A DNA stretch of 64,000 nucleotides from positions 52,569-116,568 of the IMG/VR virus record IMGVR_UViG_3300032770_000009; one strand, given 5' to 3'. The translations under genes were made by a program, and so were the position numbers. The stretch comes from a virus. Numbering within the stretch: the first letter of the stretch is position 1; each line of letters starts with the position of its first letter. Positions 1-64,000 of this stretch are shown in pieces. Below the pieces are notes generated by a model. It saw nothing but the letters and a program-made list of their open reading frames with translations. It had not been told where the DNA came from and ran no database searches.

Positions 1-51
1 TTGACCTGCTCATTACAAGTGAGCTGCTCTGGCCATCTGAGCTAAGGGGGC
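1..51 (-). tRNA. tRNA-Thr (UGU), 3' half outside window
   Basis: Read on the minus strand, it starts with acceptor strand GCCCCCT, then a GCTC/GAGC D-arm and an anticodon stem GCTCA/TGAGC closing the 7-nt loop CTTGTAA, so the anticodon is UGU (Thr). The variable region follows and the T-arm lies beyond the window edge. It sits downstream of the tRNA-Asn gene and is probably cotranscribed with it. Confidence 0.85.
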
Positions 52-57
52 GTATTT

Positions 58-180
58 CTAATTGTCCTTACGGTACAAGTAAGTTGTAGTACGACAAGCA
101 GGGCATTCTTTCCTGATAACTTTGTCAGTGTACTTAAGTTCTGATATTTCTTCGCAAAGAAGACATTTGTATTTATTCAC
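58..180 (-). CDS. small zinc-ribbon-like protein (40 aa)
   Basis: GTG-start ORF wedged between two tRNA genes; the GTG lies 2 nt after the tRNA-Asn 3' end. The protein has two CxxC knuckles (CLLC near residue 6, CPAC near residue 26), a typical small zinc-ribbon spacing. There is no ribosome binding site before the GTG, so translation may depend on release by tRNA 3' processing. Function unknown. Confidence 0.5.
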   Translation of the reverse strand: MNKYKCLLCEEISELKYTDKVIRKECPACRTTTYLYRKDN

Positions 181-181
181 G

Positions 182-254
182 CTCTCACATCAGGACTCGA
201 ACCTGAAACCTATCGGTTAACAGCCGAACGCTCTGCCAATTGAGCTATGCGAGA
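182..254 (-). tRNA. tRNA-Asn (GUU)
   Basis: Complete cloverleaf on the minus strand: acceptor TCTCGCA/TGTGAGA, D-arm GCTC..GAGC, anticodon stem TTCGG/CCGAT with loop CTGTTAA (anticodon GUU), and T-arm TCAGG-TTCGAGT-CCTGA. CCA is not encoded. The promoter at 411-439 reads into it. Confidence 0.95.
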
Positions 255-382
255 TTGATGGGGTGGGCTTTTTCCTGTATCCCTTGCAACAGTGCGGTGC
301 CCACTTGAACCATTAGGTGCCATTAGCGGTTATTGGTTTTTACTGCCATCGATTTTGATTGATTTGAGACTTAGAAAAGAGA

Positions 383-405
383 CTGTCAGGTAGTCCGCCT
401 GACAG
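383..405 (-). other. hairpin in leader of tRNA transcript
   Basis: Inverted repeat CTGTCAGG/CCTGACAG (8 bp, 7-nt loop) just downstream of the expected start of transcription from the 411-439 promoter. It could be an RNA leader hairpin or an operator. No long T-run follows on the minus strand, so it is not a classical terminator. Confidence 0.5.
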
Positions 406-410
406 AAAGA

Positions 411-439
411 ACACTACCAGGCCAGGGATCGCTTGTCAA
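411..439 (-). promoter_or_regulatory. promoter of tRNA cluster
   Basis: Minus strand: -35 TTGACA (434-439), 17-bp spacer, -10 TAGTGT (411-416), preceded by the GTCCGATT-type upstream element shared with other promoters in this window. The stretch after the -10, TTCTTTCTGTCAG, is identical at the promoter at 23238-23266. It points into tRNA-Asn and tRNA-Thr. Confidence 0.8.
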
Positions 440-449
440 ATCGGACATT

Positions 450-614
450 TCAGGACAGGTCGGACAAAGCGTAGGAAATCTCGTTGTACGCTGAATCTAT
501 GGCAATCAAAAGATCATGAAACTTACCATCAGGATCAGGCACTTCTTCTATATCATTTGTTATATCGGTTAGGGTTAATAGCAGCCCTTTAACTAAATCT
601 TGTACTTGTTTCAT
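450..614 (-). CDS. small acidic protein (54 aa), unknown
   Basis: ATG-start ORF preceded by AGGAGT. The protein is acidic and mostly helical by composition (begins MKQVQDLVKG). Its last codons and stop overlap the upstream element of the tRNA promoter. It follows the PNKP-like gene by about 13 nt. No family recognised. Confidence 0.6.
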   Translation of the reverse strand: MKQVQDLVKGLLLTLTDITNDIEEVPDPDGKFHDLLIAIDSAYNEISYALSDLS

Positions 615-627
615 ATATATTATACTC

Positions 628-1092
628 CTAAAAGTCGATCCATGGTGTGCCCACAGCGAAAGTAGGTATACCGAGGGACTGCCACATTCTCAGAACTTGC
701 GGTCTGTCGTCTATAGCGAACTGAATATCGTATTTCGGTTCTATATGATTACGGTAAATTTCTTCCTTCACTATGTAGTCTTTCCTGTAATCAGGCAGAC
801 CGTTAGCCAGCCAGTCAGGACGCATAAACAGCTCATTGTCGTAAGGCGTGAAAACATTCTTACCGAGCCATTCCTTTGTGTCGTCACGGCTTCTCTCCGG
901 TCTTCCTGATACAAAGACGCAGGTAACGTTATCTGGTTCTGAAGGAGACAGAATAAGACTAGTTACGACATGGATGACATGAGGATTAGGTTTGTCAAGC
1001 ATAACTTTATCGTAATCGAGATGTCCCCTGATGCCTTCGTGGTCCGCCACTGTGCCATCTATATCACATATGAATGCTTTTATTTTATTCAT
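628..1092 (-). CDS. HAD-fold phosphatase, PNKP 3'-phosphatase type
   Basis: A 154-aa protein resembling the phosphatase domain of phage T4 polynucleotide kinase. HAD motif I is CDIDGT (D10 nucleophile, D12), motif II is SGRP (about 62-65), and motif IV is IDDRPQV (about 127-133). This family removes 3'-phosphates from nucleic acid ends, and phages use it to repair host-nicked tRNA or DNA. There is no P-loop kinase domain, so it is phosphatase-only. It overlaps the upstream gene by 8 nt. Location near tRNA genes suits RNA repair, but that is inference. Confidence 0.75.
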   Translation of the reverse strand: MNKIKAFICDIDGTVADHEGIRGHLDYDKVMLDKPNPHVIHVVTSLILSPSEPDNVTCVFVSGRPERSRDDTKEWLGKNVFTPYDNELFMRPDWLANGLPDYRKDYIVKEEIYRNHIEPKYDIQFAIDDRPQVLRMWQSLGIPTFAVGTPWIDF

Positions 1093-1657
1093 TACCCTCC
1101 AAGCAACAGCCGTCGCATCCGTGAACAGATACGTCTCTTTTAATTGTCTTGTTGAATGCTACATCATCAGGGTCAGGGTGACCAACACCGTGAGGACACA
1201 GCCTTTCCATCTTCTTAGCATCTGCTCTCCAATTCTGCGGCCATGCAGTCATATGATGATCGGAAGGGTTATGAATGCAGCAGTTACGTCCCTGGCACAT
1301 TTTACTGTTATGCACTCTAAGAGTCTGGCCGCCGACAAGGGTAACATCTTCCATGTCAAGTATCTTCTCTGCTGAATCCCAGAAAGCATCCCATTCGTAC
1401 TCTTCCATAGACCTGCCGACATGCCATGTGTAGGTGGCGTTGTTAATGTCAGGAGAACAGAAGTAGCACGGGTAAGCTTCAAATGACTTTTTCCTGGATT
1501 TCATCAGTGAAGCAGCGTGCTTGTGTGCTGTCAGGAAATCAGAGTGCTTAACCTTGGTGCCGCATGTTGAATCTCTGCCGTAGTATCTTCCCGCTGCAAG
1601 GTGTACTTTTATTTCCTTATCGGTAGGATAGATTAGTTCCAGCGGAAGGTCTATCAT
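1085..1657 (-). CDS. Cys/His-rich protein (190 aa), unknown
   Basis: Not recognised. Contains many potential metal ligands: PCYFC around residue 63-67, CQGRNCC with a nearby HNP..HH stretch around 120-135, LCPHG, and HGCDGCC at the end. Likely binds zinc. Its ATG overlaps the stop of the upstream 54-aa gene, so translation is coupled. Confidence 0.75.
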   Translation of the reverse strand: MIDLPLELIYPTDKEIKVHLAAGRYYGRDSTCGTKVKHSDFLTAHKHAASLMKSRKKSFEAYPCYFCSPDINNATYTWHVGRSMEEYEWDAFWDSAEKILDMEDVTLVGGQTLRVHNSKMCQGRNCCIHNPSDHHMTAWPQNWRADAKKMERLCPHGVGHPDPDDVAFNKTIKRDVSVHGCDGCCLEGNE

Positions 1658-1818
1658 CTCTTCCTAATATCGTATGTGCGTCCGGTTACTTTGCGGTTTG
1701 ACATTGACTCGTTAAGCATAACAGCACGTCTAGATGCTGATGACTTGAACAGGAAACGGTGAGCGTTATATGCTAGCTCCTCTGTTTCCTTGATGTAAAT
1801 TTCCCATTTCTTAAGCAC
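1654..1818 (-). CDS. small basic protein (54 aa), unknown
   Basis: GTG-start ORF that fills the gap between neighbours and overlaps both (8 nt at its start, 4 nt at its end), which is typical of a compact phage operon. The protein is Arg/Lys-rich (ends TGRTYDIRKR). No family recognised. Confidence 0.6.
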   Translation of the reverse strand: MLKKWEIYIKETEELAYNAHRFLFKSSASRRAVMLNESMSNRKVTGRTYDIRKR

Positions 1819-2074
1819 TTATAACCTCAAACTGCTGTGTGTGAGCCGCTACTGATGTTCTTACAGATTTCTTAGCCTTGGCGATTAGGTGCTTCGGCGG
1901 AGTTGTCCGTGTAGCAGTAACAGGGGTAGGCTCATTGCTTACCTGGTTCCAGGTAGTCATCTCTACTTTGTCGAAATGTTTCGGGTGTACCATGTCATGA
2001 CCTTCATCAAGGTCGCACACAAGTATAACTTTTCCTGTCACAGCACTTCTCTTGTTTGACTTGCAACGAGCCAT
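1811..2074 (-). CDS. conserved-type small protein (87 aa), unknown
   Basis: Begins MARCKSNKRSAVTGKVILVC and continues with an EGHDMVHPKHFD segment. The spaced Cys, Cys, His, His pattern in the first 35 residues suggests a small metal-binding fold; the C-terminal half is basic and probably flexible. Function unknown. Confidence 0.65.
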   Translation of the reverse strand: MARCKSNKRSAVTGKVILVCDLDEGHDMVHPKHFDKVEMTTWNQVSNEPTPVTATRTTPPKHLIAKAKKSVRTSVAAHTQQFEVISA

Positions 2075-2082
2075 GATTCTCC

Positions 2083-2397
2083 CTACCTGTTGAAGATTAT
2101 GTTAGCCGCGTATACCAGTGACATTCCGTATGTCATCAGAATTGAGTCTAGCCGGTCTGGTGCTTCTTTGTCTGACGTGATTTCCCTTCCAACTTCAGCC
2201 AGTAGCCTGCCTGCCGTGTACAGTGCGGTTGCGGCGCTGTTCTTGTCTAGTTCGTCACCCAAGGCTGTTGCGAAAGAAGAACCTCCCGTGCGTACTAATG
2301 ACATATCCGTACTATTAGTATTACTGTCTACTATTGCAGCTAATTCCTTAGAAGCGTTTACTGCTTCTTCTAGACTACAAGTATCTTCACTACTCAA
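2083..2397 (-). CDS. helical protein (104 aa), unknown; first gene of leftward unit
   Basis: TTG start (MSSEDTCSLEEAV) placed by an AGGAGG box 6 nt upstream. The protein is acidic at the N-terminus and helical after that. It is the first gene of the leftward unit from the promoter at 2478-2506 and opens the chain down to the tRNA genes. No family recognised. Confidence 0.7.
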   Translation of the reverse strand: MSSEDTCSLEEAVNASKELAAIVDSNTNSTDMSLVRTGGSSFATALGDELDKNSAATALYTAGRLLAEVGREITSDKEAPDRLDSILMTYGMSLVYAANIIFNR

Positions 2398-2477
2398 TAT
2401 ATCCTCCTATATTACGACTGTATGTGTATGACCAGTGGTGACCACTGGTACCATGTCTCTGTGCTATGTGTGGTATG

Positions 2478-2506
2478 AGGCTACCACAGACATCGGCATT
2501 TGTCAA
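2478..2506 (-). promoter_or_regulatory. leftward promoter of divergent pair
   Basis: Minus strand: TTGACA (2501-2506), 17 bp, TAGCCT (2478-2483), preceded by AAATGTCCGATT, the upstream element seen at several promoters here. Drives the genes from 2397 leftward. Confidence 0.75.
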
Positions 2507-2555
2507 ATCGGACATTTCGGGACATACGCGCATATAAAGGTGCGAAAATCTGGAC

Positions 2556-2584
2556 TTGACAAGACGGCCGGTCCATGATAGTCT
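2556..2584 (+). promoter_or_regulatory. rightward promoter of divergent pair
   Basis: Plus strand: TTGACA (2556-2561), 17 bp, TAGTCT (2579-2584), about 40 bp before the first gene of the rightward operon. With the leftward promoter it forms a compact divergent control region of about 110 bp. Confidence 0.75.
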
Positions 2585-2627
2585 GATGACATGATCGTAC
2601 ACGTGGACACATGGAGGGAATCGACAC

Positions 2628-3068
2628 ATGGAATTTGAGAACGGAACAAGGGTATCGTTCGAAGTAACAGGAACAGTCATCAGTGACGAGTCGTTCCTAG
2701 ACAAGATGGAAGAAATCTACGGGCCTGTAGCTAAGAGTATGGACATAACGATGTCAGGACGTGACTTCACCAACATACTTCTTGACAACGGAGTTGTTAC
2801 CCGGATTGATACAACAGAAGACGAACTGGGTATAGCAGTTAGCAGGGTAAAGCCTCGCTACTGGCCTCCTAAGAGAGATGATGTATGGAGAGACGACCAT
2901 GACGGATCTTGGTATGTAACCGAAATGGATTTCGGTAACCGTAAGGGAACACGTATGAAGCAGTTTACAGGAGACGGAGAAGTTGTCCGCAGTTCTGTTG
3001 TTTTCTTGCAGGAAAACGTGCACCCTTACCTGCTTATAAGAGACGGAGAGTACCTAGGTGTTAGTTAA
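2628..3068 (+). CDS. GDVW-type small protein (146 aa), unknown
   Basis: First gene of the long rightward operon. Carries a central 'PP(K/R)xxDVW....W' segment (around residues 79-95) also present in the proteins at 5361-5738 and, more weakly (GDIYK..), at 7595-7990. These look like paralogues. Overlaps the next gene by 11 nt. Function unknown. Confidence 0.7.
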   Translation: MEFENGTRVSFEVTGTVISDESFLDKMEEIYGPVAKSMDITMSGRDFTNILLDNGVVTRIDTTEDELGIAVSRVKPRYWPPKRDDVWRDDHDGSWYVTEMDFGNRKGTRMKQFTGDGEVVRSSVVFLQENVHPYLLIRDGEYLGVS

Positions 3069-3309
3069 AGGCAAGCCGCTTAAGCTTACATATGCTGGAT
3101 CTGTAATATCTGTCAACTCCGACAGAAAAGCAACAATAGCCAATATAACCGTTATGCTGAACGGAACTTACTACGTGGCTACCGGAAGTAGCTGGAGAGA
3201 CAGTGGAGACCCTTACGACAAGACTAAGGGAGATCTTATCGCATTCAGCCGGGCTGTTGAAGAACTAAGAGACGTTCTGAAAGAAGAAGTAAGGAAACTA
3301 GGAGACTAA
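3058..3309 (+). CDS. small protein (83 aa), unknown
   Basis: GTG start overlapping the previous gene, stop overlapping the next start (TAATG). N-terminal half is beta-rich by composition; the C-terminal 25 residues are a charged helix (EELRDVLKEEVRKLGD). No family recognised. Confidence 0.65.
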   Translation: MLVKGKPLKLTYAGSVISVNSDRKATIANITVMLNGTYYVATGSSWRDSGDPYDKTKGDLIAFSRAVEELRDVLKEEVRKLGD

Positions 3310-3596
3310 TGGAGACATTCAACTTCACCAAAGCCGGTTACGCATATCACTTAGGGAATTTCCAGTTCTACTGGATTTCCAAGGACACCTACTATGAAGT
3401 AACACATTACGGCAGGACTGGAATTATATGTCAGGTGCATCCGTACAAAGGAGAAGAAGGCACTCTAGGGCAAGACAGTAAAATGTTCACCGTAATAGCT
3501 CACGACTATCCCGGTGTAGGAAAACTTGAGCAGATGGTGAAAGGCGCGGATCTTCTGGAATACATAGATTCAATTCGCATGGGAAGAGGAATGTAA
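3309..3596 (+). CDS. small protein (95 aa), unknown
   Basis: ATG overlaps the preceding TAA, so translation is coupled. The sequence is rich in aromatic residues (FQFYWISKDTYYEVTHYG) and looks like a compact beta-fold. No family recognised. Confidence 0.65.
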   Translation: METFNFTKAGYAYHLGNFQFYWISKDTYYEVTHYGRTGIICQVHPYKGEEGTLGQDSKMFTVIAHDYPGVGKLEQMVKGADLLEYIDSIRMGRGM

Positions 3597-3597
3597 A

Positions 3598-3909
3598 ATG
3601 GCAATGGCGGCTCTAATTGCGGCGAACGTGGTAAATCAGTCGGCGGCAACTACAGCCGCTAAAGTCAGATCAAGATACGCTAAGTTCGATACTAGTCTTC
3701 TGTACACTGTTAACGACGATTACTCCACCCACCCGTATCCTACTAACGAGGAACTGGGGATACAAGATGTTACTCGTACTACTCTAGGTCAGCCGGTACT
3801 TAAGGAGGACAAGGATGTCTACGGTCTTCCTAAAGCTGAGACAAGGTGGGAAGTATTCAAGAAGATGTGGATTCCCAACTTCAAGTACAAGGGCAGGAGA
3901 CGTAAATGA
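3598..3909 (+). CDS. small basic-tailed protein (103 aa), unknown
   Basis: Starts one base after the previous stop. N-terminal Ala-rich helix, C-terminal positively charged tail (FKYKGRRRK). No family recognised. Confidence 0.65.
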   Translation: MAMAALIAANVVNQSAATTAAKVRSRYAKFDTSLLYTVNDDYSTHPYPTNEELGIQDVTRTTLGQPVLKEDKDVYGLPKAETRWEVFKKMWIPNFKYKGRRRK

Positions 3910-4223
3910 TAGAAATATCAGAAGGTCTAGTCAAGGTAAATTACGTAGAAGCATTACACGAAACAGACGAGTTTGTTGTCTACATGGTCAATACTGCTAC
4001 TAAGAGACCTGAAGTCATAAGCTGGAATAGCTCTATTGTTACCCTTCTTCCTGCTGACAAAGACTGGGGCATGATTCGTCCCATGGACTACACGGTTATC
4101 CGGTTTCCTGAGAAATTTGGATATACATCAGTGTACCAAGAGGAGCGGTACTGCGTGTTCTTCATACAGTTCAAGACAGAGCACGGTACGATAGTATGGG
4201 AGAAGGATGACACAGGTAGTTAA
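3906..4223 (+). CDS. small protein (105 aa), unknown
   Basis: ATGA overlap with the previous stop and a 17-nt overlap with the next gene. Beta-rich composition; no motif recognised. Confidence 0.65.
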   Translation: MIEISEGLVKVNYVEALHETDEFVVYMVNTATKRPEVISWNSSIVTLLPADKDWGMIRPMDYTVIRFPEKFGYTSVYQEERYCVFFIQFKTEHGTIVWEKDDTGS

Positions 4224-4635
4224 CAGCATAGGATACGGAGACGGCTTCCAGTACAATTTATCATCTCCGGTGGTAGTGAACACCGGAGATACTATGCTGG
4301 TAAACGGCACTCCGTTGACATATGACGGACGTGGATGGAATTACGGTTATAACACGATTTCATCAGGATCAGCAAACGGAACATGGAATGAGGAAAATAT
4401 GAATAACGTGGCAAATGTTTACGACAACCTTATCTTTACAAGAAACTGGTGCTACGAGCCGTGGTCGGTTACCAATATCAAGACCGGCAAGGAAGTAGGT
4501 AAGGTCTACGAGGTTAAGAGAGGTAGTCACGTAGGACTGAACAACAACAGCAGTTTTTACAGTGTCCTGGCTGACGGAAAGATCACTTACCCTCTTCTTA
4601 GCTGGAATGCGCTTCTGGAGAAGCTTGGGGGATAA
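4207..4635 (+). CDS. protein (142 aa), unknown
   Basis: Rich in Asn, Gly, Ser, Tyr and Trp, with short repeats of turn-forming residues. The composition resembles a beta-structured or secreted domain, but no signal peptide is seen. No family recognised. Confidence 0.6.
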   Translation: MTQVVNSIGYGDGFQYNLSSPVVVNTGDTMLVNGTPLTYDGRGWNYGYNTISSGSANGTWNEENMNNVANVYDNLIFTRNWCYEPWSVTNIKTGKEVGKVYEVKRGSHVGLNNNSSFYSVLADGKITYPLLSWNALLEKLGG

Positions 4636-4665
4636 GAATGCCATTCTGGCACGAATGGTAGTAAA

Positions 4666-4905
4666 ATGATAGTAGTCACAACTACTATCACAGGAGCTTT
4701 AATGGCAACTATGTACTCACCAAGGCATTCAGCTAACTCAATGCCAAGGGTGCAGCCCTTTGCCGGGAACAACACCAGGAACTTACAGCCACAGCAGTTT
4801 GGTACCGGAACAAGGTCAAGCGGTAATGTCAATACAGGATTCAATCCACTGACATATCAGGGCGGTGCTCACAGAGCAGGATCAGGCGGCATATTCAACA
4901 TGTAA
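4666..4905 (+). CDS. low-complexity protein (79 aa), last gene before terminator
   Basis: Disordered-looking protein rich in Gly, Asn, Gln, Ser and Arg. An in-frame ATG at 4702 (MATMYSPRH) could be the true start; no clear ribosome site decides this. Its stop lies 2 bp before a strong hairpin terminator. Confidence 0.5.
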   Translation: MIVVTTTITGALMATMYSPRHSANSMPRVQPFAGNNTRNLQPQQFGTGTRSSGNVNTGFNPLTYQGGAHRAGSGGIFNM

Positions 4906-4906
4906 A

Positions 4907-4930
4907 TGAAAGGGACTTCGGTCCCTTTCA
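4907..4930 (+). terminator. UUCG hairpin terminator
   Basis: GAAAGGGAC-TTCG-GTCCCTTTC, a perfect 9-10 bp stem with a UUCG tetraloop, immediately after the stop at 4905. The following T-run is weak (GTATTTTA), so termination may be partial and allow read-through into the zinc-protein genes. Confidence 0.8.
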
Positions 4931-4946
4931 GTATTTTAGGAGGAAA

Positions 4947-5099
4947 GTGGGACTTTACTGCATAGAGAAATGCCCTAAGTGCAGAAAGAACGTGTGTAAG
5001 TTCACCAGTAATCATGGTCACAACCTAAGTAAATGGCAACACGAATGCAAGGGCTGCGGAGGAAAATGGGATGTCTCGTTTGTTCCGGGGAAAGACTAG
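4947..5099 (+). CDS. micro zinc-ribbon protein (50 aa), family member
   Basis: GTG start with a perfect AGGAGG at 6-bp spacing. Contains KCPKCxxxxC near the N-terminus and a second HEC..CGGKW knuckle. The pattern CPxC-x(3-4)-C ... H-x-C ... W recurs in many tiny proteins between 6256 and 9547. Overlaps the next gene by 29 nt. Confidence 0.65.
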   Translation: MGLYCIEKCPKCRKNVCKFTSNHGHNLSKWQHECKGCGGKWDVSFVPGKD

Positions 5100-5430
5100 A
5101 GTAAAACTTTCAGTAGTAGAAGATCACTGGCCGGAAATTCGTATAGTAGAAGATATACCTGTAGAAGGTATTACGCCGCAGGCTCTTATAATCCGCGTAG
5201 GGAGTGTCTTCACTTACGATTCAGATCCGAAGGCAAGAACAGGAATATGGGTAAATTACGATTCTGGCGACGGAGACAATCTCTACGGGCCGGTACTGAT
5301 GGATTACGAAAGCTGGAAAAAAGTAAACAAGCACGTAAAGAAGCGATGGAGGGACAGAACATGGCCAATCTACATCTGGTTCGACAAGATGACGGCGAAA
5401 TTGTCCGCGTTGGACATACAGTTGAGATAA
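5071..5430 (+). CDS. protein (119 aa), unknown
   Basis: ATG within the end of the previous gene, preceded by GGAGG. Beta-rich with a Trp/Tyr-rich C-terminal part (WKKVNKHVKKRW). No family recognised. Its last 70 nt overlap the next gene in another frame. Confidence 0.65.
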   Translation: MSRLFRGKTRVKLSVVEDHWPEIRIVEDIPVEGITPQALIIRVGSVFTYDSDPKARTGIWVNYDSGDGDNLYGPVLMDYESWKKVNKHVKKRWRDRTWPIYIWFDKMTAKLSALDIQLR

Positions 5431-5738
5431 GCAAAGTCATAGAAATTACAGATATACTCAGCACCAATTCTTACAAAGGTAGTGCCTTTGTAAAAGGCGA
5501 TGACGGAAAGCGCTATCTAGTAGGAACAGAATGGGACTTCAAGTTCGCTACTCCTAAGACATGGCCTCCGAGACCTGGGGATGTATGGAAGACCAACGAT
5601 GTTAAATACGCCGCTATAGCACGCGGTGACATTATAGTGCTAGAACCAATGACAACCAATGACAGGAATGTCGTACTTCCTTCAGATTTCGGTTCGTTCC
5701 TCGCGCAGAACCCAATACTAGTCTACCGCGAAAGGTAA
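5361..5738 (+). CDS. GDVW-type small protein (125 aa), paralogue
   Basis: Start chosen at 5361 because GGAGG lies 8 nt upstream; a longer in-frame extension to 5247 would lie wholly inside the previous gene. Carries the PPRPGDVWK segment (around residues 60-70) shared with the 2628-3068 protein. Function unknown. Confidence 0.65.
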   Translation: MANLHLVRQDDGEIVRVGHTVEISKVIEITDILSTNSYKGSAFVKGDDGKRYLVGTEWDFKFATPKTWPPRPGDVWKTNDVKYAAIARGDIIVLEPMTTNDRNVVLPSDFGSFLAQNPILVYRER

Positions 5739-5741
5739 GCT

Positions 5742-5963
5742 ATGGACATCATAAAAGGAAGTAATGTAAAAGTTACCCTTAAAGGTATCGTGACGGAAGT
5801 AGTTCAGGGAGGATTTTGGATCAAGCACCCAGATAGTCCTAACTCAAGTTTCATCTACACGGGTCATGGGGTCACTGTAGAAGACATGCCCCTAGAAAGC
5901 CCAGAGAGCCAATCTGGGAGGGTTTATAAGCTAGACGAGTCCGGGGCAGCAGTTAGGGCTTAA
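5742..5963 (+). CDS. small protein (73 aa), unknown
   Basis: Starts 3 bp after the previous stop. Beta-rich, similar in style to the N-terminal part of the GDVW proteins (VKVTLKGIVTEV). No recognised motif. The sequence just after its stop contains AGCGTGGCTGT, also found in an inverted repeat at 52706-52783. Confidence 0.6.
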   Translation: MDIIKGSNVKVTLKGIVTEVVQGGFWIKHPDSPNSSFIYTGHGVTVEDMPLESPESQSGRVYKLDESGAAVRA

Positions 5964-6003
5964 AGTCGATCAGCGTGGCTGTACGGGCCTTACAGGAGGT
6001 ACT

Positions 6004-6162
6004 ATGAACAAGGAAGAGATCGTAGATGAGATACATAAAAAATTTTATTCCGAAACTAGCCTTGAGCCGCTTCGCCAGGCATATGATTTCGGTTACGAAG
6101 AAGGCTACCGTGACGGCTTCAAAGATGGTCAGTACGAAGCGGATCACGGATACCGGGAATGA
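6004..6162 (+). CDS. small acidic protein (52 aa), unknown
   Basis: Strong ACAGGAGG ribosome site 4 bp before the ATG. The C-terminal half has repeated Gly/Tyr/Asp turns (DFGYEEGYRDGFKDGQ), a short internal repeat seen in many small phage proteins. Function unknown. Confidence 0.7.
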   Translation: MNKEEIVDEIHKKFYSETSLEPLRQAYDFGYEEGYRDGFKDGQYEADHGYRE

Positions 6163-6256
6163 AATAGACCAGGTGTGGTCGGACGCTGAGATAGGATACT
6201 ATCTAAGGCAGATAGCTGACAAGATAGACCCTAATCCTCAGTTCAAGGAGATTTAA
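6125..6256 (+). CDS. small protein (43 aa), start uncertain
   Basis: The C-terminal 27 residues (VWSDAEIGYYLRQIADKI...) are not covered by another gene and look protein-like. The start could be the ATG at 6125 or the GTG at 6173; neither has a clear ribosome site. The stop overlaps the next ATG (TAATG). Confidence 0.45.
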   Translation: MVSTKRITDTGNEIDQVWSDAEIGYYLRQIADKIDPNPQFKEI

Positions 6257-6363
6257 TGAAATGCGGTTTCAAATGCCCCTCATGCGGTGGAAATTGCAGT
6301 AAGGACTCGGTATCCGGTCTGCACTACTGTAAAACTCACGGCTTGTGGCCTAAGATGAAGTAG
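6256..6363 (+). CDS. micro zinc protein (35 aa), family member
   Basis: Contains KCPSCGGNC and ends HYCKTHGLWPKMK, fitting the family pattern CPxCxxxC ... H-x-C ... H-x-W. Start coupled to the previous stop (TAATG). It is the first of the dense run of such genes. Confidence 0.65.
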   Translation: MKCGFKCPSCGGNCSKDSVSGLHYCKTHGLWPKMK

Positions 6364-6370
6364 GCGGCAA

Positions 6371-6514
6371 ATGCGAGCTAATCTTATAAAACTTATGATA
6401 CCGAAACAGTGCCCGGAAGAATGCGGCACATGTCATCATCAGTGCATACAAGACAAAGGTCATAATGTAAAAAAGAAAAAACATATATGCTTCTACGGCC
6501 ATGAGTGGCAGTAA
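6371..6514 (+). CDS. micro zinc protein (47 aa), family member
   Basis: QCPEECGTCHHQC followed by a Lys-rich spacer and HICFYGHEW at the C-terminus, again H-x-C ... H-x-W. Stop overlaps the next ATG (TAATG), so translation is coupled. Confidence 0.65.
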   Translation: MRANLIKLMIPKQCPEECGTCHHQCIQDKGHNVKKKKHICFYGHEWQ

Positions 6515-6654
6515 TGGAAAAATTCTGCATGATGCCGTGTCCTTACTGTGATAGCTGCTGTCAGTTGCTGTGGCTGCACATACCAATGGTTGTAGAGCAT
6601 GTATGCGCTAGAAGGCACAGGTACACAAACGATGACGTGCTCAAGCCAGTGTGA
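6514..6654 (+). CDS. micro zinc protein (46 aa), divergent family member
   Basis: PCPYCDSCC knuckle and an EHVCARRHRY second half; lacks the final Trp of the family. Coupled to the previous gene; overlaps the next by 23 nt. Confidence 0.6.
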   Translation: MEKFCMMPCPYCDSCCQLLWLHIPMVVEHVCARRHRYTNDDVLKPV

Positions 6655-6748
6655 AAAATGCGAAGGTATATGCACTCAGCTCAGCAAACATGAAATGCAC
6701 AAGTGCCCTGTAGGACACAAATGGAAAAACGAATGGTGGGAAGAATAA
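6632..6748 (+). CDS. micro zinc protein (38 aa), family member
   Basis: QCEKCEGIC ... HKCPVGHKWKNEWW, matching C-x2-C-x3-C ... H-x-C ... H-x-W. Starts inside the previous gene in another frame. No clear ribosome site, so it probably depends on coupling. Confidence 0.6.
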   Translation: MTCSSQCEKCEGICTQLSKHEMHKCPVGHKWKNEWWEE

Positions 6749-6770
6749 TTTCCAAGATAGAGGACTAAAT

Positions 6771-6920
6771 TTGCGTAGGTCCATACTGAAAACGCCGTGC
6801 TCTAAATGCGGATGCTGGCATGACATAAGAGGCGCAAGACCTCACTGTGAAAATTGCAACTGCAATCATGTAGGAGCGGGCAGCCGTGTAAACGGTAAAT
6901 GCCCGTGCTGCGGATACTGA
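6771..6920 (+). CDS. micro Cys-rich protein (49 aa)
   Basis: TTG start after GAGG. Ten cysteines in 49 residues, in clusters PCSKCGC, HCENCNC and KCPCCGY. Likely binds two zinc ions. The stop overlaps the next ATG (TGATG). Confidence 0.55.
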   Translation: MRRSILKTPCSKCGCWHDIRGARPHCENCNCNHVGAGSRVNGKCPCCGY

Positions 6921-7066
6921 TGCCAAGGCTTAAACTACCGCCTGGAATACCCGACCAGTGCGAAGAAACAAACAGATGCCCTGTATGCGGCGATGACTGT
7001 ATAGAATACAAAGGGCACAGACCGAAAATAAAACATCTGTGCATTAAATGGCATGAATGGGAGTAG
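6920..7066 (+). CDS. micro zinc protein (48 aa), family member
   Basis: RCPVCGDDC ... KHLCIKWHEWE, following the shared CPxCxxxC ... H-x-C ... H-x-W pattern. Coupled to the previous gene by a TGATG overlap. Confidence 0.65.
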   Translation: MPRLKLPPGIPDQCEETNRCPVCGDDCIEYKGHRPKIKHLCIKWHEWE

Positions 7067-7069
7067 AAA

Positions 7070-7210
7070 ATGGCAAGAAAACCGTGTCCTGAAAAATGCC
7101 CTGTATGCGGAGGACAATGCCGGTGGACAGCGGGACATGTGATACTGGACAACACATGGCACCAGTGCTATGTCAACGTTACGCATCCATGGCCTAAAAC
7201 AGAAGACTAA
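7070..7210 (+). CDS. micro zinc protein (46 aa), family member
   Basis: KCPVCGGQCRW ... WHQCYVNVTHPWP, a clear family match. Starts 3 bp after the previous stop. Confidence 0.65.
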   Translation: MARKPCPEKCPVCGGQCRWTAGHVILDNTWHQCYVNVTHPWPKTED

Positions 7211-7228
7211 ATAAGAAGGGAGGATGAA

Positions 7229-7417
7229 ATGAGAAAATACGTGATGCTTTACCTGTTCGGGGTTGTCATGTTCTACGTGTTGCAGTCAGTAAGCCCCGCA
7301 CTTGGTTTCATGACTATGGCTGCTTCATTTAGTCTTCCCTTCCTTAAATACTCACTGCGGGCAGCCAGAATAGAAGACGAAAGATGCAGGAGTGAAAATC
7401 TCAGGGGAATACGCTGA
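7229..7417 (+). CDS. small membrane protein (62 aa)
   Basis: GGGAGG ribosome site before the ATG. Residues 4-45 are strongly hydrophobic (VMLYLFGVVMFYVLQSV, then a second stretch), predicting one or two membrane helices with a charged cytoplasmic tail. It interrupts the zinc-protein run. Function unknown. Confidence 0.7.
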   Translation: MRKYVMLYLFGVVMFYVLQSVSPALGFMTMAASFSLPFLKYSLRAARIEDERCRSENLRGIR

Positions 7418-7581
7418 TGGTTGACTGCAACTACAAGTGGACTAATACTGACCCCAACGCAGAAAGAGGACCCGACGGCAAGAAACTGCACCCTTTTCAC
7501 ATATGCACTAACTTGGCTCACGCTTTGGGAACGCACAAATGCAAATGCGGTGTAATCAAAGTTAAAGACAAAAGAAATTGA
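7417..7581 (+). CDS. small Cys/His protein (54 aa)
   Basis: ATG coupled to the preceding TGA. Cys at residues 4 and 30 and a KCKCG knuckle near residue 42, with four His between. Related in style to the zinc family but without CPxC at the start. Confidence 0.6.
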   Translation: MVDCNYKWTNTDPNAERGPDGKKLHPFHICTNLAHALGTHKCKCGVIKVKDKRN

Positions 7582-7594
7582 AAAAGGAGGAGAC

Positions 7595-7990
7595 ATGGAT
7601 TATTTCCACAAAGGCGATCTTGTTACGGTCACTATCAGGAACTTTAAGGTTATGGAAGACGACAGTCTGAGAGGTGTTCACGACGGCATAGCATATTCAA
7701 CAAGAGCAGGAAGAATATCTGACGAAATTTTCCTGTCACAGTACAGCGGAGAAATCTCAGCTGTCAAGGAAACACGTGCCAGCGATTTCCGTCCGAAGGT
7801 AGGAGATATCTATAAGGCAGACGGCAAGATCTGGTATGTCAGGAAATACAACGGTTACAGCGGCACAGTAGTAATCGAAGACGGAGAAGGAAACTCTTAC
7901 TCTGACGACAAGTACAACTTGAGCAACGAACTGGAAAGTTTCGGAAGGAAAATGCCCAGGCTACTGGTAAGAGACGGCAAGGAGGTTTAA
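7595..7990 (+). CDS. GDI-type protein (131 aa), paralogue of 2628 gene
   Basis: Perfect AAGGAGG ribosome site. Contains PKVGDIYKADGKIWYV (around 67-82), similar to PGDVWK..... in the 5361-5738 protein, and an N-terminal KGDLVTVTI strand like the others. The N-terminal FHKGD start and C-terminal LLVRDGKEV resemble the 2628 protein ending (LLIRDGEYLGVS). Function unknown. Confidence 0.7.
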   Translation: MDYFHKGDLVTVTIRNFKVMEDDSLRGVHDGIAYSTRAGRISDEIFLSQYSGEISAVKETRASDFRPKVGDIYKADGKIWYVRKYNGYSGTVVIEDGEGNSYSDDKYNLSNELESFGRKMPRLLVRDGKEV

Positions 7991-8133
7991 TGAGCAGTCA
8001 CAGATGCCAGGAAAAATGCTGCAAATGCGATTATCAGTGCTGTCTTCTGAAAGACCACGCAGGGTACGAGTTCATAAAGAAGCACTATTGCTCAGTGCAT
8101 TTCTACATGGTAGATCCAAGACCGTCTGAGTAA
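7990..8133 (+). CDS. micro zinc protein (47 aa), family member
   Basis: KCCKCDYQCC ... KHYCSVHFY; C-x2-C-x3-C then H-x-C-x2-H. Start coupled to the previous stop (TAATG). Confidence 0.6.
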   Translation: MSSHRCQEKCCKCDYQCCLLKDHAGYEFIKKHYCSVHFYMVDPRPSE

Positions 8134-8141
8134 AAGGAAAC

Positions 8142-8360
8142 ATGTCGAAACTAAGCAGAGAACAGCAGGCATCAAAAAACGGGGGATGGTATTCCTGCAC
8201 TTCCAAATGCCCTAAATGCGGCAGGGAATGCAGCACGTTCACAGGAAGAACTCCCTCCGCTGAACATGAAAAGCACATGTACTCCTCTATGCCAGCGCAC
8301 TCTAAAATAAGAGGCGGCGACAATCACAAGTGCACTAGCTGCTGGGTGTACTGGGCATAG
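8142..8360 (+). CDS. micro zinc protein (72 aa), longest family member
   Basis: SKCPKCGRECSTFTG near residue 21 and NHKCTSCWVYW at the C-terminus, separated by a longer His/Met-rich spacer. Same CPxC-x3-C ... H-x-C ... W layout as the neighbouring genes. Confidence 0.7.
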   Translation: MSKLSREQQASKNGGWYSCTSKCPKCGRECSTFTGRTPSAEHEKHMYSSMPAHSKIRGGDNHKCTSCWVYWA

Positions 8361-8380
8361 TCTAGCAAAGGAAAAATACA

Positions 8381-8563
8381 ATGGGTATGAGAAAAAACAA
8401 CAACGGCCGGTGCCCTTCACGATGTGACAGAGGGAAACTTACCGACAGATGCACAAACCAGTGCAATCTACAGATCAACCATCACCGTGATTTCTATTAC
8501 GATGACGATGATAACAAGATTCCGCAGACACCAAAGAAAATGCACGACTGCGGCAAGCACTAA
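8381..8563 (+). CDS. small Cys/Asp-rich protein (60 aa)
   Basis: RCPSRCDRG, DRCTNQC and a final HDCGKH flank an acidic DDDD stretch. Likely metal-binding. Its stop overlaps the next ATG (TAATG). Confidence 0.6.
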   Translation: MGMRKNNNGRCPSRCDRGKLTDRCTNQCNLQINHHRDFYYDDDDNKIPQTPKKMHDCGKH

Positions 8564-8742
8564 TGGCTAATATTGACCCAGACTGCACTTATCAGCAGTG
8601 CGGGCACAGAAGAGGCAGCACTACAGGACCGCACTGTATTGACGAAAAATGCCCCAACTGGGTTAACAAATGCGAGAAACACCGTACAGACGGCAAGAAT
8701 GGAAGTACAATGCCATGGAGATCAAGGAAGCCTGACAAGTGA
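8563..8742 (+). CDS. small Cys/His protein (59 aa)
   Basis: DCTYQQCGH, PHCIDEKCPNW and KCEKH give six Cys with flanking His. Coupled at both ends (TAATG in, GTGA out). Confidence 0.6.
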   Translation: MANIDPDCTYQQCGHRRGSTTGPHCIDEKCPNWVNKCEKHRTDGKNGSTMPWRSRKPDK

Positions 8743-8861
8743 GTAACGTATGCGGGATACAGTGCCCTTACTGCGAAGGGCACTGTAAAATTAAACACAA
8801 ATACAAGCCGCAGCATCATATATGTGATACGAATGATTTCCATACATGGACAACTAGTTAG
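8739..8861 (+). CDS. micro zinc protein (40 aa), family member
   Basis: GTG start overlapping the previous TGA. QCPYCEGHCK ... HHICDTNDFHTW: the full CPxCxxxC ... H-x-C ... H-x-W pattern. Confidence 0.65.
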   Translation: MSNVCGIQCPYCEGHCKIKHKYKPQHHICDTNDFHTWTTS

Positions 8862-8869
8862 GAGCAGCA

Positions 8870-9400
8870 GTGACTGACGTGGTACTTTGCGAAAACAAAT
8901 GGGTTTCGCTTATAGAAAGAACACTAGACGGACATGACCCTTACGTGTACTCCCATGAAACCAGATGCCAGGGAAGAATAGTCGCGCTGCTTCCTTACAG
9001 GGTTAAAGTTGTCAAAGGCATCTGGGAAAACACAGAATACAGGGAATATCTAGTTAAAAGCGAGATGACCCCGTGCTGGACCCCGGAAAGGATATACAGT
9101 GCTATCACAGGAGGATACGAAGGCGGTGACATAGCCGATGACGCTGTTAAGGAAATGCTAGAAGAAACCGGCTATGTTATAGACAAAGACGAACTAATAA
9201 GTCTGGGGACAAGTTACGCCAGCAAAAGCTCTGACACCGTATACAGCCTGTTTACCGTAGATCTTACCGACAAGCAACCGGGAGATGCTAACGGAGACGG
9301 AACCGAAGAAACACAGCAGTCAGTATGGATCAGCGGCGAGGAAATAAAAATGATACAAGACCCGCAAGTATCCGTTATGTACATCCGGTTGCAGCACTGA
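8870..9400 (+). CDS. Nudix hydrolase
   Basis: A 176-aa protein with a Nudix helix at about residues 82-103: GGYEGGDI then KEMLEETGY. The catalytic EExG core (REUxEExGU with K for R) is present, while the first part of the box is one residue shorter than usual and has Asp in the GE position. The family hydrolyses nucleoside diphosphates linked to another moiety (for example ADP-ribose, NAD-type substrates, oxidised nucleotides). Substrate cannot be told. It lies inside the micro zinc gene run. Confidence 0.8.
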   Translation: MTDVVLCENKWVSLIERTLDGHDPYVYSHETRCQGRIVALLPYRVKVVKGIWENTEYREYLVKSEMTPCWTPERIYSAITGGYEGGDIADDAVKEMLEETGYVIDKDELISLGTSYASKSSDTVYSLFTVDLTDKQPGDANGDGTEETQQSVWISGEEIKMIQDPQVSVMYIRLQH

Positions 9401-9415
9401 AATAAAGGAGGAACA

Positions 9416-9547
9416 ATGGGACTTATAATGTGCGATGCGAAATGCCCGTCATGCGGAGACAAATGCCAGTGGACAAAATCATGGCACGCCAGATATCCGG
9501 GTGACGGTCATGTATGCAAGAGATACAAGCATTTGTGGCCGAGATAG
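9416..9547 (+). CDS. micro zinc protein (43 aa), family member
   Basis: GGAGG before the ATG. KCPSCGDKCQW ... GHVCKRYKHLWPR, almost the same layout as the 6256-6363 protein (which ends HGLWPKMK). Last clear member of the run. Confidence 0.7.
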   Translation: MGLIMCDAKCPSCGDKCQWTKSWHARYPGDGHVCKRYKHLWPR

Positions 9548-9556
9548 GAAAATCAG

Positions 9557-9733
9557 ATGACTGAAGAAATACAGCAAGCCTACCGTGATCTAGACGCGGC
9601 GCTCACACGTATCAAAAACACCAAGCCGGGAAAAACAACTAGCGGACTGGAAGCACTGTACGGCAACGCATACTCCAGACTAGTACGACTCGGTGAGCGG
9701 CCTAAACTAAGAGGAAAATACAGGATTCAGTAA
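9557..9733 (+). CDS. small helical protein (58 aa), unknown
   Basis: ATG-start ORF between two neighbours with 9-bp and 0-bp gaps. Basic, helical (EALYGNAYSRLVRLGERPK). No family recognised. Confidence 0.6.
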   Translation: MTEEIQQAYRDLDAALTRIKNTKPGKTTSGLEALYGNAYSRLVRLGERPKLRGKYRIQ

Positions 9734-9988
9734 ATGGCTGAAGAAATGTTCAGCAGCGAAGAAATCCGTACAATAATGTATGAAGTTAACGCTCCAGGAA
9801 TGCTGAAAGTAAAAGACAGATACGGGATGCCGGTACTAATACCCGCCCAGTCAGTCACAGAAATATTCCCTAACTGGGAAGGTAAAATACACTACAAAAC
9901 AGCAGGCGGCTCATACTACACCGGCCCCTACAGGCATACCTACGAAATACGAAACGAACTGGAACGAGTAGCAACACTAATAGCTTAA
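9734..9988 (+). CDS. small protein (84 aa), unknown
   Basis: Starts directly after the previous TAA. Mixed alpha/beta composition with an aromatic middle (GGSYYTGPYRHTY). No family recognised. Confidence 0.65.
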   Translation: MAEEMFSSEEIRTIMYEVNAPGMLKVKDRYGMPVLIPAQSVTEIFPNWEGKIHYKTAGGSYYTGPYRHTYEIRNELERVATLIA

Positions 9989-10008
9989 GACTCCAGCAAG
10001 GAAAAACA

Positions 10009-10191
10009 ATGACACTTAAACCAGGAAACAGAATAGGCATCCCCAAATGTACCTGTCAGTGGACAGACAGAGGCGACTACGAAGGGCAAGGCGGAAAAGG
10101 GCCAAAAGATTCTGATATGGAAAGAAGAGAGTGGATGGGCAAAACATACTATCGTCTGATAACTAGTCATGACTGCCCAGTACACAGTTAG
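10009..10191 (+). CDS. small Cys/His protein (60 aa)
   Basis: PKCTCQW near residue 13 and a final HDCPVHS give a possible metal site. Middle is charged and Gly-rich. Preceded by AAGGAAAA. Distant in style from the micro zinc family. Confidence 0.6.
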   Translation: MTLKPGNRIGIPKCTCQWTDRGDYEGQGGKGPKDSDMERREWMGKTYYRLITSHDCPVHS

Positions 10192-10199
10192 GAAAATTC

Positions 10200-10355
10200 A
10201 TGAAAATAAAACAGCGCTTCAGTGAACTGATGACGGTATTAATGGTCATAGGAGACCAGATTATGGGCTTGAGGCAGGATATAACAGAACTTAGGAAAGA
10301 GCTGGCGGAATACAACGGCAGAGAAGCTAAAGATATTACGATGCGCTGGGAGTAA
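10200..10355 (+). CDS. small coiled-coil-like protein (51 aa)
   Basis: AGGAAA upstream of the ATG. Heptad-like hydrophobic spacing over residues 7-37 (LMTVLMVIGDQIMGLRQDI). No family recognised. Confidence 0.6.
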   Translation: MKIKQRFSELMTVLMVIGDQIMGLRQDITELRKELAEYNGREAKDITMRWE

Positions 10356-10390
10356 ACAGGCTCGCCGCCACCTAAATAGAAAGAAGGAAC

Positions 10391-10708
10391 ATGGAACAAC
10401 TAAAACCAGTAGTACAAACTAATGATGTAAATTTTGGATACAAGCTGAAAAGGCTGCTGGAACTAAACCCAGGTAAGCTAATCAGAAACACTAGTCTATC
10501 AACAGCGCTATCTTGTGCTACAAGTCAAATCACAGGAGCTATAACACATCTAAATAGAAGACTAGACACGGACGTGCATTTCGTAGCTCAGGAAATACCA
10601 GGAGCACCAAGAGGACTGTACTACTATGGCCCGAAAATTCAGCAGGATGAACTACTAAAGATGCTGGATACATATACAGGTGTAGATGACCTAGAGATTC
10701 CCTGGTAA
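10391..10708 (+). CDS. possible winged-helix DNA-binding protein (105 aa)
   Basis: AGAAGGAAC before the ATG. Residues 28-75 read like a small helix-turn-helix with a wing: a helix with ALSCATSQITGAITHLNRRL followed by a beta hairpin and GLYYYG. Last gene of the rightward operon, just before a terminator. A regulatory role is plausible but unproven. Confidence 0.55.
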   Translation: MEQLKPVVQTNDVNFGYKLKRLLELNPGKLIRNTSLSTALSCATSQITGAITHLNRRLDTDVHFVAQEIPGAPRGLYYYGPKIQQDELLKMLDTYTGVDDLEIPW

Positions 10709-10740
10709 TGTGCTACAACCAAATTTAAGCTAAAAACCAG

Positions 10741-10768
10741 CCGATTATCACTTATGGTAGTCGGTTTT
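10741..10768 (+). terminator. terminator of rightward operon
   Basis: CCGATTA/TAGTCGG stem (one G-T pair) followed at once by TTTT, 32 bp after the last stop. A second hairpin, AAGTGTTT/AAACACTT at 10789-10820, follows and may back it up. Confidence 0.65.
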
Positions 10769-11013
10769 GGTGTTTCTAAGGCAAAAGCAAGTGTTTAACG
10801 TATGTAAAAATCAAACACTTTTCCTTCCACTGGCTACTGAGAGTGACAATGATAGTAGTCTGAATGTGCTACATATAATGCCATACCACCCTTATGTACT
10901 GTCTAACTGAGTCTAAAATCCCTGCGTCTCTAAAAATTTTACGACCCTATCTACTGTTTTACTGTAAAATTGCTAAAACATTCAACTCAGATCTGGTCTC
11001 CCCCACTCTCAGA

Positions 11014-11053
11014 AACGGACATTAAGGATGGGGGGGTACATAACGGACATTAA
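11014..11053. repeat. 12-bp direct repeat AACGGACATTAA
   Basis: Two exact copies, 11014-11025 and 11042-11053, 28 bp apart, about 100 bp from the parS site. The core CGGACATT is the reverse of the ATGTCCG element found upstream of many promoters in this window. Confidence 0.6.
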
Positions 11054-11152
11054 CTGTAACGGGATGATAACGAAATGGATGTGTGACTTGACAATGCAAT
11101 ACTTGTATGAATGTGAATGTGTGCAGAGTATGTATGCATGTCTATGTCGTCA

Positions 11153-11168
11153 TGTTTCACGTGAAACT
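11153..11168. other. parS: parS-like ParB-binding site
   Basis: TGTTTCACGTGAAACT: a 14-bp perfect palindrome GTTTCACGTGAAAC that matches the known bacterial chromosomal parS consensus (TGTTTCACGTGAAACA) at 15 of 16 positions and the Streptomyces parS core exactly. In bacteria it nucleates ParB for chromosome segregation. No ParB with a DNA-binding helix-turn-helix was seen in this window, so host ParB is the likely ligand. Confidence 0.75.
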
Positions 11169-11319
11169 TGGAGGAAATTGCTGCCTGGCTATATTACGTG
11201 TGTATACGCATATATCTATGTTGTGTTAATCATACTCATGTTAGTTACTGGTTATATTTAAGGGTATTAATAATTCTAGTGGGCGGCGGCAGAGAGTAAC
11301 GGGTTATTGCTAAAAGTAA

Positions 11320-11346
11320 CTCCCCTCTGTACGGGGCAGAGGGGAG
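11320..11346 (-). terminator. terminator of leftward unit
   Basis: 10-bp perfect stem CTCCCCTCTG/CAGAGGGGAG with a 7-nt loop. On the minus strand it is followed by TTACTTTT and lies 17 bp past the stop of the 11363-11572 gene. Its core CTGTACGGGGCAGAG recurs exactly at 23318-23332. Confidence 0.75.
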
Positions 11347-11362
11347 GCTAGGAGCGGCTGAA

Positions 11363-11572
11363 CTAGTGGGGGGTTGTCCGGGTACCTAGGGACTGGTCTA
11401 GATGGCTTAGCGTGTCTCTGCGGCCCATCCAAGGGGTAACAGGGACAGTGAAGCCCTTGCATATCCACCATGGGCAAAGCTGACGGAAAATGGCCTCCCC
11501 GCAAATGCATTTAGCGGCTTGCCAGTAACCAGCGGTAGAGACTGGCTTATTGGCGTTAACGTGAAAATGCAT
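11363..11572 (-). CDS. small Cys-containing protein (69 aa)
   Basis: ATG overlaps the stop of the upstream gene (TAATG), so it is translationally coupled. Contains KCICGE and CPWWICKGF, a possible metal site. Function unknown. Confidence 0.5.
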   Translation of the reverse strand: MHFHVNANKPVSTAGYWQAAKCICGEAIFRQLCPWWICKGFTVPVTPWMGRRDTLSHLDQSLGTRTTPH

Positions 11573-11883
11573 TAGCTGATAACCAGCGCTGTGATTACGG
11601 AGATACCGGCCATGGCGAGGATAGAGAGAGTGATAGCCGTTTCGTCGTTAATAGTTGGGCGGGGAAAACTCAAGCTCCGGATAAAGCGACTGGCCTTATT
11701 GCGGAGCTTGATTAGCGGGGTAAACAGGTTATCGTCAGCCGTTACCTCTGCCATACGGTACGAATAAGGCATTCCGTCATAGATAACGGGTAGCAGTGTG
11801 GTTTCAGTAATCGATGCTTTACGCGGCATGGTCTTGGTGTGCTTAGGCGCGCGGGTGTTAACGGGCATAGTAGGAGCATGCAT
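11572..11883 (-). CDS. tail-anchored membrane protein (103 aa)
   Basis: Start chosen at 11883 (MHAPTMPV), 8 nt after AAGGA; a longer version would overlap the terminator hairpin. Basic N-terminal half; the last 21 residues (ITLSILAMAGISVITALVIS) form one membrane helix. Function unknown. Confidence 0.6.
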   Translation of the reverse strand: MHAPTMPVNTRAPKHTKTMPRKASITETTLLPVIYDGMPYSYRMAEVTADDNLFTPLIKLRNKASRFIRSLSFPRPTINDETAITLSILAMAGISVITALVIS

Positions 11884-11904
11884 TTCCAGAGTCCTTAAAT
11901 GAAA

Positions 11905-11929
11905 AGAGGGGGGCATTTAGCCCCCCTCT
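11905..11929 (-). terminator. hairpin terminator after Lsr2-like gene
   Basis: Perfect 10-bp stem AGAGGGGGGC/GCCCCCCTCT with loop of 5; on the minus strand TTTTC follows. Lies 12 bp after the stop of the Lsr2-like gene. Confidence 0.85.
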
Positions 11930-11940
11930 GCCGGATTTGG

Positions 11941-12531
11941 TTACTTGGCTTCGGTAGCGGGGATAACAGCACGCTCGCCAGCGTTGAATTTATCCGGGGT
12001 AATGCCGGTAGCGGTTTGGAACTTGATAACCACATCCTGAGACATCTTGCCCTGGTTGCCGATGGGGTTGCCGTTAGCACCCTTCCAGCCCATCGCAGAC
12101 GCATAGGCGCGTACATGCTTCGTGTATGCGTTGCCCTTACCGGAGTTAGCGTTGGAATTGGCTTGAGGCTTCGGACGCGCGCCTAGGAGTGAGAGAAGTT
12201 CAGCGACCGGGCCGCCACGAAGGAAAGACCAAAGTGCGGTGATGGTGGCGAGCGGAACCGAGGAAAGCGACGCGATGACGAAAAACAGGTTGCGGTGATC
12301 GTTGTCCATAAAGAACGACTCAAGTGCAGTGAACGTGTCATTGTGCATGTCCACGTCCTTCGTGAACGCGGTGGCGAATATCTCTCCGTTAGCGTCGATA
12401 CGGGAGACAGTTACGCGGTAGGAGTTAACGTCAATCCATTCGCCGAGGTCATCGGTAACGCCACTGTAAACCTTCCCGGTGATGTCATCGGTAACGGTGA
12501 TGGACTCGATAACCTTAACCGTGCGTGCCAT
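11941..12531 (-). CDS. Lsr2-like nucleoid/xenogeneic-silencer-type protein
   Basis: A 196-aa protein. The N-terminal part (VTDDITGKVYSG..DDLGEWIDVNSY) resembles the Lsr2 dimerisation domain, and residues about 138-178 (VRAYASAMGWKGANGNPIG...MSQDVVIKFQ) resemble its DNA-binding domain (IRxWAxxxGxxVxxxGRIPxxVxxxY). The RGR minor-groove hook is not conserved here (GNPIGNQGK instead), and the middle has an unusually hydrophobic segment (about 80-105). Lsr2 family proteins of Actinobacteria bind AT-rich DNA and silence foreign genes; phage versions may act as mimics or antagonists. Preceded by GAGGAAACGAAA. Confidence 0.55.
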   Translation of the reverse strand: MARTVKVIESITVTDDITGKVYSGVTDDLGEWIDVNSYRVTVSRIDANGEIFATAFTKDVDMHNDTFTALESFFMDNDHRNLFFVIASLSSVPLATITALWSFLRGGPVAELLSLLGARPKPQANSNANSGKGNAYTKHVRAYASAMGWKGANGNPIGNQGKMSQDVVIKFQTATGITPDKFNAGERAVIPATEAK

Positions 12532-12581
12532 TTTCGTTTCCTCTTTCTGAGTTGGTTTTGCGGTGTTTGCGGGTGGCTGGT

Positions 12582-12863
12582 TTAAATGGAATCGGCGAGG
12601 ATATGGTTAGTGCCCCATCGGTAACAGTTGACAAGAGCCATTTTGCCGACGAAAACAGGCCCCTCTGTAACCGTCTCGAATACGCACTTGGTGAGCGTTT
12701 CAGCCTTGATTTCCCTGATCTGATAGAAGCCCTGAGAATCACGGATGATGTCCCCCACCTTGAAGTCAGTGGGACGCGCACCGTATACGCGCCAAAACCC
12801 CATGGTGCCAGGCTGTATACATTCCTGCTCCAAAAGGGCATCTATGTCCGTTCGGATGATCAT
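12582..12863 (-). CDS. small protein (93 aa), GDI-type
   Basis: GGAGTGAGACAGA before the ATG. Contains FKVGDIIRDSQGFYQIREI (around 33-52), similar to the VGDIYK......WYV segment of the 7595-7990 protein. Function unknown. Confidence 0.65.
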   Translation of the reverse strand: MIIRTDIDALLEQECIQPGTMGFWRVYGARPTDFKVGDIIRDSQGFYQIREIKAETLTKCVFETVTEGPVFVGKMALVNCYRWGTNHILADSI

Positions 12864-12906
12864 TCTGTCTCACTCCGTTTCGTTTCGATCGGGCCTTACG
12901 GCAGTA

Positions 12907-12936
12907 AGCCTAGTCGGTTTCAGGGGTCGAAACCAA
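12907..12936 (-). promoter_or_regulatory. possible promoter with operator-like inverted repeat
   Basis: Minus strand TTGGTT (12931-12936), 18 bp, TAGGCT (12907-12912). An inverted repeat GGTTTC/GAAACC (12916-12934) fills the spacer and could bind a regulator. It precedes the 12863 gene and the Lsr2-like gene. Confidence 0.45.
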
Positions 12937-12981
12937 ACTTTTGAGGGTTTTGATGGTCACAGGTTGATAACGCTTCTGAGG

Positions 12982-13299
12982 CTAGAAACGTGACGCCGTT
13001 ATAGCTTTAGCCATGGCATCGCCGAAAACGGAGCCGTCCGTCTTATTGCGAAACAGAGTTGAGAAGTAAGAGCCGTTATCCCACTCATACAGTCCACGTG
13101 CAACCGTGTGCTCCCATATACGCCCGACCACGTATTCGTGCTTTCTGGGGTCGTAACCCACGAATACAACATACTCCAGCATCGAGTTACTGAATGGCGG
13201 GACCACGGTCACACTCTCGGAATACTGCGGAATCAGCGTAACCAAGTTATAGCCGTTAATCGTCTGCCGTGCGAGTATAGAGCTAATCCATTCCTGCAT
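12982..13299 (-). CDS. protein (105 aa), unknown
   Basis: AAAGG lies 8 nt before the ATG. Mixed alpha/beta composition with aromatic-rich second half. No family recognised. Confidence 0.65.
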   Translation of the reverse strand: MQEWISSILARQTINGYNLVTLIPQYSESVTVVPPFSNSMLEYVVFVGYDPRKHEYVVGRIWEHTVARGLYEWDNGSYFSTLFRNKTDGSVFGDAMAKAITASRF

Positions 13300-13360
13300 T
13301 TCGAGTGCCTTTCACGTGATGTTCGTTTTGGAGAGAGTTAATTTTAGGTTTACTCTGGAA

Positions 13361-13392
13361 TTAAGGGGGAGGATAAATATCCTCCCCCTTAA
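13361..13392 (-). terminator. long perfect hairpin after helicase gene
   Basis: TTAAGGGGGAGGATA/TATCCTCCCCCTTAA, 15 complementary bases with almost no loop, 3 bp after the helicase stop. No T-run, so it may act as a bidirectional or RNA-stabilising hairpin. Confidence 0.65.
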
Positions 13393-13395
13393 TCG

Positions 13396-14856
13396 TTAAG
13401 CAGCTACGTCAGTAAGCCAGTCGGACGCCTCTCCTAGACCGATACCGTACTTTGCACGGGTAATAGCAGTGTAAAGCAGCATTGCGAATTCGGGGGAAAT
13501 AGCATCCTCCAAATCCACATCTTTATCTTCAGCGGGGTTTTTGAATCCCACTAGCTGAACATAATCGAATTCTTGGCCCTTGGTGCGGTGTGCAGTAGTA
13601 ATCTTTACATCTGCGTTTTCGTTTGTTACCTTGGAAAGCAGGTCTAGAATGCTTTGCGGCCCGTGTTCATCGATTAGCTTAACGCTAATCGCGTAATCTT
13701 CCCCCTCTGGATCTTCTTTAACCCACGTCTTGAATTGACCCCACGATGTGATACCAGCGAAATCAGGATTAGTGGGAATCATACCAGCCATCAGTTGACC
13801 GGATGTTTCCGCTAGGCTTTTCAGTTCTTCTACCTGATTTTCAGGCATAGAAACGGAGCGGCCTTTTTCTAGCTCCGAAATAGCACGCGCTAGAACATCG
13901 CTGTTAGTACGGCAGAGAATAGCCGTAGGGTTATCGATTGTCCTACGGATTTCGGAGGTAATAGCAGGATTGCCGATAATTGGGCTGACATTCTTACCGC
14001 TGAACGGCTGTAGGACATTTGCCAGCTCTGCGATTTCCTGACCGAAACGATAAGTTTGGTCAAGAGAAAGATAAAGAGCGTTTCTCAGGAATTCGGCGAA
14101 CATGGCGTCTTTTGCACCAGTCCAGCCGTTTATTTCCTGGCACGGGTCTCCGATTAGTGCGATTGGTACCGTTTGCACACGAAGCCAGTATTCAAGTACC
14201 TTGAAAAGGTCTTGCCCTTCATCTACCACGCCACGCTTTGTGGTTTTAGCCATTTTCCGCCACGAAAACAGCTTAATGCAGTAGTTGAGAATGAAATTAA
14301 GCTGGCCGTTGTATGACTTAATGTCATCCCATGCTTTAGGCAGATAGTCATTAAGCTCACTACGGAGCACTTTCATATCGGTTGGCGTGTAACCACGAAT
14401 GCCCTGAATATTCCATGGGCCGATATCACGGGAGTCTGAAAGTGCGTATTGCCTAAGCGCACGGGTAATGATTCGTGCCTGGGCAGTACGTGAAACGAAA
14501 TTGCCGGACTCAGGCAGTTCGATTTCGGAATTGATTCCCAGATATGATGCCATCCTTTCAGAAGACATACCGTAGCGGTTATTAAGACGTGCTTCGTATT
14601 TCCCGCTGGACAGACCACGAAAATAGCCGTGGAAAGTAGAAACAGAGTTGCCCGTAAGGATTTCCTTAGCTTCCCCTACGATTGCCTTGTTAAAGGCAAA
14701 GTATTTGTATTCGGTACCGCCACCTTGGAAAGCGTTGGCGATAACACCTTTAGTCTTACCAGTGCCAGGACCAGCCTTTATAACCACGTGCTTAATCGAC
14801 GGGTCTTTAAGGGCATTTACCGCATCCTGCTGCTGAGCATTTGGCTTGTGTGCCAT
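13396..14856 (-). CDS. UvrD/Rep-type superfamily 1 DNA helicase
   Basis: A 486-aa protein with SF1A motifs in order: Walker A AGPGTGKT (28-35), FNKA near 54, Walker B VVDEGQD (210-216), motif III GDPCQEINGW (236-245), YRFG, motif V TTAHRTKGQEFDYV, and motif VI YTAITRAK near the end. ATP-dependent 3'-5' unwinding for DNA repair or replication is expected. Shorter than cellular UvrD (about 700 aa) because accessory 1B/2B domains are reduced. It stands alone between a promoter-like site and a hairpin. Confidence 0.85.
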   Translation of the reverse strand: MAHKPNAQQQDAVNALKDPSIKHVVIKAGPGTGKTKGVIANAFQGGGTEYKYFAFNKAIVGEAKEILTGNSVSTFHGYFRGLSSGKYEARLNNRYGMSSERMASYLGINSEIELPESGNFVSRTAQARIITRALRQYALSDSRDIGPWNIQGIRGYTPTDMKVLRSELNDYLPKAWDDIKSYNGQLNFILNYCIKLFSWRKMAKTTKRGVVDEGQDLFKVLEYWLRVQTVPIALIGDPCQEINGWTGAKDAMFAEFLRNALYLSLDQTYRFGQEIAELANVLQPFSGKNVSPIIGNPAITSEIRRTIDNPTAILCRTNSDVLARAISELEKGRSVSMPENQVEELKSLAETSGQLMAGMIPTNPDFAGITSWGQFKTWVKEDPEGEDYAISVKLIDEHGPQSILDLLSKVTNENADVKITTAHRTKGQEFDYVQLVGFKNPAEDKDVDLEDAISPEFAMLLYTAITRAKYGIGLGEASDWLTDVAA

Positions 14857-14879
14857 TTTCTTATTCCCTCTCCGTTAAG

Positions 14880-14908
14880 GATTTAGCGGGCTGGTTTTTG
14901 ACTGTAAA
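14880..14908 (-). promoter_or_regulatory. possible promoter of helicase gene
   Basis: Minus strand TTTACA (14903-14908), 17 bp, TAAATC (14880-14885), located between the upstream terminator and the helicase start. Confidence 0.4.
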
Positions 14909-14925
14909 GCCATACTATGACAATA

Positions 14926-14951
14926 AAGGGAGTGGCAGACGCCACTCCCTT
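14926..14951 (-). terminator. hairpin terminator
   Basis: 11-bp stem AAGGGAGTGGC/GCCACTCCCTT with loop of 4; on the minus strand TTTATT follows. Ends the five-gene unit that starts at 16179. Confidence 0.85.
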
Positions 14952-15006
14952 GTATCGTGACCATCTTGTGACTAAGTTGTGATCTTTGGGACTGATAACA
15001 GCATGA

Positions 15007-15270
15007 TCAGTGAGTGACAGTCACTCTGTGATACGTAACGGCTACCCGGAAAGTATGCGGCTCACTCTCTGACTTACGAGCATTTGGGATAATGGAAATG
15101 CTTTTATGAGCATTTCCAACGCGCCATATCCCGTATTTGATTGCTTTGTCCAGTATTTCAGTGATACCCGTTTCGTAATCACCGTAGTAACATGCGGCTA
15201 TCCAAAAGCGTGTCCGGTTGTATGAAACATTGCGCAAGATAACACGCTTTTGCGGGAAAACGCGTCGCAT
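15007..15270 (-). CDS. small basic protein (87 aa), unknown
   Basis: Follows the upstream gene with a 2-bp gap and ends 55 bp before a terminator. Arg/His-rich; no family recognised. Confidence 0.6.
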   Translation of the reverse strand: MRRVFPQKRVILRNVSYNRTRFWIAACYYGDYETGITEILDKAIKYGIWRVGNAHKSISIIPNARKSESEPHTFRVAVTYHRVTVTH

Positions 15271-15272
15271 GA

Positions 15273-15572
15273 CTATCCCTTAATGATGTAAGTACCGCAG
15301 ATAACCATGTATTCGCCATCGATATCTGTCAGGTTAAACAAGATACCAAATCCGAACGACTGAGATACGTACCACCATTTGTTATCGTGAGGAAACGTTC
15401 CCTCAGTGTCGTTAAGATCGTAGTATTCCCCTTTGTACTTAACGAACGATACGGACTCCCGACCGTGCATAACAGCAATCCAGTCGATATAATCGAAATC
15501 ATGCTGAGCGTATTCAGGAATCCAGCTAAGGATCTCGCGCGGCTGGTGATTAGTGGTAATAATAACTGGCAC
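15273..15572 (-). CDS. protein (99 aa), unknown
   Basis: Member of the five-gene leftward unit. Aromatic-rich and probably beta-structured (FVKYKGEYYDL, NKWWYVSQSFGFG). No family recognised. Confidence 0.65.
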   Translation of the reverse strand: MPVIITTNHQPREILSWIPEYAQHDFDYIDWIAVMHGRESVSFVKYKGEYYDLNDTEGTFPHDNKWWYVSQSFGFGILFNLTDIDGEYMVICGTYIIKG

Positions 15573-15584
15573 TTAATTACCCTT

Positions 15585-15848
15585 TTATCGTGAGATGTCT
15601 GTTTCGGAAATGTAGGAAGGTGTGGAGATAACGCGAAGTGTTTCAATTCGCGTAACATGCATTCCCTTGTCAGTGAAGTATTTTTTAGCATCTTCGATTG
15701 ACAAGGCATTGACAGCTAGCGAATGGTGTTCACCTGTCGCATCTGTGCATTCCCCATGGCCCGTAGCGGGACAGTAATTAGTTTGCTTGTTATGAGGATT
15801 ATGGAACGGGTTCTTTGGAGTTTTTATTGTCACTATGAACGATTGCAT
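15585..15848 (-). CDS. small protein (87 aa), unknown
   Basis: Contains NYCPATGHGEC and THH-type residues in the N-terminal half and a VNALSIEDAKKYF helix after. No family recognised. Confidence 0.65.
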   Translation of the reverse strand: MQSFIVTIKTPKNPFHNPHNKQTNYCPATGHGECTDATGEHHSLAVNALSIEDAKKYFTDKGMHVTRIETLRVISTPSYISETDISR

Positions 15849-15852
15849 TTAA

Positions 15853-16005
15853 CTACCTCCCCTTTGAAATCTTAACTCCGTAGGCCCAGTAAGAGATTTC
15901 CGGAGTGAAAGGCTCATGGCATCTGTCACACATCCACGACAGGAATGTACCCATAGAGAAATGCCCTTTAACGCGGCAGGTAACATGCTTGTGAAAGAAT
16001 CTCAT
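15853..16005 (-). CDS. small Cys/His protein (50 aa)
   Basis: ATG directly follows the upstream TAA. One MCDRCHEPF knuckle plus HKHVTCRVKGH gives a plausible zinc site. Function unknown. Confidence 0.6.
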   Translation of the reverse strand: MRFFHKHVTCRVKGHFSMGTFLSWMCDRCHEPFTPEISYWAYGVKISKGR

Positions 16006-16179
16006 TTAATTACCTCCGTAAAGATCTTCTGGGCTAACATAAGCAGGAGTTAGAATCGCTGCCATTTTGTCACGCCACGTTTCCGGCAGAACATAATGAG
16101 GATTAGCAGGAGCATTTAGAATAGCTTCTACTCTGGCTTTCCTTGCCGTTTCTTCTGCATCTTCCATCTGATTTGCCAT
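16006..16179 (-). CDS. small protein (57 aa), leaderless gene
   Basis: The ATG lies 7 nt after the -10 box of the promoter at 16186-16214 and has no ribosome site, so the mRNA probably starts at the ATG. The protein has an acidic helical N-terminus (EDAEETARKARVEAI). It is the first gene of the unit ending at 14951. Confidence 0.6.
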   Translation of the reverse strand: MANQMEDAEETARKARVEAILNAPANPHYVLPETWRDKMAAILTPAYVSPEDLYGGN

Positions 16180-16185
16180 ACCTAG

Positions 16186-16214
16186 ACCCTACCACAGCTA
16201 CAGGGCAGACGCAA
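16186..16214 (-). promoter_or_regulatory. promoter giving a leaderless transcript
   Basis: Minus strand TTGCGT (16209-16214), 17 bp, TAGGGT (16186-16191). The expected +1 coincides with the A of the ATG at 16179. Confidence 0.6.
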
Positions 16215-16253
16215 CAGGTAGATTACCTGCTCTTATAGACAGATATCTATAAG
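16215..16253 (-). promoter_or_regulatory. two inverted repeats upstream of promoter
   Basis: CAGGTA-GAT-TACCTG (16215-16229) abuts the -35 box and looks like an operator. CTTATAGA/TCTATAAG (16232-16253, loop 6) overlaps the stop of the upstream gene and may be its terminator. Confidence 0.5.
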
Positions 16254-16417
16254 CTAGAGGCGTGTCTTGTAATCTGTAACCTGACTGGCTCTACTGAACC
16301 TTTAGCGATTAGCACGTCATAAAGGTTACGGCCGCAATCACATTTGGATGTGAAACCGAATCCGGCAACGGTATGCATTTTACCGCAAAAGCATCTGAAA
16401 AATCCTCTGATGATCAT
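16247..16417 (-). CDS. small zinc-ribbon-like protein (56 aa)
   Basis: RCFCGK and KCDCGRN knuckles 15 residues apart form a compact zinc ribbon. ATG coupled to the preceding stop (TAATG). Confidence 0.6.
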   Translation of the reverse strand: MIIRGFFRCFCGKMHTVAGFGFTSKCDCGRNLYDVLIAKGSVEPVRLQITRHASSL

Positions 16418-16623
16418 TATTCTCCACTAAAATAAGGAGCCAGAATCTTTTCAAGCGCATTATGCGCTTGTTCCTGAATTTCTATTGCCTGATCTTCAGT
16501 CCAAGGTATAACTATTCCATAGTTCACTGATATTTTCAGGGCACGGTCGTTAACCGTAGTATGATAAATAGCTCCAGGAGTCTTGCATTCTTCTGATGCC
16601 TTATACCTGTCTTCCATTTCCAT
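16417..16623 (-). CDS. small acidic protein (68 aa), unknown
   Basis: Starts MEMEDRYKASEEC; the second half is a helix (TEDQAIEIQEQAHNALEKIL). AGGAAACAAAC precedes the ATG. No family recognised. Confidence 0.6.
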   Translation of the reverse strand: MEMEDRYKASEECKTPGAIYHTTVNDRALKISVNYGIVIPWTEDQAIEIQEQAHNALEKILAPYFSGE

Positions 16624-16697
16624 GTTTGTTTCCTATACAGTCGATAGTTACTTGTTTTTAATGAGATTTGAGGCAGTTACGGATGCCAGCCGTAATA

Positions 16698-16814
16698 CTA
16701 ACCGAGCCAGTGAGCAAAACTTGGGCTGATAATTGCCCCGATAATACAGGCAACTATAATAACCAGCCAGAAAAGGCCCCAGCCGTTACGGTCTAGGTAT
16801 TCCCAGATATTCAC
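16698..16814 (-). CDS. single-span membrane microprotein (38 aa)
   Basis: GTG start overlapping the TGA of the upstream gene. Residues 13-29 (LFWLVIIVACIIGAIIS) form one membrane helix. Function unknown. Confidence 0.55.
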   Translation of the reverse strand: MNIWEYLDRNGWGLFWLVIIVACIIGAIISPSFAHWLG

Positions 16815-16963
16815 TCTGATGTCTCCATAGCGATTGTATTAGCGTTTTCCTCTGATGCACCTTGGAATCTAGCTTCAAGGTATTTCTCTGCGCTCATGCC
16901 CTTAACGGTATTGTCGTTATAATACCGCAGTTGGTAAAGGGCGCTGGCATCTGTCCAGTACAC
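16811..16963 (-). CDS. small protein (50 aa), unknown
   Basis: GTG start overlapping the stop of the DUF2786 gene, with AGAAGGG upstream. Acidic C-terminus. No family recognised. Confidence 0.5.
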   Translation of the reverse strand: MYWTDASALYQLRYYNDNTVKGMSAEKYLEARFQGASEENANTIAMETSE

Positions 16964-17685
16964 TACTCTAGTGCCCTTCTAGTTGTGCTTACCTGGTTTC
17001 TGCTGTAAAGATCAGCATTAAGTCCGTCTGATTTACCGTCACTGTAACCGGCATAATCCGTAACCGGCCTTCTGACAAACTTGACGTGTGGGTATTTCTC
17101 CCGCATAAGTTTATCTACTTCTGAGCGCATATCACGGAGAACTAGAGCAGTACCCGCTTGCTTGTTTTCTGCTTCTGTTTCCGCTTGCTGAGTAGCGGCT
17201 TTAAGTTGTTCGTTAATCCCAGACGCGAAACCACCCCAGTAAGATGTCTGGTATTTCTTGCTTGTGTTTCCCTGCTTACGTCGGCGAGCAGAACCAAGCT
17301 CGCCGACCACTACAGCAGAAATATACAGCGTTTGAGTTGCTTCGATTTCATTCTCGAAACCGAAAACATCGCATTCTGCTACTCCGTCGTTTTTAGCTGC
17401 ACTTTTTCCTCTACCAGTAATTACCTGGCATCCGAAAGAGCGTGCTATTACAGCCAGAAGAGTTATCTTCTGAGTAACAAACGGCGGGACGATATAGAAT
17501 TGCCTGACATCGGGCGCTAGCTTAACCTGCGCTTTGAGGGAAAGCAGTTTAGCGTCGATATTGTAAGTGTGCATGATCTCTGCGGCTTTTTGCAGACACC
17601 ATTCCGCTTCTGATTCCGGTGTGTCTTCCCTTTGTGCGCGGGCCAGTAGCTTTTCTACTCTGTCCGCGTGGTCAGTGACTGGCAT
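16963..17685 (-). CDS. DUF2786-domain protein (240 aa)
   Basis: Residues about 7-45 (DRVEKLLARAQ...SEAEWCLQKAAEIMHTYNI) match the DUF2786 helical domain, in which paired helices carry Glu/Ala-rich repeats. The middle holds a zincin-like-sized alpha/beta region and the C-terminus a Lys/Arg-rich tail. Such proteins are frequent in actinobacterial genomes and phages; their biochemical role is unknown. Coupled to genes on both sides. Confidence 0.65.
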   Translation of the reverse strand: MPVTDHADRVEKLLARAQREDTPESEAEWCLQKAAEIMHTYNIDAKLLSLKAQVKLAPDVRQFYIVPPFVTQKITLLAVIARSFGCQVITGRGKSAAKNDGVAECDVFGFENEIEATQTLYISAVVVGELGSARRRKQGNTSKKYQTSYWGGFASGINEQLKAATQQAETEAENKQAGTALVLRDMRSEVDKLMREKYPHVKFVRRPVTDYAGYSDGKSDGLNADLYSRNQVSTTRRALE

Positions 17686-17844
17686 TTAATCCAACTCCAC
17701 TAGCATAGTCAGCAGTTCATTTTCACGTATGAAAATAGTTTCTCCGCGCATAGCTGCCTGAGTTGTGTTAACTGCTGCTATTTCCTCTGTGCGTATTTCC
17801 GCAGATTTGGTGTTAAGGAAAGTAGCGGTGTAAAGCCTCTTCAT
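17686..17844 (-). CDS. small protein (52 aa), unknown
   Basis: ATG preceded by GGAGGAT. First gene after the promoter at 17866-17895 and 0 bp from the DUF2786 gene. No family recognised. Confidence 0.6.
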   Translation of the reverse strand: MKRLYTATFLNTKSAEIRTEEIAAVNTTQAAMRGETIFIRENELLTMLVELD

Positions 17845-17865
17845 CTAATCCTCCGTTCCACCTAA

Positions 17866-17895
17866 AACTTACCACCACCTACGTAGCCAAGTCAA
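17866..17895 (-). promoter_or_regulatory. promoter of DUF2786 unit
   Basis: Minus strand TTGACT (17890-17895), 18 bp, TAAGTT (17866-17871), about 20 bp before the first ATG. Confidence 0.55.
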
Positions 17896-17933
17896 GTCAC
17901 AACTTGATAACGCAGATGATAGTAAATCTTGGT

Positions 17934-18203
17934 TTAACGGGTAAGACTCTCTATAAGAGTTGATGATTCTAGAGCATACATCCTAACCCTGAAACGAACA
18001 TCATCACCAGCACGTGTATTTACATGAGTACCGCAAGTGACATCTAGCTTCACAATAATCTGGCCGTTTCCGTTATACTGCGAAACGATTTCCACGATTG
18101 AGTTGTCACCAGCCGTATGACTGCACCTGAAACCGTCTCGGGTAATACGATTGCATCGCAGATTCGACGGATCGATGGTGATGTCATTTACCCTGAGAAG
18201 CAT
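17934..18203 (-). CDS. small protein (89 aa), unknown
   Basis: Contains LRCNRITRDGFRCSHTAGD and VTCGTHVNT, a spaced Cys/His set like a zinc-binding treble. No family recognised. Confidence 0.6.
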   Translation of the reverse strand: MLLRVNDITIDPSNLRCNRITRDGFRCSHTAGDNSIVEIVSQYNGNGQIIVKLDVTCGTHVNTRAGDDVRFRVRMYALESSTLIESLTR

Positions 18204-18212
18204 TTGTTATCC

Positions 18213-18401
18213 CTAAAAGTAGTTAACTTGGATATTGTTATTGCCTACCTGATGGCCTTTTCTAGGCACGTTGACAGTAACGTCGGTAATATGCAGAGCT
18301 GTACCGTCGTACCTGCTGATTATCGATTCTTTTACAGAAGTCAGCATGCCTATATCCATCGGCTGGACATCAGCAGTTATAATGATCTGAATCTGTTCCA
18401 T
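18213..18401 (-). CDS. small protein (62 aa), paralogue of 18596 gene
   Basis: Pattern MEQIQIIITADV.P ... ESIISRYDGTALHITDV closely parallels the 18596-18751 protein (MEKIIITITAEVTP ... SAILDRFDGTALHVKSV). The two copies flank an unrelated gene. Function unknown. Confidence 0.6.
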   Translation of the reverse strand: MEQIQIIITADVQPMDIGMLTSVKESIISRYDGTALHITDVTVNVPRKGHQVGNNNIQVNYF

Positions 18402-18612
18402 TTTGTTTAACCTTAACCTCTCCTATTTCGTAAACGTTCGGGTCGCGGTCTGGGAAGACGGAGATCCTAAACTCTTCGTCTTCGTTTTTAAGGATGTAAG
18501 GTGCGTTAATTCTCGGCTGCCTGAAATACTGCACCACAGACATAGCGTGATAATCAGTCTTGCCCATGTAAACCGTGATGAAGATAATCAGTTCTTTAAG
18601 ATTCAGTTTCAC
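18370..18612 (-). CDS. small protein (80 aa), unknown
   Basis: GTG start inside the end of the upstream paralogue gene; overlaps the following gene by 32 nt. Acidic with DEEFRISVFPDRDPNVYEIGE. No family recognised. Confidence 0.55.
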   Translation of the reverse strand: MKLNLKELIIFITVYMGKTDYHAMSVVQYFRQPRINAPYILKNEDEEFRISVFPDRDPNVYEIGEVKVKQNGTDSDHYNC

Positions 18613-18751
18613 TCTCTGCTACTTCTACGGATTTAACATGCAAAGCCGTGCCGTCGAACCTGTCTAGGATGGCAGACTTTACAAGTCCTTTGATTACGGG
18701 TTTGTCATGTGGAGTGACTTCCGCTGTGATCGTTATTATTATCTTTTCCAC
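18596..18751 (-). CDS. small protein (51 aa), paralogue of 18213 gene
   Basis: GTG start only 2 nt after the 3' end of the tRNA-like element at 18754-18832, a layout also seen for the small zinc gene next to tRNA-Asn. Sequence is related to the 18213-18401 protein over its whole length. Confidence 0.55.
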   Translation of the reverse strand: MEKIIITITAEVTPHDKPVIKGLVKSAILDRFDGTALHVKSVEVAESETES

Positions 18752-18753
18752 GT

Positions 18754-18832
18754 TGTCTAGTCAGGATTCGAACCTGAATTGTGGTAGCTAACCACTGAGC
18801 CATGCTGTAATTCTTTCATACAGCCCTAGACA
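18754..18832 (-). tRNA. tRNA-like element, aberrant fold
   Basis: Minus strand, 79 nt: acceptor strands TGTCTAG/CTAGACA pair over 7 bp and the T-arm TCAGG-TTCGAAT-CCTGA is perfect. Between them lie a 5-bp hairpin (CTGTA/TACAG, 9-nt loop) and a segment that reads both as a D-arm (GGCTCAGTGGTTAGC) and as a stem GTGG/CCAC with loop TTAGCTA. No normal cloverleaf with one clear anticodon can be drawn. It may be a decayed tRNA, or a tRNA mimic. Confidence 0.55.
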
Positions 18833-18879
18833 CCAGGTAGTTTATTCAAAGGTAACTACTCCCCTGAAAACCCTTTAAA

Positions 18880-19461
18880 TCACTCGCTGTCGGTTACGGA
18901 ATCAGTGTCTTCCGTCTGGCCGCGAGTAAGAAGAACATTGTAAACCATCTTCTTACCCTTGTTCTCTGATGTCTTCTTAGGGTCATAACCGACCGGGGAA
19001 ACCGCGTGCTTAACCCAACTAGCCTTAACCGGGATTTCAGTGATGTTCTTGGCCCTAAGCCACGTGTTAACGCGGTTCTTAAGGTTAACGAAATCCTCAT
19101 GCATAACCCAGGTAACATAACCGAATTCTGCACCCGCCTCTTCACCTTCCGGCCCGGTGATCTTGGTGAGGCATTCGGTAAGGTTGTTTGCGTCACGCTC
19201 AGAAAGAGGCTTAGCCTTGCCCTTTCCAGCGCTGTTGAATGCCTTGGTAGCCTTGGTGATCGTGGCGTTCGGGTCGTATACCGTGCCAGCGAAAAGCGTC
19301 TTGATGTCGTCAGGCATATCACCGGGAACCGAAGGACCACCCGTGTTGTTCGCGTTAAGGGTTTCCTGGTCGGTGTTGTCGGTAACGATTGGCGTTTCGT
19401 TCTGCTCGGCAAGCTTGGCAGCAGAAGCAGCAGCAGCACGCTCACGGGATGCAGTGGGCAT
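18880..19461 (-). CDS. abundant-type protein (193 aa), unknown
   Basis: Preceded by AAGGAAAAAGAAA and two consecutive strong promoters. Codon use is more GC-biased than neighbours, as expected of a highly expressed gene. N-terminal 60 residues are Ala/Thr/Asn-rich and disordered; the rest (about 60-185) looks globular with a basic segment KKTSENKGKKMVYNVLLTRG. No family recognised. Confidence 0.7.
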   Translation of the reverse strand: MPTASRERAAAASAAKLAEQNETPIVTDNTDQETLNANNTGGPSVPGDMPDDIKTLFAGTVYDPNATITKATKAFNSAGKGKAKPLSERDANNLTECLTKITGPEGEEAGAEFGYVTWVMHEDFVNLKNRVNTWLRAKNITEIPVKASWVKHAVSPVGYDPKKTSENKGKKMVYNVLLTRGQTEDTDSVTDSE

Positions 19462-19498
19462 TTTCTTTTTCCTTTTCTTGTTTGGCCGTCTTGGCTAA

Positions 19499-19527
19499 AG
19501 CCTACTTGGTGTTGCCTTGTCTGTCAA
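19499..19527 (-). promoter_or_regulatory. promoter, proximal
   Basis: Minus strand TTGACA (19522-19527), 17 bp, TAGGCT (19499-19504), about 35 bp before the ATG of the 19461 gene. Confidence 0.7.
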
Positions 19528-19606
19528 CTCCGGATCTTGGATCACAACGCTTGGTGCTCTACGGCTACTCAGTGGCTTGTGTCCGTGTTCCTTGCTGACA
19601 GTCGTA

Positions 19607-19635
19607 AATCTATATCCTTGCAAGCTTCCTGTCAA
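19607..19635 (-). promoter_or_regulatory. promoter, distal
   Basis: Minus strand TTGACA (19630-19635), 17 bp, TAGATT (19607-19612). Tandem with the proximal promoter for the same gene. Confidence 0.65.
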
Positions 19636-19686
19636 CCGATCTAGGTCACAGGATGGTAACGACTGATATGTCCGATTTGTACTAGT

Positions 19687-19854
19687 TTATGCAACCATGT
19701 TTACAGCAAGAATAAACGCTGGTATTGCGAATACATAAAAACTAGCGAGAGCCAGTAGTATAAGTGTGTCTCTTTTCTTAAGACAAGCGAATATGAGAGC
19801 GGTTGTCATAGACGCAACCGCCAGTGAATCTAGTGCGAGTAGTACATATGGCAT
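19687..19854 (-). CDS. two-span membrane microprotein (55 aa)
   Basis: Hydrophobic segments at about 3-24 and 31-53 separated by LKKRDT suggest a hairpin of two membrane helices. AAGGATAATC precedes the ATG. Function unknown. Confidence 0.6.
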   Translation of the reverse strand: MPYVLLALDSLAVASMTTALIFACLKKRDTLILLALASFYVFAIPAFILAVNMVA

Positions 19855-19868
19855 GATTATCCTTAAAT

Positions 19869-19900
19869 GAATATAGCCAGCCCTAGGGCTGGCTATATTC
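19869..19900 (-). terminator. perfect palindromic hairpin
   Basis: A 32-bp palindrome, GAATATAGCCAGCCC and its complement, between the stop of the 19900-20058 gene and the start of the next. Forms a long stem and probably terminates transcription. Confidence 0.75.
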
Positions 19901-20058
19901 TAGTAACCGTTGTTATGCCAGTCTTTACGCCATATCCTTTTTTCTCTAGCACGTTGTGCTGATTTGTGTAGTTTAACGTAAATATTAGGCATACCATCAT
20001 GGCTAGGGCAGCAGTACCACAGCCAACGGTGGTTTTTCATTGATGCTTTTCCCAGCAT
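19900..20058 (-). CDS. small basic protein (52 aa)
   Basis: Basic, Trp/His-rich (HRWLWYCCPSHDG; KRIWRKDWHNN). A TTG start at 20067 with GGAG 8 nt upstream is an alternative. Function unknown. Confidence 0.5.
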   Translation of the reverse strand: MLGKASMKNHRWLWYCCPSHDGMPNIYVKLHKSAQRAREKRIWRKDWHNNGY

Positions 20059-20070
20059 ATTGGCCAAAAA

Positions 20071-20136
20071 TTACTCCATTATGACGTGAGTAGTTTCGCA
20101 TTCCTCGCAGAAATAGGTAGTTTCTTCGTCTTCCAT
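20071..20136 (-). CDS. microprotein (21 aa) with CEEC knuckle
   Basis: AAGGTG 5 nt before the ATG, then 21 codons including FCEECETTH. Very short; kept because ribosome site and spacing fit the surrounding operon. Confidence 0.35.
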   Translation of the reverse strand: MEDEETTYFCEECETTHVIME

Positions 20137-20156
20137 GTTACACCTTGCCTATTGTA

Positions 20157-20732
20157 TTAGGGTTTGTCAACCCATTTCCTAGACCAGTTAGGGACCTTGC
20201 CTGTTTGTCCTGATATACGACGCTTTACGAGATACGTTCCTACCATGTCAGCCGCTAGCTGGTCATTACTAGACAAAGTAGGATAAAGCGCACCGAAAAG
20301 ATTCCACCACAAATCATCAGTGATTATAGCGCCGGTAGTAACGAATTCATGAACTCCTGGCATGTTGTCATCGAATTGAGATGCGATGGCGTGTGCTGTT
20401 CCGTCACTGATTTCGTTTCCAGCATGCTGTGCTTTACGGCAGGCTTCGTGGATCTTGTAATCGTCCGTGTAATTCTCTGACTGAATGCTGAGAACAGGAA
20501 TAAGAACACGGATAAACGCAGCCTGTTCGTGAATCGGAACATCAGGCATTTCTGTTACCTGCCGTTCCTCAGACATACCGTGATTTGATGACCACTTACG
20601 GAACCACACACTACGGTCAGAGTGTATTTCCAGTGCCCCGCCGTTAAGTGGCGTGGTGAGGTAAAATTCGTCGTCTATGGCCGCTAGGGTCATCGCTCCG
20701 TTAAGAAGAACTGAAAGCTCTGATATATCCAT
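20157..20732 (-). CDS. protein (191 aa), unknown
   Basis: No recognised family. Alpha/beta protein with an acidic N-terminal half, a stretch HAIASQFDDNMPGVHEFVTTGAIITDD in the middle and a basic C-terminus (KRRISGQTGKVPNWSRKWVDK). Separated from its upstream neighbour by 3 bp. Confidence 0.7.
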   Translation of the reverse strand: MDISELSVLLNGAMTLAAIDDEFYLTTPLNGGALEIHSDRSVWFRKWSSNHGMSEERQVTEMPDVPIHEQAAFIRVLIPVLSIQSENYTDDYKIHEACRKAQHAGNEISDGTAHAIASQFDDNMPGVHEFVTTGAIITDDLWWNLFGALYPTLSSNDQLAADMVGTYLVKRRISGQTGKVPNWSRKWVDKP

Positions 20733-20735
20733 TGC

Positions 20736-20990
20736 TCACCTGTAACTAAGAGTGAATAGTTCTACGGGTGTGGAATGATTCACGCATTTAACTACAAGCC
20801 AAGTAGCCGCGCCTTTACGCCTTGATGCTGATCTCTGCTCTGTTTCTATAGCAGGATTATCACAGCAGTCATCGATAAGCGTTTGTTTAGTAGTTTGATG
20901 CAGTGGATTTTTTGTCAGACGGAGTATCATTATTTCTCCGTTATTACGCGCGGCGTGCTGGCTTATGCAAGCAGCAAGCTTATACACCAA
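20736..20990 (-). CDS. small basic protein (84 aa), unknown
   Basis: TTG/ATG-type start with Cys/His-rich N-terminus; an alternative ATG lies at codon 21 (MILRLTKNPLHQ). No family recognised. Confidence 0.5.
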   Translation of the reverse strand: MVYKLAACISQHAARNNGEIMILRLTKNPLHQTTKQTLIDDCCDNPAIETEQRSASRRKGAATWLVVKCVNHSTPVELFTLSYR

Positions 20991-20992
20991 GC

Positions 20993-21119
20993 TGTAATCT
21001 TTCGAAAGATTACATGACTCTTCCGCGCTTGTGATAGTTGGATAAAAGGCTCGCGTGGTTATCCTATCGTCGCTTGCACCAGCCCGCTTAGCATAGCCGA
21101 TTTTGTTCTGCTAAGGTGT
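20993..21119. other. highly structured non-coding stretch
   Basis: Three hairpins in about 125 bp: a perfect 22-bp palindrome (20993-21014) built on TGTAATCTTTC; GATA..GGATAA/TTATCC.TATC around 21042-21068; and CTTAGCA/TGCTAAG around 21088-21116. No reading frame. It could be a structured RNA, a double terminator, or protein-binding sites. Confidence 0.55.
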
Positions 21120-21123
21120 TAGT

Positions 21124-21396
21124 TTAGAACAGCGGTGCGGTACCCATTGTGAAAATGAAACCCACATCCGAATTGTAGGACAGGATCTTGTATTCGAGAG
21201 TGAAATTGCTGATGTTAATGCTCTCCTTGGTAAGCCCGAAATCCGGGTTAAGGATAAGCTGGAGAAGCATAGTAGCGGCCTGCATTTCATCGGCACCATC
21301 CTTAAGAAGGACAGTCTGCGCTTCCACCACCGAAACTACCCCGGAAACAGTACTCACGTCTCCCGACACTACTACAACCATTGGGCGGTCAGTCAT
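21124..21396 (-). CDS. small protein (90 aa), unknown
   Basis: Start placed at the ATG with AGGAGG at good spacing (MTDRPMVVVVSGDVS). Beta-rich with repeated Val/Ser/Asp; the C-terminal half ends in hydrophobic GFIFTMGTAPLF. Own promoter at 21438-21467 upstream and structured DNA after its stop. Confidence 0.7.
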   Translation of the reverse strand: MTDRPMVVVVSGDVSTVSGVVSVVEAQTVLLKDGADEMQAATMLLQLILNPDFGLTKESINISNFTLEYKILSYNSDVGFIFTMGTAPLF

Positions 21397-21437
21397 CTTT
21401 CTACCTCCTGTTTGGTGCCCGTTGGGCTCATGTCTAC

Positions 21438-21467
21438 AAGCTACACCATGGGGGAGAAGCTTGTCAA
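21438..21467 (-). promoter_or_regulatory. promoter
   Basis: Minus strand TTGACA (21462-21467), 18 bp, TAGCTT (21438-21443), with ATGTCCGATT further upstream. Precedes the 21396 gene. Confidence 0.7.
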
Positions 21468-21505
21468 ATCTTGGTGTAAAATCGGACATTAGGTAGTATT
21501 GCAGG

Positions 21506-21841
21506 TCAGACCATGAACGGGCGGTAAGACAAGGTGTAGAAGTCATAGCCTACGGCCTTTACTTCTTCTACAGTCAGAATCTTACCCTCTGGTGGCCTGC
21601 CCTTAAGTTTGAAGCACAAGCACACATCTTCTAGCTTGTGGCTGTACTCTATGCGGTTAACTGGCACCGTGATGCCTAGCAGTTCAGTTAGTATCTGTGC
21701 TGTGGACTCATGTCCTATAGCGGAGATGATGTCATCACTGTAGATCTCGACAAGAGTTAGCGCATCTGCTAGAGTCCTGTCTAGTAGCCAGTACCTACCT
21801 GGTACGGTTACGATGGTGGTGTTAAGTAGAACTAGAGCCAT
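21506..21841 (-). CDS. acrIII-1: DUF1874 / AcrIII-1-type viral ring nuclease
   Basis: A 111-aa protein that matches the DUF1874 (STIV B116-like) family end to end: an N-terminal strand (LVLLNTTIVT), then SAIGHESTAQILTELLGITV, PVNRIE and RPPEGKILTVEE. In the characterised AcrIII-1 enzymes the His of the IGH(D/E)xT motif (H44 here) is the general acid that cleaves cyclic tetra-adenylate (cA4), and a Glu in the (P/L)EGK segment (E85 here) also lies at the active site. By degrading cA4 these enzymes switch off Csx1/Csm6-type effectors of type III CRISPR. The neighbours are small unknown genes. Activity here is inferred from motifs. Confidence 0.85.
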   Translation of the reverse strand: MALVLLNTTIVTVPGRYWLLDRTLADALTLVEIYSDDIISAIGHESTAQILTELLGITVPVNRIEYSHKLEDVCLCFKLKGRPPEGKILTVEEVKAVGYDFYTLSYRPFMV

Positions 21842-21850
21842 GTCACTCTC

Positions 21851-22075
21851 TTACTGGTAGGCGTAGCGGCTGAGACTGTAATCGTAGTCGCCGTATTCGT
21901 CGTAGAAATCACTAGGACCATGACTACTGGAGTTAATTCCTATATTAAATTCCGTGGTTCGGTTGTTACGCTGATGATTCACACCTTGCCTTGTTCGTCT
22001 TCTGGAGTTGAAACGCACCTTGCCGTTATAAGCGCGGTGCGGGTTTTCAGGGTCGAACTTAAAGCTTTTTGACAT
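21851..22075 (-). CDS. Arg/Asn-rich small protein (74 aa)
   Basis: N-terminal half very basic (VRFNSRRRTRQGVNHQRNNR), C-terminal half acidic and Tyr-rich (DEYGDYDYSLSRYAY). Disordered-looking; located just upstream of the ring nuclease gene. Function unknown. Confidence 0.6.
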   Translation of the reverse strand: MSKSFKFDPENPHRAYNGKVRFNSRRRTRQGVNHQRNNRTTEFNIGINSSSHGPSDFYDEYGDYDYSLSRYAYQ

Positions 22076-22125
22076 TAACTAGATTATCCGATCTTGAGAT
22101 TTTTATTTCTCTTTTTATTATAAGC

Positions 22126-22170
22126 TCCCGCCGCTGGATTGAACCAGCGCAAATGCATTCCTTCGCGGGA
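22126..22170 (-). tRNA. tRNA-like minihelix
   Basis: Minus strand: TCCCGC/GCGGGA acceptor-like stem stacked on a T-arm-like hairpin CGCTGG-TTCAAT-CCAGCG (loop one short). D- and anticodon arms are missing, replaced by 14 nt. It lies 10 bp after the stop of the 22181 gene. Most simply a deletion remnant of a tRNA gene; could also act as a 3' RNA end or terminator. Confidence 0.5.
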
Positions 22171-22180
22171 TAACCATTTA

Positions 22181-22510
22181 CTACTTGATGCAATTGCCCT
22201 TTTCATCATGCTCATGGCCGGTAATAGTTTCCATTAGCGTTTCTTGTGGCAAACCTAGAATCCCCGCTATAATCTCGATGATGATGGACATCTGCACACC
22301 CTGAATGATGTCTAGTGACTCCTCGTCACCATCAAGGTTTGTTTCGTCATCGCGTGTGATATCCGAAACAGTGACCTGGAAGTCACGCAGAGACGGAGAC
22401 GAAAGAAGCTCGTTAGCAACGAACTCCAGTGTGTCATTTCTAAGCACTTCATCAGGAACATTATCGTTGAAGCTACTTAGGTACGAGAGCGTAACCTTGC
22501 GCTTAGCCAT
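22181..22510 (-). CDS. acidic protein (109 aa), unknown
   Basis: Ribosome site GGAGGTAC before the ATG. Acidic middle (DDETNLDGDEESLDI) and hydrophobic C-terminal helix (MSIIIEIIAGILGL). No family recognised. Confidence 0.65.
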   Translation of the reverse strand: MAKRKVTLSYLSSFNDNVPDEVLRNDTLEFVANELLSSPSLRDFQVTVSDITRDDETNLDGDEESLDIIQGVQMSIIIEIIAGILGLPQETLMETITGHEHDEKGNCIK

Positions 22511-22582
22511 TTTGCTGTACCTCCGGTCGTGTTTCGCGTACTATAATTTAATTTCTGAATTAACTTTTACGTTATTGGCTGT

Positions 22583-22610
22583 GGCGGGTTTTGTCCTGGT
22601 TTGTCCCGCC
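22583..22610 (-). terminator. GC-rich hairpin after 22654 gene
   Basis: GGCGGG/CCCGCC stem with a 16-nt loop, 44 bp past the stop of the 22654-23040 gene. No T-run; modest confidence as a terminator. Confidence 0.45.
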
Positions 22611-22653
22611 TTACCGTCATTTTCTCAGGGACGGCGTTCACCAGATCTAAAAA

Positions 22654-23040
22654 TTAGATTTCCTGGTCGTCGTCAACCGGCCTGTCAGAGTTAAGCTCAC
22701 GCTCCGCGCGCTCCGCACGGCTCATGGCGTCGATTGCCTGGTAACGTGAATCCTCACCATAACGCTTAACGTAGCTAAGCGCGTCATGAAGCGGGGTAAG
22801 ATTGATAACCGACAGAGACTCGTCAGCTTCAAGAGTAGTGATAAGACCACGCAGAGCATTCGCCACGGTCTTGTAGGCATCTACCTTAGCCAGGTTCTTC
22901 TGCTCGTTGTCACGGTAAGACTTGACGCTAGCCTGGCTAGTAGCAAGGCGCTCGGCTTCCTTCTTAGCCTTGCGGTCAGCAGTGAAGTCAGTGTGAGTAA
23001 CAGGGGCGAAAGCGATCTTGGCAGAAGCAGTAGCAGTCAT
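22654..23040 (-). CDS. coiled-coil-like protein (128 aa), unknown
   Basis: Preceded by AGGAGGAAAACAACAA. Ala/Lys/Glu-rich helix in residues 20-60 (ADRKAKKEAERLATSQASVKS) and acidic C-terminus (DRPVDDDQEI). Codon use GC-biased as for the 18880-19461 gene, consistent with strong expression from the promoter at 23238-23266. Confidence 0.65.
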   Translation of the reverse strand: MTATASAKIAFAPVTHTDFTADRKAKKEAERLATSQASVKSYRDNEQKNLAKVDAYKTVANALRGLITTLEADESLSVINLTPLHDALSYVKRYGEDSRYQAIDAMSRAERAERELNSDRPVDDDQEI

Positions 23041-23190
23041 TTGTTGTTTTCCTCCTAGGAATCGGGGTTTGTTATTTGTTGCTTGTCACATGTGGCTAGT
23101 CTAGTCACTTCGGGTAACTTCTCTAGCTAGAGAGTCAGTGAGCGTTCTGTCTTTTGAACTATAAGTACAATTCCCGGCTGACTAACGGTT

Positions 23191-23214
23191 ACTCGTTGAA
23201 GGATTCGAACCTTC
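23191..23214 (-). tRNA. tRNA remnant: T-arm plus 3' acceptor strand
   Basis: Minus strand GAAGG-TTCGAAT-CCTTC followed by AACGAGT, i.e. a perfect T-arm and a 7-nt acceptor 3' strand. The matching 5' strand and other arms are absent. It starts about 25 nt downstream of a promoter whose -10 and initial transcribed sequence equal those of the tRNA-cluster promoter. Confidence 0.5.
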
Positions 23215-23237
23215 CTAGTTTCTCGCTGACAGAAAGA

Positions 23238-23266
23238 ACACTACAGGGTTGACGGCCGTTTGTCAA
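23238..23266 (-). promoter_or_regulatory. promoter, twin of the tRNA-cluster promoter
   Basis: Minus strand TTGACA (23261-23266), 17 bp, TAGTGT (23238-23243), followed by TTCTTTCTGTCAG as at the 411-439 promoter, and preceded by two GTCCGA-type elements. Drives the tRNA remnant and the 22654-23040 gene. Confidence 0.75.
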
Positions 23267-23352
23267 ATCCGACTTTCAGGGCAAATCGGACATTTCGGAC
23301 TGAAAATCGGTATGGCCCTGTACGGGGCAGAGAGCCAATCTAAGACAGGAAA

Positions 23353-23383
23353 GGGTCTAGGTCATGGAATTTGACCTAGACCC
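23353..23383 (-). terminator. hairpin terminator
   Basis: 12-bp perfect stem GGGTCTAGGTCA/TGACCTAGACCC, loop 7, followed on the minus strand by TTTCC; about 45 bp after the stop of the 23426 gene. Confidence 0.8.
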
Positions 23384-23425
23384 CCCTTTAAAGCCTTGTA
23401 CGTGGCGCTGTGAGCCGTACAGAGC

Positions 23426-23689
23426 CTAATCCTGCTGATCGAAGACATACACTTCGTCTGAGTCGTCAAATTCGTAAGATTGGAGTGTACCGGGAATAAC
23501 TTTGAATTCTAGCCTGTTAATAAAATTGGGATGCTGCACCGCCTCTACACGCACTACCGGAATCGTGGTATTATAACCGTCCGACTCAGGCTGACCTAGT
23601 GACTTGTACACTACAGTGTCCTCTATATTCAGTGAAAACACAGAGTAAGGCTGGAGTTCTTCTATTCCAGTTAGTGTTACGTCGATCAT
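23426..23689 (-). CDS. small acidic protein (87 aa), unknown
   Basis: AAGGAGGAATAATG start context. Beta-rich first half, acidic end (FDDSDEVYVFDQQD). No family recognised. Confidence 0.65.
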   Translation of the reverse strand: MIDVTLTGIEELQPYSVFSLNIEDTVVYKSLGQPESDGYNTTIPVVRVEAVQHPNFINRLEFKVIPGTLQSYEFDDSDEVYVFDQQD

Positions 23690-23731
23690 TATTCCTCCTT
23701 GTGTTGTTATATTGTCTGCTGTAAAGTTAAA

Positions 23732-23762
23732 GCCCCTAAGTTACTTGTTTTCACTTAGGGGC
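23732..23762 (-). terminator. hairpin terminator
   Basis: 10-bp stem GCCCCTAAGT/ACTTAGGGGC, loop 11; on the minus strand TTTAACTTT follows. Ends the LysM-transglycosylase gene. Confidence 0.8.
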
Positions 23763-23807
23763 CTGCGCGGTTAATGCCCAATATAGCTTAAGTAAGTTTC
23801 AGGGAGA

Positions 23808-24527
23808 TTAGTACCATCCGTTGGCTAGGTGGAACGTCCACGCTCCACATGCTGAGCCGTATGTTGGATTAACATAATCTTCTACCATCCACTTTAGCTG
23901 TGTTTCACCGTTTGTTGCCCAATCTGCGCCTGCTACAGACATTTTGGACCCAGGAAGTGCCTGGGGAATTCCGTATGCTCCTGAAGAGGGATTGGCGGCG
24001 TAAATATTCCAGCTAGATTCTGAATTGATTATTGAATTAAGGCAGCTAAACTGCTGCTGATTACCTCCGACAAGTTCCAGCGCGTAACTTTGCAATGAGC
24101 CGTTCGCTTGTGACGTATAACTCGTTACGCTTGCTTCTGTAGCGGGTGCACTTGTCTTCGGTGCTGTATAAGGTGTTACATTTTCCACTGCGGGTAGAAC
24201 TATCTTGCAGGTCATATTCTCAGATGGTATCTGCATCCTCTCGCCAGGAGAGATAGCATTAGGATTTGACCCTATCAGCTTCCTGTTGTCACAGTACATG
24301 GATTGCCATGTAAGATGGTAAACAGGAGCTATCGTAGCCAGGCTGTCACCCTTCTTTACTACATAAGTGACTGGCATGTGCGCTGCAACTTGCTTTGATA
24401 CTGCAACTGGACTGCTGTAGTAAACATGCGGTGTCACTTGCGCGCTTGCTGCCTGTGTTGGTTGTATAGCCACTAGCACTCCGACTAGGAGAGTCAGCAC
24501 TAGTGTTAGTACCCGGATGAATCTCAT
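23808..24527 (-). CDS. secreted LysM + lytic-transglycosylase-like protein
   Basis: Start set at 24527 (MRFIRVLTLVL) with GGAAAGGAAATC upstream. Residues 1-30 form a Sec signal peptide ending near QAASA. A LysM domain follows (about 52-105: YVVKKGDSLATIAPVYHLTW ... IPSE). After a Thr/Ser/Ala linker comes an SLT/Rpf-like domain (about 155-239: LNSIINSESSWNIYAANPSSGAYGIPQALPGSKM) with the catalytic-type Glu in NSESSW. Exported proteins of this kind cleave peptidoglycan in Actinobacteria. In a phage it could act in lysis or in resuscitating host growth; no holin neighbour is obvious. Confidence 0.8.
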   Translation of the reverse strand: MRFIRVLTLVLTLLVGVLVAIQPTQAASAQVTPHVYYSSPVAVSKQVAAHMPVTYVVKKGDSLATIAPVYHLTWQSMYCDNRKLIGSNPNAISPGERMQIPSENMTCKIVLPAVENVTPYTAPKTSAPATEASVTSYTSQANGSLQSYALELVGGNQQQFSCLNSIINSESSWNIYAANPSSGAYGIPQALPGSKMSVAGADWATNGETQLKWMVEDYVNPTYGSACGAWTFHLANGWY

Positions 24528-24556
24528 GATTTCCTTTCCGGGCATCTTCCGCGAAT

Positions 24557-24586
24557 GAGTAAGGGGGCTTTTACACCCCCTTACTC
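24557..24586 (-). terminator. hairpin terminator
   Basis: 11-bp stem GAGTAAGGGGG/CCCCCTTACTC, loop 8, 12 bp after the stop of the 24599 gene. No T-run. Confidence 0.65.
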
Positions 24587-24598
24587 TGTAACGACAAT

Positions 24599-24997
24599 TT
24601 AGTATCTGACTGAATACGAGCCGTCTTCGGTTTCTTCACCGTCGTCGTTCCAGTCAGCATCCTCTTCGTCGTAATCTGCACCTTCATATCTTTCTTCATC
24701 AGGCAGATATGAAGTAAAATCATCGGAGCCGTTCCGTTCAATTAGGTATTCTTCAGGGTCGTAATGCACTACCCTATCGGCGTCACTAACTACAGTTAGT
24801 TCCTGCTCGATTTCCGCAAGTTCTTCTTTGGTTGGCTCTAGACCCACGAAGTCACCATCGAACTGAGACATTGCGATTGCCTGCCTTTTCATTTCGCTTC
24901 TTGTAGAACGGTGGTCGTGAATGCCTGCTGCGTTGCTACGTCTAAGTTCGGTAAGACGCCTGCCTACTTCGTTGTTATCGCGCCGCAGTGTTGGCAT
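24599..24997 (-). CDS. acidic protein (132 aa), unknown
   Basis: Basic N-terminal 40 residues (RRLTELRRSNAAG) and a very acidic C-terminus (YDEEDADWNDDGEETEDG). Such charge polarity is common in DNA-mimic or regulatory phage proteins, but no family is recognised. Confidence 0.6.
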   Translation of the reverse strand: MPTLRRDNNEVGRRLTELRRSNAAGIHDHRSTRSEMKRQAIAMSQFDGDFVGLEPTKEELAEIEQELTVVSDADRVVHYDPEEYLIERNGSDDFTSYLPDEERYEGADYDEEDADWNDDGEETEDGSYSVRY

Positions 24998-25044
24998 TTG
25001 AATCTTCCCTGAGATAATTCTATCACCGGCCCGTTACACACCAT
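24964..25044 (-). CDS. microprotein (26 aa) with zinc knuckle
   Basis: ATG overlapping the end of the 25034 gene; MVCN at the start and FKCQHCGAITTK at the end. Overlaps the next start by 34 nt. Short but with a convincing CxxC pattern. Confidence 0.4.
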   Translation of the reverse strand: MVCNGPVIELSQGRFKCQHCGAITTK

Positions 25045-25423
25045 GCATACTTGGCTCGGGGTTCGGCAGTATAACCGCTGTAAGTCCGAGTGACGGGCAG
25101 GAGAAAAACGGGAAGTTACTGAGAGGATCGACATTTGCTGCCTTTACTTGTGGGTTAGGGTCCGGGTCATCATCATCATCATCGAATTCATCGTCGTCAT
25201 CCCACTTTCCGTCATCCCATGTGATCAGGTAGATTATGGAATGCTTGTACTTTCCATCATCGCTAGTCATATAACGGTGGATCTCGATTTCCAGTTCGTT
25301 TCCTGCATGATCTTCGCAGAACTCGAAATAAGTACCACCTAGCATAAGTGCATTCCGGTAATGATACTCGAAAGTACCTAGTGCCTGCGTTCCGTTGTAT
25401 TCGACGGTGAAGGTGTGTCGCAT
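25034..25423 (-). CDS. protein with poly-Asp tract (129 aa)
   Basis: N-terminal 70 residues form a mixed domain with an aromatic/His core; then a run of nearly pure Asp (WDDDDEFDDDDDDPDPNP) encoded by a GAT/GAC simple repeat (about 25165-25205), then a hydrophobic tail. Function unknown. Confidence 0.65.
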   Translation of the reverse strand: MRHTFTVEYNGTQALGTFEYHYRNALMLGGTYFEFCEDHAGNELEIEIHRYMTSDDGKYKHSIIYLITWDDGKWDDDDEFDDDDDDPDPNPQVKAANVDPLSNFPFFSCPSLGLTAVILPNPEPSMHGV

Positions 25424-25432
25424 TGCTTCTCC

Positions 25433-25678
25433 TTAATCGAGTTCGAATTCTTTGAATGTGTTAACTACCAGGAATTCTTCTATGTCCCAGGAATGCTCAA
25501 TCATGTCATGTCTGGCACAATAAAGGGCCGCCATGCTGCTATAGCTTTTGTGAGTGATTTCCTTCGAAACAGATGAATTCCATACCAAAAATGCTGCTAT
25601 AGACCTGTTATTGCTGTATTCTTTTTGAAGTTTTTCCCTTAGCTCAGATGTTAGCACTGGCTTCGTTGCTGATGTCAT
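25433..25678 (-). CDS. small protein (81 aa), leaderless gene
   Basis: The ATG is 8 nt after the -10 box of its promoter, leaving no room for a ribosome site; a TTG two codons upstream is an alternative start. Helical, with Lys/Glu-rich N-terminus and aromatic middle. Function unknown. Confidence 0.6.
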   Translation of the reverse strand: MTSATKPVLTSELREKLQKEYSNNRSIAAFLVWNSSVSKEITHKSYSSMAALYCARHDMIEHSWDIEEFLVVNTFKEFELD

Positions 25679-25685
25679 GAGCAAG

Positions 25686-25715
25686 ATCCTAGCACGCCTC
25701 CAGAGTGCCTGTCAA
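25686..25715 (-). promoter_or_regulatory. promoter giving a leaderless transcript
   Basis: Minus strand TTGACA (25710-25715), 18 bp, TAGGAT (25686-25691), preceded by GTGTCCGAC. Expected +1 falls at or 1-2 nt before the ATG at 25678. Confidence 0.7.
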
Positions 25716-25752
25716 GTCGGACACGACGGGGCAAACAGGACATTTCAGGACA

Positions 25753-26118
25753 TCAGGGAGATATGGGGTCAGCTTGGCATGTGCTGTCAGCGTAAACCGT
25801 TGAAAACATGATGGTGTTTGTTATCTTCGGGTTATCTGGGTAATAGTATGTCGCCTGAGTCTGATACCTTCCCGGCTTTACCTTTATGCACTGATACACA
25901 ACTTCTGGCTCATTAGGCTGGTAGTTGTTGTATCCGTAGAGTGGATAAGGTCCGTTTCCGTTGTTCATGCTGTCGTACTGGTTTTCAGCATGAGATGTGT
26001 TGTAGGCAGCATCAGATGCGGCTGTGACAACAGCGTAGGCAGTAACCGCAGTAAATGTCATCGCAGCTATGCAACTAGTAGTAACGATCATCCCACGCTG
26101 GTAACGAGTATTTTTCAT
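25753..26118 (-). CDS. exported or membrane-anchored protein (121 aa), leaderless gene
   Basis: Residues 1-9 basic, 10-33 hydrophobic (MIVTTSCIAAMTFTAVTAYAVV), i.e. a signal peptide or anchor; the rest is Asn/Tyr/Pro-rich with two Cys (QCIKV, STCQA), probably a small extracellular domain. The ATG sits 7 nt after the -10 box. Possible superinfection-exclusion type protein, but this is only a guess from topology. Confidence 0.65.
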   Translation of the reverse strand: MKNTRYQRGMIVTTSCIAAMTFTAVTAYAVVTAASDAAYNTSHAENQYDSMNNGNGPYPLYGYNNYQPNEPEVVYQCIKVKPGRYQTQATYYYPDNPKITNTIMFSTVYADSTCQADPISP

Positions 26119-26124
26119 GTCTCC

Positions 26125-26153
26125 AAACTACATCACCGTTGCAGCCCTGTCAA
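26125..26153 (-). promoter_or_regulatory. promoter giving a leaderless transcript
   Basis: Minus strand TTGACA (26148-26153), 17 bp, TAGTTT (26125-26130), preceded by GTCCGAC. The expected +1 is the A of the ATG at 26118. Confidence 0.7.
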
Positions 26154-26564
26154 GTCGGACAATTCGGACAAAACGGGCAGAACCGATTCGGCTTTTTCCT
26201 GATGTGGGCATACACCATTATTAAGTTGCCTACCACAGTTACAATTAAAACACAAAATACGAAGGTCGTCAGGATAGTTATTGTCAACTATCCACTTGTA
26301 TATAGATTTACCTATTTTATGCTCTCTACGTTGCACAGCACCATCGTCATTTATGTGGTCTATGGTTAGGAAGCGGTTTTCTTCCTCTCCACAGCACGCA
26401 CAAAAAGCTCCGTAATGCTCTAGGACAGCGTTTCTTGTTCTTGCGGCTAATAAGCTGCGGCGCTTGTTTTCGCACTCTCTACAGCGAGAATAAGTTCCCT
26501 TAAGTTCTCCACCAGTGAAAGCTTCTAATGGTTTTATCTGTTTGCACACTCTACACAATCTCAT
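26133..26564 (-). CDS. HNH-type endonuclease
   Basis: 143 aa. N-terminal zinc knuckle (LCRVCKQIKPLEAF ... CRECENKRR), then an HNH-like core: CACCGEEENRFLTIDHINDDG, DDLRILCFNCNCGRQ. The His-Asn pair and paired CxxC fit the fold. Closely related in layout to the 31372-31776 protein. Likely a free-standing homing-type nuclease. It lies at the end of the late-type unit and overlaps the upstream gene by 14 nt; its end overlaps the promoter of the next gene. Confidence 0.75.
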   Translation of the reverse strand: MRLCRVCKQIKPLEAFTGGELKGTYSRCRECENKRRSLLAARTRNAVLEHYGAFCACCGEEENRFLTIDHINDDGAVQRREHKIGKSIYKWIVDNNYPDDLRILCFNCNCGRQLNNGVCPHQEKAESVLPVLSELSDLTGLQR

Positions 26565-26763
26565 GTGTTACGCTTTCTACAAATTCTGGGGGAGGTAGTA
26601 CACCCTCACCAAAACATGTTTCGCAATCGTATTCTTCCCACTTGTCTAAGCCAGTACCTTTACATGAAGGGCATATTTCTTCTTCTGCGCTGTCCCATTC
26701 TTCAGTAAATTTATTTACGAGACTGGTTTCTTCATACTGGTCATTATCATAGTTGCTATTCAT
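26551..26763 (-). CDS. small zinc prot. with DnaJ-like CxxCxGxG (70 aa)
   Basis: ICPSCKGTGLDKWEEYDCETCFGEGVLPPP is the twin CxxCxGxG motif of DnaJ-type zinc centres (split here by 10 residues). Start at 26763 leaves 1 bp after the previous stop; an upstream alternative overlaps it. Function unknown. Confidence 0.65.
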   Translation of the reverse strand: MNSNYDNDQYEETSLVNKFTEEWDSAEEEICPSCKGTGLDKWEEYDCETCFGEGVLPPPEFVESVTHEIV

Positions 26764-26764
26764 G

Positions 26765-28195
26765 TTAAATAACCAACTCAGCGTCAACTATGCCTGACTC
26801 AAGTATTAGTGAATCAGCTTGTAACGGCTGGTCTAACTGACGTGTTTTATCCGCTGCTGATTTGCCTAGGAACCGTTCCATAAATCCCTGTCTTGGTGCT
26901 TCTTCTGATGCTGTAACAGTCATAGAGAATGTATTTTTGCTGTTGTCTTGCTTGTTTTTTATCAGACGTCCTAGTCGGTCAATTTCGCTTGAAAGGTTAG
27001 GATCAGAGTAGCCGCCGCTTAAATCCTCTGCCATTTTCATGAAAAGTACCCTGTGAGTCTGCATTTCTATAAGTGCATCCTGTAGAGCTTCCAGTTGCGG
27101 CTTAGTTTTTACCTCAACCGGAATATTGTACAGACAAGTAGAATTAGGCTCAAACCCTGGGCATTTGTCCTTAAGAAAACATGTGTCGCATATTCTCATC
27201 GACTCAGAACGTATATTTATAACTGGCCTTGGCGGCTCGTCAGACATGAAATCTGAGTTTTTAGGAAGTATGTTTGTCATTATAGGCAGGGGTACCGCAC
27301 TGCGTTCTACTGGTGGTTTCATTCGCAGTGAAATATCCTGTGTGACAACTACAGGCACTATATTTTCCGGATCACTGCTATTCGTGTTCGCTGTGTTAGT
27401 AGTAACTCCATTGTTCAAAGACAATATATACTTGCTCCAAGACCAAGCTGAAAGTTTAAGCAACTCGTCCGCATCTCCGTCTTCTATCTTGGAGTAGTCG
27501 AATCCGTTATCGGTAAATAGTGTCCTGTGAGTTTTTGCAGCTCGGTCTTTATAAGATTTCGGATAGCGTTTAAGTTCTCTGCCGGTCCATACAAACAACT
27601 CACCGTAACGAGTAGTAGAAAGCCATGCGGTAGAAGACACTGAAGACCATCTGACCGCTTCTAAAAGTTTCTTAGATGTTATTCCTACGCCGTGCAGTTT
27701 AACGCCGTAGCGCTGAATCATCTGGTTAAACAAGGGAACGTTAGACATATCTCCGTGGATATCCTCTTGCGTTACTCCGACTAGAGTATAAGAAGAACAC
27801 AAGTCTTCCAGTTCTTCATTACCGTAAGCAGGATGCCATACCGGCATAAATTTGTCTTCCGGTAACGAGTTGTAAAATTCAGATCTTAACTGCTTTATAA
27901 CTGGAAGAGTTAACTGCTGTGCATCAAATTCTGCTACTAAATCAACTTGAGAAATATTATTGTTAACAAAACTCATGTATTCTGCTGCTGATTCGTAAAC
28001 TACCTCGAATACAGCGTCAGATTTAGATATAGACATAGATCCTGAGTCGAGAAGTTTCTTACCCGGGTACGACGGTACTTTCTTCTCGTTGCGCATTAAG
28101 TTGAAATAAGATAAAGATATAGGTAAGTTTCCCTGTTCAGCTAAAATATTTCTGAATTTTGGTATCTCACCGCCGCCGAAATACAAATCAGTCAT
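26765..28195 (-). CDS. TIM-barrel tRNA-guanine-transglycosylase-like protein with Cys tail
   Basis: A 476-aa protein. The N-terminal 270 residues (LLDSGSMSI.., VDLVAEFDAQQL, FMPVWHP, SYTLVGVTQEDI, KLHGVGITSKKLL.AVRWSSVSSTAWL) have the strand-by-strand look of the TGT/DpdA-like barrels found in phages, where the family exchanges guanine for modified bases in tRNA or DNA. The C-terminal part adds CDTCFLKDKC and GFEPNSTC, then a helical tail. The same kind of Cys module occurs in other phage proteins near the packaging genes. The assignment rests on motif feel alone; catalytic Asp residues cannot be fixed. Confidence 0.4.
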   Translation of the reverse strand: MTDLYFGGGEIPKFRNILAEQGNLPISLSYFNLMRNEKKVPSYPGKKLLDSGSMSISKSDAVFEVVYESAAEYMSFVNNNISQVDLVAEFDAQQLTLPVIKQLRSEFYNSLPEDKFMPVWHPAYGNEELEDLCSSYTLVGVTQEDIHGDMSNVPLFNQMIQRYGVKLHGVGITSKKLLEAVRWSSVSSTAWLSTTRYGELFVWTGRELKRYPKSYKDRAAKTHRTLFTDNGFDYSKIEDGDADELLKLSAWSWSKYILSLNNGVTTNTANTNSSDPENIVPVVVTQDISLRMKPPVERSAVPLPIMTNILPKNSDFMSDEPPRPVINIRSESMRICDTCFLKDKCPGFEPNSTCLYNIPVEVKTKPQLEALQDALIEMQTHRVLFMKMAEDLSGGYSDPNLSSEIDRLGRLIKNKQDNSKNTFSMTVTASEEAPRQGFMERFLGKSAADKTRQLDQPLQADSLILESGIVDAELVI

Positions 28196-28707
28196 TAGTC
28201 CCAGTCCCTGTCTTCGTCCAGTTTATCAAGTCTTCTGTCCATAGCCTTAAGCTGTGCCTGCTTTTCTGCTGCCTCCGCGAGCTGTGACCATTCGCTTTGT
28301 GCATGTTCAAAATCAGGACGCCATTTAGGCATAGCATACTGAGCATGACTAAATGTCAGCACGTTGAATCCGTTATTAAGCATTGCTACAGACGCACTCG
28401 GAGACGGCTCTATAACTAACTCTATCTTGTAGCCTCTATTTCGCAGAGAATTAAGTTGCTGTATTTTCCTGTCAGAATCAGATAACCAGTGCCGTTGGCC
28501 GTCGTTGTATTCTACAGCGGTCTGTATATTAAGCGCTTCAATTGACAGCCAGTGATCAAGCTTCTTTCGATCTTGGTCAGAATAGAGAAGAATGTTGAAA
28601 TTCTCTTTTAAAGAATGATACAAAGCTATTCCGGTATGAATAGGAACGGCGGCTAAAGGCTTCATTAGAACACCTTCAACCGCCATTGCAACCGATGATA
28701 CTGGCAC
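28195..28707 (-). CDS. HAD-like protein with changed nucleophile (170 aa)
   Basis: Reads like a HAD/PNKP-type domain: AVEGVL in place of D-x-D-G (residues 9-14), ILLYSDQD as motif II, and LVIEPSPSASVAMLNNGFNVLTF before the Pro/Trp-rich end. Asp is replaced by Val and Glu at motif I, so it is probably not a phosphatase. Located in the late-type gene block, overlapping its neighbours by 1 nt. Confidence 0.4.
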   Translation of the reverse strand: MPVSSVAMAVEGVLMKPLAAVPIHTGIALYHSLKENFNILLYSDQDRKKLDHWLSIEALNIQTAVEYNDGQRHWLSDSDRKIQQLNSLRNRGYKIELVIEPSPSASVAMLNNGFNVLTFSHAQYAMPKWRPDFEHAQSEWSQLAEAAEKQAQLKAMDRRLDKLDEDRDWD

Positions 28708-29048
28708 TACTTACCCTTAGATAGCATCTGCTGGATCTGAGCATTCTGCTGAGCATCAGTCATACGCTGTGCCATTTGCATCTGAAGAGACACAGTAGCA
28801 TTAGCAGATAGCATAGCTGTTTCCTGAATCTGAATGTCCATAAGCAAAGTTGACAAAGATGATTTTATTTCCTGAGCAGTAGGCTTGCGTTTAGGATTAA
28901 CAGGAACGTTTATATCCGCTTCTAGGGTATAGTTACCCTCTTCGTCTACAAGAACTAAGAAAGCAGTACGGTGAGTGAATTCCTCATCTGCCTTAGCTAC
29001 CTCCTTTTTTGGTTCTTCTTTATTCTGTCCGAGTAAAACTGCGGCCAT
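28707..29048 (-). CDS. protein (113 aa), unknown
   Basis: Lys/Glu-rich N-terminus, beta segment (FLVLVDEEGNYTLEADINVPV), then a long Gln/Met/Ala-rich helix. Start overlaps the upstream gene by 29 nt. No family recognised. Confidence 0.65.
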   Translation of the reverse strand: MAAVLLGQNKEEPKKEVAKADEEFTHRTAFLVLVDEEGNYTLEADINVPVNPKRKPTAQEIKSSLSTLLMDIQIQETAMLSANATVSLQMQMAQRMTDAQQNAQIQQMLSKGK

Positions 29049-29316
29049 AACCGTATGTCTCCTTGTCTAGTGGTGTTCCGAACCTGCTGAAAGATCTTTC
29101 ACGCATGTCATAGTGGTTCTGGGTTATATCTCTGAACATAGCATATTGGCTCATGTCAAAGTTCCTGATTTTAATTTCAGCTATATTATCAAACTTTTTT
29201 GAATGCTTGTCTAGAAATTTGAATAATTTGTTTCTGTTACTATCTAGTATCATGCGTGCTTTTAGATATAGATATGCTTCTAACACTTCAAGTGTGCGAT
29301 ACTGCTTATACATCAT
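29020..29316 (-). CDS. protein (98 aa), unknown
   Basis: Start at 29316 (MMYKQYRTLEV) overlaps the stop of the preceding gene by a few bases; a longer in-frame version would lie wholly within that gene. Basic and helical (LKARMILDSNRNKLFKFLDKHSKK). No family recognised. Confidence 0.65.
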   Translation of the reverse strand: MMYKQYRTLEVLEAYLYLKARMILDSNRNKLFKFLDKHSKKFDNIAEIKIRNFDMSQYAMFRDITQNHYDMRERSFSRFGTPLDKETYGYGRSFTRTE

Positions 29317-29833
29317 AGTTATATCCGAATGCTTCTGACGCCTTCTTTTGCTGTACGTGCTGATGGACGGGACAGAATTGGCAAAGATAGATGGAAGGTC
29401 GATGACGCGAATCCATTCCCTCTGCCTTACGCTCTGCTTTAGTATCTGGTTGCAGTCTTTTCTTTTCCGACATGTAATCTTCGCAGTTAAGACGGCGGCC
29501 ATGGTCTACTCTCCAGCATTTCATGGCGTCAACTGAGAAATTGTCTTTAGTGTCATAGAAAGTTTGACCGAAACCAGCACCTTCGCCGGGAGTAGTAAAT
29601 TCTGATGCGAGTTTGTTAAGAATGTCATCTTTGTGCGCAATCCAGTCTGATTGCTCTATTCTTCCTACTCTGACGTCACCATGGAGCTTTTCACCAGAAG
29701 GAGTAAGATGCTCAGATTCTTTCATTCTGAGCCATGTATCACCACGTGGATCACCAGAGTAAGGAGGTAATTCTTCTACTGAACGGCAAGTAGAACATAT
29801 TAGCAGTCGTATAGGCTGCTTCATGTCTTCCAT
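29306..29833 (-). CDS. zinc-binding conserved phage protein (175 aa)
   Basis: Start at 29833 is coupled to the previous stop (TAATG), with GAGG upstream. N-terminal CSTCRSVEELPP, a middle FYDTKDNFSVDAMKCWRVDH and C-terminal LCQFCPVHQHVQQ give CxxC...C...CxxC. I recognise this layout from proteins beside the packaging and portal genes of large phages, but know no function. Sits directly downstream of the Acb2-like gene. Confidence 0.65.
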   Translation of the reverse strand: MEDMKQPIRLLICSTCRSVEELPPYSGDPRGDTWLRMKESEHLTPSGEKLHGDVRVGRIEQSDWIAHKDDILNKLASEFTTPGEGAGFGQTFYDTKDNFSVDAMKCWRVDHGRRLNCEDYMSEKKRLQPDTKAERKAEGMDSRHRPSIYLCQFCPVHQHVQQKKASEAFGYNYDV

Positions 29834-30060
29834 TAACTGTGCCTCGCTATAGAGCTGTTTGCCCACATAATGGCTTCTTCTACCTTCATGATAGCCAATG
29901 AACGCTCACGACCGTCAGGACAGCACTTAGCAATAAGACTGGCTAATACAAGACCCATTTTACGAATAGACTGGTATTTTTCAGACTGGTCGCCTACAGG
30001 GGGATGATAAGTGAATCTGTTAAACAAATCATCTTGTGATTCTTCTTTAGTTTGTTCCAT
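29833..30060 (-). CDS. acb2: Acb2-family cyclic-oligonucleotide sponge (anti-CBASS)
   Basis: A 75-aa protein with the hallmark of the Acb2/Tad1 hairpin family: FTYHPPVGDQSEKY (16-29), IR (32-33), LA..IAKCCPDGRERSLA (39-56), and the C-terminal helix VEEAIMWANSSIAR (60-73). Acb2 proteins are small hexameric helical hairpins that sequester cyclic dinucleotides and trinucleotides and so block CBASS abortive defence. The protein lacks the extra domain of the larger Tad1 proteins, so Acb2 fits better. It lies in a late-type operon coupled to the zinc protein gene. Activity is inferred. Confidence 0.85.
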   Translation of the reverse strand: MEQTKEESQDDLFNRFTYHPPVGDQSEKYQSIRKMGLVLASLIAKCCPDGRERSLAIMKVEEAIMWANSSIARHS

Positions 30061-30082
30061 TTAATACTCCTTAATAGTAAAC

Positions 30083-30460
30083 TTACTTTGTATCTGCTGC
30101 TGGTACTACAGGCTCTGGCTGAGTTGCTGTCTTTCCCTCAATCTTAAATTCTAAAGCCTTAAGATACGACAAGCCAGTTGCTACACGCTGCTTAGATGAC
30201 TTGAGAAGTACCTCTTCGTCTGTCTGCACATCAGTGCCAAGATTAGCTACTCTCTGTCGCAACATGTATAGATCTTGCTTAGCATCAGATTCCTCTGCCA
30301 GTGCGTCAGCATACAAATTACGTAACTGTACTTCTGTCTTACCTTCCAAGTCCTTTAACATTGCTGCCATACCTGAAAGGTCATGTTCTGTAGTTGTTAA
30401 CTGTGCTGGGGCGTCATGCGGAGTCCACAGTGAATTTGTTGCGTTTTCGTTTGTAGCCAT
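30083..30460 (-). CDS. coiled-coil protein (125 aa), unknown
   Basis: Long helical stretch with heptad spacing from about residue 30 to 110 (MLKDLEGKTEVQLRNLYADAL, DLYMLRQRVANLG), then a Pro/Thr tail. Ribosome site AGGGATTATCTATA is weak. Stop is followed by the Acb2-like gene. Confidence 0.65.
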   Translation of the reverse strand: MATNENATNSLWTPHDAPAQLTTTEHDLSGMAAMLKDLEGKTEVQLRNLYADALAEESDAKQDLYMLRQRVANLGTDVQTDEEVLLKSSKQRVATGLSYLKALEFKIEGKTATQPEPVVPAADTK

Positions 30461-30780
30461 TATAGATAATCCCTTTCAATATAGTTATCTAGAATATCTC
30501 TGTGTGGTAAGTTTATATACCATTCTATATTTGTATTACATATGTAACAAAGTAAACCGCGAATACACTTTCCGCAAGTTTCTCTACCAGGACAACAAGC
30601 GTGGTCGTGGTCAACAGATAAACGTCTACCATCTTCTTCTGGAGTTTTAGGGCATAAAGCGCAGTGGCCACCCTGAGATTCTAATATGGCGTCATATTCA
30701 TCTAAAGTCATTTTATAAAAATTTTTGAGATATTGCTTAGCGTGTTGTCTGTCTCTGTCTTCTTTAAGCTTATGAGGCAC
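30460..30780 (-). CDS. endonuclease VII-type HNH nuclease
   Basis: 106 aa. The recombination endonuclease VII core is clear: HCALCPKTPEEDGRRLSVDHDHACCPG and CIRGLLCYICNTNIEWY. Four Cys hold the zinc and the DHDH supplies catalytic His. A close relative is encoded at 63157-63504. Such genes act as free-standing homing nucleases. Overlaps neighbours by 1 nt on both sides, so it sits cleanly in the operon. Confidence 0.85.
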   Translation of the reverse strand: MPHKLKEDRDRQHAKQYLKNFYKMTLDEYDAILESQGGHCALCPKTPEEDGRRLSVDHDHACCPGRETCGKCIRGLLCYICNTNIEWYINLPHRDILDNYIERDYL

Positions 30781-31025
30781 TAGTGATAATCCTCATTATT
30801 CGCTCCTATTTCTTGTCCCCCTTTAGTACGATAGCTTCTACCGTCTGGAAGATATTTTATATCAGCTTCATTGAAACCATGCCAAATTCTGTCCATCTGC
30901 TTTCGTACATTAGCAGTGTCAGCATCATCGACATTAGCCCAGTTAGGGGCGGTGTCTTTGTATACGCCATCGTTGATGCCGTACTTAAGTTCATCATTAT
31001 TCGATCTGTGCGGGGCATATGTCAT
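30780..31025 (-). CDS. protein (81 aa), unknown
   Basis: Start taken at MTYAPHRSNN (31025), which leaves a short gap to the previous gene. Asp/Asn-rich. The C-terminus (LPDGRSYRTKGGQEI) shows no motif. Confidence 0.6.
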   Translation of the reverse strand: MTYAPHRSNNDELKYGINDGVYKDTAPNWANVDDADTANVRKQMDRIWHGFNEADIKYLPDGRSYRTKGGQEIGANNEDYH

Positions 31026-31027
31026 TG

Positions 31028-31384
31028 CTACCACCACATCCCATTCGGTCTGTTAGTTGAGTTTATTTCTCCCTGTGAACCAGAGAAGTTATTCCATTCA
31101 TCTGTATTTATTTCTGCGTCTTGCTGTAGCTTGTTTCCAAGTATGTCAACTACAGTTAATTCCTGATCACGATAACCGAATCTTGGAGGAAATTTTCTAG
31201 TAGTCATATTTCTCCGTATTTCAGAATCAGGAGTTAAAGGGTTTTGAGAGATCATAGCTTGAGCCTCTTTTTTGGCTTCTCCGTCTCCCTCTTGAAACAT
31301 GCGCTGATAATCTACAAGATCATTTATATTCTGCTGCCAGGGACGCATTCCTGCATCGTATATTGTCTGACTTACACGGTACAT
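31028..31384 (-). CDS. protein (118 aa), unknown; probable virion-associated
   Basis: Start at 31384 (MYRVSQTIYDAG) follows GTGGGGATTCC. Gln/Asn-rich, ends NSTNRPNGMWW. It lies in a run of low-complexity late genes. Overlaps the end of the HNH gene by 13 nt. Confidence 0.6.
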   Translation of the reverse strand: MYRVSQTIYDAGMRPWQQNINDLVDYQRMFQEGDGEAKKEAQAMISQNPLTPDSEIRRNMTTRKFPPRFGYRDQELTVVDILGNKLQQDAEINTDEWNNFSGSQGEINSTNRPNGMWW

Positions 31385-31776
31385 GGAATCCCCACTTCCT
31401 GATGCGGACAAACATCTAAAGTTCGTCTAGAGCAGTTACAGTTATAGCATTCTATAATTATATCGTCTGGTGCATTATCTCTAACCCATCGATACATGTT
31501 ACGTCCCACTTCTTCTCTATGCTGTTTTCCATCATTGTTCACATGAGAGATAGTTAAGAATGCAGGGTTATCTTCACCACAGCAAGCGCACTCTGAACCA
31601 TACATTTCTAACACATCATATACAACATCAGCATACAGGTCACTACTCTGAGAGCTTCTACATTCTTTACATCTAGACTGTACTCTCCCACGGTCGCCAC
31701 GTCTGTCAAATGCTCCGATAGGTTTTTCAATTTTACACTTGGAACAGACCTTAGTGTCAGCAACACGTAAGTCCAT
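31372..31776 (-). CDS. HNH-type endonuclease, paralogue of 26133 gene
   Basis: 134 aa: VCSKCKIEKPIGAF ... CKECRSSQ zinc knuckle, then CACCGEDNPAFLTISHVNNDG and IIIECYNCNCSRR. The His-Asn pair and CxxC spacing mirror the 26133-26564 protein. Probably a mobile homing-type nuclease. Confidence 0.7.
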   Translation of the reverse strand: MDLRVADTKVCSKCKIEKPIGAFDRRGDRGRVQSRCKECRSSQSSDLYADVVYDVLEMYGSECACCGEDNPAFLTISHVNNDGKQHREEVGRNMYRWVRDNAPDDIIIECYNCNCSRRTLDVCPHQEVGIPCTV

Positions 31777-32253
31777 CTACTTGTTCACCAGGCTCTCTAT
31801 AACTTTCTTGTTGTTGCCTGCGTGCTCTCCAAGTAACTCCATCGCCCTTATAGTAGAGTGTATCAAGGAATGCCCCGGCTGTCCACTTGGAGCATTTCTT
31901 CCCCTCATGCTAACTGGAGATACAGCTTCTGGCCTGGTTGCTGCTGGCATATTCCTCATCCTAGCAGGCTGTCCGCCTGGAGCATTAGGCATAGCCATAG
32001 TCTTAGAGACTTCGTAAGCCTGTGTCTTGTCTCTTTTATAAGATTGAGTAGGAGCCCCGCTGGAAAGTGTATCTCCCCAGTTCTGAGTCCAGTTCTGACC
32101 CTTTTCAGCATTAAGGCGTTTAACCATGTCACCTAGTTTTTCTCTAGGTGTCTGATCAGGAAGATGAGCCATGCCTTGAGTTACAGCAGAACCAGCCGCC
32201 AGTTCAGCATTTAGCTGGTTAGCAAGAGTAGACGGCTGCTTATTCCTGGCCAT
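31777..32253 (-). CDS. Arg/Pro/Gln-rich protein (158 aa)
   Basis: Basic, low-complexity middle (PNAPGGQPARMRNMPAATRP), helical ends. Composition like internal virion or tail proteins. No family recognised. Confidence 0.6.
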   Translation of the reverse strand: MARNKQPSTLANQLNAELAAGSAVTQGMAHLPDQTPREKLGDMVKRLNAEKGQNWTQNWGDTLSSGAPTQSYKRDKTQAYEVSKTMAMPNAPGGQPARMRNMPAATRPEAVSPVSMRGRNAPSGQPGHSLIHSTIRAMELLGEHAGNNKKVIESLVNK

Positions 32254-32255
32254 TG

Positions 32256-33608
32256 TTATTCTCCCTTAAATTGCCTTGGATTGATGTTTCGATTGGACTG
32301 ACCTTGAGGCTGCGGTGCCCTGCCCGATTCGATAGACTTAGCTTCTTTATTTACAGCATAAGCCTTAGCAAGATTTTTTACTCCGCCAATCTCAGCTTTT
32401 CCTATAGCTACCGCTCCCTCAGCTAAAGTTTTCGTCCCCTTAGCTACAGTTCTCCCGGCAGCACCAGCTATAGCACCTATATTGCTGTTAGATCCTCTTC
32501 TGTTACCGGCCCGTATTTCATCGTGGTGTGTTTCTGCTGTTCCCTTAGCTTTTTCGTATTTAGACTGAGCTTTTCCCAGTCTTCTGTCAGAGTTAGCAGC
32601 ACCAGCCGCACTTACAGCCTTTCTAGCAGCATGACCAACCGGACCCAGCCTCTTATCTGGCTTTTCTTTAGGTCCGTTAACTAGTCTATCCAGTGGTCCC
32701 TGCCTTTTAGAAGCATCTCTGGTTTCCTGCCACTGCGCTTCTTTTTTAGCTCTGAACTTAGCACTGCTGGCATGTGTTTTTTCCGCAACATCTAAGTTAC
32801 GTGCCGCTTTGACAGCTTTTCTCTTAGCTCTACTTGGTTCTAAACCAGACACAGCGTCAACGTTAGCCGATTCTACACTTTTAGCAGGTGCAGCAGATCT
32901 GCCTGATGTTCGTGACTGCTCCCTTTGACCTGCTATATCAGCTTTTGAATTGACTTTTACAGAACCAGATGGTTCTGATTTAGGTGCAGATGATTTAGAT
33001 GGTACTTTTGCACTTTGAGCCGATGGTCTTTCCCTGCCAGAATTAGCTACAGACAACGCTTCACTAGCATGCTGGTCAAATGATTTACCAACTGCAGGCT
33101 GCGGTCTTGTCGGTGCTGAAAACTGACGTGAATTTACAGGTGCTTCATGCGATGTCTCTCTAGCGCTAGAAATAGGACCAGCAGGGTAATCTGTAGTAAA
33201 ACTGACTCTTGATTTAGGCTGTGCGAAAGCTGGCCCCTTCTTACCAGAAGCTACTCCAGACTTAGCACTCTGCTGTCTAGGCGGTGTATCCCTTGGTGCC
33301 GCACTTTTAGTTCTGGCATCAGCGTCGTTGTTAGTGCTTGCTCCATGTATAGCGCTTTTAACACCATGCGATGTCATCTCTATAGCATAAGATTTAGCAG
33401 CAGATGGCTTCGCATCAGAAGCCGATGAACTTTTCCACTGAACTTTAACATTATTTTTTTCTGAAGGATTAGCAGTAAAACTAGGCTCAGATCTTGGCTG
33501 CTCAGCTCGCTTTTGCTTAGTTCTAACCGCCTTGTGAGATGACGCTATTTCTTTAGTATTAGCGCGGCTACGTGCTCTTTCACTTGGTGTCTGTGAATTA
33601 GCAGCCAT
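32256..33608 (-). CDS. Lys/Ala/Ser-rich basic protein (450 aa), histone-like
   Basis: Almost wholly low-complexity, rich in Ala, Lys, Ser, Arg and Pro with very few hydrophobic residues; composition resembles H1 or protamine tails. The C-terminal 120 residues hold an Ala/Gly-rich stretch. Could package or neutralise DNA in the capsid, or be a disordered virion component. Coupled to the next gene by a 1-nt overlap. Confidence 0.55.
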   Translation of the reverse strand: MAANSQTPSERARSRANTKEIASSHKAVRTKQKRAEQPRSEPSFTANPSEKNNVKVQWKSSSASDAKPSAAKSYAIEMTSHGVKSAIHGASTNNDADARTKSAAPRDTPPRQQSAKSGVASGKKGPAFAQPKSRVSFTTDYPAGPISSARETSHEAPVNSRQFSAPTRPQPAVGKSFDQHASEALSVANSGRERPSAQSAKVPSKSSAPKSEPSGSVKVNSKADIAGQREQSRTSGRSAAPAKSVESANVDAVSGLEPSRAKRKAVKAARNLDVAEKTHASSAKFRAKKEAQWQETRDASKRQGPLDRLVNGPKEKPDKRLGPVGHAARKAVSAAGAANSDRRLGKAQSKYEKAKGTAETHHDEIRAGNRRGSNSNIGAIAGAAGRTVAKGTKTLAEGAVAIGKAEIGGVKNLAKAYAVNKEAKSIESGRAPQPQGQSNRNINPRQFKGE

Positions 33609-33973
33609 TATTTCATTCCTACTTTAGCTCTAACAGCTTTTCTTTCAGCGATCTTAGATTTCATGACGCCCAGTGCTGTATGCTTACCTTTAGACGGAGC
33701 ATTAGAAGAGGTAGTCATATTCTTTGCTACACTTGCCTTTGTTGCCGGTGCAGCATGCTTACCTGTAGCAGCACCCTTTGAATGCTTGCCGCCGAATTCA
33801 TATCTACCAGGGCCAGTATCAGTTTTACCTGCTGCTCTGTGCTTGCCGCTGTATAATTCATTTTTTGGCTTAGCTGGTGCGCTGCCCTTTAATTTGTTTG
33901 CTGCCGCTCTTGCCTTAGCACCTATTTTTGACGGGCCACTTGCTAAAGCCTTCTGTGCTTTACTTTTTGCCAT
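33608..33973 (-). CDS. Lys/Ala-rich basic protein (121 aa), histone H1-like
   Basis: Starts MAKSKAQKALASGPSKIGAK. Repeated GKH motifs: SGKHRAAGK, GGKHSKGAATGKHAAPAT, SKGKHTALG. Strongly basic and disordered. Pairs with the larger basic protein next to it. Confidence 0.6.
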   Translation of the reverse strand: MAKSKAQKALASGPSKIGAKARAAANKLKGSAPAKPKNELYSGKHRAAGKTDTGPGRYEFGGKHSKGAATGKHAAPATKASVAKNMTTSSNAPSKGKHTALGVMKSKIAERKAVRAKVGMK

Positions 33974-33985
33974 TGTATCTCCCTG

Positions 33986-34588
33986 CTACATCACATACGA
34001 AGGTAGCATCTTATATAGTCTAGCCTTGGCGTCTGGATCTGTAAGAACCACTGGATTCTTAGCAGGATCAACGCCGTAGTATCTTGCTTCGTTCATTTGC
34101 TGTGGTGCCCCAGCAGCACCAGTAAGTTTGCCTTGGTGTGCTAGTCTTTCAATAGGAGATCCACGGAAAACAGCACGTTTAACATCCATAGTGACAACCC
34201 CGTCGTGATGTGATGAAACATACTTAGCTTCTGCTTTCAGTCTCATGTCAGGCTGGAAATCAACAGGCCAGAAATAGTCCTTTCCGTCAATCTTAGACCC
34301 TTTGTGAACACCACGTTGATAAGGTCTCTTGTTAAGTTGATTACCCAGAGCCTCAAGTAGTTTATCTTGCTGCCGGTCCCATGACATAGACCCTAGATAT
34401 CCGTCTGGATACTGAGCGTCATTAGTAGCCATGGAACGTCGAGCATCTAACTGGTCATGATACCGTATAGCATTACGTGCGTAAAGACCGCCACCCGCAC
34501 CCATAGCATGACTGTACGGCTGGTTGTATCCCTCATTAGGCACATACCAATTAGAATTATTTCCTGGTCCGCCACCCATAGTAGCCAT
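33986..34588 (-). CDS. Gly/Asn/Tyr-rich protein (200 aa), unknown
   Basis: N-terminal Gly/Asn-rich 35 residues, then a globular-looking part with HH, HQG and KNPV motifs. No family recognised; context suggests a virion-associated role. Confidence 0.6.
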   Translation of the reverse strand: MATMGGGPGNNSNWYVPNEGYNQPYSHAMGAGGGLYARNAIRYHDQLDARRSMATNDAQYPDGYLGSMSWDRQQDKLLEALGNQLNKRPYQRGVHKGSKIDGKDYFWPVDFQPDMRLKAEAKYVSSHHDGVVTMDVKRAVFRGSPIERLAHQGKLTGAAGAPQQMNEARYYGVDPAKNPVVLTDPDAKARLYKMLPSYVM

Positions 34589-35097
34589 TATCTGTACACA
34601 TTCTGTGATTTGTCTCCTTGACGCTGTGGTCCTGTCCCCTCTTTGTATTGGTAATCATGCACCACGTCCCATGGACCCTTAGATTTCCCAGGGAATCCAA
34701 GCCATGCGTAAATAGGTCTATCTAATTCTTTATAGGCTAAAGCTCTATGATGTCCGTCCATAATCATAGCTGTCTTATTAGAACGCTGTATCATGACAAC
34801 CGGCTTTATGCCTTCACCTTTTTTATCAGCCTGCTTGATTCTTCTCTTGAATAAGTTAACCTTCTCTGGCTGATGTGATGCTCTCCAAGAATTCTTTTCG
34901 TCAAAATCAGTTCTCTGCAAGGGAACTTCTACAGGACCCTTCCACTTGACACCGTGAACCCAGTCAACGGCGTCTTTAGGATAATCTTCAGTTAACTGGT
35001 CGTAAACGGCATCAGCTACTTTTTTGGCTGGTTTTCTGCGCATGCTTGAAGAGCTGCTGTTACTTTTAAACTGCGGGCCTAGTAGCTGTGATTTCAT
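34588..35097 (-). CDS. ParB-like (ParBc-fold) protein (169 aa)
   Basis: Residues 55-135 match the ParB N-terminal/sulfiredoxin-like fold: VPLQRTDFDEKN, KGEGIKPVVMIQ, AMIMDGHHRALAYKELDRPIYAWL. The GHHR in place of GxxRxxA of chromosomal ParB is as in many phage proteins of this fold. It lacks the helix-turn-helix that reads parS, so it is unlikely to be the partner of the parS site here. Basic N-terminal tail. Confidence 0.7.
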   Translation of the reverse strand: MKSQLLGPQFKSNSSSSSMRRKPAKKVADAVYDQLTEDYPKDAVDWVHGVKWKGPVEVPLQRTDFDEKNSWRASHQPEKVNLFKRRIKQADKKGEGIKPVVMIQRSNKTAMIMDGHHRALAYKELDRPIYAWLGFPGKSKGPWDVVHDYQYKEGTGPQRQGDKSQNVYR

Positions 35098-43467: not shown

Positions 43468-44248
43468 GCATTCGTATCACATATCTAGCCTTTTTCCAGG
43501 CTTGTTTTCTGTGATCAGGTGTCATATCTGCTACTTTAGCAGTGCCGGTGTAGTGTTTACCTATCTCCCTCATAAGATGGCTGGTAGCACGACGGTAAAA
43601 AGAGGGATAGCCGTGACCATATATACCTATGATTTTTTCGTAGCCGTCGCGTGTTTCTGATCCGTCTTCTTCTAGAGCCATAGCAAAAGGCAACACTTTA
43701 GCTTTTGAATATCCCGGTCGTGTCTTAAGGCCGTTACCAAGAATAGTCTTTACATCATCAGGCAAAGTAGAATAATCGGGCAGTAATGACAGCAGTCTGT
43801 CTACTTCTGGGTCTTTGTAGTTGCGTTTATCATAAGGCCGGACGCTAGTATATTTCCTGGCTAATTTATTTTCTTTGGGTTCATATTTGTACAACCTAAG
43901 TTGCTCAGGACAAGTAGTAGCTATCAGATATATAATCGACGCGGCTTGAGCGTCAGTCAATCCAGCAAGTTTGTTAGTTTTAGCATAATTTTTGACAGCT
44001 CTGGCCGGAAGCAAATACAGAGTGTGCGTAGCATTATTTACCACGTCCCTTATCTGTTCTGCTTCTGCGCCGCTGCTACCTGCTGTAGGACTCTCAAACA
44101 CTATGTCATCTATTTCCAGCAAGATCTTTATAAGCTCTGTGAATTTCTGTGCTGGTGTTAAGCCTCTAGTTAATGCTGGAGGGGCCATGGCCCCTCCAGC
44201 ATTATGCAATCTTAACTTCTGGTCAGCACCATAGTCTATTGCTATCAT
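43439..44248 (-). CDS. possible RuvC/RNase H-like nuclease (269 aa)
   Basis: Begins MIAIDYGADQK, reminiscent of the first strand of RuvC-type nucleases (IDxG), and contains DIVFESPTAGSSGAEAEQI, a typical second motif with Glu. The C-terminal part is Lys/Arg-rich. Position between polA and the ssDNA-binding protein fits a resolvase. Family not certain. Confidence 0.45.
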   Translation of the reverse strand: MIAIDYGADQKLRLHNAGGAMAPPALTRGLTPAQKFTELIKILLEIDDIVFESPTAGSSGAEAEQIRDVVNNATHTLYLLPARAVKNYAKTNKLAGLTDAQAASIIYLIATTCPEQLRLYKYEPKENKLARKYTSVRPYDKRNYKDPEVDRLLSLLPDYSTLPDDVKTILGNGLKTRPGYSKAKVLPFAMALEEDGSETRDGYEKIIGIYGHGYPSFYRRATSHLMREIGKHYTGTAKVADMTPDHRKQAWKKARYVIRMLYKMSKRHV

Positions 44249-44934
44249 TATTCAGTTGTCAGATGCCTTGCTGCTTCGTTCAGTTCAGAGATGGTGTGTA
44301 TTCTCACAGCAGTAGAATCAAACTTTTGCTTTTCAAATTCCTTTAGCTGTGCTTCTGTTAGAGGCTTTACGCCCCAGTCAGCTTCTAGTTCGTCTTCACG
44401 AACAGGATCAACAGAGTAGGAGAAGAAACCGTTAGAGCCTTTCCTCTTAGAGACAGCAAAGTAAAGACCAGCTTTGTTAATAGGGGAAGTACGTTTGCCA
44501 GTAGCCCTTTCTTCTATAGCTGCTGATGGGTCTGCACTAGTAATCCATACTTTAATCTCAGGAGTTTCTCCTAGCACTACAATGTTAAACCAATCACTCG
44601 CTTTAGCTCTGTCACCACGTGCGCAAAGCGGGCAGTCATTAAAACCAGCGCAAGTATAGGCTCTGCGTCCCTGGTCTGTCATTATCCAGTGCTGATAAAT
44701 AGGAGCGAAAGGCATTTCATCTAGAAACTTTACAAGAATTTCTTCACCGTCATCAGGAACGATGAAACGTGGAACTTGAGTAGCATTAGCCGAACGTGGC
44801 CGCTGCTGACGTGACCAGCCTGGCTTAATAGGAAGGTCTACATCTTTGGTGATCCTCCCGCCAGAAAATTCTGATAAGCCTTCTTCTCTTTCTTCGTCGC
44901 TTAACTTGGGCTTCTGCCTAGTGATCTCTGCCAT
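44248..44934 (-). CDS. ssDNA-binding protein with zinc motif (T4 gp32-like role)
   Basis: 228 aa. VPRFIVPDDGEEILVKFLDE..FAPIYQHW, then YTCAGFNDCPLCARGDRAK (zinc), DWFNIVVLGE and KVWITS: the OB-fold arrangement of phage ssDNA-binding proteins. The C-terminus has acidic stretches. Adjacent to replication genes and coupled (1-nt overlap) to the previous one. Confidence 0.65.
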   Translation of the reverse strand: MAEITRQKPKLSDEEREEGLSEFSGGRITKDVDLPIKPGWSRQQRPRSANATQVPRFIVPDDGEEILVKFLDEMPFAPIYQHWIMTDQGRRAYTCAGFNDCPLCARGDRAKASDWFNIVVLGETPEIKVWITSADPSAAIEERATGKRTSPINKAGLYFAVSKRKGSNGFFSYSVDPVREDELEADWGVKPLTEAQLKEFEKQKFDSTAVRIHTISELNEAARHLTTE

Positions 44935-45175
44935 ATGCCTTGTCCTTCCTGTTGTGCAGCCATGTGAGAATGTAAGTGTCCTTGACGTTAGAAATTACAG
45001 CGGCTTCCTTTAGATCATTGTAAGCTGCCTCGTCAACTGCTTCCTCTGCTGACTTAATAGCTTCTTGAAAATTCTCATACGGTGGTACTTCTAACTCGAC
45101 TGAAAATTCGGGAGCATATGTTTCATAATTGCCCATGTTAACTGTGAATCTCTTGCTGACTCTCACTAGTGCCAT
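44918..45175 (-). CDS. small acidic protein (85 aa)
   Basis: Start at 45175 with AGGAGG six nt upstream. First strand (MALVRVSKRFTV) followed by an acidic helix (AIKSAEEAVDEAAYNDL). No family recognised. Confidence 0.65.
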   Translation of the reverse strand: MALVRVSKRFTVNMGNYETYAPEFSVELEVPPYENFQEAIKSAEEAVDEAAYNDLKEAAVISNVKDTYILTWLHNRKDKAYGRDH

Positions 45176-45371
45176 CTGCTGCCTCCTTTGCTTCCTCATT
45201 TACTGTCACATCAACTGTAACAGGTACAGTGGGAACATGCTCATCTTGTGCTCCTGTAACTGGCTCCTGAACTGTCACAGATGGTGCAACGGGTGCTTCT
45301 TCTTGAACTGTCTTTCGTTTCGCTGAGATTAGGGACCATAGGCTTAGCAGCCATTGTGTCAGTGCGCTCAT
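45138..45371 (-). CDS. small protein with hydrophobic N-terminus (77 aa)
   Basis: MSALTQWLLSLWSLISAK may be a membrane anchor; the rest is Val/Thr/Glu-rich and disordered. Overlaps the next gene by 38 nt. Confidence 0.55.
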   Translation of the reverse strand: MSALTQWLLSLWSLISAKRKTVQEEAPVAPSVTVQEPVTGAQDEHVPTVPVTVDVTVNEEAKEAADGTSESQQEIHS

Positions 45372-45631
45372 GATTTTTTCTCCGTTCGTCTTTTATATCG
45401 CAGCCATGCTTCGCGGGTAGTATTAGCTTCGTAGGCATAACCGTAAGGTTTGACTTTCAAATCCTGAAAATACTTGGTACCCACACCATGAATATGGCAG
45501 TGATCAACCCATACTTTAGCCGGATATTTATTCAATCCTACATTTATATGGTTGTCACATTCACAGGGTACTACGTGGTGAATGCCTTCGCTGCCTTCTC
45601 CTTGAATTGTGTCTTCTCTATGTGTTTCCAT
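45368..45631 (-). CDS. small Cys/His protein (87 aa)
   Basis: VPCECDNHINVG and DHCHIHGVG give a possible metal site; the C-terminus is basic. Coupled to the next start. Function unknown. Confidence 0.6.
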   Translation of the reverse strand: METHREDTIQGEGSEGIHHVVPCECDNHINVGLNKYPAKVWVDHCHIHGVGTKYFQDLKVKPYGYAYEANTTREAWLRYKRRTEKKS

Positions 45632-45987
45632 TTTCCTCCCGCGCTAGGATAAAGTACATCTTCTTCATATGCAATTTGTCTTAGCGCTTCTATCTGCTCT
45701 CTTGAATACAGTCTTCGCTGTCCTCTTTCATCAGCAGACGGCATTTTATAAGGAGAAACAGGAATTATTCCTTCTCTCTCCCACTTGCGAATAGTTACAG
45801 ACTGTCTGTTTAGAGCACGTGCTACGCTCCCTATGCGGTAAAGTGCCAAAGGCTGGTTGTTTACCAGGTAAAATGAAGGCGTTCCAAGTTCAGGTAATTC
45901 GTCTAACTCCTGCTTCTCTGGCTCTGGTTCTTCATATATTTTCTTCTTACGTGACGAGCCGGGATAAAATTCTTGAAATTCTGTCAC
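45571..45987 (-). CDS. MerR-type helix-turn-helix protein (138 aa)
   Basis: Residues 48-110 form a MerR-like DNA-binding domain: YRIGSVARALNRQSVTIRKWEREGIIPVSPYKMPS and RLYSREQIEALRQIA. No ligand domain. Probably a phage regulator. N-terminal 40 residues are acidic and disordered. Confidence 0.75.
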   Translation of the reverse strand: MTEFQEFYPGSSRKKKIYEEPEPEKQELDELPELGTPSFYLVNNQPLALYRIGSVARALNRQSVTIRKWEREGIIPVSPYKMPSADERGQRRLYSREQIEALRQIAYEEDVLYPSAGGKWKHIEKTQFKEKAAKAFTT

Positions 45988-46229
45988 AAGTTTCCTGTAA
46001 ATGTTAGTATGCCGTCGTCATTGAAAACAAACACGGAATATTCTTCTTTAAGAGGGGAACTGTAAGCGAAATTGAACAAGGCAACTATAGTTCTAGTTTT
46101 CTCGTAGTCATCTGCTGTGTCATCCGATAGCACATCTTCTATGTCAGGATAATAAAAACTGTTATTACTCAACCCGTTTTCGTCAGTAACAAGTTCATAT
46201 TCGGACATTCTCCTTATTAATACCCTCAA
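45984..46229 (-). CDS. small acidic protein (81 aa)
   Basis: TTG start chosen since AGGAGG lies 5 nt upstream; an internal ATG at codon 8 has a poorer site. Acidic with DDTADDYEKTRTIV. Overlaps the MerR-type gene by 4 nt. Confidence 0.65.
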   Translation of the reverse strand: MRVLIRRMSEYELVTDENGLSNNSFYYPDIEDVLSDDTADDYEKTRTIVALFNFAYSSPLKEEYSVFVFNDDGILTFTGNL

Positions 46230-46237
46230 TTATCCTC

Positions 46238-46687
46238 CTAATCCCTGAGCTGCATCAATGCGTAGTGCTCTTTTATCTCAATAATGGAATCTATAGCTTC
46301 GTCAGGTATTTCCCCCATCTGATTCAGAACATACATCTGATCAAGGTCTAGTTCTTCTGTTGTAACTGTGTAAGTTACTTTATCTAGTACCCCGTACTCT
46401 TCTGCTATATTAAATGCCCTGTCTTCATTGACAAACTCAGACACTCTCCTCTGTGCCTGTAACCCTGTTATTTCCTTGCCGCCAAGCATTATAGGACGAG
46501 GGAAATAATAAGTGTAGTTACCGCTCTCATCTGGTTCGCAGTTGTCTATGATCCATTCTTTAAGATCGTCCCTGAGCTTCTCTCTTCTCACCTTTAACAC
46601 TGACTCATCGTTAGCGGTTAATACATACTCCAGTGCCCACCTGAACTCCTCAGCGACTAGTCTATCAGGGCTTTCGTCGTCTGTCAA
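46238..46687 (-). CDS. acidic protein (149 aa), unknown
   Basis: Charged helical N-terminal half, then a beta-rich part (YTYYFPRPIMLGGKEITGLQ). No family recognised. Operon spacing is tight on both sides. Confidence 0.7.
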   Translation of the reverse strand: MTDDESPDRLVAEEFRWALEYVLTANDESVLKVRREKLRDDLKEWIIDNCEPDESGNYTYYFPRPIMLGGKEITGLQAQRRVSEFVNEDRAFNIAEEYGVLDKVTYTVTTEELDLDQMYVLNQMGEIPDEAIDSIIEIKEHYALMQLRD

Positions 46688-46690
46688 TAG

Positions 46691-46819
46691 CTACTCCCAG
46701 TAATGGCGTCCATCAAAATGACGTAGGTTAGGGTTGGACTTGTGGTCACTCTCTTCCCTCACACAATACAAGTCGCAGTCTTTTCTAGTACACTGCTTAT
46801 CGCATCTCTTCAAAGCCAT
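46691..46819 (-). CDS. micro zinc protein (42 aa)
   Basis: Start at 46819 with AAGGAG six nt upstream. RCDKQCTRKDCDLYC and HYWE at the end; reminiscent of the micro zinc family on the plus strand but not CPxC. Confidence 0.6.
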   Translation of the reverse strand: MALKRCDKQCTRKDCDLYCVREESDHKSNPNLRHFDGRHYWE

Positions 46820-46829
46820 CTGAATCTCC

Positions 46830-47054
46830 TTAATGTACATGGTAACTAAATTCTGAAGCGTCCTCATGGACACAGCAGTCAGCTCTGTAACTAATCTTAT
46901 GCCACGTTACACCAGCATAGCCTACTGCATCTATAGCTGCGTTAGAATACTTATCTAGTGGACTGTATAGGCATTCGCAACTGTCTGTTCCAAGCTCTCT
47001 GCCTGTACAATAGTATCTATTTTCTAGCGCTGGTATATGCTTTTCAGGAAACAC
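46830..47054 (-). CDS. small Cys/His protein (74 aa)
   Basis: Cys at YYCTG, SCEC and DCCVH plus a His-rich end (EFSYHVH). Likely metal-binding. Starts 2 bp after the helicase gene. Confidence 0.6.
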   Translation of the reverse strand: MFPEKHIPALENRYYCTGRELGTDSCECLYSPLDKYSNAAIDAVGYAGVTWHKISYRADCCVHEDASEFSYHVH

Positions 47055-47056
47055 AA

Positions 47057-48625
47057 TTAACTCCTATACTTTTCTACAAACGAACTAAGATGATCATGAA
47101 GGAGATCAGCATCGAGTGCCACAGTAGTATCGATACGGTCGCCGCCCATATCAGCACCGTCAATAGCAATATCAGACATTTTTCTTTTACGCTCAAGAAC
47201 ACGCATCTTTCTTTCTTCTATGCTGTCGTGGGTAATCAAGTTACGTATGAACACCTGATTGAACGAGGAACTAGCCCTTATATGCCGTGAATTTATCTGG
47301 TCTTGGGTTCCGAAGGACCAGGGAAGGTCATAGTTAACCAGGTAATCGGCCATGTTCATGTCAAGTCCGTATCCACCAGCATAAGAAGAAAGAAAGATGC
47401 GAATAGAAGGATCATCAGCGAACTGCTTCCGAACCTTATCTTTTTCCTTAGCGTTCAGATCACCAGTAAAAGTAACTGACTTGTAAGGAAGCTCCCTCTT
47501 TAAAATCTCAAGCATAAACTTGTACTTAGAATAAATAAGCACTTTAGAATCTGGGTTATCCAGTACAGGTTCTAATTCTGCTTTAAGCATGTCAAGCTTT
47601 GCCGACGATAGCGGAATCTCTCCTAATGTATCTGAAGTTGCAAGTAGCCAAGCATATTCCGAACCTTCCGGTGAATCTTGTATGTACTTAGCGGCTGAAT
47701 CATATATTAGAGATGGATGACACAATAGCATCTCAAGACACATATGCATAGCCATCAGTCTTCCATTAGGACCGTCTTCATCTAGTAGAGCTTGCATAGC
47801 ACCAAAGCGGAGATCCACTTTGTGTTTTGGTATCTTAGCTAATTCCTCCAGCATATCGTTGGCGATAATGCAGTAAACTCTAGCAACTTCAAGGCTCATA
47901 GGTACTGACCAGCAGTCATCGTCAACTTCGGGAAGATAAGGTGCGACATCAGGATCAGTACGTGATTTGCGTATCATAGCATCGCCCATACGATCGTGAA
48001 GAACATCGAGATTTTTATATGCCCTGACCCACCCCTTGCTGTGCCGTATAACATATGCTTTTTCAAACAAATCGTATCGGCCAAGCACAGAAGAATCAAC
48101 CCACTGCATAATGGAATACAATTCTTCTGGCCTGTTCTCAATAGGAGTAGCGGTTAACGCTAGCCTGTAAGGAACATCTTTGAATAATTTCTTAATCTTC
48201 TTAGATCTTTGTGTCTTAAATGATTTTATAGCTGACGCTTCGTCTAAGATAACTACGTCAGGATTCAGACGGGCTATCTGTTCGTCAAGTAACACATAAT
48301 CGTAACTGATTACGATGTACTTGAAGTTAAGTTCACGACTGTAGCTAACTAGGTAACAGCCGTCTCTTTGATCCTTAGTTCCGTCAACCACTATCACATT
48401 GCTGTCAGTGAACTGCTTGATTCTTTCTTCCCACTGGTACTTAAGAGCGGAAGGACAGATGATCAGGCATAAATAAGCATAACCTTCGTCAAATAAATAC
48501 TCAGCACAAGCTAAGGCAGTAGGTGTCTTCCCGGTGCCAGGAGCAAAAGCAAGAAGTAATGAACCTCTCTTAGCAAAGTGGGATACTACCGGCTGCTGGT
48601 AAGGATACAATTTTCCTTTAAACAT
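47057..48625 (-). CDS. SNF2-family helicase/ATPase
   Basis: 522 aa. Motif I APGTGKT (about 28-34), Ia ICPSALKYQW, II ILDEASAIK, III ALTATPIENRPEEL, then motif V SSYAGGYGLDMNMADYLVNYDLPW and VI DQINSRHIRASS: the SNF2/SF2 order. dsDNA translocase activity is expected. Overlaps the primase gene by 8 nt. Confidence 0.85.
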   Translation of the reverse strand: MFKGKLYPYQQPVVSHFAKRGSLLLAFAPGTGKTPTALACAEYLFDEGYAYLCLIICPSALKYQWEERIKQFTDSNVIVVDGTKDQRDGCYLVSYSRELNFKYIVISYDYVLLDEQIARLNPDVVILDEASAIKSFKTQRSKKIKKLFKDVPYRLALTATPIENRPEELYSIMQWVDSSVLGRYDLFEKAYVIRHSKGWVRAYKNLDVLHDRMGDAMIRKSRTDPDVAPYLPEVDDDCWSVPMSLEVARVYCIIANDMLEELAKIPKHKVDLRFGAMQALLDEDGPNGRLMAMHMCLEMLLCHPSLIYDSAAKYIQDSPEGSEYAWLLATSDTLGEIPLSSAKLDMLKAELEPVLDNPDSKVLIYSKYKFMLEILKRELPYKSVTFTGDLNAKEKDKVRKQFADDPSIRIFLSSYAGGYGLDMNMADYLVNYDLPWSFGTQDQINSRHIRASSSFNQVFIRNLITHDSIEERKMRVLERKRKMSDIAIDGADMGGDRIDTTVALDADLLHDHLSSFVEKYRS

Positions 48626-49535
48626 TATTGTTATACCTTAGCCATTCCAGTGCAGGAATGGATTCATGAAAACCATCGTCAGCATCCCATATATCCATCT
48701 CTCCTATATCTTTAGCTGAACTTCCCTGATAATTGAATACCCTTACATGACTGAACATTTTAACTGCATCTGGTATAAGATCTCTGGTAGTTTTTATACC
48801 AGCCGCGTCATTATCAAGACAGAAGAAAAGATAAGAGCATTTTCTTTGTATGAGAGACAACTGATACAGGCTAGGCAGTCCGAAAGATGATACCGTATCA
48901 CCCCAGTAACCTAGGTCAATGTCGTAAACCTTACCGCAGTCGATAGGAGACTCCACTATTATCCCAGTGCAGTCTTTACCCATCTTGTCGTAGCCGAATA
49001 GTGTTCTTGATTTTTTAGTTCCTGCTGGGTAATTACGGAAAATACGTGCATTCTTTTCCTGCCAGCCCCATAGTTCATTAGAAAACGGATCACGGTAAGG
49101 AAATATCCATGTTTTATGCTCAGGATTCCATCTTATACCATAGTATTCAGCGGCTTCGGCGGTTATATTCTTGGAATTTAATGCCTCTTCGGGAGGATCA
49201 GTGAACAAAGCCATGTCCATCTCAGTTATCTTAAGAGACATAGGAGAGAATGATATGTTATCAACTTTCTCTTTCCACTTACCCATTTCAACGAAGCCTA
49301 CAGCTTCGTTGGCTTGTATTACCGCTTCTTCGTATGTAACATCAGATAGTTTAGCAATGAGAAAAGCAAGATTACCTCTAGCACCACAAGCAAAGCAGTA
49401 ATGAACCCCATTTCCAAGATTGACAGACCAAGAAGGATGATGGTCAGGAGAATGGAAAGGACACGGAGCGAATGCTTCATCATCAATGACACGGTAATGT
49501 ACCCCTAACTTATTGAGAACCGATTGTACTGACAC
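48618..49535 (-). CDS. DNA primase (CHC2 zinc + TOPRIM)
   Basis: 305 aa. N-terminal CHC2-type zinc finger: CPFHSPDHHPSWSVN ... HYCFACGARGNL; then the TOPRIM core: IIVESPIDCGKVYD and FFCLDNDAAGIKT. Makes RNA primers for DnaB-type replication. Smaller than bacterial DnaG. Neighbour of the DnaB-like helicase, as typical. Confidence 0.85.
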   Translation of the reverse strand: MSVQSVLNKLGVHYRVIDDEAFAPCPFHSPDHHPSWSVNLGNGVHYCFACGARGNLAFLIAKLSDVTYEEAVIQANEAVGFVEMGKWKEKVDNISFSPMSLKITEMDMALFTDPPEEALNSKNITAEAAEYYGIRWNPEHKTWIFPYRDPFSNELWGWQEKNARIFRNYPAGTKKSRTLFGYDKMGKDCTGIIVESPIDCGKVYDIDLGYWGDTVSSFGLPSLYQLSLIQRKCSYLFFCLDNDAAGIKTTRDLIPDAVKMFSHVRVFNYQGSSAKDIGEMDIWDADDGFHESIPALEWLRYNNNV

Positions 49536-50813
49536 TTACACCCCCTTTGATTCCATCTTTTCTTCTACTTCCAATTCCTTTACTGTAAATGTCATGTCTT
49601 CAAAATCGATTTCCATATGGAAATCATCGAAATCTTCAAACCGTGAACGCTGAGAAGACAATGTTATTATCTTAGTCTCTTTGTCCTTATCAAGACCGAT
49701 AACATAATCGGATGCTTTAAGCAGTCCTGTACCACCGGCAATAGATCGTGCTTCAATACCACGGGAAGAATTGTATTGCTTCTCTTGCACTTGTGTGTTA
49801 ACAAACACTATAAGATCTTTATCCATAGCGAATGACTTAAGTTCAGCGGCTACATTCTCATTTGCTTGCCAGTCGTCAGTCATTCGGCCTGTTTTACGGT
49901 CAATCATAAAAGAAAATCCGTCAATGTAAACAATATGAGGACGGTACTTAGCTACTTCTTCTGCTATGTCATCTAGAGTTATCAGAGTTTTCTTGCGGGA
50001 GATAATAAAACGTCCCTGACCATTCTCAGATAGTTGTTTCTGGAAATCTCTTACCTTCTGCTTTTCTCCGGGATAAAGTTTTCCTCTCCTCATACGAGAA
50101 GGTGAAACATGAGCACCAAGACACAGTAAACGCTGCTGTAGTAATTCTTCTCCCATTTCAACCGAGAAAAACAAAACGGAATACCCTTGCATCCACGCAT
50201 TAAACGCTGAGTTAAGCGTAAGCCATGACTTAGATGCCTTCTGTCTTCCTAGAAGCGTAACAAGCTGACCGTTATGGAAACCCCAGTAAACATCGTCTAC
50301 TTGATCGAAACCAAATGGTATTCCCTTTTCAAGTTCAGTATCCAGTAGCTTATCGATATCAAAATCTGGGGAAGTAATATCATAACCGGATGAAAGGGAA
50401 ATTGAATCTGGTGAAATAGTAGAAGCAGTTGTCTTTATAAGTTGTATAGCTTCCGAAATCTTACCAGCGTCATGTAATGCAATTGATTTCGTAATAAGAT
50501 CTGCTACTTGATACGACGAAACCTTATCGAAAACCAGGTCAATTAATTCAGCAGTTGAAATGATTTCCTTTTGCAACTTATAAGATGCTTCTGGAAATTG
50601 CTCACGAAATATATCCGGTGAAGGAACTACGTGATGCCTGGAATAGTATTTAAGTAGCCATTCGTAAGCTGATTTGTCTAATCCAGTAAAGATAATACTG
50701 GCTGATGGTGTTGTTAACCAGACTGAATTGAAACCACAGTCTGTGAAATATGAAAGCTCTCCGGTAACTAAAACCGAAGAGACTATTTCAAGTCCTATAT
50801 TAATCGTTACCAC
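49536..50813 (-). CDS. dnaB: DnaB-like replicative helicase
   Basis: 425 aa. The RecA-fold core is in the C-terminal half: IPFGFDQVDDVYWGFHNGQLVTLLGRQKASKSWLTL (Walker A GRQKASKS), LFFSVEMGEELLQQRL, PHIVYIDGFSFM (Walker B) and IVFVNTQVQEK. N-terminal helical domain precedes it. Expected replicative helicase loading on ssDNA. Confidence 0.85.
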   Translation of the reverse strand: MVTINIGLEIVSSVLVTGELSYFTDCGFNSVWLTTPSASIIFTGLDKSAYEWLLKYYSRHHVVPSPDIFREQFPEASYKLQKEIISTAELIDLVFDKVSSYQVADLITKSIALHDAGKISEAIQLIKTTASTISPDSISLSSGYDITSPDFDIDKLLDTELEKGIPFGFDQVDDVYWGFHNGQLVTLLGRQKASKSWLTLNSAFNAWMQGYSVLFFSVEMGEELLQQRLLCLGAHVSPSRMRRGKLYPGEKQKVRDFQKQLSENGQGRFIISRKKTLITLDDIAEEVAKYRPHIVYIDGFSFMIDRKTGRMTDDWQANENVAAELKSFAMDKDLIVFVNTQVQEKQYNSSRGIEARSIAGGTGLLKASDYVIGLDKDKETKIITLSSQRSRFEDFDDFHMEIDFEDMTFTVKELEVEEKMESKGV

Positions 50814-51417
50814 CCCTCCAGTTGGTAAACGCTTCTTCTATGTCATCCTCAGTGTACACCTTGTTGACTGTAATGTCAAGTACCTCCCTAACACCCGGAT
50901 TCCTCCTGTCCGGTTTAGGACTACCTGTAATTACAGGTACACTAATACCACTGGTCTTAAGTAGTTTAAAGTAGTTATTCTGTAGTAGAATAGTCTTTAT
51001 ATCTTTTAGTAGACTACAGTAGTTATATATAGTAGGAGGAGTATTACTACTATAGTTATCAAAGTAGTAATCTATACTATCTACTATAAACTGGTGTATG
51101 TCACTGCCGGTCACCGGCAGGACCCCCTCCCCTTTTATACCACTGATATGTATGCTATCACGGTCCAAGAGATTTGTCAAATCGGGGTCTCGCTGGATCG
51201 ATTCGTACAACCAGGTGTAAGTGACTGGTGTCTTAGCGTCACTTACCACGTCCATCTTCTCTAGACGCTGCTCAAAGTACAAAGCCAAAGACCACACGTA
51301 CTCATCGGCACCAGCAGGACACGCGTCTTTGTCGTAAAACTTTCGGTCTCCGTTAGAGTAACCGTTCCTGGTCTCTCCCGGTTTGTAACCCGATCTTAAC
51401 TTACTTTCTTTACCCAA
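50800..51417 (-). CDS. protein (205 aa) upstream of DnaB, possible helicase loader or initiator
   Basis: Not recognised. N-terminal 45 residues polar, then an alpha-helical region (WSLALYFEQRLEKMD) and a Tyr/Asn-rich segment encoded by AT-rich repeats. The position directly upstream of the replicative helicase suggests a loader or initiation role, but no motif proves it. A promoter-like site lies inside its coding sequence. Confidence 0.5.
   Translation of the reverse strand: MGKESKLRSGYKPGETRNGYSNGDRKFYDKDACPAGADEYVWSLALYFEQRLEKMDVVSDAKTPVTYTWLYESIQRDPDLTNLLDRDSIHISGIKGEGVLPVTGSDIHQFIVDSIDYYFDNYSSNTPPTIYNYCSLLKDIKTILLQNNYFKLLKTSGISVPVITGSPKPDRRNPGVREVLDITVNKVYTEDDIEEAFTNWRGGND
50951..51095. 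repeat. AT-rich TAGTA/TACTA repeat tract
   Basis: GTAGT, TAGTAG, AGTAGT and their complements recur about a dozen times in 145 bp inside the coding region upstream of dnaB. AT content is visibly higher than around it. Could serve as a DNA-unwinding element or protein-binding site. Confidence 0.5.
51104..51120 (-). other. GC-rich hairpin within coding region
   Basis: CTGCCGGT-C-ACCGGCAG, 8-bp stem, between the internal promoter and the AT-rich tract. Confidence 0.45.
51152..51180 (-). promoter_or_regulatory. promoter-like site inside the 50800-51417 gene
   Basis: Minus strand TTGACA (51175-51180), 17 bp, TAGCAT (51152-51157), preceded by CCCGATT as in the other promoters. Would give a transcript covering the AT-rich tract and dnaB. 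Confidence 0.55.
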
Positions 51418-51855
51418 CTAAACTCCTATGTCTGATATATCCGTAACAAGTTTGGCCTTAGAGCCGAATGTAAGCACATGCTGATGCACAACATCGTAAA
51501 CAGCTACGATATCAGGATTGTTAACTAACATCTTAGCTAATTTCTCTGGTGTAGAGCTGAACACAGATCTAACCGGGATAGAAAGTTCCTCTAGCTTCTC
51601 CTGTATAACCGCTGCTGCTTCCTTCGGAAACCATGTGACAACATGAAAATTATAGTCAGACTGCCAGGTAAGATACAAGATCTTGTTAAGCACAGCATTA
51701 TTGAGAGTGAACTGGAATATAACAGAATCCCATAACCCCTGCTCTTTGTACTTAACATACTCGTCAACTTTGTCCGCTGGCAGATGACCAATCAACCCTT
51801 CGAACACAATAAGAACACGCGGTGCTGTCTTGTTACTTAAATCTCCTCCAAGCAT
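51418..51855 (-). CDS. HAD-like protein (145 aa)
   Basis: Start at 51855 (MLGGDLSNKT) with GGAGGAGAAGGT upstream. VLIVFEGLIGHLP resembles a HAD motif I with Asp replaced by Glu (FEGLIG), and the rest alternates alpha/beta. Similar degeneracy is seen in the 28195-28707 protein. Probably not catalytic. Confidence 0.45.
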   Translation of the reverse strand: MLGGDLSNKTAPRVLIVFEGLIGHLPADKVDEYVKYKEQGLWDSVIFQFTLNNAVLNKILYLTWQSDYNFHVVTWFPKEAAAVIQEKLEELSIPVRSVFSSTPEKLAKMLVNNPDIVAVYDVVHQHVLTFGSKAKLVTDISDIGV

Positions 51856-51915
51856 TACCTTCTCCTCCCTCCCTTGGGTTGACAACTTCGGCTGACATAT
51901 GATAGACTGTTCCTA

Positions 51916-52131
51916 TCAAGCGGCGGTCCCTCCTACGTCGCCTATCGGTTCGGCCCCGTTCAGTTGACCTTGGTCCTGCGGGGCTGTTCCGTCTCTTTTC
52001 TTTCTAGTTTTTACAGTCGTTTTGCTGTCTCCCACTGAACTACTAGTATCATCAGCAACGCTATCGCTATCAGTGAGAAGATTATTCCCCAGCCCAGTGC
52101 GTAAGACATGAATGCCTACATGAAAACTCAT
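51916..52131 (-). CDS. small hydrophilic protein (71 aa)
   Basis: ATG coupled to the stop of the 52128-52253 gene. Ser/Asp/Gln-rich (GDSKTTVKTRKKRDG); a different-frame membrane microprotein overlaps it. Either one may be the real product. Confidence 0.4.
   Translation of the reverse strand: MSFHVGIHVLRTGLGNNLLTDSDSVADDTSSSVGDSKTTVKTRKKRDGTAPQDQGQLNGAEPIGDVGGTAA
52011..52109 (-). CDS. membrane microprotein (32 aa)
   Basis: MSYALGWGIIFSLIAIALLMILVV is a plain membrane helix; GTAGG five nt upstream. It overlaps the 71-aa frame above. Confidence 0.4.
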   Translation of the reverse strand: MSYALGWGIIFSLIAIALLMILVVQWETAKRL

Positions 52132-52253
52132 TCTTTCTTGTCCTTCTTTTCTTTTTCCTTTTTCTTTCCGCCGCGCTCGTAACCCTTGTAGTAGGTGTAA
52201 CCTAGTACGGCTGCTTCTAGTATCAGTAACGCAATTGCCCCGTCCGGGGTCAT
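52128..52253 (-). CDS. membrane microprotein with Lys-rich tail (41 aa)
   Basis: AGGAGGATAT right before the ATG. A hydrophobic first half (MTPDGAIALLILEAAVLGYTY) and a very basic tail (KKKEKEKKDKKE). Lies just upstream of the small genes at 51916-52131. Confidence 0.65.
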   Translation of the reverse strand: MTPDGAIALLILEAAVLGYTYYKGYERGGKKKEKEKKDKKE

Positions 52254-52262
52254 ATATCCTCC

Positions 52263-52601
52263 TCACATAGTTACCGGGTACAGACCTTTTTCCAGATCCA
52301 GCACCTGTATGTTATGTTCCCAGCAGTAGGAAACTTTATCTGGTCTCGTAGTAGGGTCTAGCACTATGTATATTTTTTCTCCCGGCATAGCCAGGTCGTC
52401 TAGTACGCTTGGAACTTGATTCCAGTTAGCGAAACCTGTGTCTTCAAAATCCTTCAGCACTGACAGCACTGTTTCAGAGAGCGGACCCATGATAAGCCCG
52501 GTTATGAACACAGGAAAGGTGTAAGGGGTTGCTATGTCTCTTAGAAGATCCCTAGCCGCGTTTCTTGATACGCTGCCGTCGCCATCGATGATGAATTTCA
52601 T
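52263..52601 (-). CDS. protein (112 aa), unknown
   Basis: Begins MKFIIDGDGSVSRN, an Asp-rich first strand like that of some nucleotide- or HAD-related folds, with VFITGLIMG and IYIVLDPTTRP following. First gene after the promoter at 52632-52660. No firm family. Confidence 0.65.
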   Translation of the reverse strand: MKFIIDGDGSVSRNAARDLLRDIATPYTFPVFITGLIMGPLSETVLSVLKDFEDTGFANWNQVPSVLDDLAMPGEKIYIVLDPTTRPDKVSYCWEHNIQVLDLEKGLYPVTM

Positions 52602-52631
52602 TTCGTCCCTCCTCGCTGGTTGACAGATGCC

Positions 52632-52660
52632 ACCCTAGCATGAGCAGGGACGATTGTCAA
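52632..52660 (-). promoter_or_regulatory. promoter of replication unit
   Basis: Minus strand TTGACA (52655-52660), 17 bp, TAGGGT (52632-52637), preceded by ATGTCCGTT. Drives the leftward run of small genes and replication genes below 52601. Confidence 0.75.
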
Positions 52661-52705
52661 ACGGACATCAGGGGACAAACTAGGACATGGCCAGGAAGGG
52701 ACCAA

Positions 52706-52783
52706 ACAGCCACGCTGAGAGCCTTAAGAGTCTGACCCTTCTCCTGACACCTAAAGCTGGAGAAAATCCGTTAGCGTGGCTGT
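52706..52783 (-). terminator. long inverted repeat after tail genes
   Basis: ACAGCCACGCT (52706-52716) is complementary to AGCGTGGCTGT (52773-52783); an inner hairpin TTCTCC/GGAGAA sits at 52739-52764. It lies 21 bp past the stop of the tail gene at 52804. Likely a terminator or structured 3' RNA. Confidence 0.55.
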
Positions 52784-52803
52784 CCGCCTCGTACAGATAC
52801 CCT

Positions 52804-54540
52804 CTACTCGATAGGAGGCACTGAGTAGACAGGATTAGTGTATGAAATGCCTAGTGGCGTGTGTCTTGCCAGTACATTGTTAACCGCTTGCTGTCTTACT
52901 GCCATCTGTGCGTAGTAGTAACTTCTAGACAAACCGGCTGAGTCCTGAACTGCATCCCATGTGTAGTTAATTCCTGTAGAGCCGTCGAAATACCCCTGTA
53001 GTATCTCTCCTTGCTCAACTAGTACAGCGTCGATCCACATGTGAGTAGGATAACTAACGTCACCAGCAGAGACAGATGTTATCTGTAATGTTTCGCTGTC
53101 GCCTGATGCTGTGAAAGTAACATAGATTCTGTACCATGTGTTTGTAGGAAGGTCAGATGTTGGATTGAACCCACCATAAGGGCCGCCGCCGTAACCATCG
53201 AAACTATAGCCCGTACCTCCAGTAGACTGGATAGAAGTAGATCCGTTGCCTATGTCAAGCACTATGTTATTCAGTCCGTGTCCGGATTTAACGTAAGCAG
53301 ATGCTATATAGTTAAACCCTGGAAGCAGATCCGGTATTGTTATCTGTGCTCCGTCGAAGTCAGCGTTAATAGTGACATTGCAAGAGTAGTTTCCTGCTGT
53401 TAATATTGTCTCGTCGTATACTGCTATATCTCCTACTGTAACTGTATTATCTCTAGCTAATGTAGCTGAACCTATAGCTGACCAGTAAGCTGTAGAAACC
53501 TCAAATGACGGATTGTTAACAAAGTTAATTCTGTCAGCTACTATGATCGAATGTATAGTCCTAGGATTATCAAAGACAGGCGGAGTATTTCCTCCTACTA
53601 TAGGTGCTATACCCGCATACACTTTAGTAACTTGAGCGAAATCATTTTGCGGAGCACTCTGGAAATCCCATCCAAGTGCGGCGAATGCTGCTCTGCGATA
53701 CAGAACGTCACCGTTAGATACCAGGTAATCGTATGGAGGTACAAACGTAGCCCATGACTGCTGCCATGTTCCGCTCATAGTTATGCCTGCGTTGTTCCAT
53801 GATACATATGACTGAGCAGGATCAGGATCAGTTAACGCCGCTACAGCAAAATCTTTTATCGCACTTAAAGGACCAGCAGCGCCGGTAAATACTACAGGAC
53901 TGTAAGTATGCTGCGATGTAGGTAAGGGATCTGCTGCGAATGCTTCTCCGACATCAAGTATGTTAACTTTCGCTGTAGCCGTGTGCTGTATAGAAGTAGC
54001 TTTTATGGGATTCTCATACAAACACCACGATATACCAAAGAAATCTTCATTCCAGAAACATCCGTCTTGGTCGCCGTCACAATACGGATGACAAGGAGAA
54101 GTGTCTTCTACCTGGCAGCCTGTGTAATGAAACTGACACTCTTGTATAGTGGTTGCTTCTAGATGTAATTCAACTTCATTGCCGCCGAAGAACGCAATGT
54201 CCTGAATAATTACGCGGTTCCATGTTTCAGTCAGTGTTATGTGCTGAACGCCCACAACGTTACCGTCAGCGTATACATAAGCCGTTATAGTTCCAGTGCC
54301 GCTGACGAAACATGACGCTGAACCTGTGCAGTCTTCTGGTATAGTTACCGAGCCTGTTTTAACTCCTTCTCCTGACACTTTGCCTGGACATGTGACAAGA
54401 GCTGACGCGGTACCGTACAGAATATTAGACACGTCAAGGTTGACAATAGTTTCCGCTGTCTTAGCCGCTACTCCTGCTAATCCGTTTTGAAAAGCAGGAT
54501 TAGAATGAAAATTATTTGTATAGTTTCCGTTGAATGTCAT
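52804..54540 (-). CDS. tail protein with jelly-roll modules (578 aa)
   Basis: Two carbohydrate-binding-like (CBM4/9 style) beta-sandwich modules: around 1-190 and around 330-510, the latter starting NPSFEVSTAYWSAIGSATLARD and ending with a WIDAVLVEQG strand. Ends in repeated Tyr/Gly stretches. Probably a distal tail or adsorption protein of the baseplate. Confidence 0.65.
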   Translation of the reverse strand: MTFNGNYTNNFHSNPAFQNGLAGVAAKTAETIVNLDVSNILYGTASALVTCPGKVSGEGVKTGSVTIPEDCTGSASCFVSGTGTITAYVYADGNVVGVQHITLTETWNRVIIQDIAFFGGNEVELHLEATTIQECQFHYTGCQVEDTSPCHPYCDGDQDGCFWNEDFFGISWCLYENPIKATSIQHTATAKVNILDVGEAFAADPLPTSQHTYSPVVFTGAAGPLSAIKDFAVAALTDPDPAQSYVSWNNAGITMSGTWQQSWATFVPPYDYLVSNGDVLYRRAAFAALGWDFQSAPQNDFAQVTKVYAGIAPIVGGNTPPVFDNPRTIHSIIVADRINFVNNPSFEVSTAYWSAIGSATLARDNTVTVGDIAVYDETILTAGNYSCNVTINADFDGAQITIPDLLPGFNYIASAYVKSGHGLNNIVLDIGNGSTSIQSTGGTGYSFDGYGGGPYGGFNPTSDLPTNTWYRIYVTFTASGDSETLQITSVSAGDVSYPTHMWIDAVLVEQGEILQGYFDGSTGINYTWDAVQDSAGLSRSYYYAQMAVRQQAVNNVLARHTPLGISYTNPVYSVPPIE

Positions 54541-54544
54541 TTAG

Positions 54545-56638
54545 TTAGCTCCCGTAATCAGCGCCGTAAAGTGAGGTGTATTCATCAGGTGAAGTAAGTC
54601 CGGTTAGCTGCTCATATGCTATACCGAATGACGTCTGGGTACTATTGAATGAAGTAGAAGAAGACAAAACTGAAACTCCGTTTCTATAAACGGTGATGAT
54701 GTTACCGTTTAAAGTTACTACCATTCTGTCACCAGCAACAAAAGGTGTTGAGTAGTTTCCTATAACAGAGAAAGTACCGGCATTATTTTCCACTAACTCA
54801 GTCATCGTAGCTTCAAGATAACTGGTGGCAGAAGCGTATCTTAGTATTAAGCCAGTTACCCATTCAGCGGTAGGATTTGTGACAAATGTTATTCCTGCTT
54901 GTGCATTTGCTGATCCTGTATTTACAACAGCTATACTTCTGGCTGCTTGATTAGACGGGTAAGCACATCCGTTAGCATAAGGAGATACAGTAAAGTTTCC
55001 TGTTGCTACAGTCCAGTTGTAAACTCCGTCGTCTAAAGCTGTATAAGAAGAAAGTTGCTCTCCTACTCCTGTAACAAATGAATCGAATGCTACTCCATTA
55101 GGAAGCGATGGTTCAGTCCCGTTGTTTTTTGCGAATATCCTTGTTATAAAGTTGCCGCTTGTGTCGAACCATTCTATAAAAGGAACAACTGTGAGAGAAG
55201 ACCCTTTTACATATGCAGAGCTTACAATTCTAAGTCTCTGATTGTAATTCAGCGGCTCCCAGTCAAGGCTGTTAGTACCTGGAGATGCATAAGGAGGAAC
55301 TGAATTTTCAGATGTTCTTAATGCCATGAACGGCTGGTTATTGTACAGCACTATTTCTTGAGGGTAGTAAGTTACAGTGCTGTCCCATTCCTTAGCTGTA
55401 AGTACAGACGGCACAGGTATACCGTCAGCTATGGCCTGATACGGATCTGGATACGTTTGTGTCATGACAGACGGAGTTCTTGAAACAGATCGTGCCCACA
55501 TGTCACTAGTAGAAGCATTTATATTCTTAACTTGCAGTGCGTTGGCATTGTTATGCAGTGTAGCTATCGGATCTTGAACACCTATAACTTCTGTCAGGCC
55601 GCCAGCAGGTAGTAAGGAGTTAGGGGTTAGGGTATAAATACCTTCCCATGTGTCTACGCCTCCGGTTACAGAGTTGTTAAGGACTGTACTTGTTACTGCC
55701 TGCTGTACTTGCCACCATGTATTAGAAGATGTGCTTCCAGATGGTGCCTGACCGTAATTAGTTCCGTTAATACATATGTAAATATAGTCATTGTAAGTTA
55801 TGAGTTCGTTAATATTATAGTTAAGATACGGACTCCAGTCACCAGGTACAGGGTCTTCAAAGAATGACTGGTCATTTGACAGCATCAAATTAGGACCGAT
55901 CCACAAGTTAGCATTATAGCCGGTAAGAGCAGACAGCTCTGTCATCAGCCCTTGTAGTGTTCCTTTAGTTTTATTTATAACGGCGTTATAGAACACAGCC
56001 TTTCGCAAGGTGTACGGAGAGACAGCAGGATTGATATCAAGACCAAGCTCAGCAGCTAAATTGTACAGATCATCCAAAGGTATATTTATCGCGTCATTGA
56101 AATTCTGATATGTGTCGTACTGGGTACGCAGATAGTCTATTCCCCATCCGAATACAGCCATAAATGAGTTAAGAAATAAATTACCTGTTGGGTTAGCTTG
56201 CAGTTCGTCAGTATTGTTAGCTAAATTGACATAGAAATTAGGTATGAGATTCAGCATAGACGAAGCCGAATCATAATTCCTGAGCATTAAACATGCTGTA
56301 TTTCCAGCGGCAACCCATAAGTTGTCAATATCATTAACTTGTACAAAAAATCCATAGTAATGATAAGCACCCGGTGTTATATTTATATCCGAATAAGCTG
56401 TACCGGGAAATCCTGAAGCTGAATCTATAACTACAGATCCGTCATCTTGGTCCGTAGGGTATCCATTCATGTTTTTAACAAGACGCCATGCCGTTATAGT
56501 TCCAGATGGCCTGACCCACGATAGATTTATAGTACCGTAGTCATGCGGAACAGCAGTAAACGGATCAACCGAAAACTGCGGTGGTGCTGTGAATCCGTAA
56601 ACTTGCTGGCCATAAATCGAAATCCCATATATGGCCAT
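54545..56638 (-). CDS. large tail/baseplate protein, gpI-like N-terminal half (697 aa)
   Basis: N-terminal FN3-like domain (SVDPFTAVPHDYGTINLSWVRP), a helical middle with IDYLRTQYDTYQNFNDAI and LAAELGLDINPAVSPYTLRKAVFYNAVIN, the pattern of P2 gpI-type tail proteins that link baseplate wedges, then beta-rich C-terminal modules. Follows the baseplate set in order. Confidence 0.65.
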   Translation of the reverse strand: MAIYGISIYGQQVYGFTAPPQFSVDPFTAVPHDYGTINLSWVRPSGTITAWRLVKNMNGYPTDQDDGSVVIDSASGFPGTAYSDINITPGAYHYYGFFVQVNDIDNLWVAAGNTACLMLRNYDSASSMLNLIPNFYVNLANNTDELQANPTGNLFLNSFMAVFGWGIDYLRTQYDTYQNFNDAINIPLDDLYNLAAELGLDINPAVSPYTLRKAVFYNAVINKTKGTLQGLMTELSALTGYNANLWIGPNLMLSNDQSFFEDPVPGDWSPYLNYNINELITYNDYIYICINGTNYGQAPSGSTSSNTWWQVQQAVTSTVLNNSVTGGVDTWEGIYTLTPNSLLPAGGLTEVIGVQDPIATLHNNANALQVKNINASTSDMWARSVSRTPSVMTQTYPDPYQAIADGIPVPSVLTAKEWDSTVTYYPQEIVLYNNQPFMALRTSENSVPPYASPGTNSLDWEPLNYNQRLRIVSSAYVKGSSLTVVPFIEWFDTSGNFITRIFAKNNGTEPSLPNGVAFDSFVTGVGEQLSSYTALDDGVYNWTVATGNFTVSPYANGCAYPSNQAARSIAVVNTGSANAQAGITFVTNPTAEWVTGLILRYASATSYLEATMTELVENNAGTFSVIGNYSTPFVAGDRMVVTLNGNIITVYRNGVSVLSSSTSFNSTQTSFGIAYEQLTGLTSPDEYTSLYGADYGS

Positions 56639-56712
56639 TCTACCACTTGACCAATCCGTAAATCTCTGATAGTATGTCTACATCAGATGAACTGCTAGAG
56701 AAGGGCTGTAAC

Positions 56713-57207
56713 ATGAAAACCTCTTGGAGAGAAGAACTGGCTTGGTCTGCTGGATTCTACGACGGAGAAGGAAATGCTAGACTGACTCATGGTGTGAATG
56801 ACTACGGACAAATGAGTATAAATCAAGTTAATGTCCTACCTTTAAAAAGATTCCAAGCCGCTGTACTTGGGCTCGGCCGGATAAACGGTCCATACAAACA
56901 CGGGGAATGGCAAGATATTTACACATGGCGAGTCAGCTCATTCCAAGACGTACAAGCTGTAGCTGTAATGTTATGGCCATTTTTAGAAGAAGTAAAAAAG
57001 AACCAGCTAAAGCCTGTATTAGAAAACATGCATTTCAGTCCGCCAACTTGGAAATCAGGAGAATCATTAGAAGGTATAACTTGTAAACGCGGACATCCTG
57101 CTTCAGTATATCGCACCAAATGGGGACAGTGCCGTGCATGTATGACGCTTTCTGATAGGGAGCGTCGTCCGCTTAAAGGAAATAAGTTAAAATATCCTGA
57201 CATTTAG
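56713..57207 (+). CDS. LAGLIDADG homing endonuclease on opposite strand
   Basis: Start at 56713 with AGAAGGG upstream. 164 aa with WSAGFYDGEGNARL (a LAGLIDADG-1 motif), LPLKRFQAAVLGLGRI and a C-terminal zinc CKRGHPASV...CRACM. It stands alone on the plus strand between two minus-strand tail genes: a typical free-standing homing insertion. Confidence 0.8.
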   Translation: MKTSWREELAWSAGFYDGEGNARLTHGVNDYGQMSINQVNVLPLKRFQAAVLGLGRINGPYKHGEWQDIYTWRVSSFQDVQAVAVMLWPFLEEVKKNQLKPVLENMHFSPPTWKSGESLEGITCKRGHPASVYRTKWGQCRACMTLSDRERRPLKGNKLKYPDI

Positions 57208-57208
57208 A

Positions 57209-57961
57209 TTAACCACTTACGAAAGTTACAGTTGACGGTAGAGTCCTCAGCAGTACACCCTTAAGATTTATCTGCGGAACAGTGATGTTAGCGTGGCCGG
57301 TTCCGTTCTCAAGGTAAATAGAGATTCTGTCACCTGCGTGAAGAAGACCTTCAAAGTTAGTTCTAGTTGTAAACTGACGCTTGCCGTACTGATAGTATCT
57401 TGGGGTCTGTGTTGACTGCTGAACTGGAGATCCGTTAGGAGCATATACAAGACCTGTAACGTTTCCTGAGAACTGGCAGTCAAATACATGATCGTGTAAT
57501 ACGTTCGACGCTCCGTTAAGACAGCAGGAATGGTGAAGATAGCCTGTGTTGTACCAAGACCATGTAGCTATCGAACTAATAGCCCACCATCCATCGGCTG
57601 GAATAGTTATATCTGTTCCGTTATAGCATGAGTAAGGATCTAAGTTTGTCTTAAACGGACATAAAACACCAGCGGAATTATATGTTACCGGCACAGAATT
57701 CGCTATCAGTGAAACATAAGGAAGTGATTCTCCTGTCATCGCAGCAGAGATACGTGACGACACGGAAGAATAAGTTATAGGAGTTTGTCCTCCTATACCT
57801 GGCTCTGTCTGAGGATTAGTTCCCAGTATAGTTTCTATAGATTCTACTTCTGCTACTGTAGAGTTTATATCGTTGGCGAAATCGATATTTACGTTGTCAA
57901 CTCTGTCAGTCCACGGAAATACTCCTGACGGATAAACCGGCTGGATATTTGATAAGGCCAT
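57209..57961 (-). CDS. tail protein with C1q/TNF-like jelly roll (250 aa)
   Basis: Collagen-less C1q-like C-terminal half (about 90-250: WWAISSIATWSWYNTGYLHH, GLLHAGDRISIYLENGTG). Probably a tail fibre or tip. Ends 2 bp beyond the homing gene on the other strand. Confidence 0.6.
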   Translation of the reverse strand: MALSNIQPVYPSGVFPWTDRVDNVNIDFANDINSTVAEVESIETILGTNPQTEPGIGGQTPITYSSVSSRISAAMTGESLPYVSLIANSVPVTYNSAGVLCPFKTNLDPYSCYNGTDITIPADGWWAISSIATWSWYNTGYLHHSCCLNGASNVLHDHVFDCQFSGNVTGLVYAPNGSPVQQSTQTPRYYQYGKRQFTTRTNFEGLLHAGDRISIYLENGTGHANITVPQINLKGVLLRTLPSTVTFVSG

Positions 57962-57963
57962 TT

Positions 57964-59490
57964 TTATATGCCTCCTGATGCGGTTATGTAAATGTTACCG
58001 GCAACTGGAACTTCTGATGGCCGGAATTGAATGGGATTAGTGTTGCTCTGTATGACATCTTCTCTAGTAAATAACGGTATAACTACGTATGCGACCCCCG
58101 GCACAGACATAGCTGCTGCGTAAAGATCTGAAATATTAATTAGATCTCCGAACGTAGAGTTAGGTGGCGAAAGTACAGCCTGTAGTGCTAGTGTGACATT
58201 CTGCTGTACAACTAAACGACTGTAGTTAGGAAGAACTTGCAGTGTCATGTTATTACCCGAAGAACCAACGTCAACTTTGATAATAGCAGGAGTACCTATT
58301 GTAACTGTAGTCCCGGCTAACGTTCTAGTTGACAAATAATTCAGCAAATTAGCTTGCAAGCCTGTGTCTAGCGCTAGGTAGTTAGGTCCGAGAGCGTATA
58401 GCGTGACTGACGTAGAGTGATTAGCTACTGCCGAAACCTCTGTTACACCCTGTACGTTCAGAGACAGGGCTTCAAAGTCAGATGTGGTTATAGCTCTATT
58501 CTGCGTAGCATACGACTGAGGAGCATTAGCGCGTATCTGATCTATAGTTTCAGCATTCGCCCCGCCAGTCATGGCTGACGACTGGAATAATGTAGACGTA
58601 TCAGATGTGAACGGTACATATACACCCGGAGTATCAACTACCATAATACCAACTGATCCTGCTGGCTGGTTGCCGTTGGCTCCCACCCCTATTGTATATG
58701 TAGCATATATTATCAATCCGACACCAGGAATAAGACCGTTTATGTTGTCACCGAAGTTAACTGAGGTAATGCCGCTGCTGTTTGTTGACACACTGTAAAC
58801 CGTATCGTCTGGGCCGTATTCTATAAGATACGGAACTTGTGTCCACTGTGTAACACCTGATGATGATGACACAAATACAGACACCGATCCGTCTTCTACC
58901 CCTTTTTGAGGGATACTGAAAGACTGAGCCGCGACCCCGGTAGACACACCTAAGCTTCTCATAGTATAAGTTATACCTTGTGTCACTCCTACAGTAGCTG
59001 TTCCTCCGTTTTCAGGGACGGTTATCTCTTCGTCAGTTTGATACACAATAGGCGAGTCAGTTGTTGTATTGAACCCGGTAGATAACTGAGTACCAGCCGG
59101 TAAAGTTATAGATTGTCCTGGATTCACAGTCTGGAATGTTACTGTACCTGTAGCCGCTGAGCCGTTAGAAGGTGTGTAACCCAGAAGCTGAGCTATATTG
59201 TAAACCGATTGCAGTTGTGTTGCTGTAGGAAGATACGCTTCCTGAGATAATCTGTCACCATAAAAAGAAAGAATGTCTCCCATGTAAGCGAAAAGTTCCA
59301 CAAGCATAACACCGAAGTCCGCTTCTGATGATGTGTCCCATTCAGGAAAAATCACAGAAGCATAACTGAGCATCGATGTTACGAAGCCCACCCAGTCTTT
59401 AGATGTGTAATCTATAGCTGTTGGCGGTTGAAGAACTGAATAGAAAGATGGTTGCGGCGCTATAGATGTCTGCGCTACTTGACTAGCCAA
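57964..59490 (-). CDS. baseplate J-like protein (508 aa)
   Basis: Reads as gpJ of contractile tails: N-terminal WDTSSEADFGVMLVELFAYMGDILSFYGDRLSQEAYLPTA, then LLGYTPSNGSAATGTVTFQ; a beta-rich middle and C-terminal TRAGTTVTIGTPAI-like strands. Forms the baseplate wedge ring. Coupled to the gp25-like gene. Confidence 0.85.
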   Translation of the reverse strand: MASQVAQTSIAPQPSFYSVLQPPTAIDYTSKDWVGFVTSMLSYASVIFPEWDTSSEADFGVMLVELFAYMGDILSFYGDRLSQEAYLPTATQLQSVYNIAQLLGYTPSNGSAATGTVTFQTVNPGQSITLPAGTQLSTGFNTTTDSPIVYQTDEEITVPENGGTATVGVTQGITYTMRSLGVSTGVAAQSFSIPQKGVEDGSVSVFVSSSSGVTQWTQVPYLIEYGPDDTVYSVSTNSSGITSVNFGDNINGLIPGVGLIIYATYTIGVGANGNQPAGSVGIMVVDTPGVYVPFTSDTSTLFQSSAMTGGANAETIDQIRANAPQSYATQNRAITTSDFEALSLNVQGVTEVSAVANHSTSVTLYALGPNYLALDTGLQANLLNYLSTRTLAGTTVTIGTPAIIKVDVGSSGNNMTLQVLPNYSRLVVQQNVTLALQAVLSPPNSTFGDLINISDLYAAAMSVPGVAYVVIPLFTREDVIQSNTNPIQFRPSEVPVAGNIYITASGGI

Positions 59491-59872
59491 TTACTGTGCC
59501 TCCGACGAGTACCACCGCTGTCTTAATCGGTGTAAGTTGAGTGTTATTTGACAGAGAATAATCTATGTTAATTCTGTCTATTCCCGGTTCCTGCGATATA
59601 GACTGAACCGTTACGTTTTTTAATACTAGAGTCGGCTCCCACTTTGCAACTTGCTGCTGTATCTGAAAAGATAATACAGGCTGCTCTTTATCTATATCAG
59701 ATGCGAATAACTGAGCTGGTATATTTACACCGTAATCAGAAAGCATAACACGTTCACCGGGATATGTTCCAACTAGCGACTCCATACGGTCTTCACCTAT
59801 CTGATTAGGATCTTCAGTTGTACTTACCTGTCCGGTTGCAGTCAGCGCGAAAGGCATCGAAAAATTTGTCAT
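59483..59872 (-). CDS. baseplate wedge gp25/gpW-like protein (129 aa)
   Basis: VGTYPGERVMLSDYGVNIPAQLF and a first part with QIGEDRMESL are hallmarks of the gp25-like lysozyme-related baseplate proteins of contractile phages. Overlaps gpJ-like gene by 8 nt. Confidence 0.8.
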   Translation of the reverse strand: MTNFSMPFALTATGQVSTTEDPNQIGEDRMESLVGTYPGERVMLSDYGVNIPAQLFASDIDKEQPVLSFQIQQQVAKWEPTLVLKNVTVQSISQEPGIDRINIDYSLSNNTQLTPIKTAVVLVGGTVIG

Positions 59873-60828
59873 TACAAATCCAATGGAACGAATATATGGA
59901 AGAATATTTCCTTATTTGCTACTGATATTCCAGTTATCTGTATACTTCCTGTATTAGACACGTTTACCCAAGGAGCGGAAGCAGAATTAGAAGAAGCTAC
60001 GTTATTCCACCCTGCCGGAAAATTCATAGTACCTGTAGCTGGAATATAACCAGATGGCAGGACAAAGCAAGTGCTGTTACCTGTAGCTGTAGTGTTAATA
60101 ATATCAGCAATTATTTCTACATGATTAGAAGCAGTCAGTCTGTATTTCAATCCAACTATCCCTGAACTAGCAGCCCATGAGTTAATTAAAGTAGCCGTGT
60201 GCCATGTCTCTGATGTCAAAGCTACAGAAGAAGATGCTCCAGGCGCGGCAGCGGTAACAGTTCCGATAACGTCTGCTCCGGTAGCACTCCAGCTAACAGG
60301 AGAAACAGTGGTTCCTGTTGTTGTTGTGTAGTTAAGACTACCGCTAGCATCAGAACCAGTGCCGCCGTCTAGTGACATCCCAGATGAATCGTCACCAGAT
60401 GTTCCAGTGCCTGCCGTTATCGACTGGTTAGACCCGGTTATGGTCGGATTATTCAGTGTTCCGTTATCAATAACAGAGTCAGTTATAGTTGTGTTATTAA
60501 TAATAGGAACAGTGGGTAGTCCAGGGACAGCCGTTGTTGTATTTGTGGTAGAAGCATACAAGTACAGCGGATGATTAATATCCCCACCGAGAAACATAGC
60601 CCACACTACTTGATTCATCATTGGTATAACAGGGTCGAAACCAACAGGAACAGCCCAGTTAGACGTAGAAGTACCCAAAACTTGAGGAACTTTAAGTGTC
60701 ACACGACTCTGCTTAAGAGGATCTTGGGTTGAAACTACAGAAGCGGTGTAAATACCAAGCCACATTCTTTTGGCCTGTGTGCCAGCAGCACCTACTGACG
60801 GAGACGGGTTAAGAAATTTACCAGACAT
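59872..60828 (-). CDS. baseplate spike gpV-like protein (318 aa)
   Basis: Start at 60828 (MSGKFLNPSPS), coupled to the hub gene. An OB-like N-terminal part (WLGIYTASVVSTQDPLKQSRVTLKVPQVLG) is the gpV/gp5 spike type; C-terminal part Thr/Ser-rich with beta repeats. Confidence 0.7.
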   Translation of the reverse strand: MSGKFLNPSPSVGAAGTQAKRMWLGIYTASVVSTQDPLKQSRVTLKVPQVLGTSTSNWAVPVGFDPVIPMMNQVVWAMFLGGDINHPLYLYASTTNTTTAVPGLPTVPIINNTTITDSVIDNGTLNNPTITGSNQSITAGTGTSGDDSSGMSLDGGTGSDASGSLNYTTTTGTTVSPVSWSATGADVIGTVTAAAPGASSSVALTSETWHTATLINSWAASSGIVGLKYRLTASNHVEIIADIINTTATGNSTCFVLPSGYIPATGTMNFPAGWNNVASSNSASAPWVNVSNTGSIQITGISVANKEIFFHIFVPLDL

Positions 60829-62030
60829 TATGATAGCGCCTGTCCGCTGTAGCCTGTGTTTTCGTAGACAATATTCTGAGAAGAAGCTGTCCATAATCCT
60901 GATGATAGTGAACAACCTACAAATTCAGGAGACACAGGAGTAATTTGCTTTAAATTAAGAGTTTGTTCTGTTGTATTCTTGATCAGTGTTACATGGCATA
61001 TGTATCTGTCATAGTTAGGTATACCGGAACCTGAAGATCTCAGTACATGTTCTGCTGATGCGACAAGCCAGTTACCTGCTGACTCTGCTGGCATCTGTGC
61101 TCCTGTCAATGTTACAAGTTTTCCTGGGTACAGTAGTGTGTCACCATATAATTCTGCACTTGCTGTCTGCCAGAATTGTGACCGTCCCTGCCATGCGTTT
61201 ACTAAGTTAGCCGCTTCATCTTGTGTATCTACAGGCCACTCAACGTTAACTTGATTTATAGTAGACGTCGTACCCGAAGAATTAGTGGCTGTTACCTGGA
61301 AAGGCTGCCCAGTTTGAGGATCTAATCCGTATATAGATCTGACTGAAACTACAGAACCTGGAAGATTATCGCCCTTCATCATAGTAAAGTTACGTATAGT
61401 GTCTTTATAAGTAAAGTTTTTATCCATATAAAATGACGGTACAGCTTGGCTTGTGCTTCCCTGTATCGCTACTGAAGGATCTATGAAGTAAAGTGTACCG
61501 CCGCTAACCCAGAAACGGTAGCCTATCTTGTCAGCCATTCGGTTAAGGAATTTAAAATCAGATTCGTTAGCCTGAATTTCTGATGGCAGCACCCACGACG
61601 ATGTGGTAAGCACAGATCTGAAACCGTATGTTGAAGCTATAGTCTTAGCCATATACGTACCTGATACTTGCCCCCATGATTTAGTAGTATCAGAATTCAT
61701 AGGCTTAGAAGTTCCAATACAAGTATAAGTTATCTGTAAATTTTTTGTACCTGAATCTGCGTTGGCATCAATAGTATGATGATTAACATAACCGTACCAT
61801 GTCTGGGTGGAACCGTTGAATCCCCACACCACTCTGATAGGTGAATTATCAGCCCATATCTGAGCTGCTGTCAAATTAAGTCCACGGTAGTATTCAAATC
61901 TTGCTATGAAAATATCGTGCTGACCCCACTCAAAATTAAACTCTATATCCATAGGAGGGTAAGTAAACTGCTGCTCATTCACAAATATCTGATAAACAAC
62001 TGGCTGCACTTGCTGAGAGACACTGACCAT
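60828..62030 (-). CDS. tail hub gpD-like protein (400 aa)
   Basis: Beta-rich N-terminus, then GYRFWVSGGTLYFIDP and QVTATNSSG...WQGRSQFWQTASAELYGDTLLYPGKLVTLTG: the gpD/VgrG/gp27-type hub pattern. Forms the trimeric hub above the spike. Confidence 0.75.
   Translation of the reverse strand: MVSVSQQVQPVVYQIFVNEQQFTYPPMDIEFNFEWGQHDIFIARFEYYRGLNLTAAQIWADNSPIRVVWGFNGSTQTWYGYVNHHTIDANADSGTKNLQITYTCIGTSKPMNSDTTKSWGQVSGTYMAKTIASTYGFRSVLTTSSWVLPSEIQANESDFKFLNRMADKIGYRFWVSGGTLYFIDPSVAIQGSTSQAVPSFYMDKNFTYKDTIRNFTMMKGDNLPGSVVSVRSIYGLDPQTGQPFQVTATNSSGTTSTINQVNVEWPVDTQDEAANLVNAWQGRSQFWQTASAELYGDTLLYPGKLVTLTGAQMPAESAGNWLVASAEHVLRSSGSGIPNYDRYICHVTLIKNTTEQTLNLKQITPVSPEFVGCSLSSGLWTASSQNIVYENTGYSGQALS

Positions 62031-64000: not shown

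What the first reader, a model, noticed from the sequence alone, without database searches (positions are those of the whole stretch)
29833..30060. Acb2-family cyclic-nucleotide sponge, a second anti-signalling gene
The small helical hairpin signature (YHPP..DQ..Y, CCPDGRERS, MWAN..IAR) is characteristic of Acb2, which sequesters CBASS cyclic dinucleotides and trinucleotides. Together with the ring nuclease the phage would counter two second-messenger immune systems. It lies in a late-type operon rather than an early region, which is unusual for an anti-defence gene.
Basis: partly seen in the sequence, partly recalled or inferred. Interest (0 to 1): 0.78.

Follow-up and report, generated by a model that had tools for sequence, protein, structure and literature searches.

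The report
Acb2/Tad1-type hairpin sponge in a phage
The 75-residue phage protein belongs by sequence to the known Acb2/Tad1 family that soaks up bacterial alarm molecules; it is an ordinary member, except for one unusual change near the ligand-binding region and an unusual place in the phage genome.

Summary
The ORF at 29833-30060 (minus strand, 75 aa) is real and belongs to the Acb2/Tad1 hairpin family: PF24729, 66.3 bits against a cut-off of 27. Its AlphaFold model has the Acb2 protomer layout; T4 Acb2 is its top, though not significant, Foldseek match. Its closest solved relatives are 'Acb2 homolog 43' and the Tad1 hairpin; T4 Acb2 is more distant. Residues aligned with T4's tested hexamer contacts are kept. 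The dinucleotide pocket is only partly kept (Y18 and R33 match Y8 and K23; H11, R79 and F82 are not matched). It alone carries Met58 where 79 of 81 relatives have Thr; T68M at the aligned T4 position is reported to weaken binding. Cyclic-nucleotide binding is likely, but ligand choice is unproven. A ring-nuclease gene (PF08960) lies 8 kb away. 'Late-type operon' is not supported: the gene follows replication and recombination genes. Twelve of thirteen BRock-like relatives carry exactly one hairpin gene, in eleven directly after terminase. The window phage and its closest relative carry it in another slot, about 52 kb from terminase. New member of a known kind, with testable twists.

The parts
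29833..30060 (-). acb2/tad1-type hairpin gene, 75 aa; short helix 9-14, long helices 25-46 and 51-74
   Evidence: PF24729 66.3 bits; AlphaFold2 pLDDT 84
30067..30072 (-). Shine-Dalgarno AAGGAG of the hairpin gene
   Evidence: sequence read directly
29887..29889 (-). codon for Met58, where 79 of 81 distinct relatives have Thr; aligned with T4 Acb2 T68 and PaP2 T74
   Evidence: T68M reported to lower T4 Acb2 affinity (PMC12657230)
29306..29866 (-). downstream ORF, overlaps the hairpin gene by 34 nt; conserved in BRock-like phages
30083..30460 (-). upstream ORF of unknown function, also next to the hairpin gene in the closest relative (L151)
30460..30780 (-). endonuclease VII-like gene two genes upstream
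   Evidence: PF02945 64.4 bits
26765..28195 (-). TGT-like gene (PHROG 887, queuine tRNA-ribosyltransferase), conserved downstream marker of the slot
21506..21841 (-). AcrIII-1/STIV_B116-family ring nuclease, 111 aa, with SAIGHEST motif
   Evidence: PF08960 88.2 bits; PDB relatives 2j6b, 2x4i, 6scf

Best explanation
The protein is a stand-alone Acb2/Tad1-type hairpin sponge. It most likely assembles into a hexamer and sequesters cyclic oligonucleotide alarm molecules without cutting them, so that effectors of CBASS, or of type III CRISPR systems that use cA3, are not switched on. Family membership and the protomer layout are shown here by computation. Hexamer formation and sponge function are inferred from conserved contact residues and from characterised relatives. 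Which ligands it binds is open: I expect trinucleotide binding to be more likely kept than dinucleotide binding, because most of the T4 dinucleotide contacts are absent and Met58 is unusual; that part is a guess.
For: PF24729 at 66.3 bits, far over its cut-off of 27. A family profile finds PDB 9ptq 'Acb2 homolog 43' (E 3e-7), the Tad1 hairpins (E 5e-4) and, weakly, T4 Vs.4. Profile-profile comparison with T4-like Acb2 gives 88% probability, E 3e-6, in the same register. The predicted fold is a short helix plus two long antiparallel helices, matching the published description of the Acb2 protomer (PMC10419184). Foldseek ranks T4 Vs.4 first of 350,542 chains, and residues 18-74 align to 8-84 of 7UQ2 and 11-90 of 8H2X. 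T4 hexamer-contact residues L29, A66, A73, A77 (tested in PMC10097602) correspond to L39, A56, A63, A67 here; A56 is kept in 81 of 81 relatives and A67 in 80 of 81. Cyclic-dinucleotide contacts Y8 and K23 correspond to Y18 (73 of 81) and R33 (81 of 81). Twelve of thirteen BRock-like relatives keep one copy, the exception being a 35.8-kb fragment, which points to a selected function.
Against: No binding data. The Foldseek E-value is not significant (1.1) and the VIA Z of 6.0 does not stand out from unrelated helical hairpins. T4 contacts H11, R79 and F82 correspond to P21, S69 and A72. T68M at the aligned T4 position is described as lowering affinity (PMC12657230, legend), although T4-like homologues vary there (T/D/E/Q). 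The residues credited with trinucleotide binding could not be checked in the papers held.
Confidence: 0.8

Rival explanations
1. The dinucleotide pocket has been lost or retuned (Met58), as reported for a T4-like phage with T68M. The protein would then bind only trinucleotides such as cA3, or a different set, and might avoid triggering Panoptes-type guard systems. With the cA4-cleaving ring nuclease it would then cover two messengers of type III CRISPR rather than two separate immune systems.
For: Met58 is unique: Thr in 79 of 81 relatives and in all eight distinct BRock-like hairpins. T68M in phage Bas35 is reported to lower T4 Acb2 affinity, and three naturally Panoptes-resistant T4-like phages carry acb1 or acb2 loss-of-function changes (PMC12657230). 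A T68M-type helix 2 occurs unchanged in 18 phage records. AcrIII-1 degrades cA4 (PMC7213978).
Against: The aligned position is variable (T/D/E/Q) in T4-like Acb2, so its role may differ between subfamilies. Met58 may simply be tolerated. Host defences are unknown.
Confidence: 0.3
2. The hairpin has been co-opted for a structural or packaging role, since in most relatives its gene sits between terminase and portal.
For: In 11 of 11 hairpin-bearing BRock-like records outside the window/L151 pair the gene lies about 0.5-1.1 kb after terminase. It is beside portal or tail genes in Gordonia Chidiebere and cyanophage S-2L.
Against: In the window and in L151 it sits about 52 kb away from terminase. 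In mycobacteriophage CRB1 and Gordonia Anon it lies beside thymidylate synthase, near DNA polymerase. The hexamer positions are conserved.
Confidence: 0.07
3. It acts like Tad1 and also captures gcADPR of Thoeris.
For: The sequence of helix 2 is nearer to the Tad1 hairpin than to T4 Acb2.
Against: It lacks the N-terminal beta-sheet domain of Tad1 that helps form the gcADPR pocket (PMC12043709); the ORF is only 75 aa.
Confidence: 0.05

Closest known systems
Acb2 homolog 43 (PDB 9ptq)
   Same: Stand-alone hairpin of similar size (76 aa); best profile match among solved structures (E 3e-7); shares the P.GRE.S motif and the EEA of helix 2
   Different: End of helix 2 differs (FFATKAAA for MWANSSIA); Thr instead of Met58; its publication could not be found in the library
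Acb2 / Vs.4 of phage T4 (7UQ2) and Acb2 of phage PaP2 (8H2X)
   Same: Same helical layout and register; Y18=Y8/Y11, R33=K23/K26, Ala hexamer contacts; stand-alone sponge gene
   Different: Different PHROG (717 for T4 as stated in PMC10097602; 1454 here); T4 contacts H11, R79, F82 not kept; Met58 instead of Thr
Tad1 (CbTad1 7uav/8kbf and others)
   Same: Helix 2 motif SRE..ALT..EEA.MW.N (E 5e-4)
   Different: No N-terminal beta-sheet domain here, so the Tad1 gcADPR pocket is absent
Hairpin annotated 'cyclic nucleotide inhibitor' in mycobacteriophage Balomoji (gene 102)
   Same: Same family, already named for this function by annotators
   Different: Only 31% identical; from a different phage group

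Membership tests
Acb2/Tad1 hairpin domain (PF24729) | Whole-domain profile match over the curated cut-off | tested here: met
   66.3 bits against 27, model positions 1-58 of 58
Acb2 (anti-CBASS 2) | Small stand-alone protein: short N-terminal helix plus two long antiparallel helices | tested here: met
   75 aa; helices 9-14, 25-46, 51-74, long helices at pLDDT above 90; layout as described in PMC10419184
Acb2 (anti-CBASS 2) | Fold comparison with solved Acb2 | tested here: inconclusive
   T4 Vs.4 is top Foldseek hit but E 1.1, TM 0.58; VIA Z 6.0, 2.3 A over 57 residues, tied with unrelated hairpins
Acb2 (anti-CBASS 2) | Homohexamer | tested here: inconclusive
   Assembly not predictable here; positions of T4 L29, A66, A73, A77 are L39, A56, A63, A67
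Acb2 (anti-CBASS 2) | T4 cyclic-dinucleotide contacts Y8, H11, K23, R79, F82 | tested here: inconclusive
   Y18 and R33 kept or conservative; P21, S69, A72 differ; PaP2 Acb2, which binds cGAMP, also has Ala at the F82 position
Acb2 (anti-CBASS 2) | Binds and sequesters cyclic di-/trinucleotides | not testable with these tools
   Needs binding assays
Tad1 | N-terminal beta-sheet domain fused to the C-terminal hairpin | tested here: not met
   The 75-aa ORF has only about 16 residues before the hairpin and no strands in the model
AcrIII-1 ring nuclease (neighbour 21506-21841) | DUF1874/STIV_B116 profile and active-site His | tested here: met
   PF08960 88.2 bits over 26; His in SAIGHEST aligned with GH of 2x4i/2j6b; the H47A form of SIRV1 gp29 is inactive (PMC7213978); activity itself not tested

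The most novel reading that the evidence does not exclude
In this phage lineage a sponge gene is a fixed gene whose sequence and genomic slot have been swapped, and the window copy has lost or retuned its dinucleotide pocket (Met58). It would work with a cA4-specific ring nuclease as a cA3-plus-cA4 pair against type III CRISPR, and would avoid Panoptes-like guards.
Probability: 0.15. Interest if true: 0.55.

Novelty: new member of a known kind. Interest (0 to 1): 0.33.

Why it matters
It adds a divergent sponge from a 116-kb phage related to Streptomyces phages, a lineage in which nearly every relative keeps one hairpin gene although its place differs. Met58 makes a direct test possible: does a natural substitution at the T4 T68 position separate dinucleotide from trinucleotide binding? 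The pairing with an AcrIII-1-type ring nuclease was seen in none of 53 other records tested, mostly hairpin carriers.

Tried and rejected
Tad2 (PF11195) was not found in the record. No stand-alone partner carrying the N-terminal domain seen fused to the hairpin in L035 was found in the loci held. NCBIfam gave no match for the hairpin, ring-nuclease or SpoVS-like proteins. A promoter scan of 28000-37500 gave 17 hits against 16.8 expected, so it says nothing about timing. A scan for relatives of the 186-aa downstream protein in IMG/VR found none by exact patterns, so synteny was traced through the TGT-like gene instead. One genome-contig scan found a single relative, in a Deltaproteobacteria MAG. 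The papers on trinucleotide binding by Acb2 and on Tad1 specificity are not held, so statements on trinucleotide binding are left as inference. I considered that the window and L151 copies share one origin at the same slot: the constrained tree is 46 log units worse, AU p 0.037, which is weak support for a swap; a common clade of the window copy with the BRock-like copies is not rejected (p 0.345). The co-option-for-packaging idea was set aside because the gene is found far from structural genes in several phages.

Full report
What is there. The minus-strand ORF 29833-30060 encodes MEQTKEESQDDLFNRFTYHPPVGDQSEKYQSIRKMGLVLASLIAKCCPDGRERSLAIMKVEEAIMWANSSIARHS, with an AAGGAG ribosome-binding site 6 nt before its ATG. 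The window is bases 52569-116568 of a 116,568-base virus record, which holds one PF24729 copy.

Family. Pfam PF24729 'Acb2/Tad1, hairpin domain' matches over its full length at 66.3 bits (cut-off 27). PHROG 1454 matches at E 3.5e-24 and has no assigned function; T4 Acb2 is in PHROG 717 (PMC10097602). A profile of 17 relatives finds, among solved structures, Acb2 homolog 43 (9ptq, E 3e-7), then Tad1 hairpins (E 5e-4), then T4 Vs.4 (E 0.63). The family is common: 313 of 50,697 phage records match at E 0.01, and 498 candidate IMG/VR stretches encode a relative. One annotator already calls a member 'cyclic nucleotide inhibitor' (Balomoji gene 102). It is therefore a member of a known family.

Structure. 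AlphaFold2 gives helices 9-14, 25-46 and 51-74, mean pLDDT 84 and above 90 in the long helices. Foldseek ranks three chains of T4 Vs.4 first, but at E 1.1 or worse; VIA gives Z 6.0 and 2.3 A over 57 residues to 7UQ2, not above unrelated hairpins. The fold comparison alone would not decide; its residue register agrees with the sequence alignments.

Functional residues, by position. T4 work (PMC10097602) names Y8 and F82 (stacking), Y8, H11, K23, R79 (polar contacts) and L29, A66, A73, A77 (hexamer contacts). The matching residues here are Y18, A72, P21, R33, S69 and L39, A56, A63, A67. In 81 distinct relatives Y18 is kept in 73, R33 in 81, A56 in 81, A67 in 80, A72 in 80. PaP2 Acb2 also has Ala at the F82 position. 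Position 58 is Thr in 79 of 81 relatives, Ile and Leu in one each, and Met only here. All eight distinct BRock-like hairpins read have Thr; Alone3 has a one-residue insertion just here and cannot be compared. T4 Acb2 T68 is the aligned residue; T68M in phage Bas35 is described as a mutation decreasing affinity, in the context of Panoptes-resistant phages (PMC12657230). Against over-reading: T4-like homologues carry T, D, E or Q there.

Genome context. The phage is related to Streptomyces phages BRock, GiJojo, LuckySocke, Alone3 and pSt2308 (DNA polymerase 42-43%, baseplate J 39-41% identity). Reading the minus strand, the hairpin gene comes after DnaB helicase, primase, SNF2 helicase, DNA polymerase, UvsX/RecA, exonuclease and endonuclease VII genes, and before a TGT-like gene and a LysM gene. 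That is downstream of replication and recombination genes, so 'late-type operon' is not supported, though expression time is unknown. Family members elsewhere lie beside thymidylate synthase near DNA polymerase, beside portal or tail genes, or beside toxin-antitoxin genes, so position does not tell the function.

A fixed gene in two slots. Twelve of thirteen BRock-like records carry exactly one hairpin; the one without is a 35.8-kb fragment. In eleven it lies 0.5-1.1 kb after terminase, and before portal wherever portal was searched. In the window phage and its closest relative (L151, G036) it lies about 52 kb from terminase, between the same conserved neighbours 30083-30460 and 29306-29866. 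The two copies in this second slot are only 39% identical; the neighbours are 33% (upstream) and 54% (downstream) identical, so identity alone does not show a swap. In a tree, the BRock-like copies form one group (94/89; 99/89 with the Gordonia Chidiebere copy), the L151 copy groups with mycobacteriophage and Gordonia copies (98/90), which a 100/96 branch cuts off from most others, and the window copy lies with other IMG/VR copies. Holding window and L151 copies together costs 46 log units, AU p 0.037; holding window with BRock-like copies is not rejected, p 0.345. With 66 columns this is suggestive only. The retention of one hairpin per genome argues for a selected function.

Partner. A DUF1874/STIV_B116 gene lies at 21506-21841 (PF08960 88 bits; PDB relatives 2j6b, 2x4i, 6scf), with the GH motif aligned with that of its relatives; AcrIII-1 enzymes of this family cleave cA4 (PMC7213978). 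None of 41 records (mostly hairpin carriers) and none of 12 BRock-like records has PF08960 (some records are fragments, and BRock is represented in both sets), so the pairing is not a conserved cassette.

Mechanism. Most likely a hexameric sponge that sequesters cyclic oligonucleotides (0.8 for sponge function of some kind). Shown here: family, protomer layout, conservation. Inferred: hexamer, binding, effect on CBASS or cA3-using type III CRISPR. Unknown: ligand range. Met58 and the missing T4 contacts make a changed dinucleotide pocket possible (about 0.3).

Noticed in passing
21506-21841 (-): AcrIII-1-type ring nuclease (PF08960, 88 bits), absent from all 53 other hairpin-carrying or BRock-like records tested.
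   Followed up: partly
35755-36024 (-): SpoVS-like 89-aa protein (recognised by eye), conserved in BRock-like phages at 53-56% identity; NCBIfam gave no match.
   Followed up: no
26765-28195 (-): TGT-like protein (PHROG 887), conserved in BRock-like phages; may act in 7-deazaguanine DNA or tRNA modification.
   Followed up: no
L035:5719-6255: Hairpin fused behind an N-terminal domain with GGYYVVYKDGYASFSPAEAFEEGY; no stand-alone copy of that domain in the loci held.
   Followed up: partly
30460-30780, 36069-36575, 31372-31776, 26133-26564 (-): Several endonuclease VII/HNH-like genes scattered among the small genes (the last two judged by eye); in Alone3 one sits directly before the hairpin gene, which could have helped move it.
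   Followed up: no
L136, L138, L139: T4-like acb2 copies that look frameshifted or truncated in IMG/VR, as would be expected if sponge loss is sometimes favoured.
   Followed up: no
G036:C1:8812-11468 (IMGVR_UViG_3300032893_000010): Portal gene of the closest relative matches in three pieces with a gap of about 0.9 kb inside one open frame, possibly an intein or other insert.
   Followed up: no
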